Assembly: GCA_015039365.1 (NCBI GenBank)
Contig: WION01000007.1
Coordinates: forward strand, 868,001-932,000
Direction of reading: 5' to 3'
Length of the DNA: 64,000 nucleotides
Origin: Amanita rubescens
Taxonomy: Eukaryota > Basidiomycota > Agaricomycetes > Agaricales > Amanitaceae
The notes under the pieces were generated by a model that saw only the letters and a program-made list of their open reading frames with translations, was not told where the DNA came from and ran no database searches. The first letter of the stretch is position 1, and the number at the start of each line of letters is the position of its first letter. The position numbers and the translations under genes are program-made. Shown here in pieces: positions 1 through 64,000 of the stretch.

Positions 1-176
1 AGCATACTTTATTTGGCAAGACGAAAACCGGCGTTACGCCGGAATGATGGCTATACTAGTACAGCGAAGGTCTCGATGATCAACTCTATTACTATTTATT
101 TCATACAAAAGAAATGAGAACGACGCGTAATGGAAACGGAGCGATGACATGCGCCGCAAACTCGTTAACACAAGCA

Positions 177-2006
177 TCAAGTCATGCTACAACATGAATA
201 TTCAACGTCGACCATCGTGGATGACCTTGATGGAACAATAGAATTTCGTGGCGAATTACTGTATGTTGGGTGCCGCATCATGTCCCTCGCCATGTTATGC
301 ACATAGTTCGCTCTCCCAAGAATTTCCGCCCAATGATTCGGTAGCAATTGCTTGGACTTTTCTCCAGCATGTATGAAATCACGTAGTTCATCTGCGCAAA
401 GTTGCGCTTGATGACAGTGATCCTCGTATTTAACGACTTTGAAGAATCGTCTGCATTCTTCAAGGACGGCGAACATCGCCTGTCGCACATGGGGACTTTT
501 GACAGCCGTTCTTAGCTTGTCGTCCATAAGAAGGCGAAGAACTGGAAATGTCCCTCTGAGATATCTGCCGCTCGCGAGGCCGCTCCGTGACGAGATCAAC
601 AGTTTGCACAGGGCATTAGTAGTCGTTAGATATTCTATCAGGAGAACGTTAGAATGTGATATTGAACGTCAAAAGGTAACTTACCGCTTGGAAGCCTGCC
701 TTGTGTATTTGTCTCGTTATGCGAAGTGACGCCTGACCTATGAGGCATTCTCTCGACGTGGTTCTCCAACCAGAGCATTGACGCCAAAGCACGGGCATCG
801 TCGTTATCCGATCGTTGTCTATTCGCAACTTCATGGAATATTGCAGCGAGCCCGCGCTGCGCTACCTGAGGTCCATAATCCAAGTGCGCAAAAACGTTGG
901 GCGACTCCAAATCACAGATGCAAAAGTATATCGAGGCCATAAGCTCCGAAGTTTTCTCGATCGTCGGATTTGAATCGATCCAAACGAGAGCATCAACAAG
1001 AAGTACGTCTATGGCATCGACGTTATTGGGGTGGAAGAAGTTGGAACAATCTTGTTCCAGCCAATCTCCAGAGGCCAGCGCTTGCGGCACTAGCTTCCGA
1101 AGAGATATAGGTTCGAGCGGAGGAAGACCGAATTCCTGGCGCATTGAACGTTCTGGTCCTTGTTTGGAACATCCATAAGATACCAAGCGGAGCAAGAAGA
1201 GAAGAATTGAATGACCCCATTGGAAAAACAACCAGGACAGCTGGCAATTGAAGGGGGAAAACGTGTAAAAGCCATGCCGTGCGAAAAGCGACGAAAAGAA
1301 TGGGTACAACGCTATAACCAGGAAGAAAAACACGAAAATGCTTAAGACAATGATGATAATGTGCAAATCAGGATGGCCGAGTGCCTGGAAAAGTATGATC
1401 ACACCAAAAAAAGAAAGTAGGACAGCAAGAGGTATCATCAAATGGACCACATCGCAGATAGCAAAAATTTTGCACCTGCGTAAGGAGTTATAGCGCATCT
1501 GACGGAAAGCTAGCAAGTGTTTGACGTCGAATTGAGGGCGATTCATAAATTCTTGAAGACAGCGCCGGCACAGACAGCATATCATTAGCGTGGATCCCGT
1601 CAAAAGGAGGGACGAAAACCACAGTGCATTAATGATTACTGCCGTTCGATATTTGAGGAATGGGGGATGACCTTCCGGACACAACATACTGGCAATGTAG
1701 CTGTTGTGGTTGAAGATCATTCTGTACGAGTCGAGAATGACCGGAACAAGGAAGCCGGAAAGACAGAGTGCCTTAATAGCATCTATGAACTCCCATACGA
1801 AGAGTTAAACAAAAGATGCTTACAATTTCGTATTGGCGATCCAAATCGTTCTTCCTCCGTTCGCACACTGCACGATCGGCGTTTCCCGCCACTTCGTACA
1901 CGTGGTTCCAAGGGCTTAGCTGCGAATACATAGCATCGCAGTTATCCCCGTATCGTCGTGCTCTATATCGGGACGAATATTCGTGGTTGTCATTGCTAGG
2001 TGGCAT
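177..2006 (-). CDS. DUF6535 domain membrane protein, three exons
   Basis: Exons read 2006-1824, 1771-685 and 634-177, with introns of 52 bp (1772-1823) and 50 bp (635-684), both GT-AG. Splicing restores one frame of 575 codons. The N-terminal third carries the pattern of the basidiomycete DUF6535 family: a short soluble leader, then hydrophobic segments around INALWFSSLLLTGSTLMICC and a hydrophobic pair after a basic loop (FAICDVVHLMIPLAVLLSFF and the next segment). The C-terminal two thirds are soluble and helical. Function of the family is unknown; these proteins are abundant and variable in Agaricomycetes. Start chosen as the first ATG of the open exon. Family assignment is from remembered pattern, not a search. 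Confidence 0.8.
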
Positions 2007-2554
2007 AAAATGTGAGATGCGACAGAAAGAGTGAGAAGACGACGCCTTGTATGCAAGCGCTTAAGCTCATCTCATTATATACCCTCATATCATGCGTATG
2101 GGGAATGGTCTACCCCGTCTGGGAGAAGTTGAGGCCAACACGTTGTCATTGCTGTTGATCGAACAGCGCAGAGTGTTGTTGGTGAGAGCAGAATAATCTG
2201 AAATACTTCCACAACAGCTGTTGACGCATTACACGATCTTGACGCTTGATGGTAGGCGCGTACCAAATTTGTTAATTGCTATTTATTTCTCACGATCACA
2301 GCATCACAGTGAAATGTGTTAGCTGGACGGCCCTGTACCGCGAATCCCGAATCGGCACAGCTCCACAGCGTGAAATATTACGACACAACATCACTTCAGA
2401 GCGCCCTTATTGAGCGCTTCTAGGAACGTGTCGTGCGACGAGGACTGCGTTTGTCATATCTTATTCATATTAAGTATGGTGTGTGTAAAACAATTACTCA
2501 GTGATTATGAATTTCGCAGGTGATGAACACATCTCATGCAGCCCTGGTTGGACC
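2007..2554. other. intergenic, no gene seen
   Basis: Between the start of the DUF6535 gene and the stop of ABCE1. I see no ORF with family resemblance, no RNA gene and no obvious repeat. Confidence 0.6.
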
Positions 2555-4893
2555 CTAATCTTCCAGGAAGAAATAGTTTCCGGCAGCTAAAAATAGCTCG
2601 TCAACATTTTTTTCGTTCTTTCAGTGCACCTAACGGCTCACCTTTCTGCTCTCTATCCTTTACACTGTTAAGTTTGTTCACGCGGGGGCGGAAGTTTGTG
2701 GGATCACGACGGAATGTGATCTCCAACGACGCCAGGAACTGGTTCATACCAGACAACAGATTTTGAGGCCTGCACACGAAGAACAGGTTAAAGACTGCTG
2801 GGAACGAAGCTTTGGATGACGTACGGTGTAGCGGTCGCCGCAATGGCTGGCTGGCCTTCGAACACGATAACGCGGTCAGCAAGGTACGTGGCCATGATGA
2901 AGTCGTGCTCAATGATGAAGGCCATCTTTTTAGCATGTAACACAAATCTACGGGAAAATCAGTAATGGCCGTGAGATCAAAACTGATGCCCCACCGTTTG
3001 ATGACTTTGCTCGCAATGATACGTTGCTCAGAGTCGAGGAAACTATGACGTAATGTCAATACAATGACATCCGTAAACTATCACCAAAGTCTCTCACCTG
3101 CTAGGTTCGTCAATCAGATACACAGCTACGTTGGGTTTGCCCAATGCCAAGACGATAGCAACTCTCTGTAACTCTCCTCCAGATAACGTTTGGACCTCCT
3201 GATCCATAATAGGATCCAAGTTCATCGGTTTCAGTACATCCGTCTGAAACTGGGGGTGCAAGAACGCCTGTTTGATCCTTTTCAAAAGTAGCATACGGAC
3301 CGTCCCCGGGAACTTTGGGGAAATTGCCTGAGGCTTTAGTGATACAGAAAGGTTTTGTTTGTCCACCACGTCATCAGGTTCTTCACCAGCTAGCAATCTA
3401 ACGAATGTCGTCTTTCCTGTACCGTTTTCTCCAAGCATAACAATTATCTCAGAATCCGTGAAGCTTCCGGACTCCACGGTCAGTTTGAAGGATCCAAGCG
3501 TTTTGGTCATGCGTGGATAAGAATAATGTCGTGTTTTATCCACAACAAGTTCTTCCGCAGTTTCGACCATTTTGAACGATAACGAATCCTCTCGGAACCT
3601 GAGGTTTTCCGTGGGGATGTAGCCATCCAGGAAAATGTTTATCCCTTGATCTGATTTAGCTCAACGAGGGGCGACACGGATCATGAGCATACCTTCCCTA
3701 ACCGAGTAAGGCATAGTTACAACCCCGTACATGGATGGTTTGCCGTAAAGAACGCAGATAAAGTCGGAGAGGTAGTCAAGGACAGACAAATCGTGTTCTA
3801 CGGCAATCACATAGCAATCGGGTGTGAGCATAGAGCGAATGACCTCGGCTGCCTTCAAGCGCTGCCTGATATCAAGATAACTTGATGGTTCATCGAACAT
3901 GTACCTAGATTTTGATCAGTGAAGAGCGTTAATCAAATGCAATTAATCAGACTCACACATCGGCCTTCTGAATGCATGACATTGCAATGGCAAATCTCTG
4001 AAGCTCTCCACCAGATAACTGGTCAATCTCGCGGCTTAGAACGTGGTTAAGCTCTAGCTCGTCGCACATCCTCTGTTTGTTGTCAAGCTGCAGTTTAGAA
4101 TCGAGCATCTGGTCAACGGTCATGTTGCCTTTGATAGCCTTGGGTATGTGGTCTACATATTGAGGCTTGATCAGCGCTTTCAAGTTATCCTCGAGGACTT
4201 TGGTAAAGTAGTTTTGCAGCTCGGAGCCGCGGAAGTACTTGAGGATTTCTTGCCAGTCTGGGGGGTCCTAAGAGTAATAGATGTCGCCACACAGCAAAGA
4301 AGGCGGAGAAAGGAAACATACGTCGTAACGGCCAAGATTAGGTTTCAATTTGCCGGCAAGAACCTTCAACGCTGTGCTCTTTCCGATACCGTTGGTTCCC
4401 ACGAGACCCAGCACCTGTCCCGGTCTTGGCGTAGGGAGACGATGTAACTTAAAAGAGTTGGCTGCATATCGATGCGTCACTTCTTTTTCAAGATTTGTTG
4501 GCAGGTTGATGATCGTGATAGCTTCAAATGGACATCTCAAAATCGAATCAGCACACAGAACACCGTACGAATAATACAATGTATCCACTCACTTTTTGAC
4601 GCAGATACCGCAACCGATACACAGGAACTCTGATATGAATGCGATTTTGTCGGTGGGTTTCACTTCAATACACAGTTTGCCTACAGCACCAGTCAGTCCA
4701 TCGCGTGCGCTAAACAAGCGCTCGATCGCTACTCGCCCATTCTAACCACAGGACATGACTGATGGCCGATAATTTAGAGATCGTCATGTCCACAGCAGAT
4801 GAGATAACGCGCCTTTTTGCATTCCTGGGCGCATCGCTTGGGCTTGCACCTGTTCGAGTCTACGATGGCGATACGAGTGATTTTGTCCGCCAT
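2555..4893 (-). CDS. RLI1: ABCE1/Rli1 ribosome-recycling ATPase, 11 exons
   Basis: Soluble twin-ATPase iron-sulfur protein that splits ribosomes after termination and acts in ribosome biogenesis and export. Exons: 4893-4813, 4758-4737, 4680-4593, 4535-4322, 4267-3957, 3904-3693, 3644-3098, 3042-2995, 2947-2825, 2769-2642, 2586-2555; 1806 nt, 601 aa, the usual family length. Visible: start [19 protein letters not shown], the first cysteine set ending SCPVV, the second set [13 protein letters not shown], Walker [10 protein letters not shown], signature [21 protein letters not shown], second Walker [10 protein letters not shown], second signature [19 protein letters not shown], and C-terminus YFFLED. 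Every junction is fixed by protein conservation. The first two introns are GC-AG and flank a 22-nt exon. Divergent partner at 5008 is a parvulin. Confidence 0.97.
4681..4812 (-). other. two consecutive GC-AG introns around a 22-nt exon (RLI1)
   Basis: Intron 4759-4812 starts GCGCGT after the codons for ECKK; intron 4681-4736 starts GCGAGT after the first base of the Gly codon in VRMG. Both end in AG (CATCAG and CTGTAG). The 22-nt exon 4737-4758 encodes SCPVVRM plus one base, exactly the conserved ABCE1 sequence. No GT donor that keeps frame is available at either junction. Confidence 0.85.
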
Positions 4894-5007
4894 TGCGATA
4901 AGGGAAAGATCTAGTCTGACTTGCGCCTGATGTGTTGAGTAACCGAAATTTTGTTATCTGCACCGTGGGAAATTTGCTGCCTTATTCCCTCCTGGCTCCC
5001 AGCCAAC
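4894..5007. promoter_or_regulatory. 114-bp divergent promoter between RLI1 and the parvulin gene
   Basis: The two start codons (4893 on -, 5008 on +) point away from each other with only 114 bp between, so the 5' UTRs and core promoters must share or overlap this interval. No TATA-like box is evident. Shared regulation is an inference from the geometry. Confidence 0.6.
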
Positions 5008-5606
5008 ATGGGCAAGAAGAATGCCTCCGACTCAAAGGGCGACAAGACGAAGAAAGACGGTAAGAAGAGTAAGACTGAAGGGGACGATGATAAGCAATCC
5101 AAAGTACGTTCCGTTTATTGCCATCTTTAAATTTAAGCCATGATCCATCACTTCAACTCAAGGGTAAATTGAAACCGGCAACAGCTGTAAACGTACGACA
5201 TATCTTATGCGAAAAGCACTCCAAAGTTACAGAAGCCCTTCAGAAAATCCAGGTCTAGTTTCTTCTTCCTGGCAACAGCAGATCATCTTTCGCTTACTCG
5301 ACCGACTCTGCCTCAAACAGGAAGGCCAACCGTTCAACAAAGTTGCGCAAGAATACTCTGAGGATAAAGCCAAAGGTCAATTTCTCTCGTCTTTCATTAT
5401 CTATTCATCGCGAGCCCTGAAGAATCTCCCTTCTTCCTTTCTCAGCCGGCGGCAGTCTTGGCTGGATGACGCGGGGTAGCATGGTTGGCCCATTCCAAGA
5501 CGCCGCGTTTGCTCTTGCGCCCTCCCCAGTCGACAAACCTGTCCCATCGTCGATTGTGAAGACCAGTTTTGGTTACCATATCATTATGGTGGAGGGTAGG
5601 CGTTGA
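5008..5606 (+). CDS. PIN4: Par14/PIN4-type peptidyl-prolyl isomerase, four exons
   Basis: Parvulin-type prolyl cis-trans isomerase. Exons 5008-5103, 5163-5252, 5321-5375, 5446-5606 give 133 aa, matching the Par14 family length. The first exon encodes a lysine-rich leader ([20 protein letters not shown]) like that of Par14, which directs it to the nucleus and pre-ribosomes. The catalytic domain shows [11 protein letters not shown], then [21 protein letters not shown] and the end [13 protein letters not shown]. All introns are GT-AG, the last two in unusual donor contexts (GTCTAG and GTCAAT). Its divergent neighbour is the ribosome factor ABCE1, which fits a ribosome-related role. Confidence 0.93.
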
Positions 5607-5973
5607 TTTGGCGCTCACCGCTATACATATACCTCACCTTATAAACACGGACGTCTGTATGTATGCTATGTTCTTACGACGGAATGACATATATGAGCCT
5701 ATTGCAAGCACATTTACATCGAGTACTCCAAAAACTTGGACGCCCACCAAGCGCCCACATTCTTCACGAAATATACACGGCATTGAATTAACGCAACCAA
5801 CACGATGACTGAGATACTACTGAAATTAAGATAAACACACTATGCAGATATGTATATAATGAAGAATTTGAAATATGTTGTGCTGTCGTGCCCCTCTAGT
5901 GTAACCTGCGCAAGGGCGCGGGGATATCAATATCAGAGATGCAAGTGGTGATGATCAAATGAATAAAACAGCG
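5607..5973. other. convergent 3' region, no gene seen
   Basis: Short AT-rich spacer between the stop of the parvulin gene and the stop of the SNT1-like gene on the opposite strand. It probably holds both 3' UTRs and terminators; no specific signal was resolved. Confidence 0.5.
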
Positions 5974-8900
5974 TCACGAATAAAATCGTGAAGTGGGGAC
6001 AGTAGCAGCAGAAGCAGCGTTCGTCGCCGGTGGACCCAACACTGGATACACGGGCTCGTCTGCCCCCGTCAGCGCAGCGACAGACAACAACCGTCGTCTC
6101 GACGATAAGACCGATTGCGGCGGCGGCGGCGGCTGTAACGAAGGTGGCGACGGCGAGCGCAGAAGAGAATTATGTTGATGCGGATGATCAACCAACATTG
6201 CCAAAGACGTCGGGCCCAACCCACTACCGCCAGACGACCTCAAATCCGACGTTGGCACATCCCTAACGGCACCACCACCACCACCACCACCACCACCACC
6301 ACCAGCGCTCCGCCACGTAGAAGAACGCGCATGATCCTCCAGCGCCCCGCTAATCCTAACCGAAGCATGATCCTCCTCAACCGAAGACGTCGATCCCAAC
6401 AACTGCCCAAACAACCTCCTCGTGCCCTGCCACGTTGTCGGAAACTGTCTCAACAGCATCGACTTCCGATTCGCGTCTTCCGAGGCGTTGTACCGCCAAG
6501 AATCGGGCTGCGTCATCCACCCCTCGGAAGGAATCGCGTACATCGGACGTTGGTTCTCCGCGAGCGTCGGACCCGTGATAGCTTCGCGTCCTTTATCCTC
6601 CTCCTCCTCCTCCTCAGCTTGTTGCTGTGCCCGCATGAGAGCAACAGTAGACGGACCCAAACGTCGTCTAGAAATAGCCACGGGCGTGGCAAACTCCGCG
6701 CCAGAACAAGTCTGTTTCGAAGCACCGGCGACAACGTCGAACTCTGCAAGATGGCTCATGTAATACTGACTAACTTGAGCCGTCGTCTGGGCTGGGGGTA
6801 ACTCACCCGCCACCGCTCATAGAAGAACCAAAACACACCTTGTTCGACATCGACGCTGCTATCCGCTTAAAATCATCGCCGTGCTGAGCCAACAAGCTCA
6901 AAAACAGACCTATAATCAATCAATCGAACGGGCGTATAAGCCTCGCAAGAAATCGGCAAAGAATCGACCTCCCACTTTTATCCGCTTCGCTCCATTGGGC
7001 GGCAGCAGAGGCGGTAGACGACGATAACGACCCGTGGCTCCTCCTCCTCGAACCCATCGGCGGTAGATCTGGAATTTCCTGGATCTTCTCTCCCTCTCCC
7101 GTATCTCCCATGGATGGTGGCGCAGAAGACATGGACGGCGTTCCTTGCGGCGTTGAAGGCTCCTCAACAACAATACTGGCAGACTTGATAGTCTTGCGAG
7201 ATCGTTTTGCACGTTTGGTAGGCCTAGGGTCGGGATCCTGTTCAAATTATCAGGATACCAGTCGACATCATACCAGTTCGCGGGAAACTTACAACATTAT
7301 CCTCCTCCCCCTCTTTAGCCCCATTTTGAGCAGAAGACTGTGTCTGTCCCCGCCGCCGTCGATTACTGTTCCGCAACGCCGTTGTCGGCGTCGGAGCTGG
7401 TGCTGCCTCCGGCGGTTCAGGGGTGGGCGTTGAGCCAGGAGTCCCCTCCTGCTGGACAGCCGCCCTTCTCATCTTCTTCCCTCCATCCACCTGCACGGCC
7501 ACCTTTCTTCCCTTAGACACCCGACTAGGGACCGTCAACAAATCAACACCACCGCTAACCTCAGCATCGTGCTGCTGAATATCAGCAATAATCCCCTTCT
7601 TCTTGCCCGTCCCCCTCCTTCTCCGCTTGTTGGGCGCATACTGAGAGACAACCTTGCGAAAGTCGATCATCTTCTTCTTGTGCAAGTAGTAAAACGCAAC
7701 ACACTGAGCCTGGGTTTTGTTGGGCAAGTAACTCGCAATGATGCCAAACTGCTTCGGATACTCTGCAAATTTGTCGAGGAAGACCTTCTTTTCTTCTTCC
7801 GTCCAATCGTGGATACCGGTGTGCGGACCGTAGTACTCTGCAGGGTTCTCAACTCGGTGGTTGGTGTCATCGTACACGTAGTCCACTTTGCCGTGTGTGA
7901 CGGAAATCATGTCAGGTATCGTAGCGAGGTTCCGGAGCGAGAGGTGGGCAGGGTCCGTCGCCTCGTCATTGCCAAGACTAGCTATTATCTGCTCCATCTC
8001 CAGATCTGAGCGGACGGCGTCACCAAGGGAAGCGGCGGATCTCCGAGTCGTCCTTCCAGCAGGCTGTACCGTCTCTGTTTCCGAAACGAGCGCGCGAGAC
8101 TGCTCGTCGAGAAGAGCACAGTGTTGTATCCATTTCTCCTGCAGAACTTGATACTCTTTCTTTAGTCTCTGGATTTTGGCAAGCCTCGTAGCTTCACGCT
8201 CCTTGAACTGTTGCTCCAGAGCGCACTTGGCGCCCGCAAATGCCAACATGCGCTCTTGGTGTCGTTGGCCGTCACAAATCTCGGTTACGAGCTCTTGCAG
8301 AGACGTAGACCGGCGAGTTTCCACACACTGGACAAGTGACCGGTTGGTTAGAAGCACTGGACCGACGCGTTCTTCTCGAGTTTGCCGATCGCGTAGTAGA
8401 CGCGTCATAACCACTATCCGCAGAGCCTCTTTTGTGGATTTTGCTTCGGAAGGAGAAGGAATGTCCTGAGGTGTGATTAGAATCTCTTTTGTTTGCTCTT
8501 CCTTTGAAGGTCCTGTTGAATCTGGGATAATAGGTGTAGTTGCCTCATTTGGTAATGTCGGAGGTGGAGGTGATGAGATTGGCGGAACGGCAGAAACGGG
8601 TAAAGTCTCTTCCATCTCTTTGATTTCCGGTGGGCTTTCAACAAGAATAGGTGGCGAGAGGACTCTCTTGAAGGGTGTTGAATCTGACAAGACTTCCGTT
8701 TCAGCAATATTATCTTGCTCCGGAGTCGCGGAAGCATCCCCTTGAAAGTCTTTAACGATGGCCTCCACTAGCTCGACAGATTCTTCAGAAGGAGCGACAG
8801 GTGTTATTATAGTTGGAGTTTCATTATGCGACAAGGGAGTTAATGAAGGTGGTGGCACGGCGTTTTGAACAGTCGGCGGTAACGATGGTGTCTCTAGTTC

Positions 8901-10342
8901 TGACATGACGACGTCGGAAGGCTCTTGAGCTACGGCAGGTGGTGGCTTTTCTATCTCGGTCTCGACGAGAGTTGAACATGATGTGAATTGTGCTGCCGAG
9001 GGTCTAGGTTCTTGTATTGGTACACATAGTTCTTCCAATAATGGATAATCAAAGGCGGGTAAAAGAGTGGACTTTTGCTTTGGAGGAGGTTCGGCAACCG
9101 GTGGCACAGAAGATTCTACTTGGTGGTTCAAGTGAATCATCTCTTGAAGAGGCTCGGAAGGTTTGGTTGGTTTAGTGTGATCAACCTGAACGGCGACAGG
9201 CGGAGGGGGGGCCGGAGTTTTGGGATTCTCTTGTACAGAAATACGCGAAGAGGCAATTGAAGAACGTGACAATGATCGTGAGACATTTGCGCGTTGATTG
9301 TGGTCTCGCGTCGAATGACTACGGCTACGACTGCGACTACGACTGCGACTGCGACTGGAAGAGGTACGCCGTCGACGATGATAACTTCTACTTCGAGTTC
9401 GAGTTCGTGACCGGGTTCGTGACCGCCGACGACCACGACTGTGACTGCGACTTCGTGAACGGCTCCTGCGATTCCGACTCCGAGAGCGGTTTCTACGATC
9501 ACGACTACGACTGCGACTACGACTACGAGTTCGAGTCCAGGAGCGGCTCCGACTGCGGCTTCTGCTTCTGCTCCGGCTTCTACTCGAGCTCTTGGTTGTA
9601 GGGCGGTAGTGGCGGCTGCGGGGAGACGGAGAGCGAGAGCGAGAGATGGATCTTGACCGCCGTCGTCGTTCATAACGTGATCTACCATTTAGGAGGGTGA
9701 GAGGATCCCTGGGAGAGTAGTGCCTTGAAGAATCGTAGCTTGGTCTGTAAGAGTCATAGCCTGGAGGCCTGTAGGTGTCTCCGTTGAATTTACGACGAGA
9801 TCTACATAGAGGAGCAAATTTGAGTGGAAAATGTAGCTTTGTAGAAAGCACGTACGGATCTGCCCAGGAGTCAACACGGGGGCGCTCAGGGAGAGGGTGG
9901 TCGGACATTCGAGAGGCGAGCATAATGTCTGGTCTGCGAGGCTTTGGTCTGTCTCGAGGGGGTGATGCTGGGCGGGGGCGACGAACAGGGCTGTTGTTCA
10001 TCGGGGAAGCTCTCATAGGATCTAAGCTGCGGTAACGGTCTGAAGGAGAGGGAGAACGAGAGTCACGGCGGTTGTGATCAGGACGGTAAGAGTTTGGACG
10101 ATAGACGTTCGGGTAGTCGTCTCTTGAAAAAACGATAGAACGATTGGGTACGTATCGATCTGGAGGAACATAACGACGAGAAGCGGGTGAGGGGCTCCGT
10201 CGGCGGGATGATCTCTGTGAACAAGAGAGTTAGAAATTGACTGTATTCGTGCAAGCAAACAAATTACATCTGTAGATGGTGATTGTGGTGGGCGACGAGA
10301 GGAGGAAGGAACAGGGGGCAGCTCAGCTGTGGCGGGTGCCAT
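5974..10342 (-). CDS. SNT1: SNT1/NCoR-type corepressor with two SANT domains and RS tract
   Basis: Exons 10342-10268, 10214-9856, 9801-7293, 7237-6976, 6909-6839 and 6786-5974 give 1362 aa. Layout: Pro/Ser leader, basic Arg-Ser repeat tract (about residues 205-312), a long Pro/Glu-rich region, SANT1 near residue 808 (HDWTEEEKKVFLDKFAEYPK, then AQCVAFYYLHKKK), SANT2 near 1065 (QWSEADKSLFLSLLAQHGDD, then TTAQVSQYYMSHL), a poly-Glu run and an 11-Gly run encoded by a CCA/CAC repeat near 6280. The paired SANT arrangement is that of Snt1/NCoR/SMRT, scaffolds of the Set3-type histone deacetylase complex. SANT2 is split by two introns, which explains why the raw frame breaks. The 54-bp intron 9802-9855 is a multiple of three and could be retained. 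The RS tract is unusual for this family. Confidence 0.87.
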
Positions 10343-11412
10343 GGCGGACGAGCAAGAGAGCGCTTCACAAGTTTACCACGCCTATCCTCACACGCACCTG
10401 CCGCGGCTTGCTCACTAACAAGCATCGTCAAACCCGTCAAACCCGTCGACTCGAGTCGGTCATCTTGGAACTTTGTGGAGGGTAGTCGTGAGCACATACC
10501 AAAGCGCTCTAGGAACTTTCAAACGTCGCAGGTCTGATATAGCTTCAAGTCAGCCAAGGATTCAACCTATTCAACGTTGTCTCGCTTTCTCGGATACACC
10601 TTTAAATGCCTTCCACTTCAGTGAGAGCACCGCTAGCTTCGTGTCGCCCTCACGATTATTGTCGAACCTAAGAGCCGTAGTCTAGAAAGAAACTGCCGCG
10701 GCGCTGTTCAATAAAAAGAACGGATGGTAGAACATGTGGTTTAAACAATCCAGATGGTTTACTCAAAGTCTAACTTTCGCCAAGGCTCAAGATCTGCATC
10801 TTGTCCACCGTAACGGGATCTACACTCATTGTGGCAATTATGCGCCCATGCTCAGAGTGATCGTAATCTGGGTATCACTGGAACATTGAAAAATCGGATA
10901 TTTCGCCTGACGCCAATGCGTTGGGCTCCGTCAATAACCGAGATTCGACCGATAAGTACATGCTACTTTACGCTCGTCGTTATTTGAGCTCCTATCGCCA
11001 GCGTTGCGTTCTACCCCAATCCAGCAGCGCGATCCATCATAAGTCCTGAGCCTGATTGTAATAATAACCTGGTGTAATAAATTGTGTTAAGCACGACCGC
11101 CTGCTATGAAGTTGAGTCGCCGGATATACTCCGATTTGGTCCTCGGAGATGTGCGGAACCTCGTGAGCGTACGCCAGTTACACTGATCAGGCCTCGCGTC
11201 CATCTCTCGAGCTCGATCGCCCCATCCGTTGCCCTCTCTCTCGAGCTCAACGCACCGTGACGTTATCCCGTGAACTTAACGAGTCATCCTCTAGCCCAAC
11301 CCGACCATATATCTACTAGTAATATACCATCTTTCCTCAAATTGTGTCTGCCAAAGCCCACTGTGCACATCCGGTGTCAAGTTTCAACCCTGCTCCTAAC
11401 ACAACATCAGTC
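10343..11412. other. intergenic, no gene seen
   Basis: Region between the starts of the divergent SNT1-like and GTPase genes. No convincing ORF. The base composition changes from CpG-containing to CpG-poor just after 11.4 kb. Confidence 0.5.
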
Positions 11413-14400
11413 ATGGCAGCTACAACTGCCAGTGCACCTTCTTTGAGTAGGCTACTATGTGACTTGACATTGCTAATCCTTGACTGACACATAGTATCAG
11501 ATGCAGATGAGACACATGTTCAAATGCTCAGGGAGCGCTATCTATGCCCACACTTTCGCATCCTTGTCATTGGGAGGGCTAATGCAGGCAAGACAACCAT
11601 CCTTGAGAAGGTCTGTGGTGTATCAAAGGGGACAAAGCCCATTATACATGACAAGGATGGTAAGTTGGTCTGAGTTTTGTGCTTCCTTGACTGTTGAGTT
11701 TTTTGCAGGTAATCAGCTTGAACAGTCTGTGTTTCATTTGATGCCATCACTTGAGGTGGGTTGGATAATGATGTCATGTATGGATGTACCCATTCACATG
11801 TAATGATAACAGAGAGGCTTGCATGATATTGAGCATCAAATTACATACCCTAGAAGTAACTTTATCTTCCATGACTCTCAGGGTTTTGAATCTGGTTCAA
11901 CTGAGGAATTGGAGATTGTTTGGAAGTTCATTGCAAAGAAGTCTGCAGAAACTGAGCTGAAAAACCAGCTGCATGCAATTTGGTATATTGATTTATCCTT
12001 TTACATTACTGGCTGATCTGGCTTCCTCTAGGTACTGTATACCTATGGATAGCCCTCGTCCCATTCTACCTGCAGAACTTGAATTCTTTAATCAAGGGAC
12101 AGGCAGAGGCAAGTCCTAGTGAATTTGTATCTCTTCTTGTAACTTGTTGATTTTGGAGAATTGTTTACCCTTAACTATTGTTACCTCTTTCCATTTGCCA
12201 ACTTGCCACAAAATCTACTAGTACTGACTAGGAAATATTTTTTTACAGTTCCTTTGGTGGCTATATTCACCAAATTTGATGGTCAAATAGCCAGTGAATT
12301 TGTCAACTTGACTGAAGCAATGGATGAAGATAAATGGGAGAGAGCCAGGAAAGTTGCTGAAATCACTTTTCAGAAAGTTTATCTTCCTAAGGTTTTGGAA
12401 GCCAAATATCCTCCCAGGACATATGTGCAATTGGAAGGTGAGAATGATGAGGATTTCTTCCTGAAAAATTGGAGTAGTGTTGCTTCATAGACATGGATTT
12501 ACCAGAGAAGAATTGTGCTGAATTAACTCAGCAAACTGCTGATGCAATAGATGATTACAGCATACATCAGCTGTTTGTTTCAACACAGATGAATAATCTT
12601 GACCTTTGTGTCAAATCTGCAATTCAGTGAGGGTCACATTCAAAATGTCAATTACATCATTGACATTGTTTAGACATGTTCTGAAATATGATTATTGGAC
12701 ATGGGATGATGTCATTTCCATAGTTTTGTCAAAATTTCCACATTTCTGGGTATGCATTTTGTCAAACTGCACATCAGCATAGGGAAATATGAATTGCAAT
12801 AGGTGGACAGGGTGGTAGGTGACCTTCATATGGAATAATAAATACTTGCAAAAAGTTCATCAGGAGGTAAGTAACACTCCAATGCCTTCATATGAAAACA
12901 AGATTAGTCATGCTTCAGATGGTCAATGAACAACTGAGTGAACCACAAGTTAGTTGTCATGGTCATGATATTCTTGGTGGTAAGATCTGATGAGTCATGA
13001 TACTGATACCAGTGGGTAAGAAACATTGAACTAGTAGTATAGACTCATCTGATATATTGTCTCATGACAACAGTTTGTGAGTAATGGTTCCTTTGTCATT
13101 AGTAATCTTGTCCAATAATCTATAGGAAGTGAGTGGCTTAGTAACTTTTGGTGAATGATCCTATGATGGTGCTTTATGTACATATACTATAATAGAAAGT
13201 GAGTCAATCTATCATTGTAAGTAGACTTGCCAATCCAGCCTCTTGTGGACAGACAGTGAGTAATACTTATGTATACAACATTGTTTCACACCACATCTGA
13301 CCTGCTTAAAGAAAGTAAGCAACATTGGTGTTTGTGCAGCTTATCAGGTGACATAACTCAATGAACATCAGAAAGTTGGTGGCATACTATCATCTGAAAG
13401 AGAATACATTTCACTGGATTAATAACAGGAAGTAAGTGACATTTCCTCTGTCTGCTTATAGACATTGTGTACATCTTGTCCAAAAATGACAGACAGTAAA
13501 TATTTCTCCTTTTCAAAGCCTCTTCACAACCCAAGCAATTGCAAAACAAACAGGATGTATGTGATCCTTTTATGAGGTGAATTCATCAAATGAAGTACTA
13601 TGGCAAAAGAAAGTCAGTGGTATTGTTTTTTTTTCAAACTCATCATGCTAATTCATTCTAACAGGAAGTGAGTGATGCTGGCCACTCTGCTACAGGCAAT
13701 TTGGATACATTCTTTTGTTCTACAGATTGTGAGCAACATTGCAAGTTTGTGAAAAGCAGTAAATCACATCTTTTCCTATACATAGGAGGTTAGCAGCATA
13801 TCATGCCAATTTAGTGGTTCAAAAGATGACCTTATCAAAATTTTGCCTATGGCCAATAGCATGTGAGTAGCATTGCAAACATTTCTTTTCTACATATGTA
13901 TTTTTCCCCATGGCTGACAGGATGTGAACAACATTGAAGTTTTTTGTGGAAGGCAGTCTCATCACATGACTAACAGGGAGTGAGAGTGACATTGCACCTT
14001 TGGTGAAAGGCAGTCTCATGATTATTTTTTCCTATGACCAACAGCGAGTGAGTGACATTGCACATTTTGTGGAAGGCAGTCTCATCACATGTTTTGATAT
14101 GATGAACAGGGAGTGAGTGACATTGCACATTTTTGTGAAAGGCAGTCTCATCACATCTTTTCCTATGACCAACAGTTGGTGAGTGATATCATTGCATATT
14201 TTGTGAAAGGCAGTCTTTTCCTGTAACCAACAGCAAGTGAGTGACATGGCACAATTTGTGAAAGGCAGTCTCATCACATCTTTTCCCATGACCAACAGCG
14301 AGTGAGTGAGGTTGCACATTTTGTGAAAGGCAGTCTCATTACATCTTTTCCTATGACCAACAGCAGGTGAATAACATTTTCATATTTAAGGCAGTCTCAT

Positions 14401-16053
14401 CACATCATTTTTTGCTATGACCAACAGGGAGTGAGTGACATTGCACCTTTTGTGAAAGGCAATCTCATCCCATCTGTTCCTCTGTCCAACAGCGAGTGAG
14501 TGAGATTCAAGCACATTTTGTGAAAGGCAGTCTCATTACATCTTTTCCTACTATGATCAACAGTTTGTGAGTGAGATTGCACATTTTGTGAAACTTTGGC
14601 AATGGTCTCATCACATCTTTTCCTATGACCAACAGGTTGTGAGTGACATTGTGCATTTTGTGAATTGTAGTCTCATCAAATCTTGTCTTATAACCAACAG
14701 GTTGTGAGTGACATTGCACATTTTCTGAATGACAGTCTCATCACTTCTTTTCCTATGACCAACAGCCTGTGAGTGGCATTGCACATTTTGTGAAAGGCAG
14801 TCTCATCACATAATTTCCTACATACATATGACCAACAGCTAGTGAGTGAGATTGCACATTTTGTGAAAGGCAGTCTCATCACATCTCTTCCTATGACCAA
14901 CAGCGAGTGAGTGACACATTTTGTGAAAGGCAGTCTTACATATTTTTCCATGGCCAACAGTTTGTGAGTGACATTGTACATTTTGTGAGAGGCAGTCTCA
15001 TGACTCTCATCACATCTTTTCCTATTATATGACCAACAACAGCAAGTGAGTGACATTGTGCATTTTGTGAAAGGTCTCATCACATATTTCCCTATGACCA
15101 ACAGTTTGTGAGTGATATTACACATTTGTGAGAGGCAGTCTCATCACTTCTTTTCCTATTGAACAGGTTGTGAGTGACATTGCACATATTGTGAAAGGCA
15201 GTCTCATTACATCTTTCCCTACAACCTACAGCAAGTGAGTGACAGTGCAAATTTTGTGAAAGGCAGTCTCATCACATCCTTTCCCATGAGCAGCAGTCTG
15301 TGAGTGACATTGTAAATTTCCTGACCTGCATTCTCAGCATACCTCAATTCATGAATGTTTGATATGTCCATTGCATCCTATGTATATCAGAAAGTGAGTG
15401 TGTTGCCATATGTTTTCCATGTTTTCCTTTTACATTATTCTCATCATAGATTGTGAGCTTTCATTTCCACTGACTCATTCCCACCTCATGTCTCTCCTTT
15501 CCCTGATTTCCAGGTGAGTGATATTGGTTCATAGAGGCATTGATTTTTACATCAGTTTGCTTGCTAGTTTGTAGGTCTGATGACCCACATTGGACATTTT
15601 ACTATGTGTACTATCTCATACATAACTAGCATGAACTTTTCTCAATGTTTGGAGACAAGCAATGGATCAAGTTTGCAGTCAAGGTTTTTTCTTTTTCTTT
15701 TTTGGGTAGTACACAACTGATGCCATTGCAACAAGCCTACTGATTGCCAGGTCTTAGTTTGTAAATTATTCCTTTTCATTTACTTTAAATACTTAAACTT
15801 TCAAGCAATTATTGTCATTGCCAAGCTATCCTTTTGGATCAATAAACCATTTCTGCCATCAGTCATAGAAGCCTTGGATCAATACAAGCAAAAAGGTTAT
15901 GTCCAGAAGCTGAAGACTGGTATTACTCTGGACTTGATGCACTCTGGTCATCAAGATTTTGTCACATTACTCTATAGGCAGGTGACTCACATTGATGGTA
16001 TGTCACACTTTGTCTAGTCATGGACTACTTATGAGGAGTTTTTGGCAGAGTGA
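11413..16053 (+). CDS. P-loop GTPase (fungal G-domain protein) carrying a triplet-exon array
   Basis: Exons supported by frame: 11413-11446, 11495-11659, 11709-11755, 11813-11982, 12032-12108, 12249-12437, 12491-12626, 12674-12749 and probably 12803-12814. GTPase motifs: Walker A GRANAGKTT, Asp-Xaa-Xaa-Gly-like HDSQGFESGS, and FTKFDG for base recognition; then the conserved QLFVSTQMNNLDLCVKSAI and WTWDDVISIVLSKFPHFW. Intron 12109-12248 is GC-AG. The array of about 41 triplets follows (separate entry). Beyond it, coding sequence resumes: FGDKQWIKFAVKYTTDAIA (near 15650-15755), then 15806-15981 with FLPSVIEALDQYKQKGYVQK, and a last exon 16018-16053 ending TYEEFLAE. The phase between the first two C-terminal exons does not close by my reading, so that part is tentative. 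The biochemical role is unknown. Confidence 0.75.
12815..15574 (+). repeat. array of ~41 intron-like units separated by exactly 3 nt
   Basis: Units of 49-91 bp run from a donor (mostly GTGAGTG) to an acceptor (mostly ATGACCAACAG), with three bases between each acceptor and the next donor. Triplets and first positions: GAG 12864, TTA 12950, TGG 13013, TTT 13074, GAA 13126, AAA 13196, ACA 13253, AAA 13312, AAA 13372, GAA 13429, ACA 13493, GAT 13554, AAA 13610, GAA 13665, ATT 13726, GAG 13786, CAT 13860, GAT 13921, GGA 13977, CGA 14045, GGA 14110, TTG 14176, CAA 14234, CGA 14299, CAG 14364, GGA 14428, CGA 14493, TTT 14564, GTT 14636, GTT 14701, CCT 14766, CTA 14839, CGA 14904, TTT 14961, CAA 15043, TTT 15105, GTT 15167, CAA 15232, TCT 15297, AAA 15391, ATT 15450. 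None is a stop. Units from about 13924 to 15300 are highly alike; outer units are diverged. The last junction (15513/15514) is AG directly followed by GT. Confidence 0.9.
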
Positions 16054-16654
16054 AACACACAGCATGGTAGGTGGTTTATTCCTTTGCATTGATATCATAT
16101 TTACTTGTAGATCACTTATAAAATCTTGATCATATTTACCTTCTAGCCTTTTCATTTACTCTGTGTATCAATATCCTTTCTTGCCTAGCTGATGAAAACC
16201 ATTTCAATGCTGTAACAACATTTATTGTTGTCTTCCATGTAAATATCCAGTTTCCAACCTCCCTGGTCCCATGTAAATACTCTCTTGAGTCTCTCCTGAT
16301 TTCTGACTTTTCTGAGTGTATGATCATGCTTAATCCTGACATGTGATTGTTGCAACTGTCACCTCTTCAACACTAACCTGTTATATGCCAGGGATATCAG
16401 TGGTCTCAGCAGCTGTCCCTTGCAATGCCTGAACTGGGTGTGATTGAGGTCATGAATGATTGTCCAGCAAATAATGTGTTCAGAGATAATGACAAAAAGA
16501 ATCTTATAACTTTACTTGTCAGGAGTGTGGGCCACCACTCAGTCCTCTCAAGGTCTTTTCCCAAGAGAGGTGGGGGAATAAAAAGCTCAAGTAAAATACT
16601 AAGGCACTGGAAGTTGTTTTATGGATGTAGAACAGAATATTATTCTACCAGTTA
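16054..16654. other. spacer after the GTPase gene; possible uncharacterised exon
   Basis: AT-rich sequence. An open stretch on + at 16425-16715 (MPELGVIEVMNDCPANNVF at its start) shows no family I recognise and overlaps the end of the Crinkler-type gene. I do not call it a gene. Confidence 0.4.
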
Positions 16655-18711
16655 TTACCAAACCCCTGCACAAGCCCCTGCTCTGATGTTCTGCTCAAGT
16701 TTTTTAAGCATGTGAAGGTCATGAGCTTTATCCATTATTGCCAATGGCCCAACACCACTTGCCCACTCAATCACATCACCAATGATGAATGGGTATCGGT
16801 CCTCCCCATGAACACCACACCAATCATAGTCAACCAATTTCATATCATCACCATTGACAAGGATATTAGGTGTTCGCAAATCACCAAAGACCAGGTTCTT
16901 GGCATGCAGAAGTTCTATTGCTTTTTTCACTGATGTGATAATGGTATCCAGACAACTCCAGGGTGGACATGGTGATGAATTCAGGAGTCTGCTTAATGTT
17001 CTACCTTTTGCATCGTCCATGACGATCATAAGCAAGCCTCCATAACGGGGACCTTCTGTTCCATCATAGATGAGCTCAGGTGCAAAACCATGGTCAGCAA
17101 GGAGCCGATGAGCATGAGCATTGTAGGTAGGGGCAAACTTCACAACCACCTCTTTTCCATCTCCCTGCTTGGCTAGATAGGTGGCCTTTGATTCATTTGG
17201 TGATATTGGTTCTTTATAATCAATATCCACAGTAGCACCACTCAGGTGCTTGTAGGATCGAACAAAGGTGAAAAAACGAGAAGATGTCGGCTGACACAGG
17301 AGGCTTTCATAATACTGGCGAAGATCTCGAAGGGCTCTTCGGAGAGCATAAAATAGTCGGAGAGGCGTATTGACACTAGAGGGATCAAGGACATGTGGTT
17401 GAAGGTAAATGGAGCCAGTAAGGTCCTGAACTATGACCTTCTGCACGTAGACGGCACCAAATACAGTGATCCATGGGCCCGCGATTTCCACGAGGAAGCA
17501 TGGAGAGCAAGAGATCAGTCGAACAGGTTCATGCTGTACAGGTACATGTGAGTTTGCAATTCCAAGAGAGTAAATACGAGCACACCTCAGGTAAAGAGCA
17601 TGTCCTCGCATAGGATTGCTGTACCCGTGTTTTTCCGTCAATGCCGGACTCCAACTCCAACTCAAAGATAGCCGATAGAGCATCATAACCTGCAGGTATC
17701 CTAGCCACGACCCTGGCACCCGGTTCCGTTCCGTCCGAATTTATGGTCCAAGGCACGCTGACGCCAAGAAGGCGCGATAAGGCGGGTAGGACAGCTTCCG
17801 CTCGACCGGTTGGAGGACCCTGGTCGACCGGCCCACTCCTTTCTAGGTCGTGGAACTGTGATGAAGCTTTCATGAAGCTGAAAGCATCATCTATGCTCGG
17901 CATTGAGTCGTCGCCATCTCCTGGTGAAACGGTTCTATACCCGGGCGTTGTTTCTTTGAAGTATTCCAAAAAACGGTCGAACACAGGATGATAGAGGCCT
18001 ACAGGAGGCCCTGACCTGTCCCACGGCCTGCCGTTGAGGATTTCTGCGTAGTCCTGCTGTGACCGCATTAATCTGGCGTCCTTAGAAACAGCAGAAGGGT
18101 TTAACCCGGTGCGGTATCGCTTTGATTGCGCTTCTTGCACTGTGAAAGAGGTTGGATTCTGTGACAATTCAAAGGAGATATGACAAACAAGCAGAGAGGT
18201 CAATTCCTCCGTCGTCTACTCGCTGTCGTTTTCCTGATTCCGATGGTTCTGTGACGGAGATGAGATGACATAGCCAATGCAAACGACATGTTCACCAATG
18301 GCCGGAGCCTTTATAATTATGTGGATGTATTCGTCGGCAGGCTTCACTGAAAGGATACTGGCGAGGCGCTTCGTGGGCCCTAATTTGTCCGCAAATTGCG
18401 AAAGACCTCCCAGGGACACGATACGTTCAGCCAGAGTGTCGTCTGGCTCAGTAGGGATAAAGTCCTTGGGCTGAGAAAAGCAATGTCATTTCACACCGTA
18501 AGTCATCAATAGCACTTACCTTCCACAATTCCAAAGTGTGAGGATCAACATCCGCTAATATACTTTTTTGTCGCTCGCATTGTATGGCTTTCTTCAAGTT
18601 GCTGACCTTAATATTGCGCCCCACGGTAACTATAAAGACGGCGTATTCGCCTTCGATAACACAATTAAGGTCCCAATCATCGTCTTGTCTCGGTGTACTA
18701 GGCTCTACCAT
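16655..18711 (-). CDS. Crinkler-header protein with kinase-like C-terminal domain
   Basis: Exons 18711-18520, 18470-18296, 18248-18189, 18139-17586 and 17533-16655 make 619 aa in one frame; introns are 47-52 bp GT-AG. The first exon has the ubiquitin-like Crinkler (CRN) header: DWDLNCVIEG, then HTLELWK and, after the intron, PKDFIPTEPDDTLAERI. The last exon is a divergent protein-kinase fold with a candidate lysine in KEVVVKFA, a catalytic-loop-like LVFGDLRTPNILV and KLVDYDWCG in place of the usual DFG. CRN-header proteins were described as host-targeted effectors in oomycetes and chytrids and also occur in free-living eukaryotes with NTPase or kinase payloads. Whether this one is secreted, defensive or selfish cannot be told; no signal peptide is evident. 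The exact start and the intron 18140-18188 are inferences. Confidence 0.8.
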
Positions 18712-19697
18712 ATTGAAATGAGAGGAGGAAGTTCTGGTTGCACTGCCACCGTGACATGGTCTTGCAATAACCCAATGCATGCTTGGATCAAGTTTGCGCA
18801 ACGCATTTCCGGTATTGTCTTTGTTTTCAGAGGAGCTGGACCTCGGGAGCAAGGCACGGGTTTATGGCTGAATGCACTAGGCAACTGTGACCGCGAGATA
18901 AGATGGACACCACCCGGGTTCCATCGATTGTCCACCACAGCCCACCACAGCTCAAAAGAGAAGTACATGTATGAAGCTCATTGGCTCTCCCATTGTGTTC
19001 GAAGGTTTGAGGGTACTCAACTGACCCCCAACATTATTCGTCGATTGCCAAAAGGCCAAAAGGCCCAAAGAACGTCCCGCCAGACGCTCGCGTTCTGGTC
19101 CAGAGGCTCCATCTCGGCTAACGCACACTGGTCATCTTGCCGACTGTCAACCTCATGTGCAGCTAACACACGCTTTTGTCATCCTGCCGACTGCATTTGG
19201 TCCCTCCTTCCGAAGAGCTTGTCGTAGATGCGCTATTAGTAGATGACTAGTCTTATCATCTCAACTTTGCTTCTTGTTAAAGGTGCACACATCATCAAAC
19301 ATCGATTCTCGACGGCATCTGGTCGAGTCAAGCGTTAACTCACCTCATACGACCCTTGCTGTACTTTCCTGCGGTGCGCTGTGTATTTGTATATGCTATT
19401 CTATAATTCTTTGTCAGTGCCATTATTCCTGCGGTGGTCACGGCCCTTCGAAACTATGCTAGAGCTCAGCGTATCTGCACCGGTAATGGAATTTGGTTCT
19501 TGGAACTCAGGCTTGGAGATACTCGAATCAAATTGTTTCCTTAACAGATGGCAAACGATGCATGCCCCCAACACACCTTTATCGTACAATCTACTCACTA
19601 CTCTCTTTGTTCAGTGATACTGGTAAGCATTAATCGCATCGTCAAACGCATCCTCCATCTCATTCATAATCTGGGTAGCGTCTTTTTTCAAATCGGC
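18712..19697. other. intergenic, no gene seen
   Basis: About 1 kb upstream of the Crinkler-header gene and downstream of the HsbA-like gene. Open frames here lack family resemblance and consistent introns. Confidence 0.5.
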
Positions 19698-20345
19698 CTA
19701 ATCGTTCATTGCTGCGTCAGTATCGCCTTCATCTTGTAGGAAGAGAAAAAGACCTACAGGTCCCATCGCGATCATGGCGGCTGCCACTTTAGCCGTGGCT
19801 TTTTCCGCCTTGATGAGCTGCTTCAAAACGTATTGAGAAGCGGATAACTGAACGAAGATGCTCTTCTTCTCTGTGACGGCCTTGAGGGCGTTTACGACCG
19901 TAGGCGTGAGGTCGTGCACGGCGTTGAAGATGGCCTGCGCGTTGGCTACGCTTTTGGCGGTCTGCAAAAAACAATGGTTTGGGGTTTAGGGATGACTACG
20001 ACTACAGTTACTTACGCTGACATCTTGTTCCAATTGGTTCAAATTTTTTTCGACACTTTTGAATTCCGTATGGAGGGCCTTGAAGGGACCGATGTCAATA
20101 CAAGGTTTTTAAAGGAAAACAAAAATTGTTTGACGCTAGGGCTAGTACTCACTATTGCGCTTAGGACGGAGAGCCCATTCTTGATGGACTGTACTGGACT
20201 TGGCAAGGTTATTCAAATCGGTCGAGACCTTGCTCATGGTCTGCATAATCACATCCATAGTGCGCGTCTCGGTGGGAGAAGCGACGGTGAGAGTGAAAAA
20301 AGCAACAAGGAAGAAAAAGGCGGAGGCAAAGGTGAGCTTGACCAT
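19698..20345 (-). CDS. HsbA-like small secreted protein, one frame break
   Basis: The N-terminus MVKLTFASAFFFLVAFFTLT is a clear signal peptide with cleavage likely after VA. The rest resembles hydrophobic surface-binding protein A: an amphipathic helical chain including FKALHTEFKSVEKNLNQLEQ, then ANAQAIFNAVHDLTPTVVNA and a C-terminal KAEKATAKVAAAMIAMGP. Exons by frame: 20345-20153, 20078-20016, 19961-19698 (introns 74 and 54 bp). In exon 1 the frame that encodes NNLAKS must shift by +1 near 20205-20215 to the frame encoding VQSIKNGLSVLSAI. This is either a disabling mutation or one of the assembly-type breaks seen in this part of the window. Confidence 0.65.
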
Positions 20346-21248
20346 AATTACTGGGTTCTCCGTTTCTCTAACTATTTCACTCGTCTTTATACCTGGAATA
20401 TAGGAACCGGTCCCTGTGCGAAGTGATAATTTCATGTTTGACAGATAGGCGTCTCAACGATCGGGATGCACCTGAAAGGAAGGTTGGCCCTCCTGGTTTC
20501 AATATTCAACTGAGCATAGGCGTTTGGCGAAAACGACGCGTACCTGAGACCAATGTAGTCTAGCCAGCTTTAGGAGAAAAGCAACAATATCGACCCCTTC
20601 GCCCCTCGGCACCTTACACTATATGTTCTTCATTCTTCACAGTATGTCGTGCTTGACCAACGCACTACATTCAGGTGTTATTTCTAGATTCGCTGTTAAT
20701 AGCATGGCCGAAGCGACCCGGCGTTTGCCAACGTTGAAGTCTAAACCTGCTATTCTTGGTTCAGGGGGTAGTTGAGTTTTTTTACCCTATTCCGTCCGTT
20801 CTCCTACCGGTCCGCCATCTTGTGATTAGCAACTGATTGCGACAGTCTATAATTCGCCAGGAGAGCTCTCGTTGGTGGCCATTTTCACGCGGAAGTGAAG
20901 ACAGTACGACGCGTTTTGTTTGAGAAAACGTTAGATACCCTGTCAAAAGTCGCTAGTTGAGGCAACCTCTATCGCGCTGTTGAGAGTATTCCGCCTCGCC
21001 CCCATCTACTCTTGCACCGATTGACGATCTTCCTTAGGTTGAAAGGCACAAAAAACGGATGATAAACATTGGGCGGCTGTTGGAGATGAGGGCAGACAGG
21101 GGCGTCATTTTCCAATTCACAGGGACATTAAATACTACAAGCAAAAACTTCAATAGCATGAGTGAGGTAATGTAATTGCGTAAAAAGCCCATTAGATACG
21201 TATAATACAGTAGTAAAATATAGTATGCCATATAATGCGTAGAGTCTG
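20346..21248. other. intergenic, no gene seen
   Basis: No supported ORF or RNA gene between the HsbA-like gene and the next minus-strand ORF. Confidence 0.5.
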
Positions 21249-21930
21249 TCATGGATTCAAGTCATCAATAATCATAGAACGAGTTCCACTTTGTAAATGC
21301 TTCGGAAGATCGGCCAAGTCCGCATCTTCAAGGAAAAGCTCAATCTCGTTGAATTCCTCCAAATACCTCTTCAAATACTCCAGTTCTGAGCGTAGTAGAT
21401 ATGGCGGTTTTGCAGCCGCGATTATCATGTTTTCGTAGCTGGCGGGCATGGGGAGCAAAGGGATTTTCATCGGCGGACCAAGGTAGAGGTATTCCCGCTC
21501 CGGATATGGAGAATCTTCCCTTGAACAAAAAGCGACGAGGGTTAATTCGACAAAGACAGGATATTCCAGGTTCTCCTGCGATTTTGAAGGAATTGGACAT
21601 ATCAAGTCAAAGTCGTGGTGCAAACACCGTTGCATATCGAGGTGTGCGTCTGGACTGGGGGGAAGCGGGGAATTCGAGAGGAGATCGGTGAATTTGGAGT
21701 CTCCTAGCAGAAGGAGCGAGGTGGATTGCGCCGCAGTTGTCTTATCAGCGCTCGTGCCATCATAGAGGACTTTCTGGCCCTCTATGCATTCCTGGACAAT
21801 CTTGTACTGCAACGATATGCTCTTGAGCGTGGCAAATGTTTTCACGACGTCCACATCCTCTTGAACGTAGGCGACGACGAGGTTCAGAGGAACATGTATT
21901 TTTAAGGAGCCCCGTAAGTATATTCTGTGT
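21249..21930 (-). CDS. unrecognised protein, 5' end incomplete
   Basis: One exon is open from about 21930 to the stop at 21249. It begins RIYLRGSLKIHVPLNLVVAY and continues through VDVVKTFATLKSISLQYKIV to a C-terminus rich in Leu/Glu (SELEYLKRYLEEFNEIELFL). I do not recognise the family. Further exons probably lie upstream: an in-frame ATG at 22053 opens a short frame (MDLLANLVSQNLLITV), but I could not close the splice phase between them. No signal peptide or membrane span is visible in the open exon. Confidence 0.45.
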
Positions 21931-22319
21931 ACGCTGTCAGCGTACTAGTATGAACTAAAAGACCAGAATAGAGGACTTGCATGTCATCAAACTGCCACTT
22001 TACTGTGCACCGTGATGAGAAGGTTTTGGGAGACGAGGTTAGCGAGTAAATCCATGATCTTCTGAGTTGCTTTGACGTATGTTAGCCTCCGGCTGGCATC
22101 TTTTATACCACAGCATAAACCACATGAGGCATCTTGGAAGGCCTATCACGCTTGACAGACATAAAGGCTTAACAAAACGCGATGGTGGCGCTTCGCGGAG
22201 AGAAAGGAATTGGGAAACAATGAGATTGAGCGGAGTCAATCACGTTACGTAATGAGAACCTTGTCACCTGCCACTGCTTGCTGGCCACACGACGGCCATA
22301 CGAGCCACATTCACCTAGA
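21931..22319. other. spacer holding probable 5' exon(s) of the unknown gene
   Basis: Lies between the unknown minus-strand gene and FYV10. The short minus-strand open frame starting at 22053 is the only coding-like stretch. Confidence 0.35.
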
Positions 22320-23871
22320 ATGGCCAACAAAGTCAACTCTGACGGCATGTTTCTGCTTGAGCAGCCCTTTGCACGGGTATACTCTTTTAGGTCCCTCAGA
22401 AGCAAAGAATTGAGCCACATCAATAGGTCCCATACGAGAACTATCGCAAGATCTTTAGAACATCTCAGAAATACATAGAAAAAGACTTCGGCACGATCCA
22501 GACCACCGTTTCAGGACCTAGCGAAATGCGGGACAGTGGATCAACAAGAAGTCTTGAAATATGTCGATAGCATGATTGAGAAAGTGGAGAATCTCAAGCG
22601 TAAGGCACGTCACTCTGCTTTCCCCGGTTGTCGTGGAATGTAACGCCACTTAATGCTGCTTAGCTAGTGGATCTTCAGGAAACTGCCGGAAGGCCTACGC
22701 TGGAAGTCATGCGAGAACGATTCAATCACATAGCTGCGGTGGACGGGTTCCAGCTCACCACCTGCGCTGATTTCTCCCGGTGGGCAGAGACGAGGCTAGA
22801 CCGGTGGCTGGTGGATTGGTCACTGAGACATGGGAAAGAGTTGACGGCGAGACAATTGGCAAAAGAAAAGCACATTGAGGTACGCCCCAGTTCGATGACC
22901 TCAACCGGTTACTATCTTACTTGCATTCCTGTCAAGACCCTAGTAGATATCGACCTTTTCACAGACATACGGAGAATAGAGGATGCCCTTTCACGTCACA
23001 GTTGCACGGAAGCATTGGCATGGTGTAACGAGAACAAGGCATCGCTCCGCAAGATGAAGGTAGGTTTACCAACCTGACCCTGCGTTATTACCCGCTCCAA
23101 TACAATTCAGAGCACTCTCGAATTTGAACTCAGACTACAAGAATACATTGAATTGGCTAGAGCACGCAAAGCCATGGAGGCTATTTCATACGCAAGAAAG
23201 CATTTAGTGCCATGGCAGGAAACCCATTTGAGCGACATCCTTCACGCGAACACCCTGATCGCTTTCGACCCCAGCACGACATGTGCACCGTACAAGGTAT
23301 GCCGTTGCGCTCCGAGCACGTTTTGTGATCTACTCCTCCGATCCATGCGCTAATTACGCCGAATGCACAGCGATTATACGACCCCTCGCGGTGGAACAGC
23401 CTCGTGCAATCTTTCCGTCTCACGGCATACAGCCTCAACACACTCCCCACCGAATCAATGCTCCATCTTGCCCTCTACGCAGGTCTTGCGGCGCTAAGGC
23501 TGCCCACATGTTTCGATCCATCGACCAAGAACGTCGATTGCCCGGTCTGTGACAGCGACGCCAAGGATTCTTCCGCGCACCGTGGACTCGGCAAATTGGC
23601 TGAAGAAGTTCCACAAAGCCATCATGCCAACTCAACCATTGTATGCCGAATTACCGGGAAAATTATGGACGAGGACAACATGCCGATGGTGCTCCCCAAC
23701 GGGCAGGTGTATTCCAGAGAAGTGAGATCCGCCTCGTATAATGTCTCCGCCTGTATTGACACTTATTAGGCATTAGAGGAAATTGCAGCCAGGAATAACG
23801 GAATTATTACATGCCCCAAAACGGGTACGAAGTGCGAGTTCTCTACATTGCGCAAGGTGTTTGTGTCATAA
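22320..23871 (+). CDS. FYV10: GID E3 ligase subunit Fyv10/Gid9 (MAEA)
   Basis: RING-like subunit of the GID/CTLH ubiquitin ligase, which in yeast degrades gluconeogenic enzymes when glucose returns. Exons 22320-22376, 22427-22604, 22664-22879, 22937-23059, 23111-23296, 23371-23721, 23770-23871; about 403 aa, as in MAEA. Landmarks: LEQPFARVPYENYRKIFRTS, a LisH/CTLH region with LVDIDLFTDIRRIEDALS and TEALAWCNENKASLRKMK, the CRA segment FELRLQEYIELARARKA, DPSRWNSLVQSFR, and the C-terminal RING-like CPVC, HHANSTIVCRITGKIMDEDN and LPNGQVYSREALEEIA. Intron 22605-22663 is GC-AG. Exon 2 is one base too long: the frame must move +1 between about 22505 and 22530. Confidence 0.92.
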
Positions 23872-25349
23872 CACGTGTCGCGTCCCTGCGTTTCGGTCAC
23901 TATGGAAGCTTGGAGAATCCACGTGTATGCACTAGGCTTAATAATGGGAAGCAAAATAGAGTGAAATTTGGTATGTACGTTATGTGGTTCATTGTAATAT
24001 TATTGCTTTTTAGGAATCCTTGACTTTCGCTGGTCGTGCGAGGCTGAGCTTGTCTGACTAGTGGTATCGTCATGGTATCGTCACTTTTGCAGCCCGCCTT
24101 TTTCGGAGGCGGAACCTTTCTACCCTCCGCTGCGATCTGTGATCTTCGTGAAGGCTAGTGATGGTTGAAAATGCACCGCTCCCCTGCTCGTCACTTGATT
24201 CGTCAGAAGTTTGTACAACAGCCCAAGTTCTACATTCCTTACGAGAAGCCCTGTAATTCATTGATGGATTTCTCCAAAATGCTGACTGCACGTCCCCAAC
24301 CGCACTGGACTTGCGGCTAGATATACTCAATTGTCCTCGGCGCTCGAAAACGAGACTGTGACGATGCCTTCACACCTATGCGTATGTCCGTGAAAAATGA
24401 AGCATTTCCGAACTCTTGGGGTCGGATGCGTATTCATTCAGCTTTTGTTCTAAACGGGCGCAGTATCCTCTATGACGGGTTTCATAGTCGAATGTTCAAC
24501 TCGTGGCGTCACACCGGATGACCATGTACATTCAAAGGTGCAATTGCCGCAGCGCACTGCCGACCCCTCATTATTGGTCCCGCATCGCCGAGCTCTCGGA
24601 ACCGTACCAAAGTACGACTTGAAGCTTGAGCAGTACAGGTGTAGCTTCAATCTCACCCTTCTAGGTTCTGATAAACAATAGACGGCCGTCGTGCCTGTCA
24701 ATCGCGTTTTGTTCAGTACGTGATGTGCGTGTATGGAAACCCCACTTTGGGCGAACTCCTCGTTTGTCGGACTTGCCCAATCTTTCATTGATCACGGCAA
24801 CCCTCCCGAGATGAATTAAGGGAACTCGTTTGGTCCAGTTCGCCCCCAGTCAGTTTGCTTTTCATCCCTCCGTGTATAGGATTCCAGAGAGGCGCAAATA
24901 CTGATCGTGGCGCGATGGCTGCCATGCGGGTGCCGCAAGGCTAGGGGCGCTGCCGGGAACCGAACCCCGCGCCGACCCAGCGGAAAAGTAATCGCGGTCG
25001 CCTTGCCTCGAGTTGTCCGCTCATATTGAAGCGCCAATGCAACGCGCCGAAGACGTGTACGCGACTTAGAGCTTTTCATCAGCTTTATGGCAAAAATGCG
25101 GATTCCATCGTTATTATGAGCAACGCTGCTGGTCGAACAAATGACACTGTGCACAGCAATCTGCCTACTTGTTACTCCGGGTTCAACACAGGCTTGTGCG
25201 AACCTGCCCCACGTAATTCTCTAGTTAGGACACTGAGAATAGCAAAGACCAAGACGGGACCGAATGGTACAAATAGTGTAGCTGCTCTTGGCTGAAACAG
25301 TAGACAAAACTGGGCGTATTGCGACCAAAAATGGGTAGAAAAAATGTAT
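23872..25349. other. intergenic, no gene seen
   Basis: About 1.5 kb without a supported gene. A short GC-rich T-arm-like motif near 24950-24985 was considered and not called. Confidence 0.5.
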
Positions 25350-25420
25350 GCCCTCTAGCCGGATTGAACGACTGACCTCACCATTACGAGTGGTGCGCTC
25401 TACCACTGAGCTAAGAGGGC
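25350..25420 (-). tRNA. tRNA-Thr (anticodon CGU)
   Basis: Reading the minus strand, a 71-nt cloverleaf folds: acceptor GCCCTCT pairs with AGAGGGC, D stem GCTC/GAGC, anticodon stem CACCA/TGGTG with loop CTCGTAA (anticodon CGT at 25388-25386), T stem AGTCG/CGGCT with loop TTCAATC. There is no intron. It decodes ACG. Confidence 0.93.
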
Positions 25421-28385
25421 AACGTTGGTGGTCTGGCCATGATAAGTATCATGAGAAGGCTAACCCGAGTTGGACCCGACCACACGATCCACAGCACATT
25501 CACATCTCTAGGTTCTCTTCTTCTTCAGCCGAGGACTAGATATGACATTGCTGTGGTGGTTGTGAAGGTCGGTCAGCCATGAGCATTTCATACGGGGTGG
25601 AGCACGAACTTAGTGACACCTTGACGTTGACAGCCAGTGCAAGTACCTGCGCAATGTATCAACCGGCTAAAGTATTGCGGGCCATCTGTGACTGTTGCAG
25701 AAGGTTGGTCGGCCATGAGTATTTCGTACGGAGTCAAGCACGCACGTACACCTTGACTGTCACCGCAAATTTGAAGCTAGAAGTGCCTGCATAACGAATC
25801 AGCGGCAAAAGTGTTGCAAGTCATATTTACTTAACGTGCGGTCTCATCGTTGTACAACCTAACGCGGAATCTGGATGCAAAGCATACCAAACGCCAAAGT
25901 CGTTACCAGTAATAGAACGAGCATTGAATGTCCCCGAATATTGAGTCCGCCGCGCCAAAACGAGGGGTCGGGAGTGTTGGACAGGCGTGCGACTTGCTTC
26001 ATTCGGCAGCGCTCAAAATTGAGAATAATTTTAGATTTACGATTACTTACATAACGAGCTGACTACCCTCTCAACGCGCCCGCCATGGAAAAGGGCGGTT
26101 TTTGACAACCAATTCACTGTTACAGAAAGTGGTGTGCGGTCGCTTTTCTGCCTTGGTGACCAAGCGCCCTTGAATATCGGGTCTAGAGTCAAAAGTATGC
26201 GACACATGTTCAACCACCTGATTCGTCCCCCATTAAATCCAGCTACGTCGTTTCCAGTTAGAAGACATTTTCTTTGAGTAGTTTTGACCCAGAATCAATA
26301 TTTTCGTTTGATATCCAAAGGTGCTTGATCGGCGACGGCGACCCAACTATAATGCAGAATTTTCCCTGAAATCCTATCTTCACGGGTGTTTCAGAGCATC
26401 TACCCTGTCCGTTTGCAATGACCAAACGAGTACGTCATTTCCCAACTTGGAGTTGTATAGACTAGGGTTTTGTGACTACCACCAGTGGCAATGGCGCATT
26501 GTCAGGGCTTTCTCCGTTTTTCTCTAACCATTGCAGGCAAGTTTCGTTATTTACCCGTGGGGTCCGCTAGACGGCAACATTCTACGCTTATCTTATGACT
26601 AAAAAGTTCGCTAAAAGACGGGTCTACCCCAATACGTTACGTGGCGGTGATCTTCAAAAATAGCGAGCGCACGCGTCTTCAACATCCCTCCGATATTCCT
26701 GTGCCCTACACCGTATTCGTTTTTGAGCTGTTATTGGATTTTCTGGATTGGCATAGTGTTTTATCCCGTGCCAATGATCGAAGAAGCAGCACAGCCTACG
26801 CGAATTGCAATGAGGTATGCACATTCTTATCGCAGTGTTTTTGATTTGCACCAGTAGGCTGTCCAGGATGTTTCCTATGCTAGAGATACAAGTAACTCGG
26901 GCTGCCAATTACCTTGTCAGTGACCCCGCCTCTCACCTGACGTCGCCGCTAAATGAGTGGTATTTGCCTCGCTATTTCGGGATTGCTGTCAGCCCCGCGT
27001 TCCGCTAATTCTCTGCTCCTCTGATGCGCAGGAATTCCCGAGCTAGAGTCAGTCGACTCAAAAAGTTAATGCGTTGTCGGAGCTTCGGTGCGCAGGAATG
27101 AGGGTGCCCGGGTTAGATCGCGAGGGACCATTTGAAATTTCCCGCTAAGATATGAGGCTGCTCCAACTACTTAAATGGCTCGCTACCGACTTTGCATTAT
27201 TTTTCTTTCCAAGGCGTGGTTTTTGTGACATACACGAGTTGCACCCATTACTTAACATGAATATATCGTTGATCATACATGAGCTTAAAAATCATGAACT
27301 ACTGATTAGCCCCCTAACTTAATCGTTTTTAGATATGCGTTCAAGCGGTTCGTGTTGGGCATTTAAATTTAATATGGCCCACCACGAAACACCCAGTGCG
27401 CGTATCACTACCAGAACCAACTGCAAAGCCCGATTCGTTCGGCCTGCTCCGGGGTCCCGTTAAGTTATTTTTGTCATAGCCACATTGCACCAGCGCGTGT
27501 TAGGCCATTCAGCGTAACCATCGATTTCCGCTCCATTATGTTACTTTCACGAGCTCTAGTGTAGCTTCGACATACGGAAGCTTATTTCAGGATGGATTCC
27601 AACAAGTCCGTTAATAGATACAAAGAGTACTTTGGGATCAGGGCGAATCAAACCGAGTATTCGGCAATTTGAGATGCCGAGTTAAACACACAAGTTCAAA
27701 CTAAACTTGTAACTGTCACTCCAAGTCCTTTTCGCCGTGTCGTACAGCCCTAACTAAATTCAATCCTTGGATCGGTGACTTTCAAAAGATGCTGCGGACT
27801 TGCGCAAATTGGGTGTTTTGACTACTAAAAAGGAATCCAGAGGTACGAGCTTCGCGAGCGGATTAAAGAGGTGGAGCTGACGAATAGCGAATAACATCAG
27901 CGGCGTGGGCTCTCGGGGAATATGAAAGTTTGACATGGGTTGTGGAACATGCAGTTGTACTGCGAGCGAGCGAATCTAGATCAGAGCGTTGATCATGACC
28001 ATCTGCTGGCGTAAACGTCGAAGCAAAAAAGGGACCACGTTGCATTGGCTGCTCCGTTACCTAAATCTCGTTCACGGTCCCGGTCGTCCGCTGTTGCAAA
28101 TCTCGAGACGATGCATTCCCAGACTCAGATCCACCGTCCTCCACCCAGTTCGGTCCGCCGGTCAGACAGGAAGGGAACACCGTTCCGTTTGCGTAAGGCG
28201 GTGTGGCTCGACTCGTTCTCTATTTCACCATTTTCCCGCCATGAGCTGTTACCACTTTCGAACAGCACCCTGCCTCGCGGAGTCGGGGTATATAGATAAC
28301 TACTCAACGGGTTTGGAATATTTAAAACGACCCCTTCAAGTCGTTCCTGTCCTAAACCTTCCGCTCCTTTAGTTTCCCTCCAGCA
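25421..28385. other. gene-poor 3 kb region
   Basis: No ORF with introns, domains or recognisable family. Contains one two-copy repeat (separate entry). Composition is ordinary, not strongly AT-rich. Confidence 0.5.
25563..25815. repeat. two diverged tandem copies of a ~130-bp unit
   Basis: Copy 1 starts near 25570 (GGTCAGCCATGAGCATTTCA) and copy 2 near 25707 (GGTCGGCCATGAGTATTTCG). Both continue through a CTTGAC..TGCCTGC/ACCTGCG segment and end in a similar AAAGTRTTGC string. Only two copies are seen; no element ends were recognised. Confidence 0.6.
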
Positions 28386-30313
28386 ATGCCTTACGCCGTT
28401 GGTCTTCACGCTGCCGCTACCGCCTTCCTCTCCGCTGGGTTTTCTGTTCAATTCACTGCCGCCGTGGTTATTGTCCTCGTCATTGTTTTCTTCATTTCTC
28501 TCGAAAAAGCCGAACCTGATGATCCGGCGTACCTTCCGTGCTGGTCACTATTTACTATAACGCCATTCTTCCGCAAAAGATATGACTTTCTTAATTGGGG
28601 CTTTGAGGCTACTGGGCAGAGTATTTATCAATTCAAGCTTTTAAACGTGAGTGTTCCGCAGGTAGAGGCTTTCGGATGTTTGATTTGACTTTTATGTAAA
28701 ACAGAATACCGTCGTTGTCGTTTCAGGTGAAAGTGGCAGGCATGGGTATTTCACAGCCAAGGGTCTCGACCTTACCGAGGGCTTTAAAATTTTGTCCGGA
28801 GCCGTACGTGACCGTCCTTCTCATCTTGCCCGCATCTTTGTTTAACAAAGAATATATATTATAGATTCCGATGGTTAAAGGAATTACCTCCGACCTTCAA
28901 ACAAAACGTATAGCACTTATACACAAGCGTTTGGCTGGTATTCAGCGACACGCTCCATTGAGTGAATGTGCGTGTTGGCCACGTCTTTTCCATTTAAGGT
29001 CATTAACGCATCTGATGGACAGTCGTACCCATGATACTCGAAGATACTCGAATGAAAATGCAGGGTTGGGGTACCGCAGGCACCTTTGATCCTTTTGAAA
29101 AAATCTACGAGGTAATTCTATCCTTATCCTGTACGAAAATAGCTGATCGTTCGATGTGATCGTCCTGTACTAGCTCGTGTTTCAGACTACCTATTCGGTG
29201 TCTTTCTAGTCATGAAATCTCAGATGACGCCGCGCTCGTTGCGAGGTTGAAAACTCTTTACGATACACTTGACACGGGGACGACGCCGACAACGGTTCTC
29301 TTGCCATGGCTTCCCTTTCCGTCTATGATCAAGAAGCTTCTTGCGACGAAGGAAATTTACGAGATAATTGTCAACGCTATAAATAATAGAGAAAAGAGCC
29401 GCGTTTACCGAAACGATACGCTTCAGATGTTGTTGGATTCAGGGGATGAAAAACTTGTGGTCATTGGGGTACGCCGGGTTTCTGGCTCTCCTTTCTGTCG
29501 GATGTTGACGTTGCGAACTTTAGTTTATCATGGGCCTCATAATCGCCGGTGCCCGGGCGACAGGCACAACAGGTGCGAGTATATCAAAAAAGCTATTCAA
29601 AGCATAGAGTTTGACGGAGCACATCTTAGCGTCTTGGCTAATAACGTTTCTTGGTGGACACCCCGAATGGCGCGACAAGGCGGCGGCGGAAGTTCGGTCT
29701 TTGCTCAGCTTCCATTTGCAATTCGATCCCAAGAACGCAACGTCGCCTTTTCTTTCCGCTCAATTGGCGAGTGTACCCCTCGAAGCTTGGGAATCGGAAA
29801 CGCCTGTCTTGGATGCCATTATTAAGGAAACGACGCGGGTTGCTCAGCCCCATACGGCGATGCGACGGAATGTTGGGCCAGAATTCTATATTGACAAGAA
29901 AAGGATCCCTACGGGAGCATACGTCGTATACCCGTTTAGCGATGTTCATCTGAATCCAGAGTATTATCCTGATCCATGGAAATTTGACCCCGGACGACCA
30001 GAAGTGAAGAATACCAGTTACGGTTACGTTGGTTGGGGAGGAGGTTGGTTTCCTTTGAACAAAGTTTTTTTTTTTTTGATTCTGATAAAGATTTGCAGGA
30101 AAGACGACTTGTTTAGGAACAAGACTTGCCAAGGTCGAACTCAAACTTATTACGGCCATGTTTGTCCTCGGATATCGACATTCGGTTGTCAATGAGGCTG
30201 GAGAAGCCGCGAACCCTTTGCCTAGTCCTGATTGGAACGATATATTGTATTGTAGGCCACGAAATGGCCCTTGTCGTGTCAAGTACGAAAGGGCGACGAC
30301 AGTTCAGTTGTAG
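28386..30313 (+). CDS. cytochrome P450 with N-terminal membrane anchor, one frame break
   Basis: Haem-thiolate monooxygenase. Exons 28386-28646, 28705-28803, 28865-28967, 29023-29111, 29174-29468, 29524-29572, 29630-30043, 30099-30313. The N-terminus has a membrane segment (FTAAVVIVLVIVFFISL). The I helix reads IMGLIIAGARATGTTASWLI; the K-helix ExxR is ETTR; the haem loop, split by an intron, reads GWGGGKTTCLGTRLAKVELK with the ligand Cys. Substrate and CYP family are not assignable by eye. Exon 5 is one base too long; near 29205 the frame ending TTYSVS must shift +1 to reach SHEISDDAALV, otherwise it meets a TAG. Confidence 0.88.
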
Positions 30314-30676
30314 CTTGGACCTTTTTCTTATGGTTTCTGGACGAGTATGGACCCGGTACCAGTGTTTTTTTATTATAATTATTACTATTTTTATTGTCTG
30401 TCCTGGGGATACGAACACTAAGTACCATACCAAAGCTGGACTACTACTATATCCTACATGTCTCTCTCTAGTGTATGCAGAATGCAGTGTATGCGCATGC
30501 CGAAAGGACTCTACTACGAAAGCAAAGTTAGTTTGTGCCCATGACAGTTGGCAAGCGTTGAGCGGACCTTTTCAAGTAAAGTCAAGCCATCCTTCTCGTC
30601 GCGACCCCCACGACCAACTCCTCTCTTATACTCTTCCACCTCTCTTGCTTCCATCTGTTCTTTAAGCCTAGACAGC
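30314..30676. other. convergent spacer, no gene seen
   Basis: Between the stops of the P450 and RRG9 genes; includes a T/A-rich stretch near 30365. Nothing else is supported. Confidence 0.5.
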
Positions 30677-31145
30677 TTAATCCGCTCCTCCCTCGCGTCC
30701 CGTTCTACGTTCCACCAATTTAATCCTCTTCTCCCTAGTCGGCTCCCACTTGCTTTTCAAAATCCTCCTCACGGCTTCTGGACTGATTCTGAATTTTTCA
30801 GCGAGAATGGGAGAGGTGAAAGTTTGAGGGTCGAAACGGTGGAGGTGACGTAGGCCGTCCATCGCTTGTCTTGAGAGTTTTTTGGGGGGAGACCATCCGG
30901 ATGGGAAGAGTTTTTGGAGGGTTTGACGGTGGGTTTTGTATTCGTGTGGGGTGGGTGCGCTGGGTGGTTTTCGTTCGTGAATGGGAGGTGTGCCTGGTCG
31001 GAGACCGTTCACGATGTCGTTGTCTTCAGAAAGGATCAGGCCCTTGTGAGGTGTTGTTATCGAGGAGGGGTTTTGGACGAGGGATGCCGTCCAGAGACCA
31101 TTTTGAACGTGCTAGTTTGGTAGAATAGGATCGTAGCAGGTTCAT
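30677..31145 (-). CDS. RRG9: RRG9/neugrin-family mitochondrial protein
   Basis: The core PPKKLSRQAMDGLRHLHRFD followed by FTSPILAEKFRISPEAVRRI is the neugrin/Rrg9 signature; in yeast Rrg9 is needed for mitochondrial genome maintenance and respiration. The N-terminus from the ATG at 31145, MNLLRSYSTKLARSKW, looks like a mitochondrial targeting peptide. The N-terminal and core frames differ. Either an intron 31024-31078 (weak donor GTCCAA, acceptor TGAAG) joins them, giving 137 aa, or a +1 break sits near 31040 as in neighbouring genes; the second reading leaves a natural-looking acidic linker. Confidence 0.85.
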
Positions 31146-31173
31146 AACAAAGGTTGATTCAAAACTGTCACAA
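31146..31173. promoter_or_regulatory. 28-bp gap between divergent start codons (RRG9 / coactosin)
   Basis: Start codons at 31145 (-) and 31174 (+) are only 28 bp apart, so 5' UTRs must overlap or the genes must be nearly leaderless. If the RRG9 start is further in, the gap grows by little. Confidence 0.5.
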
Positions 31174-31841
31174 ATGGAATTGGACACTTCCGAATCCTGA
31201 GATTGTCAAAGGTGTGGGCTCGTTTGACTCGGCTTTCAGCTTGTTTATACTCGCTACTATACTATATAGCTTACCTCGACGTACGCGATGACAAGACCGA
31301 GACAAACTGGTTACTTGTAGATTACACCTCTGATACTTCAAACACGCTCCAGCTCACCAAGACAGGGACGAACGGTTTGGCTGAACTCGTTGAGCATCTC
31401 GATGACACCAAGGGCTTCTTACGCCTACGCGCGTGTTTCCTTTTCCAACGATAAAGGAATCTAAACGGGAAAAGTTCATCTTGGTGGTCAGTCACTATCC
31501 TCGTTGGATTCGCAAAAAACTGATTCGTACAAAAGTCGTGGATAGGTCCCAAATGCAAGATTATGAGAAAAGCCAAAGTGAGCTTTAGCGTCAGCGGAAA
31601 CTTCTAGATGAGATCCACACCTCACTTCACTTCACTTAGATGACGGTTCATCTTGCTGGCGTCAAGAACGTGTTGAGCGCTTACTCGATCGAGGTTGCGA
31701 CGCAAGAAAGAGACGATCTCAAGGAGGATCCCATCGTAAAGAGATTGCGCAAGGTGAGGGGATCTTCCTTTGACCTTCCATCCGAGATCTCTTATGCTTA
31801 ACGGACCCAAGGCAGGCGGAGCCAGCTACGACGGAATTTAA
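31174..31841 (+). CDS. coactosin (ADF-homology actin-binding protein), three +1 breaks
   Basis: ADF-H protein that binds F-actin and slows cofilin depolymerisation. Exons 31174-31211, 31270-31486, 31536-31577, 31640-31753, 31812-31841, about 142 aa. Landmarks: YLDVRDDKTETNWLLVDYTS, TKTGTNGLAELVEHLDDTK, ASYAYARVSFSNDK, KREKFILVSWIGPKCKIMRK, VKNVLSAYSIEVATQERDD and the C-terminus GGASYDGI. Three single extra bases (near 31192, 31413 and 31456, all G) must be skipped to read the family sequence; without this the ORF stops early. The rest is so well conserved that a pseudogene is unlikely. Confidence 0.88.
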
Positions 31842-31910
31842 CCCAATGTCATGTAATAGTACGATCAATTGGTATTATAGCCAAAGGTATTACTGCTCCA
31901 AGTACCCCCA

Positions 31911-32668
31911 TTAGGGGAGGAACTGCTTGAGGGCGTCGATGCCTTGTTCATCCAGCCTCATGCCCATCCATTCGGACATGGCTTTTGCGCCCAGACGCTT
32001 CTCGTAAAAGTCGATTGATGGTTGATTCCACTAGGCGGTCGATGATGATGAGCCTCATGTTTGATGAAAGAGAAAGACTACTACCTTGAGGACGGACCAG
32101 TCAAGCCTGGCACACCCCTTGCGTGGTACCGTCAGTAAAAAGGAACAAATCGGCCGAGATATACTTGCCTTTTCTTGTGCTATTCTTCCTAAATGTCCGA
32201 AGAACGCCTTGCCGATTCCATTTGCTCTATGCTCTGGTTTCACAAACAGGTCTTCGAGCTTTAAATGTGTTGAATAAGGATGTAACAGGGGCTAGAGTGA
32301 CGTACGTATAGTCCTGGCTTTCCGGTCCATGTCGAATAATTGAAGAAATAAAGGGCAAGGCCTATGGGTTTACCGGGAGCATCGGCAGATCCGGAAAAGG
32401 CGAGTAACGCGTTCGCGTACGGGGTTTCGAACAAGTTTTTGGTTAACTATCGATATTGGATCAGAGCGGTAAGATCTTGAGTAATAAAAGAACTACTAAC
32501 GAGATCGGGTGTAGCTTTGACGGCGTCAGGCTCTTTCTCGTAGATTGCCTTTTTGATGGGTAAATTTGGCGACGTTATTTGCAATATGAAAGAACTCACT
32601 AGATCGGTGATGAGCTCTAGAATGGCTTTGACGTCTTGAGGCGTTGCCGGTCTGATATGAAAAGCCAT
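31911..32668 (-). CDS. spermidine/spermine-type GNAT acetyltransferase
   Basis: Exons 32668-32600, 32548-32501, 32446-32306, 32258-32169, 32117-32085, 32030-31911: 166 aa without any break. The pattern MAFHIRPATPQDVKAILELI, YEKEPDAVKATP, LYFFNYSTWTGKPGLYLEDL, the acetyl-CoA loop HRANGIGKAFFGHL and CARLDWSVLKWNQPSIDFYE is that of SAT1/thialysine acetyltransferases, which acetylate polyamines or related amines. Intron 32118-32168 is GC-AG (donor GCAAGT). Convergent with coactosin. Confidence 0.92.
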
Positions 32669-32775
32669 ATCTTCTCTGATTAGTCAGCAAGTGGCTGAGG
32701 AACGGCACGTTGTATGCACATGTTTGGTCGAACCTTAATTCGAGTGCGACAACGGACATCTATCAACTCTCACTC

Positions 32776-33369
32776 ATGGACAAAGAAAAGTTGGCCAAGC
32801 TCCAGGCCGCAGCGGCCGCGAACAGAATCGGTGAGTCCTTTGATTTTTAACCAGTTTTCATTCTTTACTTCAACCGCGTCAGGTGGAAAGGGTACCGTCC
32901 GTAGAAAGGTCGTGCGGAAAACAAAACCATCCGCTGCGCAAGATGATAAGAAACTACAAGGAGCTTTGAAAAAACTAAACGTCCAACCGATTCCTGGTGT
33001 AGAGGAAGTCAACATGTTCAGAGAGGACGGGAATGTGCTACATTTCACTGCCCCGAAAGGTAATGTGGGAAGGTCGATCCCCGAGCAATTGATTACTGAT
33101 GTTAATATTAGTGCACGCTGCTGTGGGCGCCAATACTTTCGCGATTTATGGCGCCGGTCAGGTCAAGGAACTTACGGAAGCTTGTTCCGGGTATTTTGAA
33201 CCAGCTCGGGCCTGATTCGCTCGCTTCGCTGCGTAAGCTTGCAGAATCGTACCAGGCCATTCAACAAGGTCAACAAAAGCCGAGCGCCGAGGAGGAGGAT
33301 GATGATGAGGTTCCAGATCTCGTGGAGAACTTTGAGGCAGAGGCGGAGGCCAAGGATACTCTTGATTGA
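32776..33369 (+). CDS. EGD1: nascent polypeptide-associated complex beta (EGD1/BTF3)
   Basis: Ribosome-associated chaperone subunit. Exons 32776-32830, 32883-33059, 33112-33369. Sequence: [20 protein letters not shown], the basic [14 protein letters not shown] ribosome-binding segment, NAC domain through [19 protein letters not shown] and [20 protein letters not shown], then [20 protein letters not shown] and an acidic tail with [15 protein letters not shown]. One extra G at 33180 interrupts KELTE/LVPG; as written the frame ends early at EPARA. In such a conserved protein this looks like an assembly insertion, but it needs checking. Confidence 0.92.
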
Positions 33370-33522
33370 GTGTGGTCGAGCGTCTAGATGGGATATTGCT
33401 GGCGGCACGGCGCGACGACGGGGCGTACGGGAAGGGGTGAAGAGGACTTTTTTGTGGCCGCTTCAAAAATGTACTATTATTCCGAGGTCACGTGTGTACT
33501 CGCGATAATCGTTCTAGTCATC

Positions 33523-35021
33523 ATGCCCGTACCAGACGATCAGTTCCACCTCAAGAATGTCAGCCAGAAGCAAATGACAAAAGCTGAGCGCAGAGAACTT
33601 GCAAGAGAGGCAAAGAGCAGCAAAATTGGCCCAAAAACAACAGCAGGCCGCAGGGAAGAGTGAAGTTCCGGTGACGCCAGTCTCCAGCAAAACCGACCAA
33701 GGCTACACCTTCAGGACACAAAAAGACAGCAAGCGGATACGATGCGGCAACGACAGGAAAACAAACCGTCCAACAAGCAGAAGACCCTGCGAGTCGCGGG
33801 ATACGGATATTCTCTCATTTCGGTCTAGGTCTCCCCAAGACCCTCGGACAGGGAGTCAAGGGCGACGTTCACCCCGCCATCGTCCGCCTCGCGCTTTTAT
33901 TCTCTGAATTCAAAATATGCGGCGCAAACGCTCGTTGTATCGCAACTCTGACCGCTTTCAAGACGGTATGCGCGACGTTATTTTTTTCGTGACCAAATGC
34001 TGATAATGCTAGGTGATACAAGACTATACGACACCAGAGTATAGCACCTTGTCGAGACACCTCATGACTCATCTATCACCCCAAATATCCTATATCGTTT
34101 CGGCACGACCCATGTCGGTCTCTATGGGTAATGCCATTCGTGAACTCAAGCTGGAGATTAGCAATTCGGATATCGACATGGTCGAGCAAGATGTGAGTGG
34201 GGTCGATCAGGTCGATAACTCTCTCTTCTCACATCAATTTTTTTTATAGGCCAAGGACTTGTTATGCCAAAACATTGACAATTATATACGTGATAGGATT
34301 ATCGTAGCGGATGAGGTTATCGAAGAACTCGCTGGACAAAAGATCAACGATGGAGATGTCATCCTTACCTATGCAAAGTACGCGTTGCTCTCTTTTACTC
34401 GGGTCTTTATTGAAGTGAAATAGATCATCCGTTGTACAAAAAGTGCTATTGAACGCACACGAGGAAGGAAAACGGTTCTCCGTCATCGTAGTCGACTCTC
34501 AACCATTGCTGGAAGGAAAGGCGCTCTTACAGACTCTCACATCCACCAACCCTCCTATTCAGTGCACATACACGCTTCTCCCTGCCATTGCTTCCGTCAT
34601 GACGGAAGTGACAACGGTTCTAGTCGGTGCACACTCCATCTGTGCCAACGGCGCCGTCTATTCACGCGCAGGGAACAGCGATAGTGGCCATGATCGCAAA
34701 GAATCACAGTGTCCCCGTCGTTGTTTGTTGCGAAACGTACAAATTCAGCGATTTGATCGTGCTCGATGCGTTTGGGAAGAATGAGCTTGGTAGGACTGTT
34801 TTTTTTCTTCTATTCCCATATCTAAATATACGTTTTTTTTTCCAGTGGTACCGAAAAGTCGGAACGAAGAGAGCTCTACTACTCCGAATCTTCAAGTATT
34901 GAGTCCGCTGTATGATTTGACGCCTCCGACGTGTATAACGGCGGTTGTGACAGAAGTTGGACTTATTCCACCTAGTAGTATCAGTTCGATACCCATGGCG
35001 TTAGGAAGAACGTTGATATAG
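33523..35021 (+). CDS. GCD2: translation factor eIF2B subunit delta (GCD2), three +1 breaks
   Basis: Guanine-nucleotide exchange factor subunit for eIF2. Exons 33523-33965, 34013-34192, 34250-34377, 34424-34789, 34846-35021. A Lys/Gln-rich leader (MTKAERREL then QERQRAAKLAQKQQQ), then the catalytically inert Rossmann-type fold: GVKGDVHPAIVRLALLFSEF, MSVSMGNAIRELKLEI, ILTYA..SSVVQKVLLNAHEE, SVIVVDSQPLLEGKALL, VLVGAHSICANGAVYSRAG, VPVVVCCETYKFSD, and the end TAVVTEVGLIPPSSISSIPM. Extra bases at 33601 (G), 33689 (A) and 34674 (A) must be skipped. Intron 34193-34249 has a T-run before the acceptor. Confidence 0.93.
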
Positions 35022-35136
35022 TCCCCGTCGATTCGCTCTCCATCCTTTTGTATCTCTAACAACTGTACCATCAAAAACTTGTAGAAAGAGAATTTGGGTT
35101 ATATTTTGTTGAAGACGACATTGTGAAGGTAAATGC

Positions 35137-36072
35137 TACTGGGACCAATCCTGTTCCTCCCATCTAAGAACACATTAGCACTTCTTCTGTACAGATGTTA
35201 CAGGCAAAAACTCACGTTGCGAGCCCATAAGAAATATTCTCGTAGTGAGCAGGATGACAGTTGCGAATCGTATCAATCAACTGTGCTAGAGAAAAAGGCT
35301 CATTAGCCAAAACACAAATAACCTCAGGTAAAACTCATACGCACATAGTAATACCCAGCTTCGTTCAAATGCAACCCATCATGCAAAAAACTTGTCTAGC
35401 TTCCGCTCGTCCCCCTCCGCAGCCTCGTACATCGCACTCCAAACATCGACCACAGGCACACCCTCCGTCTTTGTAACGTCCACCACCGCCTCCGCGTACT
35501 CTTTCGTGACCGAGAAATCACGATCGAACGCTTGAAGGGGGTCGCGGGCTGCCAGTGCAGCGCCGCAGTGGAGGAGTTAGGAGTACAATTTGCGTCGTCT
35601 CTATGCATGAAAACTGCGGTGCGCGGATGATGGATATCATTTGTCGGATAAGGGGACATGTTGAGGAGAGGGTCGAATGCAGGCATTGTTTGCCCCAAAC
35701 CAGATGGTGATAACGCGTATTTTAAGAGTGTCATCTGTTTTTTCGGTTATGCACTGGAGTTGGGGGAAGTGTTGGTTGAGAATACTAAGCGGTGGGAGTA
35801 TGGCACTTGCCTGTTCCAACCTTGGCAGACCTGTTCAGTGCTATATCTCGAAAAGCCTCGAATTATGACGTCCTAGTCTTCGAGCGTACGCATCTGCGGC
35901 TGCACGTACTACGTCGTTATTTTTTGACCATACGAAGAATGAGATGCCGCGTACGTGCCCGAATCCCCTGTGTTCTGGGTCAAATGAGCCTTCAGTGATA
36001 GAGTCGCCGCCAAAGATCAAGAATACGTCTTGGGTGTGAGCTAGCCCTCGATCGGAGCACAGCGAGCGACAT
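35137..36072 (-). CDS. IAH1: IAH1-type GDSL esterase, several frame breaks
   Basis: SGNH hydrolase like yeast isoamyl-acetate-hydrolysing esterase. Visible blocks: DVFLIFGGDSITEGSFDPEH (block I; one Gly more than the usual FGDS), ADAYARRL then DVIIRGFSRYSTEQ, IRVITIWFGANNACIRPSPQ with HVPL (block III GxND-like), FDRDFSVTKEYAEAVVDVTK, and HDGLHLNEAGYY (catalytic Asp-x-x-His). Extra bases near 35873, 35529 and 35384 break the frame. A junction near 35815 is also unclear (an intron of about 48 bp fits by position but not by phase). Last exon ends WEEQDWSQ at 35137. Start at 36072 is a guess. Confidence 0.8.
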
Positions 36073-36288
36073 ATGTCTCGTTGTGAAGTGTGAGAGCATA
36101 AAGATAAGACGAGATGGTGGTGGAAAGGATAAAGATTCTTCTATACAAATTGGGCGTTACGTTACAAGAAACAACAACATTGTATGTAGTAGTAGTATTC
36201 GTTCTAGGTTCCAAACTACAAAAAAAGTGTCCCAAAAGACTTCTCTTATCCTACACACAAACTTGATAATCACACCAACGAAATAGCC

Positions 36289-39200
36289 TCATACCTCATT
36301 CCGAAGCATGAGACTGAAACAAGGCTCGCAATAAGGTTTTTCTGCCCGTTGAAAAAACGCAGGGTCCTCAAATGGCTTCTGGCAGCTCTGCACAAACTCC
36401 AAAGTCAACGTCAGGAAACAAGGAAACTCAAAGCTTGCACGTTACCTCGCAAACAAAGCATGCCCAACACCATTTGCCGCCCAGTGCCTCAACAGCACGG
36501 TCTCCATCCCTGATACTCTTTTTGCACCGCTTACACTTGGGCAGCCGCAGCCTCACATGGCACGACTCGCAGTACGGATGACCGCGGTAGACCGTAAAGC
36601 CCACGTTATCCGACTCAAACTCGCCGTCACCCGACAGAGCCAACTCCCCACTCCATTTCTCGTCCGTTTCAAAATCAGAGCTCGAGGGAGCGAGGAACGG
36701 ATCGCCGCACTCGGCGCAGAAAAAGTGTGGTTCATGGTACGTCCGTTTCCCAAGCGCGGGATCATCGAGACTGATGAACCGCTCTTCGATGATGGCAGTT
36801 TTACAGTGGTAGCAGCGAGGTGCAAAGTTCTGCAAAAGCAAAAAGATATCACTGTTAACTTGAAGAAAAAAACGAGGATTGACAGAGGAAACGAACCTCG
36901 TGGTAGTCGAGATGGCAATATGGCTTGCCGTCATGCTCATAAGAGCTTACATGCTCCAAAAGCGTGTTGCACGTCGTGCATTTGAAACATTCGGGATGCC
37001 AACGAGCCCCCATCGCGTTCACGATGCGGCCCATAATAGGTCCTCCACATCCACCACACGATAAACCTCCTTGGTTGCGACGAGCTCGATCCAAGGTAAC
37101 CAACGCGGGGGCATGAGCGTGCCCGCTGTTGGAGCGATGACGTCGCAGGCATTGGCAGAAACTTTGGTATTGGGACTGGGATTATCCTCGGTTACTGAGA
37201 TGGTTATGCTCGGTCCTCCTCCATCCTCCTCTGGTCCCGTGAAGCTGATGCCCGGAACGTCGACCACCTGAATTTGAGGTACTGCAGGACTCGGAGTCTG
37301 CGTTCGTTGACCCTCCTCCTCTTGCACATGAATGACCGGCAACTGGGGCGACGAAGCCACAGAAGAAGCCCAATTACTCGATCGGTCATCGTCACCAGCG
37401 ACATTGATCCACAATCCCAGGAATTGCATCGGTATCCTCGTCATTATCGTTTGTTTCGTCACCTCCCTGACTGGCGCTCTGCAAACTCTCAGCTTCACTC
37501 TCGCTGACACTGACGTTGTCACCACTCCCATACTCACTCGCACTACTGCCACGCTCGCTGCTTCACCCATACGAGGGATATCAGCTGTCCTGTCACGTCC
37601 GCCGACCGGCAACGGCGACTCAACGGGCATAGATGGACGTCGATAGACATTACGTTGTGCCTGTGGAGGCTGATGTAATTGAGGCTGCATACGTGATAGT
37701 GGTCGTGACTCTGGCCGTTGGTGCTGGTGGACTGGGCAGCTGTGGAGGGGGCCGCGGTTGCGTCGGCGGCAGCGGTCGCGCAGGCTGTGATGGTGGTAGC
37801 GATTGCGCAGGCTGAGGTGGCAATGATCGCGCATGCTGAGGTGGTAACGATTGTGGATGCTGTGGGTTGCCGGTTGTGAACGCTGCGTTGGAGGTTGCGC
37901 ATGCTGAGGTGGTAATGATTGTGGATGCTGTGGTGCTGCCGGTTGTGAACGCTGCGTTGGAGGTTGCGCATGCTGAGGCGGTAGCGATTGTGGATGTTGT
38001 GGCGCTGCCGGTTGTGAACGTTGCGGTGGAGGTTGCGCATGCTGAGGTGGTAGCGATTGTGGATGCTGTGGTGCCGCCGGTTGTGAGCGCTGCGGTGGGG
38101 GCACTGGATGCTGTGATTGCTGTGGACCCTGTGGAGGCACTGGATACTGTGATTGTTGGGGACGTTGCTGTTGATGCGGATACTGTGACTGCGGAGGTTG
38201 CTGTGGTTGCTGAACGAGTGGTTGACGATACTGCTGTATAGAAGGAGTGGGCTGAGTGTTCTGCTGTGGGTGGGGTAGGGGTTGTCTAGCTTGTTGCTGC
38301 TGTTGCGGGAAAGAGGATTGAGGTAATCGCTGATGGTGCTGAACTGGAGGCGCAAAAGAAGACGCTGGAACAGAGGTTCCTGGTCGAGGCGCGGATTGCC
38401 ATTGGCGAGGTGGCTGTTGTTGTTGATGCTGCTCTGGTTGAAGTGCTCGAAGTGGTGGGTTATGCACCTGGGTTTGCCTTTCCATCGCTTCTCTTAGGAT
38501 CTCTTGGGCCCTTTCATGGCCCTGAGCTGGTTGAGGAGGAAGTTCGCGTCGCCTTGATGGGGAAGGAGCTTGTGGTGCCGGAACAGAGGCCGGAGCAGGG
38601 CGTTTGCACATTCCTGTATCCATTCAAGGCACCGGTTCCAAGACTGCTGCCTATGATACTACCATTTGAACCACTAGCTGTTGGCAATGAGCGTTGTGGC
38701 GGTTGAGGTGAAGGGTGGGGTGGGTGCTGCCGATGTGCTTGTTGTGCTTGTTGTTGCTGCTGCTGCCAGAAAGTATGTGAAGTCCGAAAACTGGAAGGAC
38801 ATTGTGTGGATCTCCCGGCTGTTTCTGGTGGTTGAGGACGAGCCTGCGGTTCTGGAAGAGGCTGGTGGGTGTGACTCCGCGATTGGTCTACAAGCCGTTC
38901 GATCGTTCCCTTGAGATGAAGGCGACGATGTAAGCGACGTCGGCATCGGCACTGAGCTTGATGTTATATTAACCCCGATATGAGGCAATGAACGCGTGTG
39001 AGAATGGGAAGATGACGAATAACCGGGTGATGGCGTGCGTCGGAGCGATGAAGGGGGTGGGTCATCCAAATTCATGTATCGCGTATCCTGTTTGCGGCCA
39101 CGGTCGGACATCGACGCATATGAAGTAGCGGGCGTCGAATTCGTCGATGCACGAGTCGACGAATTAGTGGATGTCATCATCGATGACGCGCTACCAGTCG

Positions 39201-39611
39201 CAGTATGGCTGAGGGCGAGCGTTGGTTTGTTGTTCACGCCGTTGTTGGTGTGGCTGATAGTCAAAGTAACCATTGTGCTGCTTTGTGGGAGAATCACTGG
39301 ACGCGTAACTAGGCGCATCGTACGATGACCCAGGAGTAGTATTGATCACTTCATCAGCGGGCGTGCCAGGCGTCCGAGGCAAACGAGGCAAATCGGCAGG
39401 CCATTTATTAGAAGTGTTAGCCGGAGTAATTGCGAGATGAAGCCGAGAAAAAGGACTGTGGGTGCCTTGCGTAGTCCTCGCTTCTAGACAAGCGATGCTG
39501 CGGATTGCCTCGATTGTTAGCGTGATTGTCATTCATGTCAAGAGAAGCAAGTTGCAGAGACATGGACATGTTCTGCGTCTCTCTCTTGTCAATTCTGGAA
39601 AATTTTGACAT
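36289..39611 (-). CDS. protein with three C-terminal LIM domains (paxillin-like)
   Basis: C-terminal exons are clear: LIM1 CGGCGGPIMGRIVNAMG...WHPECFKCTTC...YCHLDYHE; intron with acceptor before NFAPRC; LIM2 CYHCKTAIIEERFI...HFFCAECGDPF...YCESC; LIM3 CKRCKKSIRDGDRAVEALGG...WCWACFVCE, intron, SCQKPFEDPAFFQRAEKPYC and the end LMLRNEV. LIM domains bind protein partners through two zinc fingers each; fungal paxillin-like proteins act at the cell cortex and in polarity. The N-terminal two thirds are Gln/Pro/Ser-rich with a 72-bp coding minisatellite. Frame changes occur near 37150, 37405, 37550, 37860 and 39420, so an intact reading frame cannot be stated. A partial copy lies at 49.7-50.9 kb. Confidence 0.75.
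37850..38110 (-). repeat. coding minisatellite of ~72-bp units in the LIM gene
   Basis: About four units, read on the minus strand as RSQPAAPQHPQSLPPQHAQP with small changes. The copy furthest 3' in the gene has lost one base (CCGGCAACCC against CCGGCAGCACC in the others), which shifts the frame. The duplicate LIM fragment at 49.7 kb has a reduced version. Confidence 0.75.
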
Positions 39612-39630
39612 CCGCGTCTTGGTCTTTCTC

Positions 39631-41113
39631 TTCACCCATTCTCTTCATCCTCCCCGCTCTCTTCATCCTCGTCCTCATCCTCTTTGCTTTCTTCCTCCTC
39701 AGAATCGCTTTCCTCCTCGTCACGAGTCTTTCGACTCCTCGTCGGCCGGTTCTTTACCACCAATGACTTCTTCCCCTTTGACTTTGCCTTTGCACTCTTG
39801 CCCTTTGCACTCTTCTTTTCCCCGCTTTTACTTTTCTTTTTCTTTTTGGGGGGTAAAGGTGAACTCTCTCCTCTTCTTCCTCGCTACCCTCCTCTTCCTC
39901 CTCACTTTCGCTTTCCTCCGTCTCCTCCCATTTTGGACGACTTCGTTGGCCTTTCTTCCGTTCCGCGTGGCTATGACGTCCTTCTCGGTCGTACTTCAAC
40001 GAATATTCGTATGCGTACTGCGGGAGTATAGTCTCCTGAACGCCGATTATTTGGAGTTTGAAGAACAAGCACAGAAGGCGTGGGCAAGCACGGGATCCTG
40101 GTACACGATCTTCTTATTCTTAAATTTTACGTGGTGCTTCGTAGCTAGCTCATGCGATGGTGAACCAGTCCACTGAGGCTGTGAATGGGCACGGCGATGG
40201 CGTCGTGACGGAAGATCGAGAATCCCATACTGGGGCTCGACCGACGCGGATGACGATTCGTCTTCTTCAGACTCGTTCTGTTGGGACTCTTCGCCCTCCT
40301 CTTCGTCCCTCTTCGTCCGGTTCCGCTTGGAGAGCCGCGGGTGCAGTGCGCCTGCCATGTTGACGGCATTGACTTCCCCTGCCCGATTCGCGTATCCGGG
40401 ACCATTATAGGGTGCACCTGCTGGTCCAGGAGGCGGAAACGTTGAAGGCTTGGACGTTCGGTGGTGGTTGATTAAACTGATGAACGTGATGGTTATAATT
40501 ATTATAGTTATAGTTGAATGTGCGACCCGTTACGCTGCTTGCCGTGATTCCGCTACCACTGCTAGATACCGTCGTACCCACATTATTGTTCGTTGTTGTC
40601 GACGTGTTTGTGGTCGTCGTCGTGGTCGAAGTGGTCGAAGTGCGAGCGGTTGGGATGGGCAACGGGTACGATGGCAGGACTTGTCATGCCCATTTCAGCC
40701 TGTGTGAGCCATTTCTTCTTTGGAGGGCTGCGCCTGTCTGCTGCTGGACGACCTGATGAGTCGTCGCGGGCCGCAACTTGTTGGTTTCGTTTCCAGAAGG
40801 GCATAAACTTGGAACCGTCGGAGGAGGTGGCCAGAGGCGGCAGGACGCGATCTGGGTCGAGATTAGCATTGCGAACCTGAGAGACCTGAGCCTTATTGAG
40901 GTCTGTGGCGGTATTGGGGAGAGGGCGTGGCTGGAAATTGAGTTCTCGCTGTTGTTGACGATGAGCGGGTTGGTGATAAAAGTTCATATGGGGCAACTGC
41001 CGAACAAGTTTCCCATGCTCTCCGATGACTCTGCATCCCATTCTCTGGTCTATGTTTGTAGCGAAGGGCTCCTCGCGGCGAGTGGATCGATATCGTTCAT
41101 TCAGATGGATCAC
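39631..41113 (-). CDS. unrecognised low-complexity nuclear-type protein
   Basis: A series of coding-like stretches: from 41113 (MIHLNERYRSTRREEPFATN, DGSKFMPFWKRNQQVAARDD, PPKKKWLTQAEMGM), through a Ser/Thr/Asn-rich part, PGYANRAGEVNAVNMAGALH, LSKRNRTKRDEEEGEESQQN, EPQYGILDLPSRRHRRAHSQ, YAYEYSLKYDREGRHSHAER, to a very acidic tail ending EESGEDEENG at 39631. At least two single-base frame changes (for example near 40436 and near 40065) join the stretches. The alternation of Lys/Arg-rich and Glu/Asp-rich blocks suggests a nuclear protein, but I recognise no domain. It ends just upstream of the LIM gene start on the same strand. Confidence 0.5.
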
Positions 41114-41633
41114 AGTCCCATTGCATACTTCAAATCATTATATATTAGTAGTCCCTGACATCGCATTGCGATAGGTCTCCATCAACGAAAAGGTCTTTTA
41201 TGAGTCCGAGGAGTGCTAGATGTGGCCGCCGTCCAAACATACACTTGATAAGCTGCATTTCATTGGGAGGTGTACTTGCCAGGCCGTGTGGCGTACGAGT
41301 ATAAGTGGTTGCAACAGAGAGTGCCGGGGAGGGGGGCAAAAGGTTGGCTCCCTCCATCATCATCATGGGCCGTGTGCCATATCTGAGCAAGTTCACTGAG
41401 CCTTCATCACTCTACCGTCCTCGTCCATCTTCACCATAGTTTTCACCATGCGGTGGACTTTGCCGATCGGTTCCTTGATGGCGTTCAGTCGCGTGACAGG
41501 AGTTACACTCTCTCTTTCCTCTTGACCACAAGTTACAACATACCCAAACTTTCTTAAACATTACCAGGTAAGCTTTATCTGAACCTCCACAATGATGCAC
41601 TTATCCCTTTCTAGTTGCACTGTAACTGGCACA
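41114..41633. other. intergenic; right part duplicated at 50.88 kb
   Basis: From about 41,490 on, this sequence matches 50,885 onward closely, marking the duplicated block that contains the NLR start. No gene seen. Confidence 0.6.
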
Positions 41634-44600
41634 ATGGACAACCCACAACAGGCTACAAACCAATTTTTTCCTGGGACACACAACATCTTTATGAAAGATG
41701 CTCAATTTACAGAGGTTATTTTTAAGTGTTGTCCACTGGTAGCACAACAATAACCCTAACCCATAGATAACTAACAACACCAACAACATCAGCCTTAACG
41801 TCACCTCTCCCGAGACCACTTTACCTCCTCTAGCACCCCTGAAACATTCTAGTACATTCTTCACTGGCAGGGATAAATACCTGCAAAAATTGAAGGACTA
41901 TTTTAGTTCCCAAGTGGAAGATCAAAGGAAGTCATTCCTTTTGCATGGTATGGGAGGTATTGGAAAAACTCAGATTTGCTTGAAATTCATTGAACAAAAT
42001 CCTGATTTGTGAGTACTGTATATCAGCCATTTGAGATTGAAATAAACAACTTGTCTCAGGTTTTCTGAGATATTTTGGCTGCATGCCTCTTCAGAGGCTA
42101 TTATTGAAGTTGGACTAATACATATAGCTCAGGCTAACAGTGCCCCAAAGGAGGCAACAAAGTCTTCTCAATCTGCTCTCATGTGGATTGCTCAGAGGTC
42201 TACTGGATGGCTCATGGTATATGATAGTGCAGATGGGCATTATTCAGTGGTTGAAAAGTACCTTCCACCAGGGAATGGAGGAAATATCTTGATTACAAGT
42301 AGGAATGTGGGATTGAAGAGGCTGGCATTGGACTCAGTGAATGTTGTTGACATGGGAAATGATGAGGCTGTTCAGTTGCTGTTGAAGTCAGCCATGCTTG
42401 ATGGCACATCTGACCATATATCAAGTATGGCCCAAAATGTGATATCAGAATTGGGGGGAATACCACTTGCTGTTGACCAAGCAGGAGCATACATGCAAAA
42501 CTGTGGCTGTAGCATTGGTGGCTATCTTGAGCTGTTCAAAAAACATAGGCATCAATTAATGTCAAGGAAAGAATTCAAGGGAGCATCTGGTTATGGAACA
42601 TCTACATATGGAACATGGGACATCACAATTGAACAGATTGAGGGCATGGCCACAAAAGGAACAGGGCAAGAGGCTCAAGCAGCACAATGTGCAATTAGGT
42701 TACTAAGAATATTTGCCTTCTTAAACCATGAGAATATACCTGAGGAATTATTCAAAAATGCAGCAGAAAATTATATAAACAGAGATCTTGTACAGGAGGC
42801 ACAGTTCAATTTACCATTGTCAGTGACACTGTTAGATCATCAGATATTGCTTTTAAATAAAGGAGAGTGGGACAGAATGCAGTTCCTAGATGGGATCAAA
42901 ATTCTGCTGTCATTTTCTTTGATCAAGGCCATTGATCATCTATACTCCATGCATCCATTAGTAAATGAATGGAGCAGACACATCATCTCCAAGACAGAGA
43001 TCAGTGATCAATATCACAGAGTAAGAGCACTGTTATCCTGTTCAATAGCTCTTGACTGGCAAATTGATAACTACACATTCTGCAAGGTTCTTGCACCACA
43101 TATTAGGGCAAATACTTCATGTGGATTAGATTTACAGTTGGAAAGCAGGTACTATGATGATGAATATACCAGATTTGCACTTGTATTTCATCACATTGGT
43201 AGCTGGAATGAGCAAGAGAAATTGTTACTTGTTGGATTTGAACAAAGGAAGACAAATATTGGACTAGATGACCCAGCCACTCTCTGCACCATGCACAGTC
43301 TGGCATCAACATACTGGGATCAGGGAAGGTGGGATGAGGCAGAAAAGCTCCAGGTGGAGGTGGTGAATGCAAGAAAAGCAAAGCTTGGGTCAGACCATCC
43401 AGATACTCTTGACACCATGCGCAGTCTGGCAACAACATACTTGAATCAGGGAAGGTGGGATGAGGCAGAGAAACTCCAGGTGGAGGTGATGAATGCAATA
43501 AACATAAAGCTTGGATCAGACCATCCAAATACTCTCCACACCATGCACAGCCTGGCATCAACATACTGGAATCAGGGAAGGTGGGATGAGGCAGAAAAGC
43601 TGGAGGTGGAGGTGATGAATGCAAGAAAAGCAAAGCTTGGATCAGACCATCCAGATACTCTTAACACCATGCACAATCTGGCATCCACATACCGGAATCA
43701 GGGAAGGTGGGATGAGGCAGAAAAGCTGGAGGTGGAGGTGATGAATGCAAGAAAAGCAAAGCTTGGATCAGACCATCCAGATACTCTTAACACCATGCAC
43801 AATCTGGCATCCACATACTGGAATCAGGGAAAGTGGGATGAGGCAGAGAAGCTCCAGGTGGAGGTGATGAATGCAAGAAACACAAAGCTTGGATCAGACC
43901 ATCCAGATATTCTCCACATTATGCACAATCTGGCATCAACATACTGGGATCAGGGAAAGTGGGATGAGGCAGAAAAGCTCCAGGTGGAGGTGATGGATGC
44001 AAGAAAAGCAAAGCTTGGATCAGACCATCCAGATACTCTGAATGCCATGCACAATCTGGCATCAACATACTGGGATCAGGGAAAGTGGGATGAGGCAGAG
44101 AAGCTCCAGGTGGAGGTGATGAATGCAAGAAAAGCAAAGCTTGGATCAGACCATCCAGATACTCTTAACACCATGCACAATCTGGCATCAACATACTGGG
44201 ATCAGGGAAAGTGGGATGAGGCAGAGAAGCTCCAGGTGGAGGTGATGAATGCAAGAAATGCAAAGCTTGGATCAGACCATCCAGGTACTCTTAACACCAT
44301 GCACAATCTAGGATCAACATACTGGGATCAGGGAAAGTGGGATGAGGCAGAGAAGCTCCAGGTGGAGGTGATGAATGCAAGAAAAGCAAAGCTTGGATCC
44401 GACCATCCAGATACTCTCCACACCATGCACAATCTGGCATCCACATACTGGAATCAGGGAAGGTGGGATGAGGCAGAAAAGCTGGAGGTGGAGGTGATGA
44501 ATGCAAGAAAAGCAAAGCTTGGATCAGACCATCCAGATACTCTTAACACCATGCACAATCTGGCATCCACATACCGGAATCAGGGAAGGTGGGATGAGGC

Positions 44601-45129
44601 AGAAAAGCTGGAGGTGGAGGTGATGAATGCAAGAAAAGCAAAGCTTGGATCAGACCATCCAGATACTCTTAACACCATGCACAATCTGGCATCCACATAC
44701 TGGAATCAGGGAAAGTGGGATGAGGCAGAGAAGCTCCAGGTGGAGGTGATGAATGCAAGAAAAGCAAAGCTTGGATCAGACCATCCAGGTACTCTCCACA
44801 TTATGCACAATCTGGCATCAACATACTTGGATCAGGGAAAGTGGGATGAGGCGGAGAAGCTGGAGGTGGAGGTGATGGATGCAAGAAAAGCAAAGCTTGG
44901 ATCAGACCATCCAGATACTCTTCACACCATGCACAATCTGGCATTAACATTCTGGAATCAGGGAAGGTGGGATGAGGCAGAGAAGCTGGAGGTGGAGGCG
45001 ATGGATGCAAGAAAAGCAAAGCTTGGGTCAGACCATCCAGATACTCTCCATACCGTGCACAATCTAGCAGCAACATACTTGAATCAGGGAAGGTGGGATG
45101 AGGCAGAGAAGCTCCAGGTGGAGGTGTAG
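41634..45129 (+). CDS. NLR: NB-ARC ATPase with C-terminal TPR array
   Basis: Exons 41634-41714, 41767-42008, 42060-45129; 1130 aa, uninterrupted. The short N-terminus (QFFPGTHNIFMKDAQFTE) resembles the leader of many basidiomycete NLRs. NB-ARC: P-loop LHGMGGIGKTQICLKF, Walker-B-like GWLMVYDSAD, NILITSRNVGLKRLALDS and the GxP-type LGGIPLAVDQAGAYM. From about residue 370 follow 14 full 42-aa kinesin-light-chain-type TPRs (consensus MHNLASTYWNQGKWDEAEKL) and a partial one ending EAEKLQVEV. Fungal NLRs with highly similar repeats are linked to non-self recognition and programmed cell death; the exact role here is inference. The whole gene is CpG-poor. A truncated copy lies at 51.0-51.8 kb. Confidence 0.9.
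43285..45129 (+). repeat. 126-bp tandem repeat coding for TPR units (14.5 copies)
   Basis: Fourteen 126-bp units plus a partial one, differing at few positions. Units 3-6 and 10-13 share the same order of variants (YWNQGRW/LEVEV, YRNQGRW, YWNQGKW, HIMHNLASTY), so a block of about seven units (about 880 bp) was itself duplicated. Unit length being a multiple of three keeps the frame through any unequal exchange. Confidence 0.9.
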
Positions 45130-46311
45130 AAGCCAGAGAATGTTGGATGAAGCAGAATTGATATCTTTGCTGTCTCAAGCTGTGCAACCCATGCAAACTG
45201 TTATGAGGACTCAACATCCAACTACAGTCAAATAATTACAAGAGACAATTTGACAAACTTGTTAGGAGTCAAAACTTTGATATGTGTAATTTAATGTAAC
45301 CTTGAGTGCAATTTTATTCAGTAACCGGATATCACACTGTAGTATGTACAGCAATTCCTGCATAAGATAAAAGCTTACTAAATTTGGAATTTTGATATCT
45401 TGAGTTTATGTGGTTTTGTACATTTCACAGGTACTATGTGTAAATGAATATATGGGTGACTCAGGCTAAATGTGAAGACTATCAATCATTGTAGGCAAAT
45501 TTCAAGTTGTCAAATTGAAGTATATGATCACATTCTCCTCCAAACCTCTTAAATGCAAAATAATGATGCTGAAATTTACACAAACTCCTTGTGGCCCTCA
45601 TGTTTCCTGGGTTAAGTCTTGACTTACACCTCTGTATTCCTTAGGCCCATTGCCCACAAACATTCACCAGTGCTCATGATCATTGATGAACATGCCACAT
45701 GTCCCTTGGTTTATGCACTTCTTCGTCTTTCGTGTAATACTTCCGAGGTGTCAGGTGCCATTTCTAGGACCCTGGCTTCTAGCTCTATAACGTCCTCCAT
45801 TCATAGCTTTTGCATTCAATACTTATTGCATTATAGATTTCTACCCAACGATCCATGATGAGCGACAACGAGCGACAACTAACCACGATTGCACTGTGCG
45901 TGGTCTCAAGGGTTGCTCATGCATGGACATTCAGCGTGGTTCACAAGAGAATCAGCAGTGTATTTGATCACGATCTGATAACTACTAGTATTTACGACCG
46001 TTCATGGCTGTTCACAAGCAATCATCGTGGACCATTAATGAACATGCTTGTTCACGATGATCCACAGTGATCACGCATGATCATCCAATTTCGCGGAGCT
46101 TTCGATCAAGACGCGACGAGCAAGAATGGGGGCTACCTTGCTTCGGATGATGCTGTGAGTGCCGCTGAAAAAGAGTCAAGGGTAACTTGTAAGTTAGTAT
46201 ATGCATAGACAAATCAGAAAATGTAGGGGGTCTTCGAGAAAGAACCTAAATCAGAAAGGAACAATGTCATATGAAACTGATGCTGGGGACGGGCGAGGAA
46301 GTCCACCCAAG
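45130..46311. other. AT-rich intergenic region, no gene seen
   Basis: Downstream of the NLR. Around 45,880-46,090 there are many short GATCA/TGATC and TTCAC/GTGAA inverted motifs, but no defined element ends. Confidence 0.5.
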
Positions 46312-48513
46312 TCAGGGCAAATGTGTTGTATTGAACAGGCGGTTACCGGTGTCCGTGGTACCCTTCCCGGTGAACCGGTTATCGGATAGACGAAGAGCAA
46401 CTAGACTGAGATTCATGTCATGCTCGAGAGCTTGAGAGAAGACGCCCTGAGATAGCGACTGGGCCTGGACAACTCCTGCAATCACGATGATGCGAACGGT
46501 AGTATCAAGACTGCGGACGTGTTGAATGAATTCAGCCACCGATTTGCCGCTATTGACCACCGAGTCCACCAACAACACGTTTCGTTGTTTGTGCAGATGA
46601 TGGGGTTTGATGTCGGACGGCTGAGTGGCGTGAACGAACATGGCGAGTGGGAAGACACTGTTAACGCCGAGCGCCATTGGCTCTCCTCCACGCATAAGCG
46701 CCACGATTGTCGTCTGCTGCTCTTGGTAAAGTCGAAAGCCACTTGTTGCATGTCCCTGAACATGGGGGATTGCGTATTCTTCGAGACCGATCATACCGGT
46801 CAGAAACTCGGTCGCCAGATATGAGCCAACCTCGCCATGTGCTTTCCTGAGGGCAGGGCCAGAAACCATTGCATCGCGCATCGGCGTCATCAGCAGCTTA
46901 GCTGCGCTCCGATCCGTTGCATGAACGATGCGAAGGCTGGCTGGCTTGCGACAACGCAAGATTGATTCCATGAACTCTTTATCAGTGAACCGCACCTGAG
47001 GAAGTTTGGTCGTATCTAGTCTCGGTGAAGCGTGAGGGGGCAGCAGCACCTGGCTCGCCCGAAGCCCGTCATTGTCGATGGCTTGCAGCAAGTCCTTCTC
47101 CATAGTCGTGCTCCTGGCGTGTTCTTCTCCGACAACGACGATGGCCTCATGTGCCTCACCCAACATACCCAGATCCAAGGTACTGTCTCCAAATGCTGAA
47201 ACGTACATGTGATGAACGTCTCGTAGGCGTGACACCAGGGTTGCCTTCACAGAAGCAGTTACAATGAGCCCGTCGGCAATGCGGCCCCCGCCAATGACTT
47301 GAACCCTCTCAGATAGGCCTTCTTTGGCAAGGATTTTTTCCCACAAATTACCCAGCCCACAGGTAACGACTATGGCGAGAACGTGGTCCTGCTCTGCCAC
47401 AAGTCGCAGTAGTGATATAAACTCTGGATGCATCGTTACTGTCAGGGCTACTTTCTCGCAGGTGACGTCAAACTCGTGATCATCTACCGCCTCTTCATAC
47501 AGCAATGCGGCCTGGCGGAAGGCAGCGTACGAGTAACCCATAGGGCTACTGAATACCGCCTTCAACGGATCGTCCTCGTCTCTCGACTTGGAGTTGGAGA
47601 GCGTCTGCCAGAAAAGCATCCCTGTGTCCAGCGCAGCCAGAGTTCTGTCGCCATCCATAACGAGCGCCACATGCGGTTCAGGCCTAGGTTGACAATTGTA
47701 GCGGACAATAATGTCATCCAGCCTACTTTCAGCACGACGCAGGTTGTCCTCTTCAGTATGATACCGGAAGTCGCGTAATAGTTTTGCGATCCTGTTTGAA
47801 GTTGGTGACGACTCGGAGGATATGAGGGAGAATAGAATGTTGTGCTGGCGGCAGAGATCACGAAGCTCGGTCTTCTCTATCTTCTGCCAGTTGCGTATAT
47901 GCTCAACAGACGCGGTCGGACGGCCTCGCAGCGTGTCATTCTGACGGCGTTGTGCTACGATCTCGGCGGGTATGTCGAGGTAGAGAATATGTGTGTATGT
48001 GTTTAGGTCACTGCGCGTGTATACTCTCTGGCCGACTTGGTTCCCTTCTTGCCAGAACATGAAATGCCCGGCCACGACGGCTGTTTTTCCACTGGCAAGA
48101 CAGTTCTTTCCAATAGTATCAATGGCGACCTCGCGCCAATGCGACTTTTGTTCCTCGTCCAGCTTCTGGAATGCAGCGAGGCCACCCGGAACCAGAGAGG
48201 CGATCATCTGGGAGCCTTCATAGAACTCGTAACAGCTCTCTTCCAGTTCACGCTTCAACTGATCGAACAAGAAGGTCTTCCCACAGCCGGGAATCCCATA
48301 TATACCCACGACGATGGGTTTAAAGTCATCGGGAACGGAGTTGGGCTTGGTCTTGGTGAGCTGGATTGGTTGCTTATCGGCTGTAGACGGTGACTCATCC
48401 GAGCTATAAGGGATGTAGGTATTGGTTCCACTCAGAGTTAAACGCAGAAGAACATACCTGGCGTCACGCAGGTTAGTTGGCTTGGCTGACTGTTGCGGTA
48501 CACCTAGGGACAT
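46312..48513 (-). CDS. P-loop kinase / HAD / uracil phosphoribosyltransferase fusion
   Basis: One long frame of 733 codons; a likely 54-bp intron (donor GTATGTTC, acceptor TTATAG; about 48406-48459) is a multiple of three, so the mature protein is probably about 715 aa. Three parts: N-terminal P-loop GIYGIPGCGKTFLFDQLKRE with Walker-B-like THILYLDIPAE; central HAD-like domain (LVMDGDRTLAALDTG, SAFGDSTLDLGMLGEA); C-terminal type I phosphoribosyltransferase of the UPRTase kind with PRPP loop NVLLVDSVVNSGKSVAEF and the uracil-site-like TDTGNRLF. Such fusions recur in dikarya; a role in pyrimidine salvage or nucleotide sensing is inference. Head-to-head with the CYTH gene. Confidence 0.85.
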   Translation of the reverse strand: MSLGVPQQSAKPTNLRDARYVLLRLTLSGTNTYIPYSSDESPSTADKQPIQLTKTKPNSVPDDFKPIVVGIYGIPGCGKTFLFDQLKRELEESCYEFYEGSQMIASLVPGGLAAFQKLDEEQKSHWREVAIDTIGKNCLASGKTAVVAGHFMFWQEGNQVGQRVYTRSDLNTYTHILYLDIPAEIVAQRRQNDTLRGRPTASVEHIRNWQKIEKTELRDLCRQHNILFSLISSESSPTSNRIAKLLRDFRYHTEEDNLRRAESRLDDIIVRYNCQPRPEPHVALVMDGDRTLAALDTGMLFWQTLSNSKSRDEDDPLKAVFSSPMGYSYAAFRQAALLYEEAVDDHEFDVTCEKVALTVTMHPEFISLLRLVAEQDHVLAIVVTCGLGNLWEKILAKEGLSERVQVIGGGRIADGLIVTASVKATLVSRLRDVHHMYVSAFGDSTLDLGMLGEAHEAIVVVGEEHARSTTMEKDLLQAIDNDGLRASQVLLPPHASPRLDTTKLPQVRFTDKEFMESILRCRKPASLRIVHATDRSAAKLLMTPMRDAMVSGPALRKAHGEVGSYLATEFLTGMIGLEEYAIPHVQGHATSGFRLYQEQQTTIVALMRGGEPMALGVNSVFPLAMFVHATQPSDIKPHHLHKQRNVLLVDSVVNSGKSVAEFIQHVRSLDTTVRIIVIAGVVQAQSLSQGVFSQALEHDMNLSLVALRLSDNRFTGKGTTDTGNRLFNTTHLP

Positions 48514-48811
48514 TTTTGAAAGGAATTGTAAAGGAAGAATTATTATTCAGCTATGTGGCGGAGGAAATGTTACAGTTAACAAGCTGCAGGAGTGAGACGT
48601 AGGTTGTGTCTGAGCAGCGCGAGTGACACAGCGTAGGCGGGTCCCCTGAAGCTTGTTATACTGGCAGATCGACCGTCATCGATTCATCAGTCGACGTGTG
48701 ACGTGCTGCGCACAGCCACTTTCCCACGGGACACGGGACGCCAGCAATCATCCAAGGGTTTGGCCAGCTGGGATACCTTGATCCTCCGTTTCTCACTTCT
48801 TTTCACAGATA
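48514..48811. promoter_or_regulatory. divergent intergenic region (UPRTase fusion / CYTH gene)
   Basis: 298 bp between divergent start codons. No clear TATA box. Both products are nucleotide/thiamine phosphate enzymes by family, but coregulation is only suggested by position. Confidence 0.4.
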
Positions 48812-49459
48812 GTGATGAGGCCATCACTCATATTACGAGCACTTTTAGAGGTAGAACGCAAGTTCTGCTCGCTCGCCGTCGAAGATCTCGTTGCAAACAC
48901 CGGACAACCTCCTTTCAAAAACGTGCACGCTCTTTCCCAGCGTACAATCCACGATGTGTACTACGACGACCCATCTAGATCTCTCATAAATGCTGGTATT
49001 TGGGTCAGACGACGGAATGGCGTCTGGGAAGCAAAAGTAAAGAAAGGCGGTGATTTCACCAATTCTATGTTCGAGGAGCTCTCAGGATCTGACCTCGTTC
49101 GGCGATGTGTACAAGAAGTGATAGGGAAAGAAGCGAGCGAGAAGGACTTTTTTGGACTGGATGCCATTGCGACATTGTCAACAGTCCGGCAATCGTGGCT
49201 CGCAGACGGCGAGTTCAAAATTGTCTTCGATGCTATGAATTTTGGGCACACTGTTGGAGAGGTTGAGCTGCAGGAAGACTTTCATTACTCAGCGACTGCA
49301 AACGCCTCGAAAGAAGATCAAATTCGAGATAGGATGACGGAGATGGACAAGAGGATTGAAATGTTTATGAACAGATATCATTGGGCCTTTCGGCTGGGTG
49401 TACCCAAGGGAAAGCTCACGGCGTACTTTGAGCTGCAGGAAGCAGGGAAGATACGTTAG
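48812..49459 (+). CDS. CYTH-domain thiamine-triphosphatase-like protein
   Basis: Single exon, 215 aa, with an alternative ATG at 48815. CYTH signature: LEVERKFCS at the N-terminus (ExExK motif as EVERK), VYYDDPSRSLINAGIWVRRR and GVWEAKVKKGGDF, then FKIVFDAMNFGHTVGEVELQ. The fold is an eight-stranded tunnel binding triphosphate and Mg; mammalian ThTPase hydrolyses thiamine triphosphate. Fungal members may act on other triphosphates. Length and motifs fit a complete enzyme. Confidence 0.88.
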   Translation: MMRPSLILRALLEVERKFCSLAVEDLVANTGQPPFKNVHALSQRTIHDVYYDDPSRSLINAGIWVRRRNGVWEAKVKKGGDFTNSMFEELSGSDLVRRCVQEVIGKEASEKDFFGLDAIATLSTVRQSWLADGEFKIVFDAMNFGHTVGEVELQEDFHYSATANASKEDQIRDRMTEMDKRIEMFMNRYHWAFRLGVPKGKLTAYFELQEAGKIR

Positions 49460-49688
49460 GGAATTCTTTCGTTTCTCACCGCATATTTTATCGCTCCAAT
49501 ATTACATTATGAGTTCTCTACAGTCGCTCAAGTTGAACATCCCCATAACTAACATCCATTGCTCAACTTGCTAGCTTAGTCACTTGACAATCGGTCGTTT
49601 TGTAAATCCCATTACAGTAGTAATAGCCATTTTTTACACATTGATATGCAATAAAGCTAGTGTTCCCCCACGGGTACGGGTTCCGCAC
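49460..49688. other. 3' region of the CYTH gene up to the duplication edge
   Basis: No gene. Similarity with the LIM gene begins at about 49,689 (counterpart about 37,268). Confidence 0.5.
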
Positions 49689-50875
49689 CTGAATTTGAGG
49701 ACCCGAAGTCTGCATTCGTTGAACCTCCTCCTTTCGCAAATGAATGGCCGGCAACTGGGGCGAAGAAGCCACAGAAGAAGCCCAGTTGCTCGATCCGTCA
49801 TCACCAGCGAAATTGATCAGAATCCCAGGAATCGCACAGGTATCCGCGTCATTTCGGTTTGTTTCGTCACCTCTTTGACTGGCGCTCTGCAGACTCTCAG
49901 CTTCACTCTCGCTGACACTGACGCCGTCACCACTTCCGTACCCACTCGCACTACTAACCACGCTAGCTGCTTTACCCATACGAGGCAGTCTTGTCACGTC
50001 CGCCAACCGGCAACGGCGACTCAACGGGATAGACGTTGCATTGTGCCTGTGGAGGCTGATTTAATTGAGGTGATAGTGGTCGTGACTCTGGCCGTTGGTG
50101 CTGGTGAATGGGCAGCTGTGGAGAGGGCCAGAGTTGCTGCGGTCGCGCATGCTGTGATGGTGGTAGCGATTGCGTATGCTGAGGTGACAATGGTCGCGCA
50201 TACTGAGGTGGTAGTTATTGTGGATGCTGTGGTGCTGTCGGTTGTGAACGCTGCGGTGGAGGTACTGGATGCTGTAATTGCTGTGGATGCTGTGGTAGAG
50301 GCACCGGATGGCTGCCAGGGACGCTACTGTTGACGCGGATACCGTGACTGCAGCGGTTGCAGTGGTTGCTGAATAAGGAGCTTATGGTGCCGGAACAGGG
50401 GGCCGGCACAGGCATTTGTACGTTCCTGTATCCATTCAAGACACAGGTTCCATAAATGCCGCTTATGATACTACCATTGAACTACTAGCTGTTGGCAATG
50501 AGCATTGTGACGGTCGGGGCGAAGGGTGGGGTGGGTGCTGATGCTGCTGCCAGAAAGTATGTGAAGTCCGAAAATTGGAAGAACAATGCGTGTATCTCCT
50601 AGGGTTGAGGACAAGCCTGCAGTTCTAGAAGAGGCTGGCGGGTGTGACTCCGCGTATGCGCTACAAGCCTCATTCGATTGACTCTTGGGCTGAAGGCGAC
50701 AATGCAAGCGACGTCGGGGGCTTGATGTTATATTGACCCCAATGTGAGGCAATGAACGCGTGTGAGAATGGGAAGATGACGGGTAACCGGGTGATAGGGT
50801 GCGTCGGAACGATGAAGGGCGGTCATGGTCGGACATCGACGCATATGAAGAGTAGCGGGCATATGTGCGAAGTTC
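49689..50875 (-). pseudogene. truncated duplicate of the LIM gene (no LIM domains)
   Basis: Matches about 37,268-39,125 of the LIM gene: SSNWASSVASSPQLPAIHLR, SVSESEAESLQSASQ, SPLPVGGRD, Pro/Gln-rich repeats, and FRRTLSPGYPSSSHSHTRSL with HIGVNIT. The LIM domains and the start are missing and several deletions interrupt the frame. It preserves in one frame a stretch (GYGSGDGVSVSESEAESLQS to AIPGILINFAGDDGSSNWAS) that is broken in the parental copy, which helps define where that copy carries indels. Confidence 0.85.
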
Positions 50876-51012
50876 AGCCGTGTGACACGTTACACGCTCT
50901 TTCCTTCTTGACCACAACATACCCAAATTATTAAAGACCAGGTAAGCTTGATCTGGACCTCCACAATAGCTCTATGACGTCCTTATCCCTTTCTAGTTGT
51001 GCTGTAACTGTC

Positions 51013-51804
51013 ATGATGGATGGCCCTCAACAGGCTACAAACCATTTTTTCCCTGGGGCACACGACATTTTTATGAAAGATGCTCAATTTACAGAGGTTA
51101 TTTAAGTACAAGTTGTCCACTGGTAGCACAACAATAACCCTAACCCATAGATAACTAACAACACCAACAACATCAACCTTAACCTCACCCCTCCTGATTC
51201 TGCTTTACCTCCTCTAGCACCCCTGAAACATTCCAGTACATTCTTCACAGGCAGAGATAAATACTTGCAAAGATTGAAGGACTATTTTAGCTCCCATGTG
51301 GAAGGCCAAAGGAAGTCATTCCTTTTGCATGGTATGGGAGGTATTGGAAAAACTCAGATTTGCTTGAAATTTATTGAACAAAATCCTGATCTGTGAGTAT
51401 ATCAATGTTAGTATAATATTCATTTGAGATGAACAACTTGTCTCAGGTTTTCTGACATATTTTGGCTTCATGCTTCTTCAGAGGCTATTATTGAAGTTGG
51501 ACTAATGCAGATAGCTCAGGCTAACAATGCCCCAAAGGAGGCAACAAAGTCTCCTCAATCTGCCCTCAAATGGATTGCTCAGAGATCTGGATGGCTCATG
51601 GTATATGATAGTGCAGATGGGCATTATTCTATGGTTGAAACATTCCTTCCACCAGGGAATGGAGGAAATATCTTGATTACAAGTAGGAATGTGGGATTGA
51701 AGAGGCTGGCATTGGACTCAGTGAATGTTCTTGACATGGGAGATGATGAGGCTGTTCAGTTGCTGTTGAAATCAGCCATGCTTGATGGCATATCAAGAAT
51801 ATAA
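51013..51804 (+). pseudogene. truncated duplicate of the NLR (NB-ARC only)
   Basis: Copy of 41,634-42,400 with the same three-exon start, P-loop LHGMGGIGKTQICLKF and splice sites intact. At about 51,787 a 12-bp segment is missing relative to the parent, and from about 51,798 the sequence departs into unrelated DNA, ending the frame after AMLDGISRI. All TPRs are lost. Together with the LIM fragment it forms a direct repeat of the 37-42 kb interval with an internal deletion (about 39.1-41.5 kb). Confidence 0.9.
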
Positions 51805-52447
51805 TTCACTAAGAACCTCTCCCACGCTTCTCATTGGTCACTTACACACACAAAGATCACTTCTGATTGGCTGCTTGCTTTCCCACTCACTCTTCCTTGC
51901 TCGCTTCCTTACTCACATTTGTCCCTTCCTGTACTCATTCCTTAGCCTTTTATATATATTCCTTATAGCCTTTTATATATATGCTATCCCCTCCAGAATG
52001 AACTTGAAGGCTATGGCGAGTGAAAGCAAGCGATAAATACCTTTCCTATTTAGGTACATTCCTTTTTGGTACACCTTCCTATTATGGGATACCTTTTGTT
52101 TCAGTCGCTCGAGGCCTCACGCAATCGCCTATTCTGGCTATTTCATTTCCTTTTTTGTACATGCCTCCTGTCAATGTTGGGTGGCCTACTTAGTTCGAGT
52201 CCTACCCATAATATCATGATGCTAGCTTAGTGCCAAATCGCAGACTCGGATTTAGTTATGAATGACCAATCACTGAATTTAGTTACCGATGAATTTAGTT
52301 ACACTTACCGATCAGCCTGGCCACATATACCACTTCGTCTTCTGTTCCATTCACAAGTCACATGCCAAGCAGTAATTCTTCACCATTATTCCTTACAATC
52401 CTTAGCTTTGCTCACTTATATTTGCTGTAGGCAGCACTGGAAGTAAC
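51805..52447. other. sequence between NLR break and Helitron coding region
   Basis: AT-rich, with short tandem TTTATATATAT pieces near 51,945-51,985. It may contain the 5' end of the Helitron (expected 5'-TC), for example close to 51,800, but I could not fix the end. Confidence 0.4.
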
Positions 52448-54319
52448 CCAAATGCCCGATCTCTGGCCCAGCGAGCACGACGAGAGCGAGAACGACAAGG
52501 GCAAGAACAGCAAGGGAATGACCAAACAGTCCCAAGTGCCCAATCTTTGGCCCAACGAGCACGACGAGAGCGAGAGAGACGAGAGCGAGGACAGCAAGAA
52601 CAACAAGAACAACCAGCCTCAAATGCCCAAGCTCTGGCCCAGCGCGCACGACGAGAGCGAGAGAGACAAGAGCGAGAGCAAGAGCTGCAGGGTCATGACC
52701 AGCAGCGCCAGCTACAAATTCAGCATCCATTCCCTACTCCTCCTGCAACCATAGGTTCGAGACATTTCTTCGTTTATAAGTCATGATACCTGAAGATTAG
52801 ATAAATGATAGTTCCCCCAAGTCGCCGTCGCCGAAGGCTCCCACCCAACCCTGCTGTTGCTCGCCTCTCCTATACTGAGCCCCCTGCCTGACATAGTTGT
52901 GGCCGCATGGACATTGAATGCACACATTGCAAAGCTCTTCATTGGCTCAATGAGAAAATAACAACCTCATCTGCCACCTCTCCTTCATTTGGCATATGCT
53001 GCAATCATGGCAAGATCACCCTTCCATCTTCGCGAGTTCCACCTCCTGCACTTCAAGCACTGCTTAGTGGGGATGATGTTCGGGCAAAGAATTTCCGAGA
53101 GCACATATGGGCTTACAACCGGGCTTTTGCTTTTACCTCTCTTGGTGTCAAGGAAGACCACACTGTCAATTGCCGGAATGGTCCTCCTGTATTTCGCATT
53201 CAGGGCGAGCTTGCACATTGGTCTGGCAGTCTTCTCCCTGAACCTGGGCGCCCTCCTATTTATGCACAGCTCTACATATATGACCCTCGCTCTGCTGTCG
53301 CACAGCATATTGCAAACAACAGTGAAAGATCTGCTCTCCACAGCGATACCATGGAGATCCTGGAAGGTCTTTTGCGAGCAAATCACCAATATGCTCCTCT
53401 TTATCTCCATGCTCATGAAGTCCTTGCACAGTACCCTGACACATCTGATGTATCTGTGCGCCTGCGTGTTGCACCAGGGACAGACACCCGCCGCTACAAC
53501 CTCCCAACTGTTGATGAAGTCGCTGTAATTCTTCCAACTGATGTGAGCAGTACTGAACCACGTGATATTGTCTTGCGAAGGCGGGGAGGTGTATTACAGC
53601 GCATCAGCGATTGCCATCCTGCATATGCCCCTCTCCAGTATCCCTTACTGTTCCCCCATGGTGAAAATGGCTGGCATCCTGCCCTTGATAATGGGGGAGA
53701 AGACAGGCGCATCACCCAGTCGCGGTTTGCTGCATACTATCTCCATGATCGGCTGGCTGAATTCTCTTGTGTCTTGCGTGGTGGGAGGCTTTTCACCAGG
53801 TGGATGGTTGACATGTATGCATCAATCGACCAATGCAGGCTGTTTTGGTTGAGGCAGAACCAAGGGATTTTGCGAGCTTCTCTATACAGTGGTCTCCAAG
53901 ATGCGCTGGACACTGCAGATCAAGATATAGGCCTTGCAAACTTGGGCCAGCGAGTGGTCCTTCCCTCTTCTTACATTGGTGGCCCTCGCCATATGCAGCA
54001 GCAATTCCAAGACTCAATGGCAATTGCTCGCTTTTTCCAAAAAGTCGACTTATTCATTACTGTTACAACAAATCCACGATGGCCAGAGATCACCCAAGAA
54101 CTTCGCCCAGGTGAAACACCATATGACCGACCTGATTTAGTTGCCCGAGTTTTTCATCTGAAGAAGAAGGCTATGCTCGATGACATCATCAAGAATGGAG
54201 TCCTGGGAAAGGTCGCTGCACATGTATACACCATTGAGTTCCAAAAGCGAGGGCTACCACACATGCACCTCCTTATCTTCCTTCAAGAGCCTGACAAACT
54301 GAATTCACCTGATGACATC

Positions 54320-55656
54320 TAGGGATTGGCACGGGTTAGGTAAACCCGTGCGGGTCATGTACCCGTACCCGTAGAGGGTATGGGTGGGGGTCTACACTTT
54401 GTAGACCCGTGGTCAAACCCGAACCCGTGATGCGGGTTTGGGTAGGGTACACATACCTGTGCTTGTACGCGCTGCAGTGCGCTTTGAACCCAAGTGCAGC
54501 GCTGGTGAAGGGAGCTGTGACACGCTCACATAGAAAGGTTGTTGGCTCGTTGGCATTGCGGGAGACGTAGAACACGCCCAGTGATAAGTAACACGCATCC
54601 GCGAAGTATAGCGCGATACTAGGTCAGCTGGGCCGGTTATGCATGAAGACCGAGTGCGAGACTTGCGCAACTGTCAGCTATCTCACTCCTTGGCTAAGAC
54701 AAATCCTTTGAGTAAGTTATGAAAGGCACTGAGAAATTTATGTCGATGCGGCAAGGTACAGACCATAGGCAATAGCGTAAGCGAAAATCTCTATTGGATC
54801 CCATGGCTCTGGGGTATTCGACAGAAGCACACAATCGACAGACAAAGTCATGATGGCACCCTCATTGAGGAGGGCAATAATCAGCACATGATGAATGGTG
54901 GGAAATCAAAGTCGAAAGCGAAGGCAAGGACGGAGAAGCAGACAACGACACGGGGTAGTTGCGCACACGTTGGAAGATAATACGGGATTCGTGAATGGCA
55001 TGGACGATGGCGGAAAGACCTGGTTCCGTCAAGGCAATATCGGCTGCGCCACGGGCAGCGTCCGTAGCACCTTCGACAGCGATACCGACGTTGGCACACG
55101 AGAGAGCTGGGGCATCGTTGGCACCATCACCAGTCATAGCGCAAAGATGACCGAGGCCTTGAAGACACTTGAGAATTTCACACTTGTGCTTGACTCGAAG
55201 ACGCCAGCGAAACCGTCTGCTTCAAGAATCAGGTCATCGAGAGTGTTGAATCTGCCACCAGTATTAGCTTGATGGTGAGGAGCGTGAGTGGTAAAACTTT
55301 TAAAGCGGTGGGAGGTAACACTCACTGTCAAAAGGGTGCCACATCCCAGAGCGAGAGCGGTGAGAGCAGTTGTGGTCAGAGCGGGAGCAGCCAGAGCAAT
55401 TGTGGCCAGAGCGGGAGTGGCCAAGCAGCGTTGTTTGGCCAAGCGTGAAGCGGCCTGAGCCGAAAACCTGATGAGGTGTATCCCGGGTGTAACCCGTGCG
55501 GGTTACGGGTACGGGTATGGGTCGGGTACGGGTGCGGGTTGGCCAGCCATGTACCCGCTTCTAAACCCATACCCAGGCTGAGGGTGCGGGTACATCACGG
55601 GGTACGGGTACGGGTATAGGCCGAGGTACCCTCGGGTTTACCCGTGCCAATCCCTA
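54320..55656. mobile_element. non-autonomous hAT-type element carrying an H+-ATPase gene fragment
   Basis: Terminal inverted repeats are perfect for 16 bp (TAGGGATTGGCACGGG and its complement at 55,641-55,656). The 8-bp direct repeat ATGACATC flanks it (54,312-54,319 and 55,657-55,664). Excision in silico restores the Helitron frame (SPDDIDKL). Eight-bp duplications with TAG..CTA ends are hAT features. No transposase ORF. Subterminal GGGTAC-type repeats near both ends. Confidence 0.9.
54740..55254 (-). pseudogene. captured fragment of plasma-membrane H+-ATPase gene (PMA1-like)
   Basis: On the minus strand: [88 protein letters not shown], then [20 protein letters not shown] and, in another frame, [18 protein letters not shown]. 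This is the P-type ATPase hinge and following membrane region. A small deletion after RNY and frame shifts make it non-functional. An intron with donor GTGAGTG near 55,325 and acceptor GGCAG at 55,252 is still present, so genomic DNA, not cDNA, was captured. Confidence 0.85.
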
Positions 55657-56499
55657 ATGACATCGACAAGCTTATTTCAGCCCAGTGGCCAGATCCTGTT
55701 ACACAGCCCATGTTATTTGCGACTGTCAAGTCATGCATGGTGCATGGCCCCTGTGGTACTTCAAACCCTCGTGCACCTTGCATGGATTCTGGAAAATGCA
55801 CAAAGAGATATCCAAAGCCATTCTGCGACACAACACATATGAATGAGGATGGCTACCCCAGCTACAAGCGACCTAATGATGGCCGAGAATATGATGTTGG
55901 GGGTCTCATGGTTGACAACTCTTGGATTGTTCCTTACTGTCCATTTTTGTCGGCAAAATATGATTGCCACATCAATGTTGAGTGTGCTGTCTCGCTGGGC
56001 ACATTCCGGTATGGATACACTTAATATTTCTGCATGTATGGTCTCTAATCTAATCGCATACAGGTATGCATTCAAATATATACAAAAGGGCTGTGATATG
56101 GCAACATTTGAGCTGCAGCATCAGGATGAAATCAAGCGATGGCTTGATGGGCGATATATTTCTGCATCTGAGGCTGCATGGCGAATATTGCATTTTGAAA
56201 TGCATGACAGATCTCCAAATGTTGTTCGCCTACAAGTGCATTTGCCTGGGCAGCATATGGTCGTATTCAACCCTCAAGATAACATCGAAACAGTAATGGA
56301 CAGGGCGAGCAATGAACAGACCACTTTGACAGCCTTCTTTGCAGCAAATGCAGACCCTGGTCCACAAGGAGCAGAGGCGAGAAGGTATACCTATCAAGAA
56401 TTCCCCCAGCATTTTGTCTACAAGCAAGACAAAAAGTGTTGGCAGTTGCGACAAAGAGGTTTTGCATTAGGCCGAATGTTCTTCGTCTCGCCTACAAGT

Positions 56500-57576
56500 T
56501 AGTGATTCAAGGTCCGGTCCGGTCCGGTTTTTTTTCCTTTTTTGGAAAGACCGAAACCGGACCGGTCTCAGGGTGTCCCTGATATCGAAAAGACCGGAAC
56601 CGGACCGCTTAAGACCGCAAGACCGGTCTTAATTTAAAAAAAAGACCGGTTAAGACCGGTCCAGGACTGGTCCTGATCTGGACCGGTCTTGGACTGGTCT
56701 GGACTGGTCTTGGACTGGTCTGGACCAGTCCTTACATTAGTTTCTATGTCCCTATGTCTCCCATACAACAATTTAAAACTACAAAACTTCATAAATATCA
56801 ATATGTTCCTAACCCTCACCCTCTCACACCCTCTCACACCCAGCTGCACTAGATGAGCCACATAAAACCATTTTTGATGATGCCAGGAGACTGCCAAACA
56901 TTGCCAAAGAGATTGCCAAAGAGATCACCAAAGAGAGAATGAAGCCCAGTGTTGCTGACCCTCACCCTCCCACTGCTCAGCTTGTCCCATTAGACCCCAC
57001 TCCACCCCCTCACATCATCTCACACCCAGTTGCACTCCAGATAAGCCACATTAAACCATTTTTAATGATGCCAGGAGACTGCCAAACATTGCCAAAGAGA
57101 TTGCCAAAGAGATCACCAAAGAGAGAATGAAGCCCAGTGTTGCTGACCCTCACCCTCCCACTGTTCAACTATGTTCCATTGGATGTACTAGAGCATACCT
57201 AGATTAGTTAATTTCAGAATACCTTACCTGGAGTGTTGCAACAACAGATGATTTCAAAATTCACATGTTATATATAACTTTTGACAAACTTTACTACTGT
57301 GAACTCAAATCTCAACTGTTTTTTATGTTTCAATACTCAAAAAAAAGCTAAAATATAGGAGAACATGACTGTGTTGGTCACATGTGACAATTAGCGGTCT
57401 AGGACCGGTCTAGACCGGTCTTTTGCGGTTTTTTTGATTTTAAAAATTTAAAAAGACTGGAACCAGACTGCCCTTGGACCTCCTAAGACCTGAGACTGCA
57501 GTCCGGTCCAAATCGGTCCTGGTCCGGTCCAGTTCCGGTCTTTTTCGGTCCTGAGAGACTGGAAATAGAAACACTA
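56500..57576. mobile_element. second non-autonomous hAT-type element
   Basis: Flanked by the 8-bp direct repeat CTACAAGT (56,492-56,499 and 57,577-57,584). Ends are TAGTG...CACTA, with imperfect inverted repeats. Both subterminal zones are packed with GACCGGTC/GGTCCGGT-type motifs, the usual transposase-binding-like clusters of hAT elements. Removing it restores the Helitron frame FVSPTS/GERFYLRTLL. No ORF of note. Confidence 0.88.
56810..57165. repeat. two tandem copies of a ~190-bp unit inside the hAT element
   Basis: Both copies contain CATTTTTRATGATGCCAGGAG, the GCCAAAGAGATTGCCAAAGAG stretch and GAAGCCCAGTGTTGCTGACC; they differ at few sites. This is an internal duplication in the 1.1-kb element. 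Confidence 0.8.
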
Positions 57577-58549
57577 CTACAAGTGGTGAAAGGTTTTACC
57601 TTCGCACACTCCTGACAGTTGTGAAGGGCCCAAAATCCTTCGACAATTTGCGAACATACAATGGAGTACAATACGAAACATTCCAAGCTGCTTGCCGAGC
57701 AAGAGGTCTCCTGGAGGATGATGGAGAATGGAGGGAATGCCTTCATGAAGCATCGCAGATGCAGACAGGTCATGTTCTTCGCAGGCTGTTTGCGACATTG
57801 CTCCTATTCTGCAGTCCTGCAGACCCTGCCACCTTATGGCAAAGCTATCGCCGAGAAATCTGCATTGACCTACGACATCGGTTACAGGTACAATTTGGGC
57901 CCCAAATGACAGATGAAGATGCATATGATTATGGCCTTTATCTGATTGACAAGATTCTCCGAGATTCTGGGAAGTCGCTTGCAGTCAATTGGCCAACAAT
58001 GCCACAGTCGCAAGGAGACTGGGCTGATCGCAGATTTAATCCACTCATTTCTGACCACCTGTCATATAATCGCGAGGCACAAAGCCAAAAAGCAGCCGAA
58101 AATCTGGCACTGCTCAACGATGGCCAACTTGCTGCCTATATGACAATCATGGACTCAATCACAGACAAGAAAGGGGAAACCTTTTTCTTAAATGGGCCAG
58201 GTGGAACAGGAAAGACATTTGTCTACAAAACCATCTGCTATCAAGTTCGGGCAAATGGTTGGATCATCCTGGTTGTCGCTTCCTCAGGAATAGCTGCTGT
58301 ATTGATGGAAGGGGGTCGCACTGCCCACTCGATGTTTAAGATCCCTGTCGATGGCCTGAACAGCACTTCGTACTGTCACATCCCAAAGGAAAGCCAGCTT
58401 GCTGCATTACTTCGCCAGACCCATGCAATTTTGTGGGACGAAGTTGGAATGCAGCATCGCCATGGGCCAGAAGCTCTTGACAGGATACTGCAAGATATAT
58501 TTGGCAATTCAAAGCCATTTGGAGGGATTACAGTTATCTTTGGAGGCGA

Positions 58550-58867
58550 TGTAACGTGCCGATACCGGCTACGTTGTACTCAGTGCTCAAACCCGACACA
58601 TGGCGGGCTCCGACCTCCGACACTGCGGACCCCGAAACCCGACATCGGACGCATCAGATCGTCGGACGCATGTAGTACATGAGGTAGACATTATATAAAC
58701 ATGTCGTAGTTTAGTTTTATACACCTTCTTTCCTTCCGACCACTTTAGTTCCATCGTCCGACAGTGCGGCCGAGGTTGGGTGCGACTGCCCCGTCCACCG
58801 AACTCATTCGGCACACGCCGAAACACTCGGGGGTTGTGCGCAACACAGCCTCTTTTGAGTTGTTACA
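58550..58867. repeat. 5' LTR
   Basis: 318 bp, TG...CA ends, with a TATA-like TATATAAACATG near 58,692, a plausible promoter. Orientation of the element is not fixed because it has no coding sequence. Confidence 0.88.
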
Positions 58868-60469
58868 ACTGGAGCCCACCGCTCGGTCCAGCCTTTGGCC
58901 GCACTCAAGAAACCCTCGTTTTTCATTCACAAACAGCCCCGGAGGCGCTCATTCTTTCTGGACAGCCCCATCAGCTCATTCCCGCTCCCATACATCTGCT
59001 AGTTACCGCCAAACACGCCGCATCTGCACTACAGCCCTCCGACATACACAGCACCGCTGCTATCTGCCATCCGCCACATCAGCTCCGATCTGCCCGCCTA
59101 CGCATCATTCCTGGCTCCGCACCCCGCCACTCGATGCCTACAGTCATCCGCAGCCCTATCGGATCCCATCAAGCACCATCCGCATGCACTGCCTCGCACC
59201 ACGTGTCCGCCTCATGCACCATGGCCCGCTTTTACATCCTACCCCGTTGCTCGATGTTTACAGCCTACCAGATCCCGCCTGGCGACGTCTACAGCTTACT
59301 GCACCCTTACTGGATCGCATCAGAAACCATCGGGAGCCCGCCAAGCCAGCCACACGACGTCCACAGCCTATTGCAGCCTTATCGGGACTTATCGGAGCCC
59401 ATCGACTGCTATCGCGCGCCCTATTCCTCAGCTGCCGACTTGTAGCATACCTCATGTTCAGGCCTCATGTATCAGACACTCCCGGAGCACAGCCGCCAGT
59501 CATTTCATGCTAACCCGACCCTTCGTCGTCGGATCGCATTCCCTACCTCACCGACATGTGTAGACCACACTCCTGCACCTTCCCTTCACTTCTTGCACTT
59601 GCCACAGCCGTCCGCCGCCGCTCCTATGCCTTTCGGACACTACCAGCACCTCGGCTCACTCTACCACCGTTCCGCCGACACCCGCGAGTCGCAATTCTTT
59701 TTTTTCAGCCTTTTTTTTCTTTTCTACCCAGGATCGGGATACGGCGTAGCCGTATTCGTTCAAAACGGCCAAGTTCATGCTCAATCGGACCCTCAACCCA
59801 TGTCTCATCACCATCGGCATCACCTCAGCTCCAAAACCCTTATCAAGCCAGCCCGAAGCGTTAACAGAGTGTGGGGGATGTTGGAACAGAATCAGGATAA
59901 CGGATATCAGTACGCACAACGCAGGACTCACCTTAGGCCCTTTATCATTTGACTAGCACTACCGACTCCGACACCACTCTTTAACACCGTATTGCGCCGA
60001 CGGCGTCTCAGGAAACATCATAGCAGCCTTACAGGGGTCCGTGCTATTGATTCGGATTACTGGGATGACCGCGATCGCGGGAAGTAGCGCCCCACCTCGC
60101 CAACACTTTCTACCGCCTACGACGACATCCGCCGACACGCCATCTGCTATCTGCACCTCGACACGCCCCTCCTCCACATCCCGACAACATCCGCAGCACG
60201 CCGACTGCCACTGAGACCTCCAACACTTCCTGAACCCTATCGCCATCCCCGACTCCCTTGCTTGCAACTACCTACGCACAATCGGACGCCGTCGACACTA
60301 CGTCTCACCTCCGATGCCTCTTCCGTCGACGCCGACATTCTGTCTCATTCAATCACGGACTTCCGCTGCCCTTCCGACTCGGACACTCCGCTTCCGACAC
60401 TTCACCTTGTTCATCCACCGACCCGATGCAGGTTGACGGTGATGTCAACATTCAAAACTGGTGAGCGGG

Positions 60470-60787
60470 TGTAACGTGCCGATACCGGCTACGTTGTACT
60501 CAGTGCTCAAACCCGACACATGGCGGGCTCCGACCTCCGACACTGCGGACCCCGAAACCCGACATTGGACGCATCGGATCGTCGGACGCATGTAGTACAT
60601 GAGGTAGACATTATATAAACATGTCGTAGTTTAGTTTTATACACCTTCTTTCCTTCCGACCACTTTAGTTCCATCGTCCGACAGTGCGGCCGAGGTTGGG
60701 TGCGACTGCCCCGTCCACCGAACTCATTCGGCACACGCCGAAACACTCGGGGGTTGTGCGCAACACAGCCTCTTTTGAGTTGTTACA
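60470..60787. repeat. 3' LTR
   Basis: 318 bp, nearly identical to the 5' LTR (two visible substitutions, near positions 60,566 and 60,577), implying a recent insertion. Confidence 0.88.
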
Positions 60788-61984
60788 GCGACTTCCAGCA
60801 AATCTTACCTGTCATTCCAAAAGGGAAAAAGGAGGATGTAATTAATGCGACACTCCAGTGATCACAACTTTGGCGAAACATCAGGATCCTTCACCTCACC
60901 CAGAACATGCGACTCAGCCAGTCACAAGAGGATCAGGACTATGCAAAATGGCTAAAAGATGTTGGCCATGGCCATGATCTGAGCGACAAAGGAACTATTG
61001 AGTTTCCTGCCAACATGCGATGCCACGAACCAGAAGACCTCATCAGCTTTGTCTATCCCCAGCTCCATCCCACTTCGCAACTACCAAGCCCTGATTTCTT
61101 CCTAGACCGAATGATCCTTGCACCTCACAATGCTGATGTCGCTGGCATCAACTCAGCAGTACTGCAGCGAATGCCTGGTGAAGAACGAACTTACTACAGT
61201 GCTGACAAGGTCATACGAGAAACAGGGGTTGATGGAAGCCATGAGCAACCAATCCCTGTTGAATTCCTACGAGCAATCACAGGATCTGGCCTGCCTCCTG
61301 GCGAGCTAACTGTCAAAGTTGGCTGCCCTCTCATACTGCTGCGAAATCTTGCACCCTCCCAGGGACTGTGTAATGGTTCACGAATGGTCATTACACAAAT
61401 GACTGATAGAGTTCTGAAGGTTGTACTAATTGGGGGCGACCACCATGGCGAAACAGCTTTCATTCCTCGCATAACACTCAATCCCCCTGAATCGCCTGAC
61501 CATGCTTTCAGCTTCAGTCGTCGCCAATTCCCTGTTTGCCTTGCTTTCGCTTTGACAGTTAACAAGGCACAAGGACAATCAGCAAAATATGTTGGTCTCG
61601 ATTTACGAGTTCCTGTCTTTGCTCATGGCCAGCTGTATGTGGGCCTGTCACGAGCTACCTCAAGGTCTCGCATCAAAATTCTCATTAATTCTGAGGAAGA
61701 AAGTGATGTTGTGCATAATGTTGTATATCCAGGCATATATTATGGATACAGGTTAACTGCACTGCAAGTAGCGATCACTGGCAATTGATGGTGATGTCAT
61801 ATCTTGCTATTTGTAGATATAGGTCAACAACCCACAACACACCAGAGTCTATATAAAGGGGGCTGCAAGGCGACAATCTGCATTCCTTTCCTTTCGTTCT
61901 CTTCTCTCCCATCACCAGTTTGTGCCCATTGAACTACCTATTCGCTCTTTCGCTCCGACGACTCATATATATATTACAACCACC

Positions 61985-62981
61985 ATGTCGTATAATGGAG
62001 GTTCTGTCACCCTCACCTTTGTCACTGTCTTCGAGAATGCTCGCCAGATCGCAGCCAAGACAAAGCCCAGGTCAATCACCTTCGATGCCCACATTTACCT
62101 TGGACCTACCTGTGCTGATGTCGGTGCTTTGACATATTATAATAATGATCCCAACCGAGGCTTCGAGGCGACCGAAGTTGCCAGCTATTTTGTTGTAGCA
62201 AATGTGAGTAGTTTCATTATGTCCCAGCAGTCAAAGCTGAATGATTGCTAGGTCGCACTGGCCCCACAAACACTAGAGTTGGTGCCTGACCACTACCAAT
62301 TTGCATCTGGGGAACTCCAGGTTCCCGACTATGCCTTGATTGGTGATGTCATATCAGTATGTCATCGCATATAATAGCCTTTCTTACTTCCAAACTGATA
62401 TCATTTATCACAGTTAATACCAGCAGGCACAGATCCTGAGTTAAACCATCGGCCTTATATACAAGTAACAGGAGTCATTGATAGTGTTGGGCCAAATGGC
62501 GAATATTGGGACATGTGCCCAGAGCAGTACATTGCAGGCTTTCTCAATTCTAACAGTACAACCCAATCTGCGAAGCCTTGCCTACCTGTCCGAGTCATAG
62601 TACCAAACACACCCCGATGGACAGGCAAGAGCAAGCCAAAGGTAAAGCCAGGGACATATGCTGCAGTTGGTGGCTACCTTTCAGCAATCGAGAGGGATGC
62701 AAATACTTCGCAGGTCATACGATTCGCAGTTGATCTTGGTAGTATCGTATTCTTTGGAAAGGCATCCTTTGTCGCTGGTAATACCAGTAATACCTCAGAT
62801 AACCAGCCAGGTATGTTACTTGCATTTCATCGCAAGATTGGTCTGAACATATCTAGATTCACCAGCAACTAAGAAAGGGAAGCTCCGATTTAGCTACAGT
62901 AGCCCTTTGCCAGCCAGTAAGCGACAGAAGAAGGATGGGCCTGGCCCTGGTCCCTCTGGTGCCAATGCCCAAGTCGCATAG
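61985..62981 (+). CDS. second Helitron ORF, OB-fold-like protein
   Basis: Exons 61985-62203, 62252-62356, 62414-62810, 62866-62981; about 278 aa, no breaks. The chain is beta-rich: TFDAHIYLGPTCADVG, EVASYFVVANVALAPQ, YALIGDVISLIPAGTD, YIQVTGVIDSVGPNGEYWDM, then PVRVIVPNTPRWTGKSKPKV, GTYAAVGGYLSAIERD and VIRFAVDLGSIVFFGKASF, and a basic nuclear-type tail PASKRQKKDGPG. Two OB-like barrels are suggested by the strand pattern. Plant Helitrons carry RPA-like single-strand DNA-binding proteins, so an analogous role is an inference. It is intact although the neighbouring Rep gene is not. Confidence 0.65.
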
Positions 62982-63519
62982 TCGAACCGATCGTGACTGA
63001 CAGTACATACATATTAATATTTTTCCCCATACCTTGATATCCATGCTATCACTGTTCCTTCACTTATATACCACCGGTACCACCATAATAATAATGCTGT
63101 CCCACATGTTTACATCTGTTGTGCTGTGCACAGTGTGAAAAGCAGCTTTGTTTACATTTGTTGCCTTGCCCCCTTTTGCCTGTCCCTGCCACAAAGCTGC
63201 AGAAAGGATCGTTTCCGATCATTGTATGAAGGAAGCCCCTACTGTCGCCGGCAGCCAGGCCATTGGGAGCCATTCCCTGCCCCCCCTGTCTTGCTCGCAC
63301 TGTGGTTCGCCTCCCAAACTTTTTTTTCTGCCACACCCGAACATCACCGAACATCGCCGAACATCGCCACACACCCCCTGGCACCACCTGGCCCCCATTT
63401 CTGCCCCCGGCCCATCCCGCGGCTTTTCCTTACCCCCGCCGCGCCCCTTCCAAGCCCGCCTGTGCACCCCCTTGGCTTTTTCTCGCCCCCATGGACCCCT
63501 CTCCCCGCCTTCCAGCTCG
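62982..63519. other. sequence after the Helitron ORFs, end of element not found
   Basis: Contains a short palindrome TGTGCTGTGCACAGTG near 63,119 and C-rich stretches. No Helitron hairpin plus CTRR could be fixed. Confidence 0.4.
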
Positions 63520-64000
63520 CTTGCTGCTCTCTCTCTGCCTCCCAGCCTGCTCGCCGCTCTCTCTCTCTGCCTCCCACCTCGCTCGCACCTCTCTCTCTGC
63601 CTCCCACCTCGCTCGCACCTCTCTCTCTGCCTCCCACCTCGCTCGCACCTCTCTCTCTGCCTCGCACCTCGCTCGCACCTCTCTCTCTGCCTCCCACCTC
63701 GCTCGCACCTCTCTCTCTGCCTCCCACCTCGCTCGCACCTCTCTCTCTGCCTCCCACCTCGCTCGCACCTCTCTCTCTGCCTCCCACCTCGCTCACCGCT
63801 CTCTCCTTGCCTCCCAGCACACTCGCACCACTCTCTCTCTGCCTCCCAGCTCGCTCGCACCACTCTCTCTCTGCCTCCCAGATCGCTCGCACCACTTTCT
63901 CTGCCTCCCAGATCGCTCACACCACTCTCTCTCTGCCTCCCAGATCGCTCACACCTCTTTCTCTGCCTCCCAGATCGCTCACACCTCTTTCTCTGCCTCC
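63520..64000. repeat. 30-bp minisatellite, continues past the window
   Basis: Units such as CTCTCTCTGCCTCCCACCTC followed by GCTCGCACCT repeat about 15 times, perfectly in the middle (63,580-63,790) and with changes on both sides. Long open frames on the minus strand here are products of the repeat length (30 bp, a multiple of three), not genes. Confidence 0.9.

Follow-up and report, generated by a model that had tools for sequence, protein, structure and literature searches.

In recursive splicing an intron is removed stepwise, each step exposing the next donor, and at classical ratchet points an AG is joined directly to a GT. Exons themselves may be minute, and the homothorax gene of Drosophila is said to contain one of 3 bp. 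Among the described systems, the micro-exon genes of schistosomes and tapeworms are characterised by series of very short exons, most of them a multiple of three bases long, which are hard for gene finders, and by variation arising through exon skipping (PMC7653826, PMC10526429). The flatworm micro-exons are given there as 3-81 bp or 6-81 bp long, 15 bp being the commonest length, and the introns as 0.1-5 kb (PMC10526429). Isolated ultra-small exons are also described, namely a 1-nt exon in Arabidopsis APC11, for which intron definition was proposed, the flanking introns being removed one after the other, and in the discussion of which recursive splicing is named (PMC4674806), a 1-nt exon in Fusarium CYP621A (PMC12940212) and two 3-nt exons in Dactylellina lipS (PMC5639578). 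Finally, the fungal introner-like elements are near-identical introns multiplying within one genome, the new introns appearing in different genes (PMC4457414).

Here we consider a stretch of 64000 nucleotides (the window) from the genome of the mushroom Amanita rubescens (contig WION01000007.1, positions 868001 to 932000), in which a gene on the plus strand carries 39 three-base units, preceded in every case by AG and followed by GT, with the G-domain exons on one side and the C-terminal exons on the other. Judged from the DNA, these units are likely to be one-codon exons, spliced in frame to link the G domain of a GTPase-like protein with its C-terminal part. The flatworm genes and the mushroom arrays both have runs of tiny exons with lengths in threes, predicted ones in the mushroom, whereas the mushroom chains comprise up to 85 three-base units, have introns of only 42-129 nt, large numbers of which are base-identical at 11 loci, and show variation in the genome itself. 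The operational definition of a micro-exon gene includes "at least seven exons" (PMC7653826) and the window gene has about 51 predicted ones, 38 of them consecutive and 3 nt long; the predicted array fits the published definition, yet as an extreme variant that literature searches did not find described. The flatworm sense of the term also implies a secreted product, and the window product is a G-domain protein. The isolated ultra-small exons indicate that splicing is able to include exons as short as 1-3 nt, but they are single cases in ordinary genes and not dozens-long chains in a large family. With the introner-like elements the arrays share the presence of many near-identical introns in a genome (435 exact copies of a 42-nt intron core, against none of the control), but the mushroom copies stand in tandem, one codon apart, and those core places that we compared, among the ones listed, lie near exons of the same GTPase-like gene family. 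Stepwise removal would likewise be common to recursive splicing and the predicted array, but here three coding bases would stay at each step. An earlier note on this DNA knew of no such run of exons elsewhere. Searches among open-licence PMC papers found neither chains of single-codon exons nor the array feature in Amanita.

The G-domain exons were assigned by a splice model made by hand and are in frame (11413-11446, 11495-11659, 11709-11755, 11813-11982, 12032-12108 with a GC donor, 12249-12437, 12491-12626 and 12674-12749). The NCBI protein P0003 (277 aa) matches this model and stops at the end of exon 12491-12626, before the array, which suggests that the gene models of a large mushroom family are similarly cut short at the array. 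Beyond the G domain, AG/GT flanks and frame point to a 12-nt exon at 12803-12814 (VDRV; the JGI protein P0001 has VDRA at this place) and to a single-codon exon GAG (E) at 12864-12866, where the JGI protein P0012 has one residue and P0001 is shorter by one. There follows a 30-nt exon, MVNEQLSEPQ, at 12919-12948, with the counterparts MANKQLSEAQ in P0012 and VTNEQLSETK in P0001. The earlier note had described about 41 units, separated by exactly one triplet each and starting at 12815; the chain is real, its longest version in the window having 38-40 members depending on the parser, but the region 12815-13012 is not purely single-codon and the predicted single-codon exons number 39, namely an unbroken series of 38 consecutive 3-nt exons from TGG at 13013 to ATT at 15452, none of them annotated, together with the GAG.

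The first 14 of the 38 (W F E K T K K E T D E I E H, 13013-13862) start at 13013, 13074, 13126, 13196, 13253, 13312, 13372, 13429, 13493, 13554, 13665, 13726, 13786 and 13860, and form a conserved block. The next 22 (D G R G L Q R Q G R F V V P L R F Q F V Q S, 13921-15299) form a variable linker and start at 13921, 13977, 14045, 14110, 14176, 14234, 14299, 14364, 14428, 14493, 14564, 14636, 14701, 14766, 14839, 14904, 14961, 15043, 15105, 15167, 15232 and 15297. Two closing codons, K (15391-15393) and I (15450-15452), are spelled AAA ATT, with which the chain ends also at loci L022, L024, L032, L033, L034 and L036. A further triplet, TTT at 15568-15570, has AG/GT flanks only, lies inside an enlarged last intron (15453-15629) and is doubtful; its counterpart intron in L024, about 74 nt long by eye, contains no triplet. 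The post-array exon at 15630-15683 (HELFSMFGDKQWIKFAVK) is assigned by AG/GT flanks and frame and resembles by eye PELFSVFGEHS.. of the relative P0036, the tail of which finds the C-terminal exon (IIVIAKLSFWINKPFLPSVIEALDQYKQKGYVQ.., 15806-16000, end approximate) by tblastn at 15805-15993 with 44% identity. It had been proposed that both flanks of the array read in frame, and this was borne out for the entry from the upstream exons, which is in phase 0, and for exon 15630-15683, which can follow in phase 0; from that exon to the last one (15806 onwards) no in-frame junction was found.

For all spacers from 0 to 12 other than three the longest chains of GT..AG units in the window have 2-3 members, with the exception of spacer 7, the 11 members of which arise because GTGAGTG contains GTG twice, and in 200 dinucleotide shuffles of the window and two paralogs the longest spacer-3 chain did not exceed 5. 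The intron-like units measure 49-108 nt (115 nt for the doubtful last one), a wider range than the 49-91 bp initially reported. A part of the array with recognisably related units is detected by Tandem Repeats Finder as a tandem repeat of about 65 bp (13966-15319, 20.5 copies, 73% matches); the window units before 13966 were not recognised by this program as repeats, and fewer than 10 pairs of introns are base-identical in the window, which does not itself show the intron identity of other loci. Folding of two window units and of the consensus revealed no special RNA structure (z 0.87, 1.09 and 0.09), and the notion that the units encode a structural RNA was dropped.

The same spacing prevails throughout the genome, where AACAG-NNN-GTGAGTGAC occurs 2010 times; changing the spacer to 2, 4 and 6 bases leaves 15, 8 and 21 sites, the reversed-pattern controls for spacers 3, 2, 4 and 6 giving 1, 0, 0 and 2. 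Among the 2010 triplets there is one stop (TGA, in C537), compared with 20 TGG; base composition by position in 442 triplets, with the positions treated as independent, would predict about 95 stops. Of the 21 two-codon units with spacer 6, 19 are readable and contain none. The chain parser reports stop triplets more often (25 of 1056, and 6 of 629 in a count of 14 loci), and 16 of the 25 come from C749 and C13, two arrays for which the parser does not agree with the spacer length. The other nine comprise three cases of GAA followed by a doubled donor, three two-codon units (CAAGCA and, twice, GAAGCA) and three in C537, one of them a plain TGA.

The array recurs at dozens of loci, which the earlier note could not see. 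Spacer-3 chains of 25-85 steps are present at 21 loci, with intron lengths of 42-129 nt across the array loci, whereas the chains for other spacers have 2-6 steps, apart from those of 11-72 for spacer 7, a register artefact of the same doubled GTG. Of 710 spacers counted, 686 are three bases long and one is zero. The distant paralogs L041 and L044 retain spacer-3 chains of 19 and 20 despite diverged introns; under a stricter donor rule these chains shorten to 12 and 11, spacer 7 in L044 then reaching 11 as well. At 11 of the 21 loci, the window excluded, 20-41 introns are base-identical with 5-10 different triplets between them, and at 12 loci other than the window 17-41 introns equal one 62-nt consensus. 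Two clocks that are usually coupled come apart at these other family loci, identical introns standing between different codons, and this is an unexpected feature, stranger than the one-codon spacing. Among five near-identical array pairs, two differ at 9 of 306 triplet bases against 10 of 6263 intron bases, about 18-fold more per base, and the other three have no triplet substitutions; L027 differs from L026 by one exact additional 65-bp unit. Equal triplets follow one another only modestly more often than in permutations: 10 of 12 loci lie above the permutation mean and 2 below, with p<0.05 at 2. Three of the 21 arrays (C749, C13 and C537) are disturbed by spacers other than three, a stop or a lost acceptor, and in these disturbed arrays the spacers, 0 to 4 bases long, vary in a cluster at the codon position, the adjoining introns being largely intact; among the units counted at the other 18 loci the sole frame-breaking one is a 4-base spacer in L031.

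Translated, the 14 leading triplets give WFEQGKKETDEIKY or a variant of it at all 13 representative loci, an extra AGA unit being left out of the comparison at three, and are followed by a variable linker; intron lengths differ in 55% of the locus pairs. At the level of bases the conserved triplets of these 13 close loci are no more alike than the introns (0.914 vs 0.909). The array peptide appears uninterrupted in P0001 (38 of 56 residues identical, through 15 chain codons) and P0012 (37 of 50, through 11), encoded by contigs of 1446 and 1903 nt without the G-domain introns, which appear transcript-like and come from another source than the window genome. Their tails past the first 11-15 codons gave no alignment with the arrays compared, the C-terminal exon is absent from both, and in P0012 the first part of the G domain is missing; the gene behind these proteins could have an uninterrupted exon at the array position. 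A protein search with the array start and the C-terminus had 335 candidates and returned only P0012, and a region-restricted search around the array start had two, neither of which scored.

Single-codon exons are thus favoured by the dominance of spacer 3, the one stop in 2010 triplets, the shared peptide, the JGI proteins and the spacing kept in distant paralogs, and in this the run of predicted one-codon exons proposed at the outset has held up. We regard as highly probable an explanation that joins such exons to one-at-a-time intron removal and to duplication, exchange and homogenisation of the units. Each intron-like unit has its own donor and acceptor, and the introns would be removed singly by intron definition, since with only three bases between an acceptor and a donor the splice factors bound to them would be expected to collide; each step would then lengthen the message by one codon and uncover the next donor. 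In evolution, intron-plus-codon units would be duplicated, and exchange within arrays as well as between them would go along with homogenisation of the introns, frame and stop avoidance keeping the exon at three bases, with the consequence that the linker would lengthen, shorten and change codon by codon behind its conserved segment.

The Tandem Repeats Finder repeat, the near-identity of units at many loci and the ending of the NCBI gene model ahead of the array would all agree with a minisatellite in one large intron, holding AG and GT by chance and either removed whole or never transcribed. Yet spacer 3 is kept in the first window units and in the diverged arrays of L041 and L044, only one stop is found in 2010 triplets, and the peptide that the triplets spell is present in proteins whose contigs lack the G-domain introns; we consider this explanation very improbable and reject a plain non-coding minisatellite, which the earlier note had also argued against. 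AG-NNN-GT also looks like a ratchet point with a tiny gap and sequential removal would be mechanically plausible, but mere stepping stones lost from the mRNA need neither the codon frame nor the stop avoidance nor the conserved peptide, and classical ratchet points would have zero-length spacers, the exception here; recursive splicing without retention of the triplets we hold to be extremely improbable and likewise reject. That the arrays are single-codon exon genes by ancestry, now mostly dead or unexpressed, could account for the three disturbed arrays and for the size of the family, with 150 scored matches to its C-terminal part, but is improbable given the nearly intact units of the other 18 loci, the scarcity of stops and the existence of transcript-like proteins in relatives.

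A different origin would have the 62-nt intron act as a mobile element inserted repeatedly between the codons of a once continuous linker exon, the identical introns now lying between codons that are old and unrelated. It would be in keeping with introns that are base-identical within and between loci while the codons differ, with the 435 copies of the core, with the weak run signal of neighbouring codons and with the occurrence of introner-like elements in fungi (PMC4457414). It would however demand insertions at nearly every phase-0 codon boundary, whereas two-codon units number 21 against 2010, and L026 and L027 differ by a clean intron-plus-codon unit; the pattern WF[ED]xGKK[ED], as weak further evidence, had no uninterrupted match in the genome. 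We consider this origin possible but rather unlikely. Returning to single-codon exons with unit duplication and exchange, we tentatively, and with some doubt, envisage a codon-cassette engine, in which the introns would serve as recombination handles for adding, removing and swapping single codons among the dozens of linkers in an immunity-like GTPase family. Any set of exons could be skipped in frame because each is one in-frame codon, giving a large repertoire of linkers per gene, and junctions may perhaps include untemplated bases, as the clustering of the 0-4-base spacers would allow.

A Pfam scan of three proteins yielded no family at the cut-off (for P0003, MMR_HSR1 at 20.5 bits against 21.9 and Dynamin_N at 13.2 against 27), and neither of two short exons had a match, while several homologs carry a precomputed PF01926. 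Foldseek with the model of P0036 lists the immunity-related and dynamin-like GTPases IIGP1, GM4951, mitofusin and BDLP among the best matches, the likeness lying in a G domain plus helices; E-values start at 6e-6, and over the 50 matches listed the TM-score, taken on the query, ranges from 0.21 to 0.36 at identities of 9-17%. Model confidence is low for the linker counterpart of a relative, which is usual for disordered segments.

If the predicted splicing is true, about 25 to 85 introns in a row would be removed from around exons of only three bases, which goes far past the isolated exons of 1-6 nt found in print, and skipping any one of the exons would keep the frame. The arrays would then lend themselves naturally to studies of minimal exons, intron definition and splicing order, and they make it possible to ask directly how a stretch of protein can evolve one codon at a time. 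Across 14 loci the donor GTAAG accompanies NAT triplets (6 of 38 compared with 2 of 393); several of these cases are copies of each other, and no association is claimed.

The unbroken chain in the window gene, a GTPase-like gene in which the array lies between G-domain and C-terminal exons, runs from TGG at 13,013 to ATT at 15,452 and comprises 38 three-base exon-like units, each with AG before and GT after; with GAG at 12,864-12,866 added, the gene has 39 such units. The array described in the earlier note is present and its three-base spacing stands. In 200 shuffles of the window sequence the longest spacer-3 chain did not exceed 5, and the first part of the array alone (1,150 bases) gave a chain of 14, where its shuffles reached 4 at most. 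At the other spacers from 0 to 12 the window yields chains of 2-3 members, with the exception of spacer 7, whose chain of 11 is a by-product of the donor GTGAGTG. The upstream exons, when spliced, form a single open frame with, by eye, a P-loop and reach the array in phase 0, in agreement with the reading previously proposed for this flank. The G-domain part of the gene corresponds to P0003, an NCBI protein of Amanita rubescens, which stops at the end of exon 12,491-12,626, i.e. upstream of the array. The G-domain exon at 12032-12108 is followed at 12109 by a GC donor (GCAAGT), such that the hand model contains a GC-AG intron. By eye, the lone codon before the 30-nt exon is also found in another array locus, L024, as GTG where the window has GAG.

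When the 75.7 Mb genome, with the window on its contig C650, was searched with the array DNA as query, 160 matches were obtained, and at least 40 array loci, the window counted in, are among the matches listed. Over the 21 loci compared (the window and 20 others retrieved) the spacer-3 chain extends for 25-85 steps and starts with TGG at 17; at L031, L033, L034 and L037 the parsed chain begins later. Two paralogs outside the matches listed, L041 and L044, have diverged introns and retain the spacer of three, with chains of 19 and 20, or 12 and 11 under a stricter donor rule for which the shuffle maxima are 3 and 4; under this rule the artefact spacer 7 also gives a chain of 11 in L044. Genome-wide, a strict pattern of 14-base flanks occurs 2010 times at spacer 3, 15 times at spacer 2, 8 at spacer 4 and 21 at spacer 6, counts which take in haplotype copies and homogenised units and hence do not represent independent events; reversed-pattern controls at spacers 3, 2, 4 and 6 gave 1, 0, 0 and 2 sites.

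The array triplets behave as codons. Among the 2010 strict spacer-3 sites, 21 start with T-purine-purine, of which 20 are TGG and one, on the disturbed contig C537, is TGA, the sole stop, whereas the positional composition of 442 variable-region triplets taken from 14 loci, with triplet positions treated as independent, predicts about 95 stops. The two-codon units that could be read, 19 in number, are free of stops. At all 13 representative loci the opening 14 triplets, taken in sequence, spell WFEQGKKETDEIKY or a variant of it (after omission of an extra AGA at three loci), the one apparent stop, in L026, being GAA followed by a doubled donor; at the same positions intron lengths are unequal in 55% of locus pairs. 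Counting against the codon reading, base-level likeness among 13 close loci is 0.914 for triplets and 0.909 for introns. Since the triplets are no more alike than the introns, constraint is visible in length, frame and stops, and not in base identity. Codon choice is strongly restricted: the third base is A or T in 94% of the 442 variable-region triplets (14 of the 21 arrays), and among 1056 triplets from all 21 arrays arginine is CGA in 158/166 and glycine is GGA without exception. Triplets with an internal AG or GT are uncommon, GTT excepted, perhaps through avoidance of new splice sites.

Base-identical introns mark recently expanded loci. Of 20 loci listed, 12 carry 17-41 introns that match one 62-nt consensus exactly and the other eight carry 0-3, the window having too few countable units to enter this count; a 42-nt intron core has 435 exact copies genome-wide. 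Within 11 loci the same triplet precedes both members of an identical-intron pair in 11-29% of pairs, and on C749 in 56% of 18 pairs, the number of such pairs being below 10 at each of the other nine loci, including the window. Alignments were made for five near-identical array pairs. Between L028 and L029, 4/159 triplet and 4/3241 intron bases are different, and between L029 and L031, 5/147 and 6/3022; these changes include two- or three-base replacements within one triplet (ATC to CGA, GAA to CGA, GCA to CTA), as unit exchange would produce, alongside single-base changes (GGA to CGA, CTT to CTA). No triplet substitution was found in L025/L026, L026/L027 or L039/L040, which have 0, 1 and 0 intron substitutions, and L027 exceeds L026 by exactly one 65-bp unit, an intron plus CGA.

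In disturbed arrays, length changes concentrate at the codon position: L032 on C749 has 17 odd spacers per 135 spacer bases versus 17 intron indels per 2790 bases, and L022 on C13 has 3 versus 0 over the same lengths. The spacers of these two arrays vary from 0 to 4 bases, with introns mostly intact, and their contigs hold 18 of the 23 spacer-2 and spacer-4 sites; the arrays are either decayed copies or a sign of junction formation.

We infer that every array intron would be recognised individually and, because splice factors cannot flank a three-base gap simultaneously, that removal would be stepwise, each step leaving one codon more on the growing exon. Codons would have been moved about by unit gain and loss and by exchange among arrays sharing identical introns, with frame selection holding the exon at three (or six) bases and stop codons being purged. 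Under an introner model the intron alone would have been inserted between old codons, a possibility favoured by the weak run signal of neighbouring triplets but disfavoured by two-codon exons being almost absent, and one which we regard as less likely.

Two JGI proteins cross the array positions. P0001 and P0012 come from contigs of 1446 and 1903 nt without G-domain introns and are therefore, judging from this structure, most likely RNA-derived. P0001 aligns with the window protein over HVLK..WVDR..NEQLSE..WFEKGKKESDREIEYD (38/56 identical), with one residue fewer around the lone GAG codon, and P0012, whose G domain is missing its first part, aligns with L024 through ..MANKQLSEAQWFEHGKKDTDK (37/50 identical). 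Both alignments span sites where the A. rubescens gene reads one codon per exon, covering 15 and 11 chain codons respectively, a part of the array; past these codons the tails do not align to the arrays compared. A protein search restricted to the array region gave no results and another P0012 only, and uninterrupted WF[ED]xGKK[ED] has no match in the genome. The relative proteins P0036, P0044 and P0046 share by eye a layout of G domain, WFDKADEAANFERNYY-like segment, low-complexity linker and C-terminal part. In the AlphaFold model of P0036 the C-terminal helices and most of the G domain are confident, and pLDDT is below 50 at almost all residues of segment 295-357; the PDB structures matched by this model include, at low TM-scores, dynamin-like and immunity-related GTPases.

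Isolated exons of 1, 3 and 6 nt have been published (PMC4674806, PMC12940212, PMC5639578), and in flatworm micro-exon genes exons of 3-81 or 6-81 bp follow one another in runs (PMC7653826, PMC10526429). The operational definition of a micro-exon gene given in PMC7653826 applies to the predicted window gene. Our searches of the open-licence PMC literature turned up no description of single-codon exons in chains, in Amanita or elsewhere, and we therefore call the array gene a micro-exon gene in extreme new form, with the addition of identical introns around diverse codons, an arrangement which we did not find described in that literature.

The array gene is adjoined by a 924-aa open frame on the reverse strand (7242-10016) with a long RS-dipeptide stretch and, by eye, a SANT-like segment, and is followed on the opposite strand by a kinase-like open frame (16655-17719), whose Pkinase match of 29 bits is slightly under the Pfam cut-off of 31.7. 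On the forward strand, a 982-aa open frame at 42181-45129 has by eye an NB-ARC-like tail and then about 14 near-identical 42-aa TPR-like repeats, encoded by a 126-bp tandem repeat with 92% matches, and likely represents an NLR-like gene that has a rapid repeat turnover of its own.
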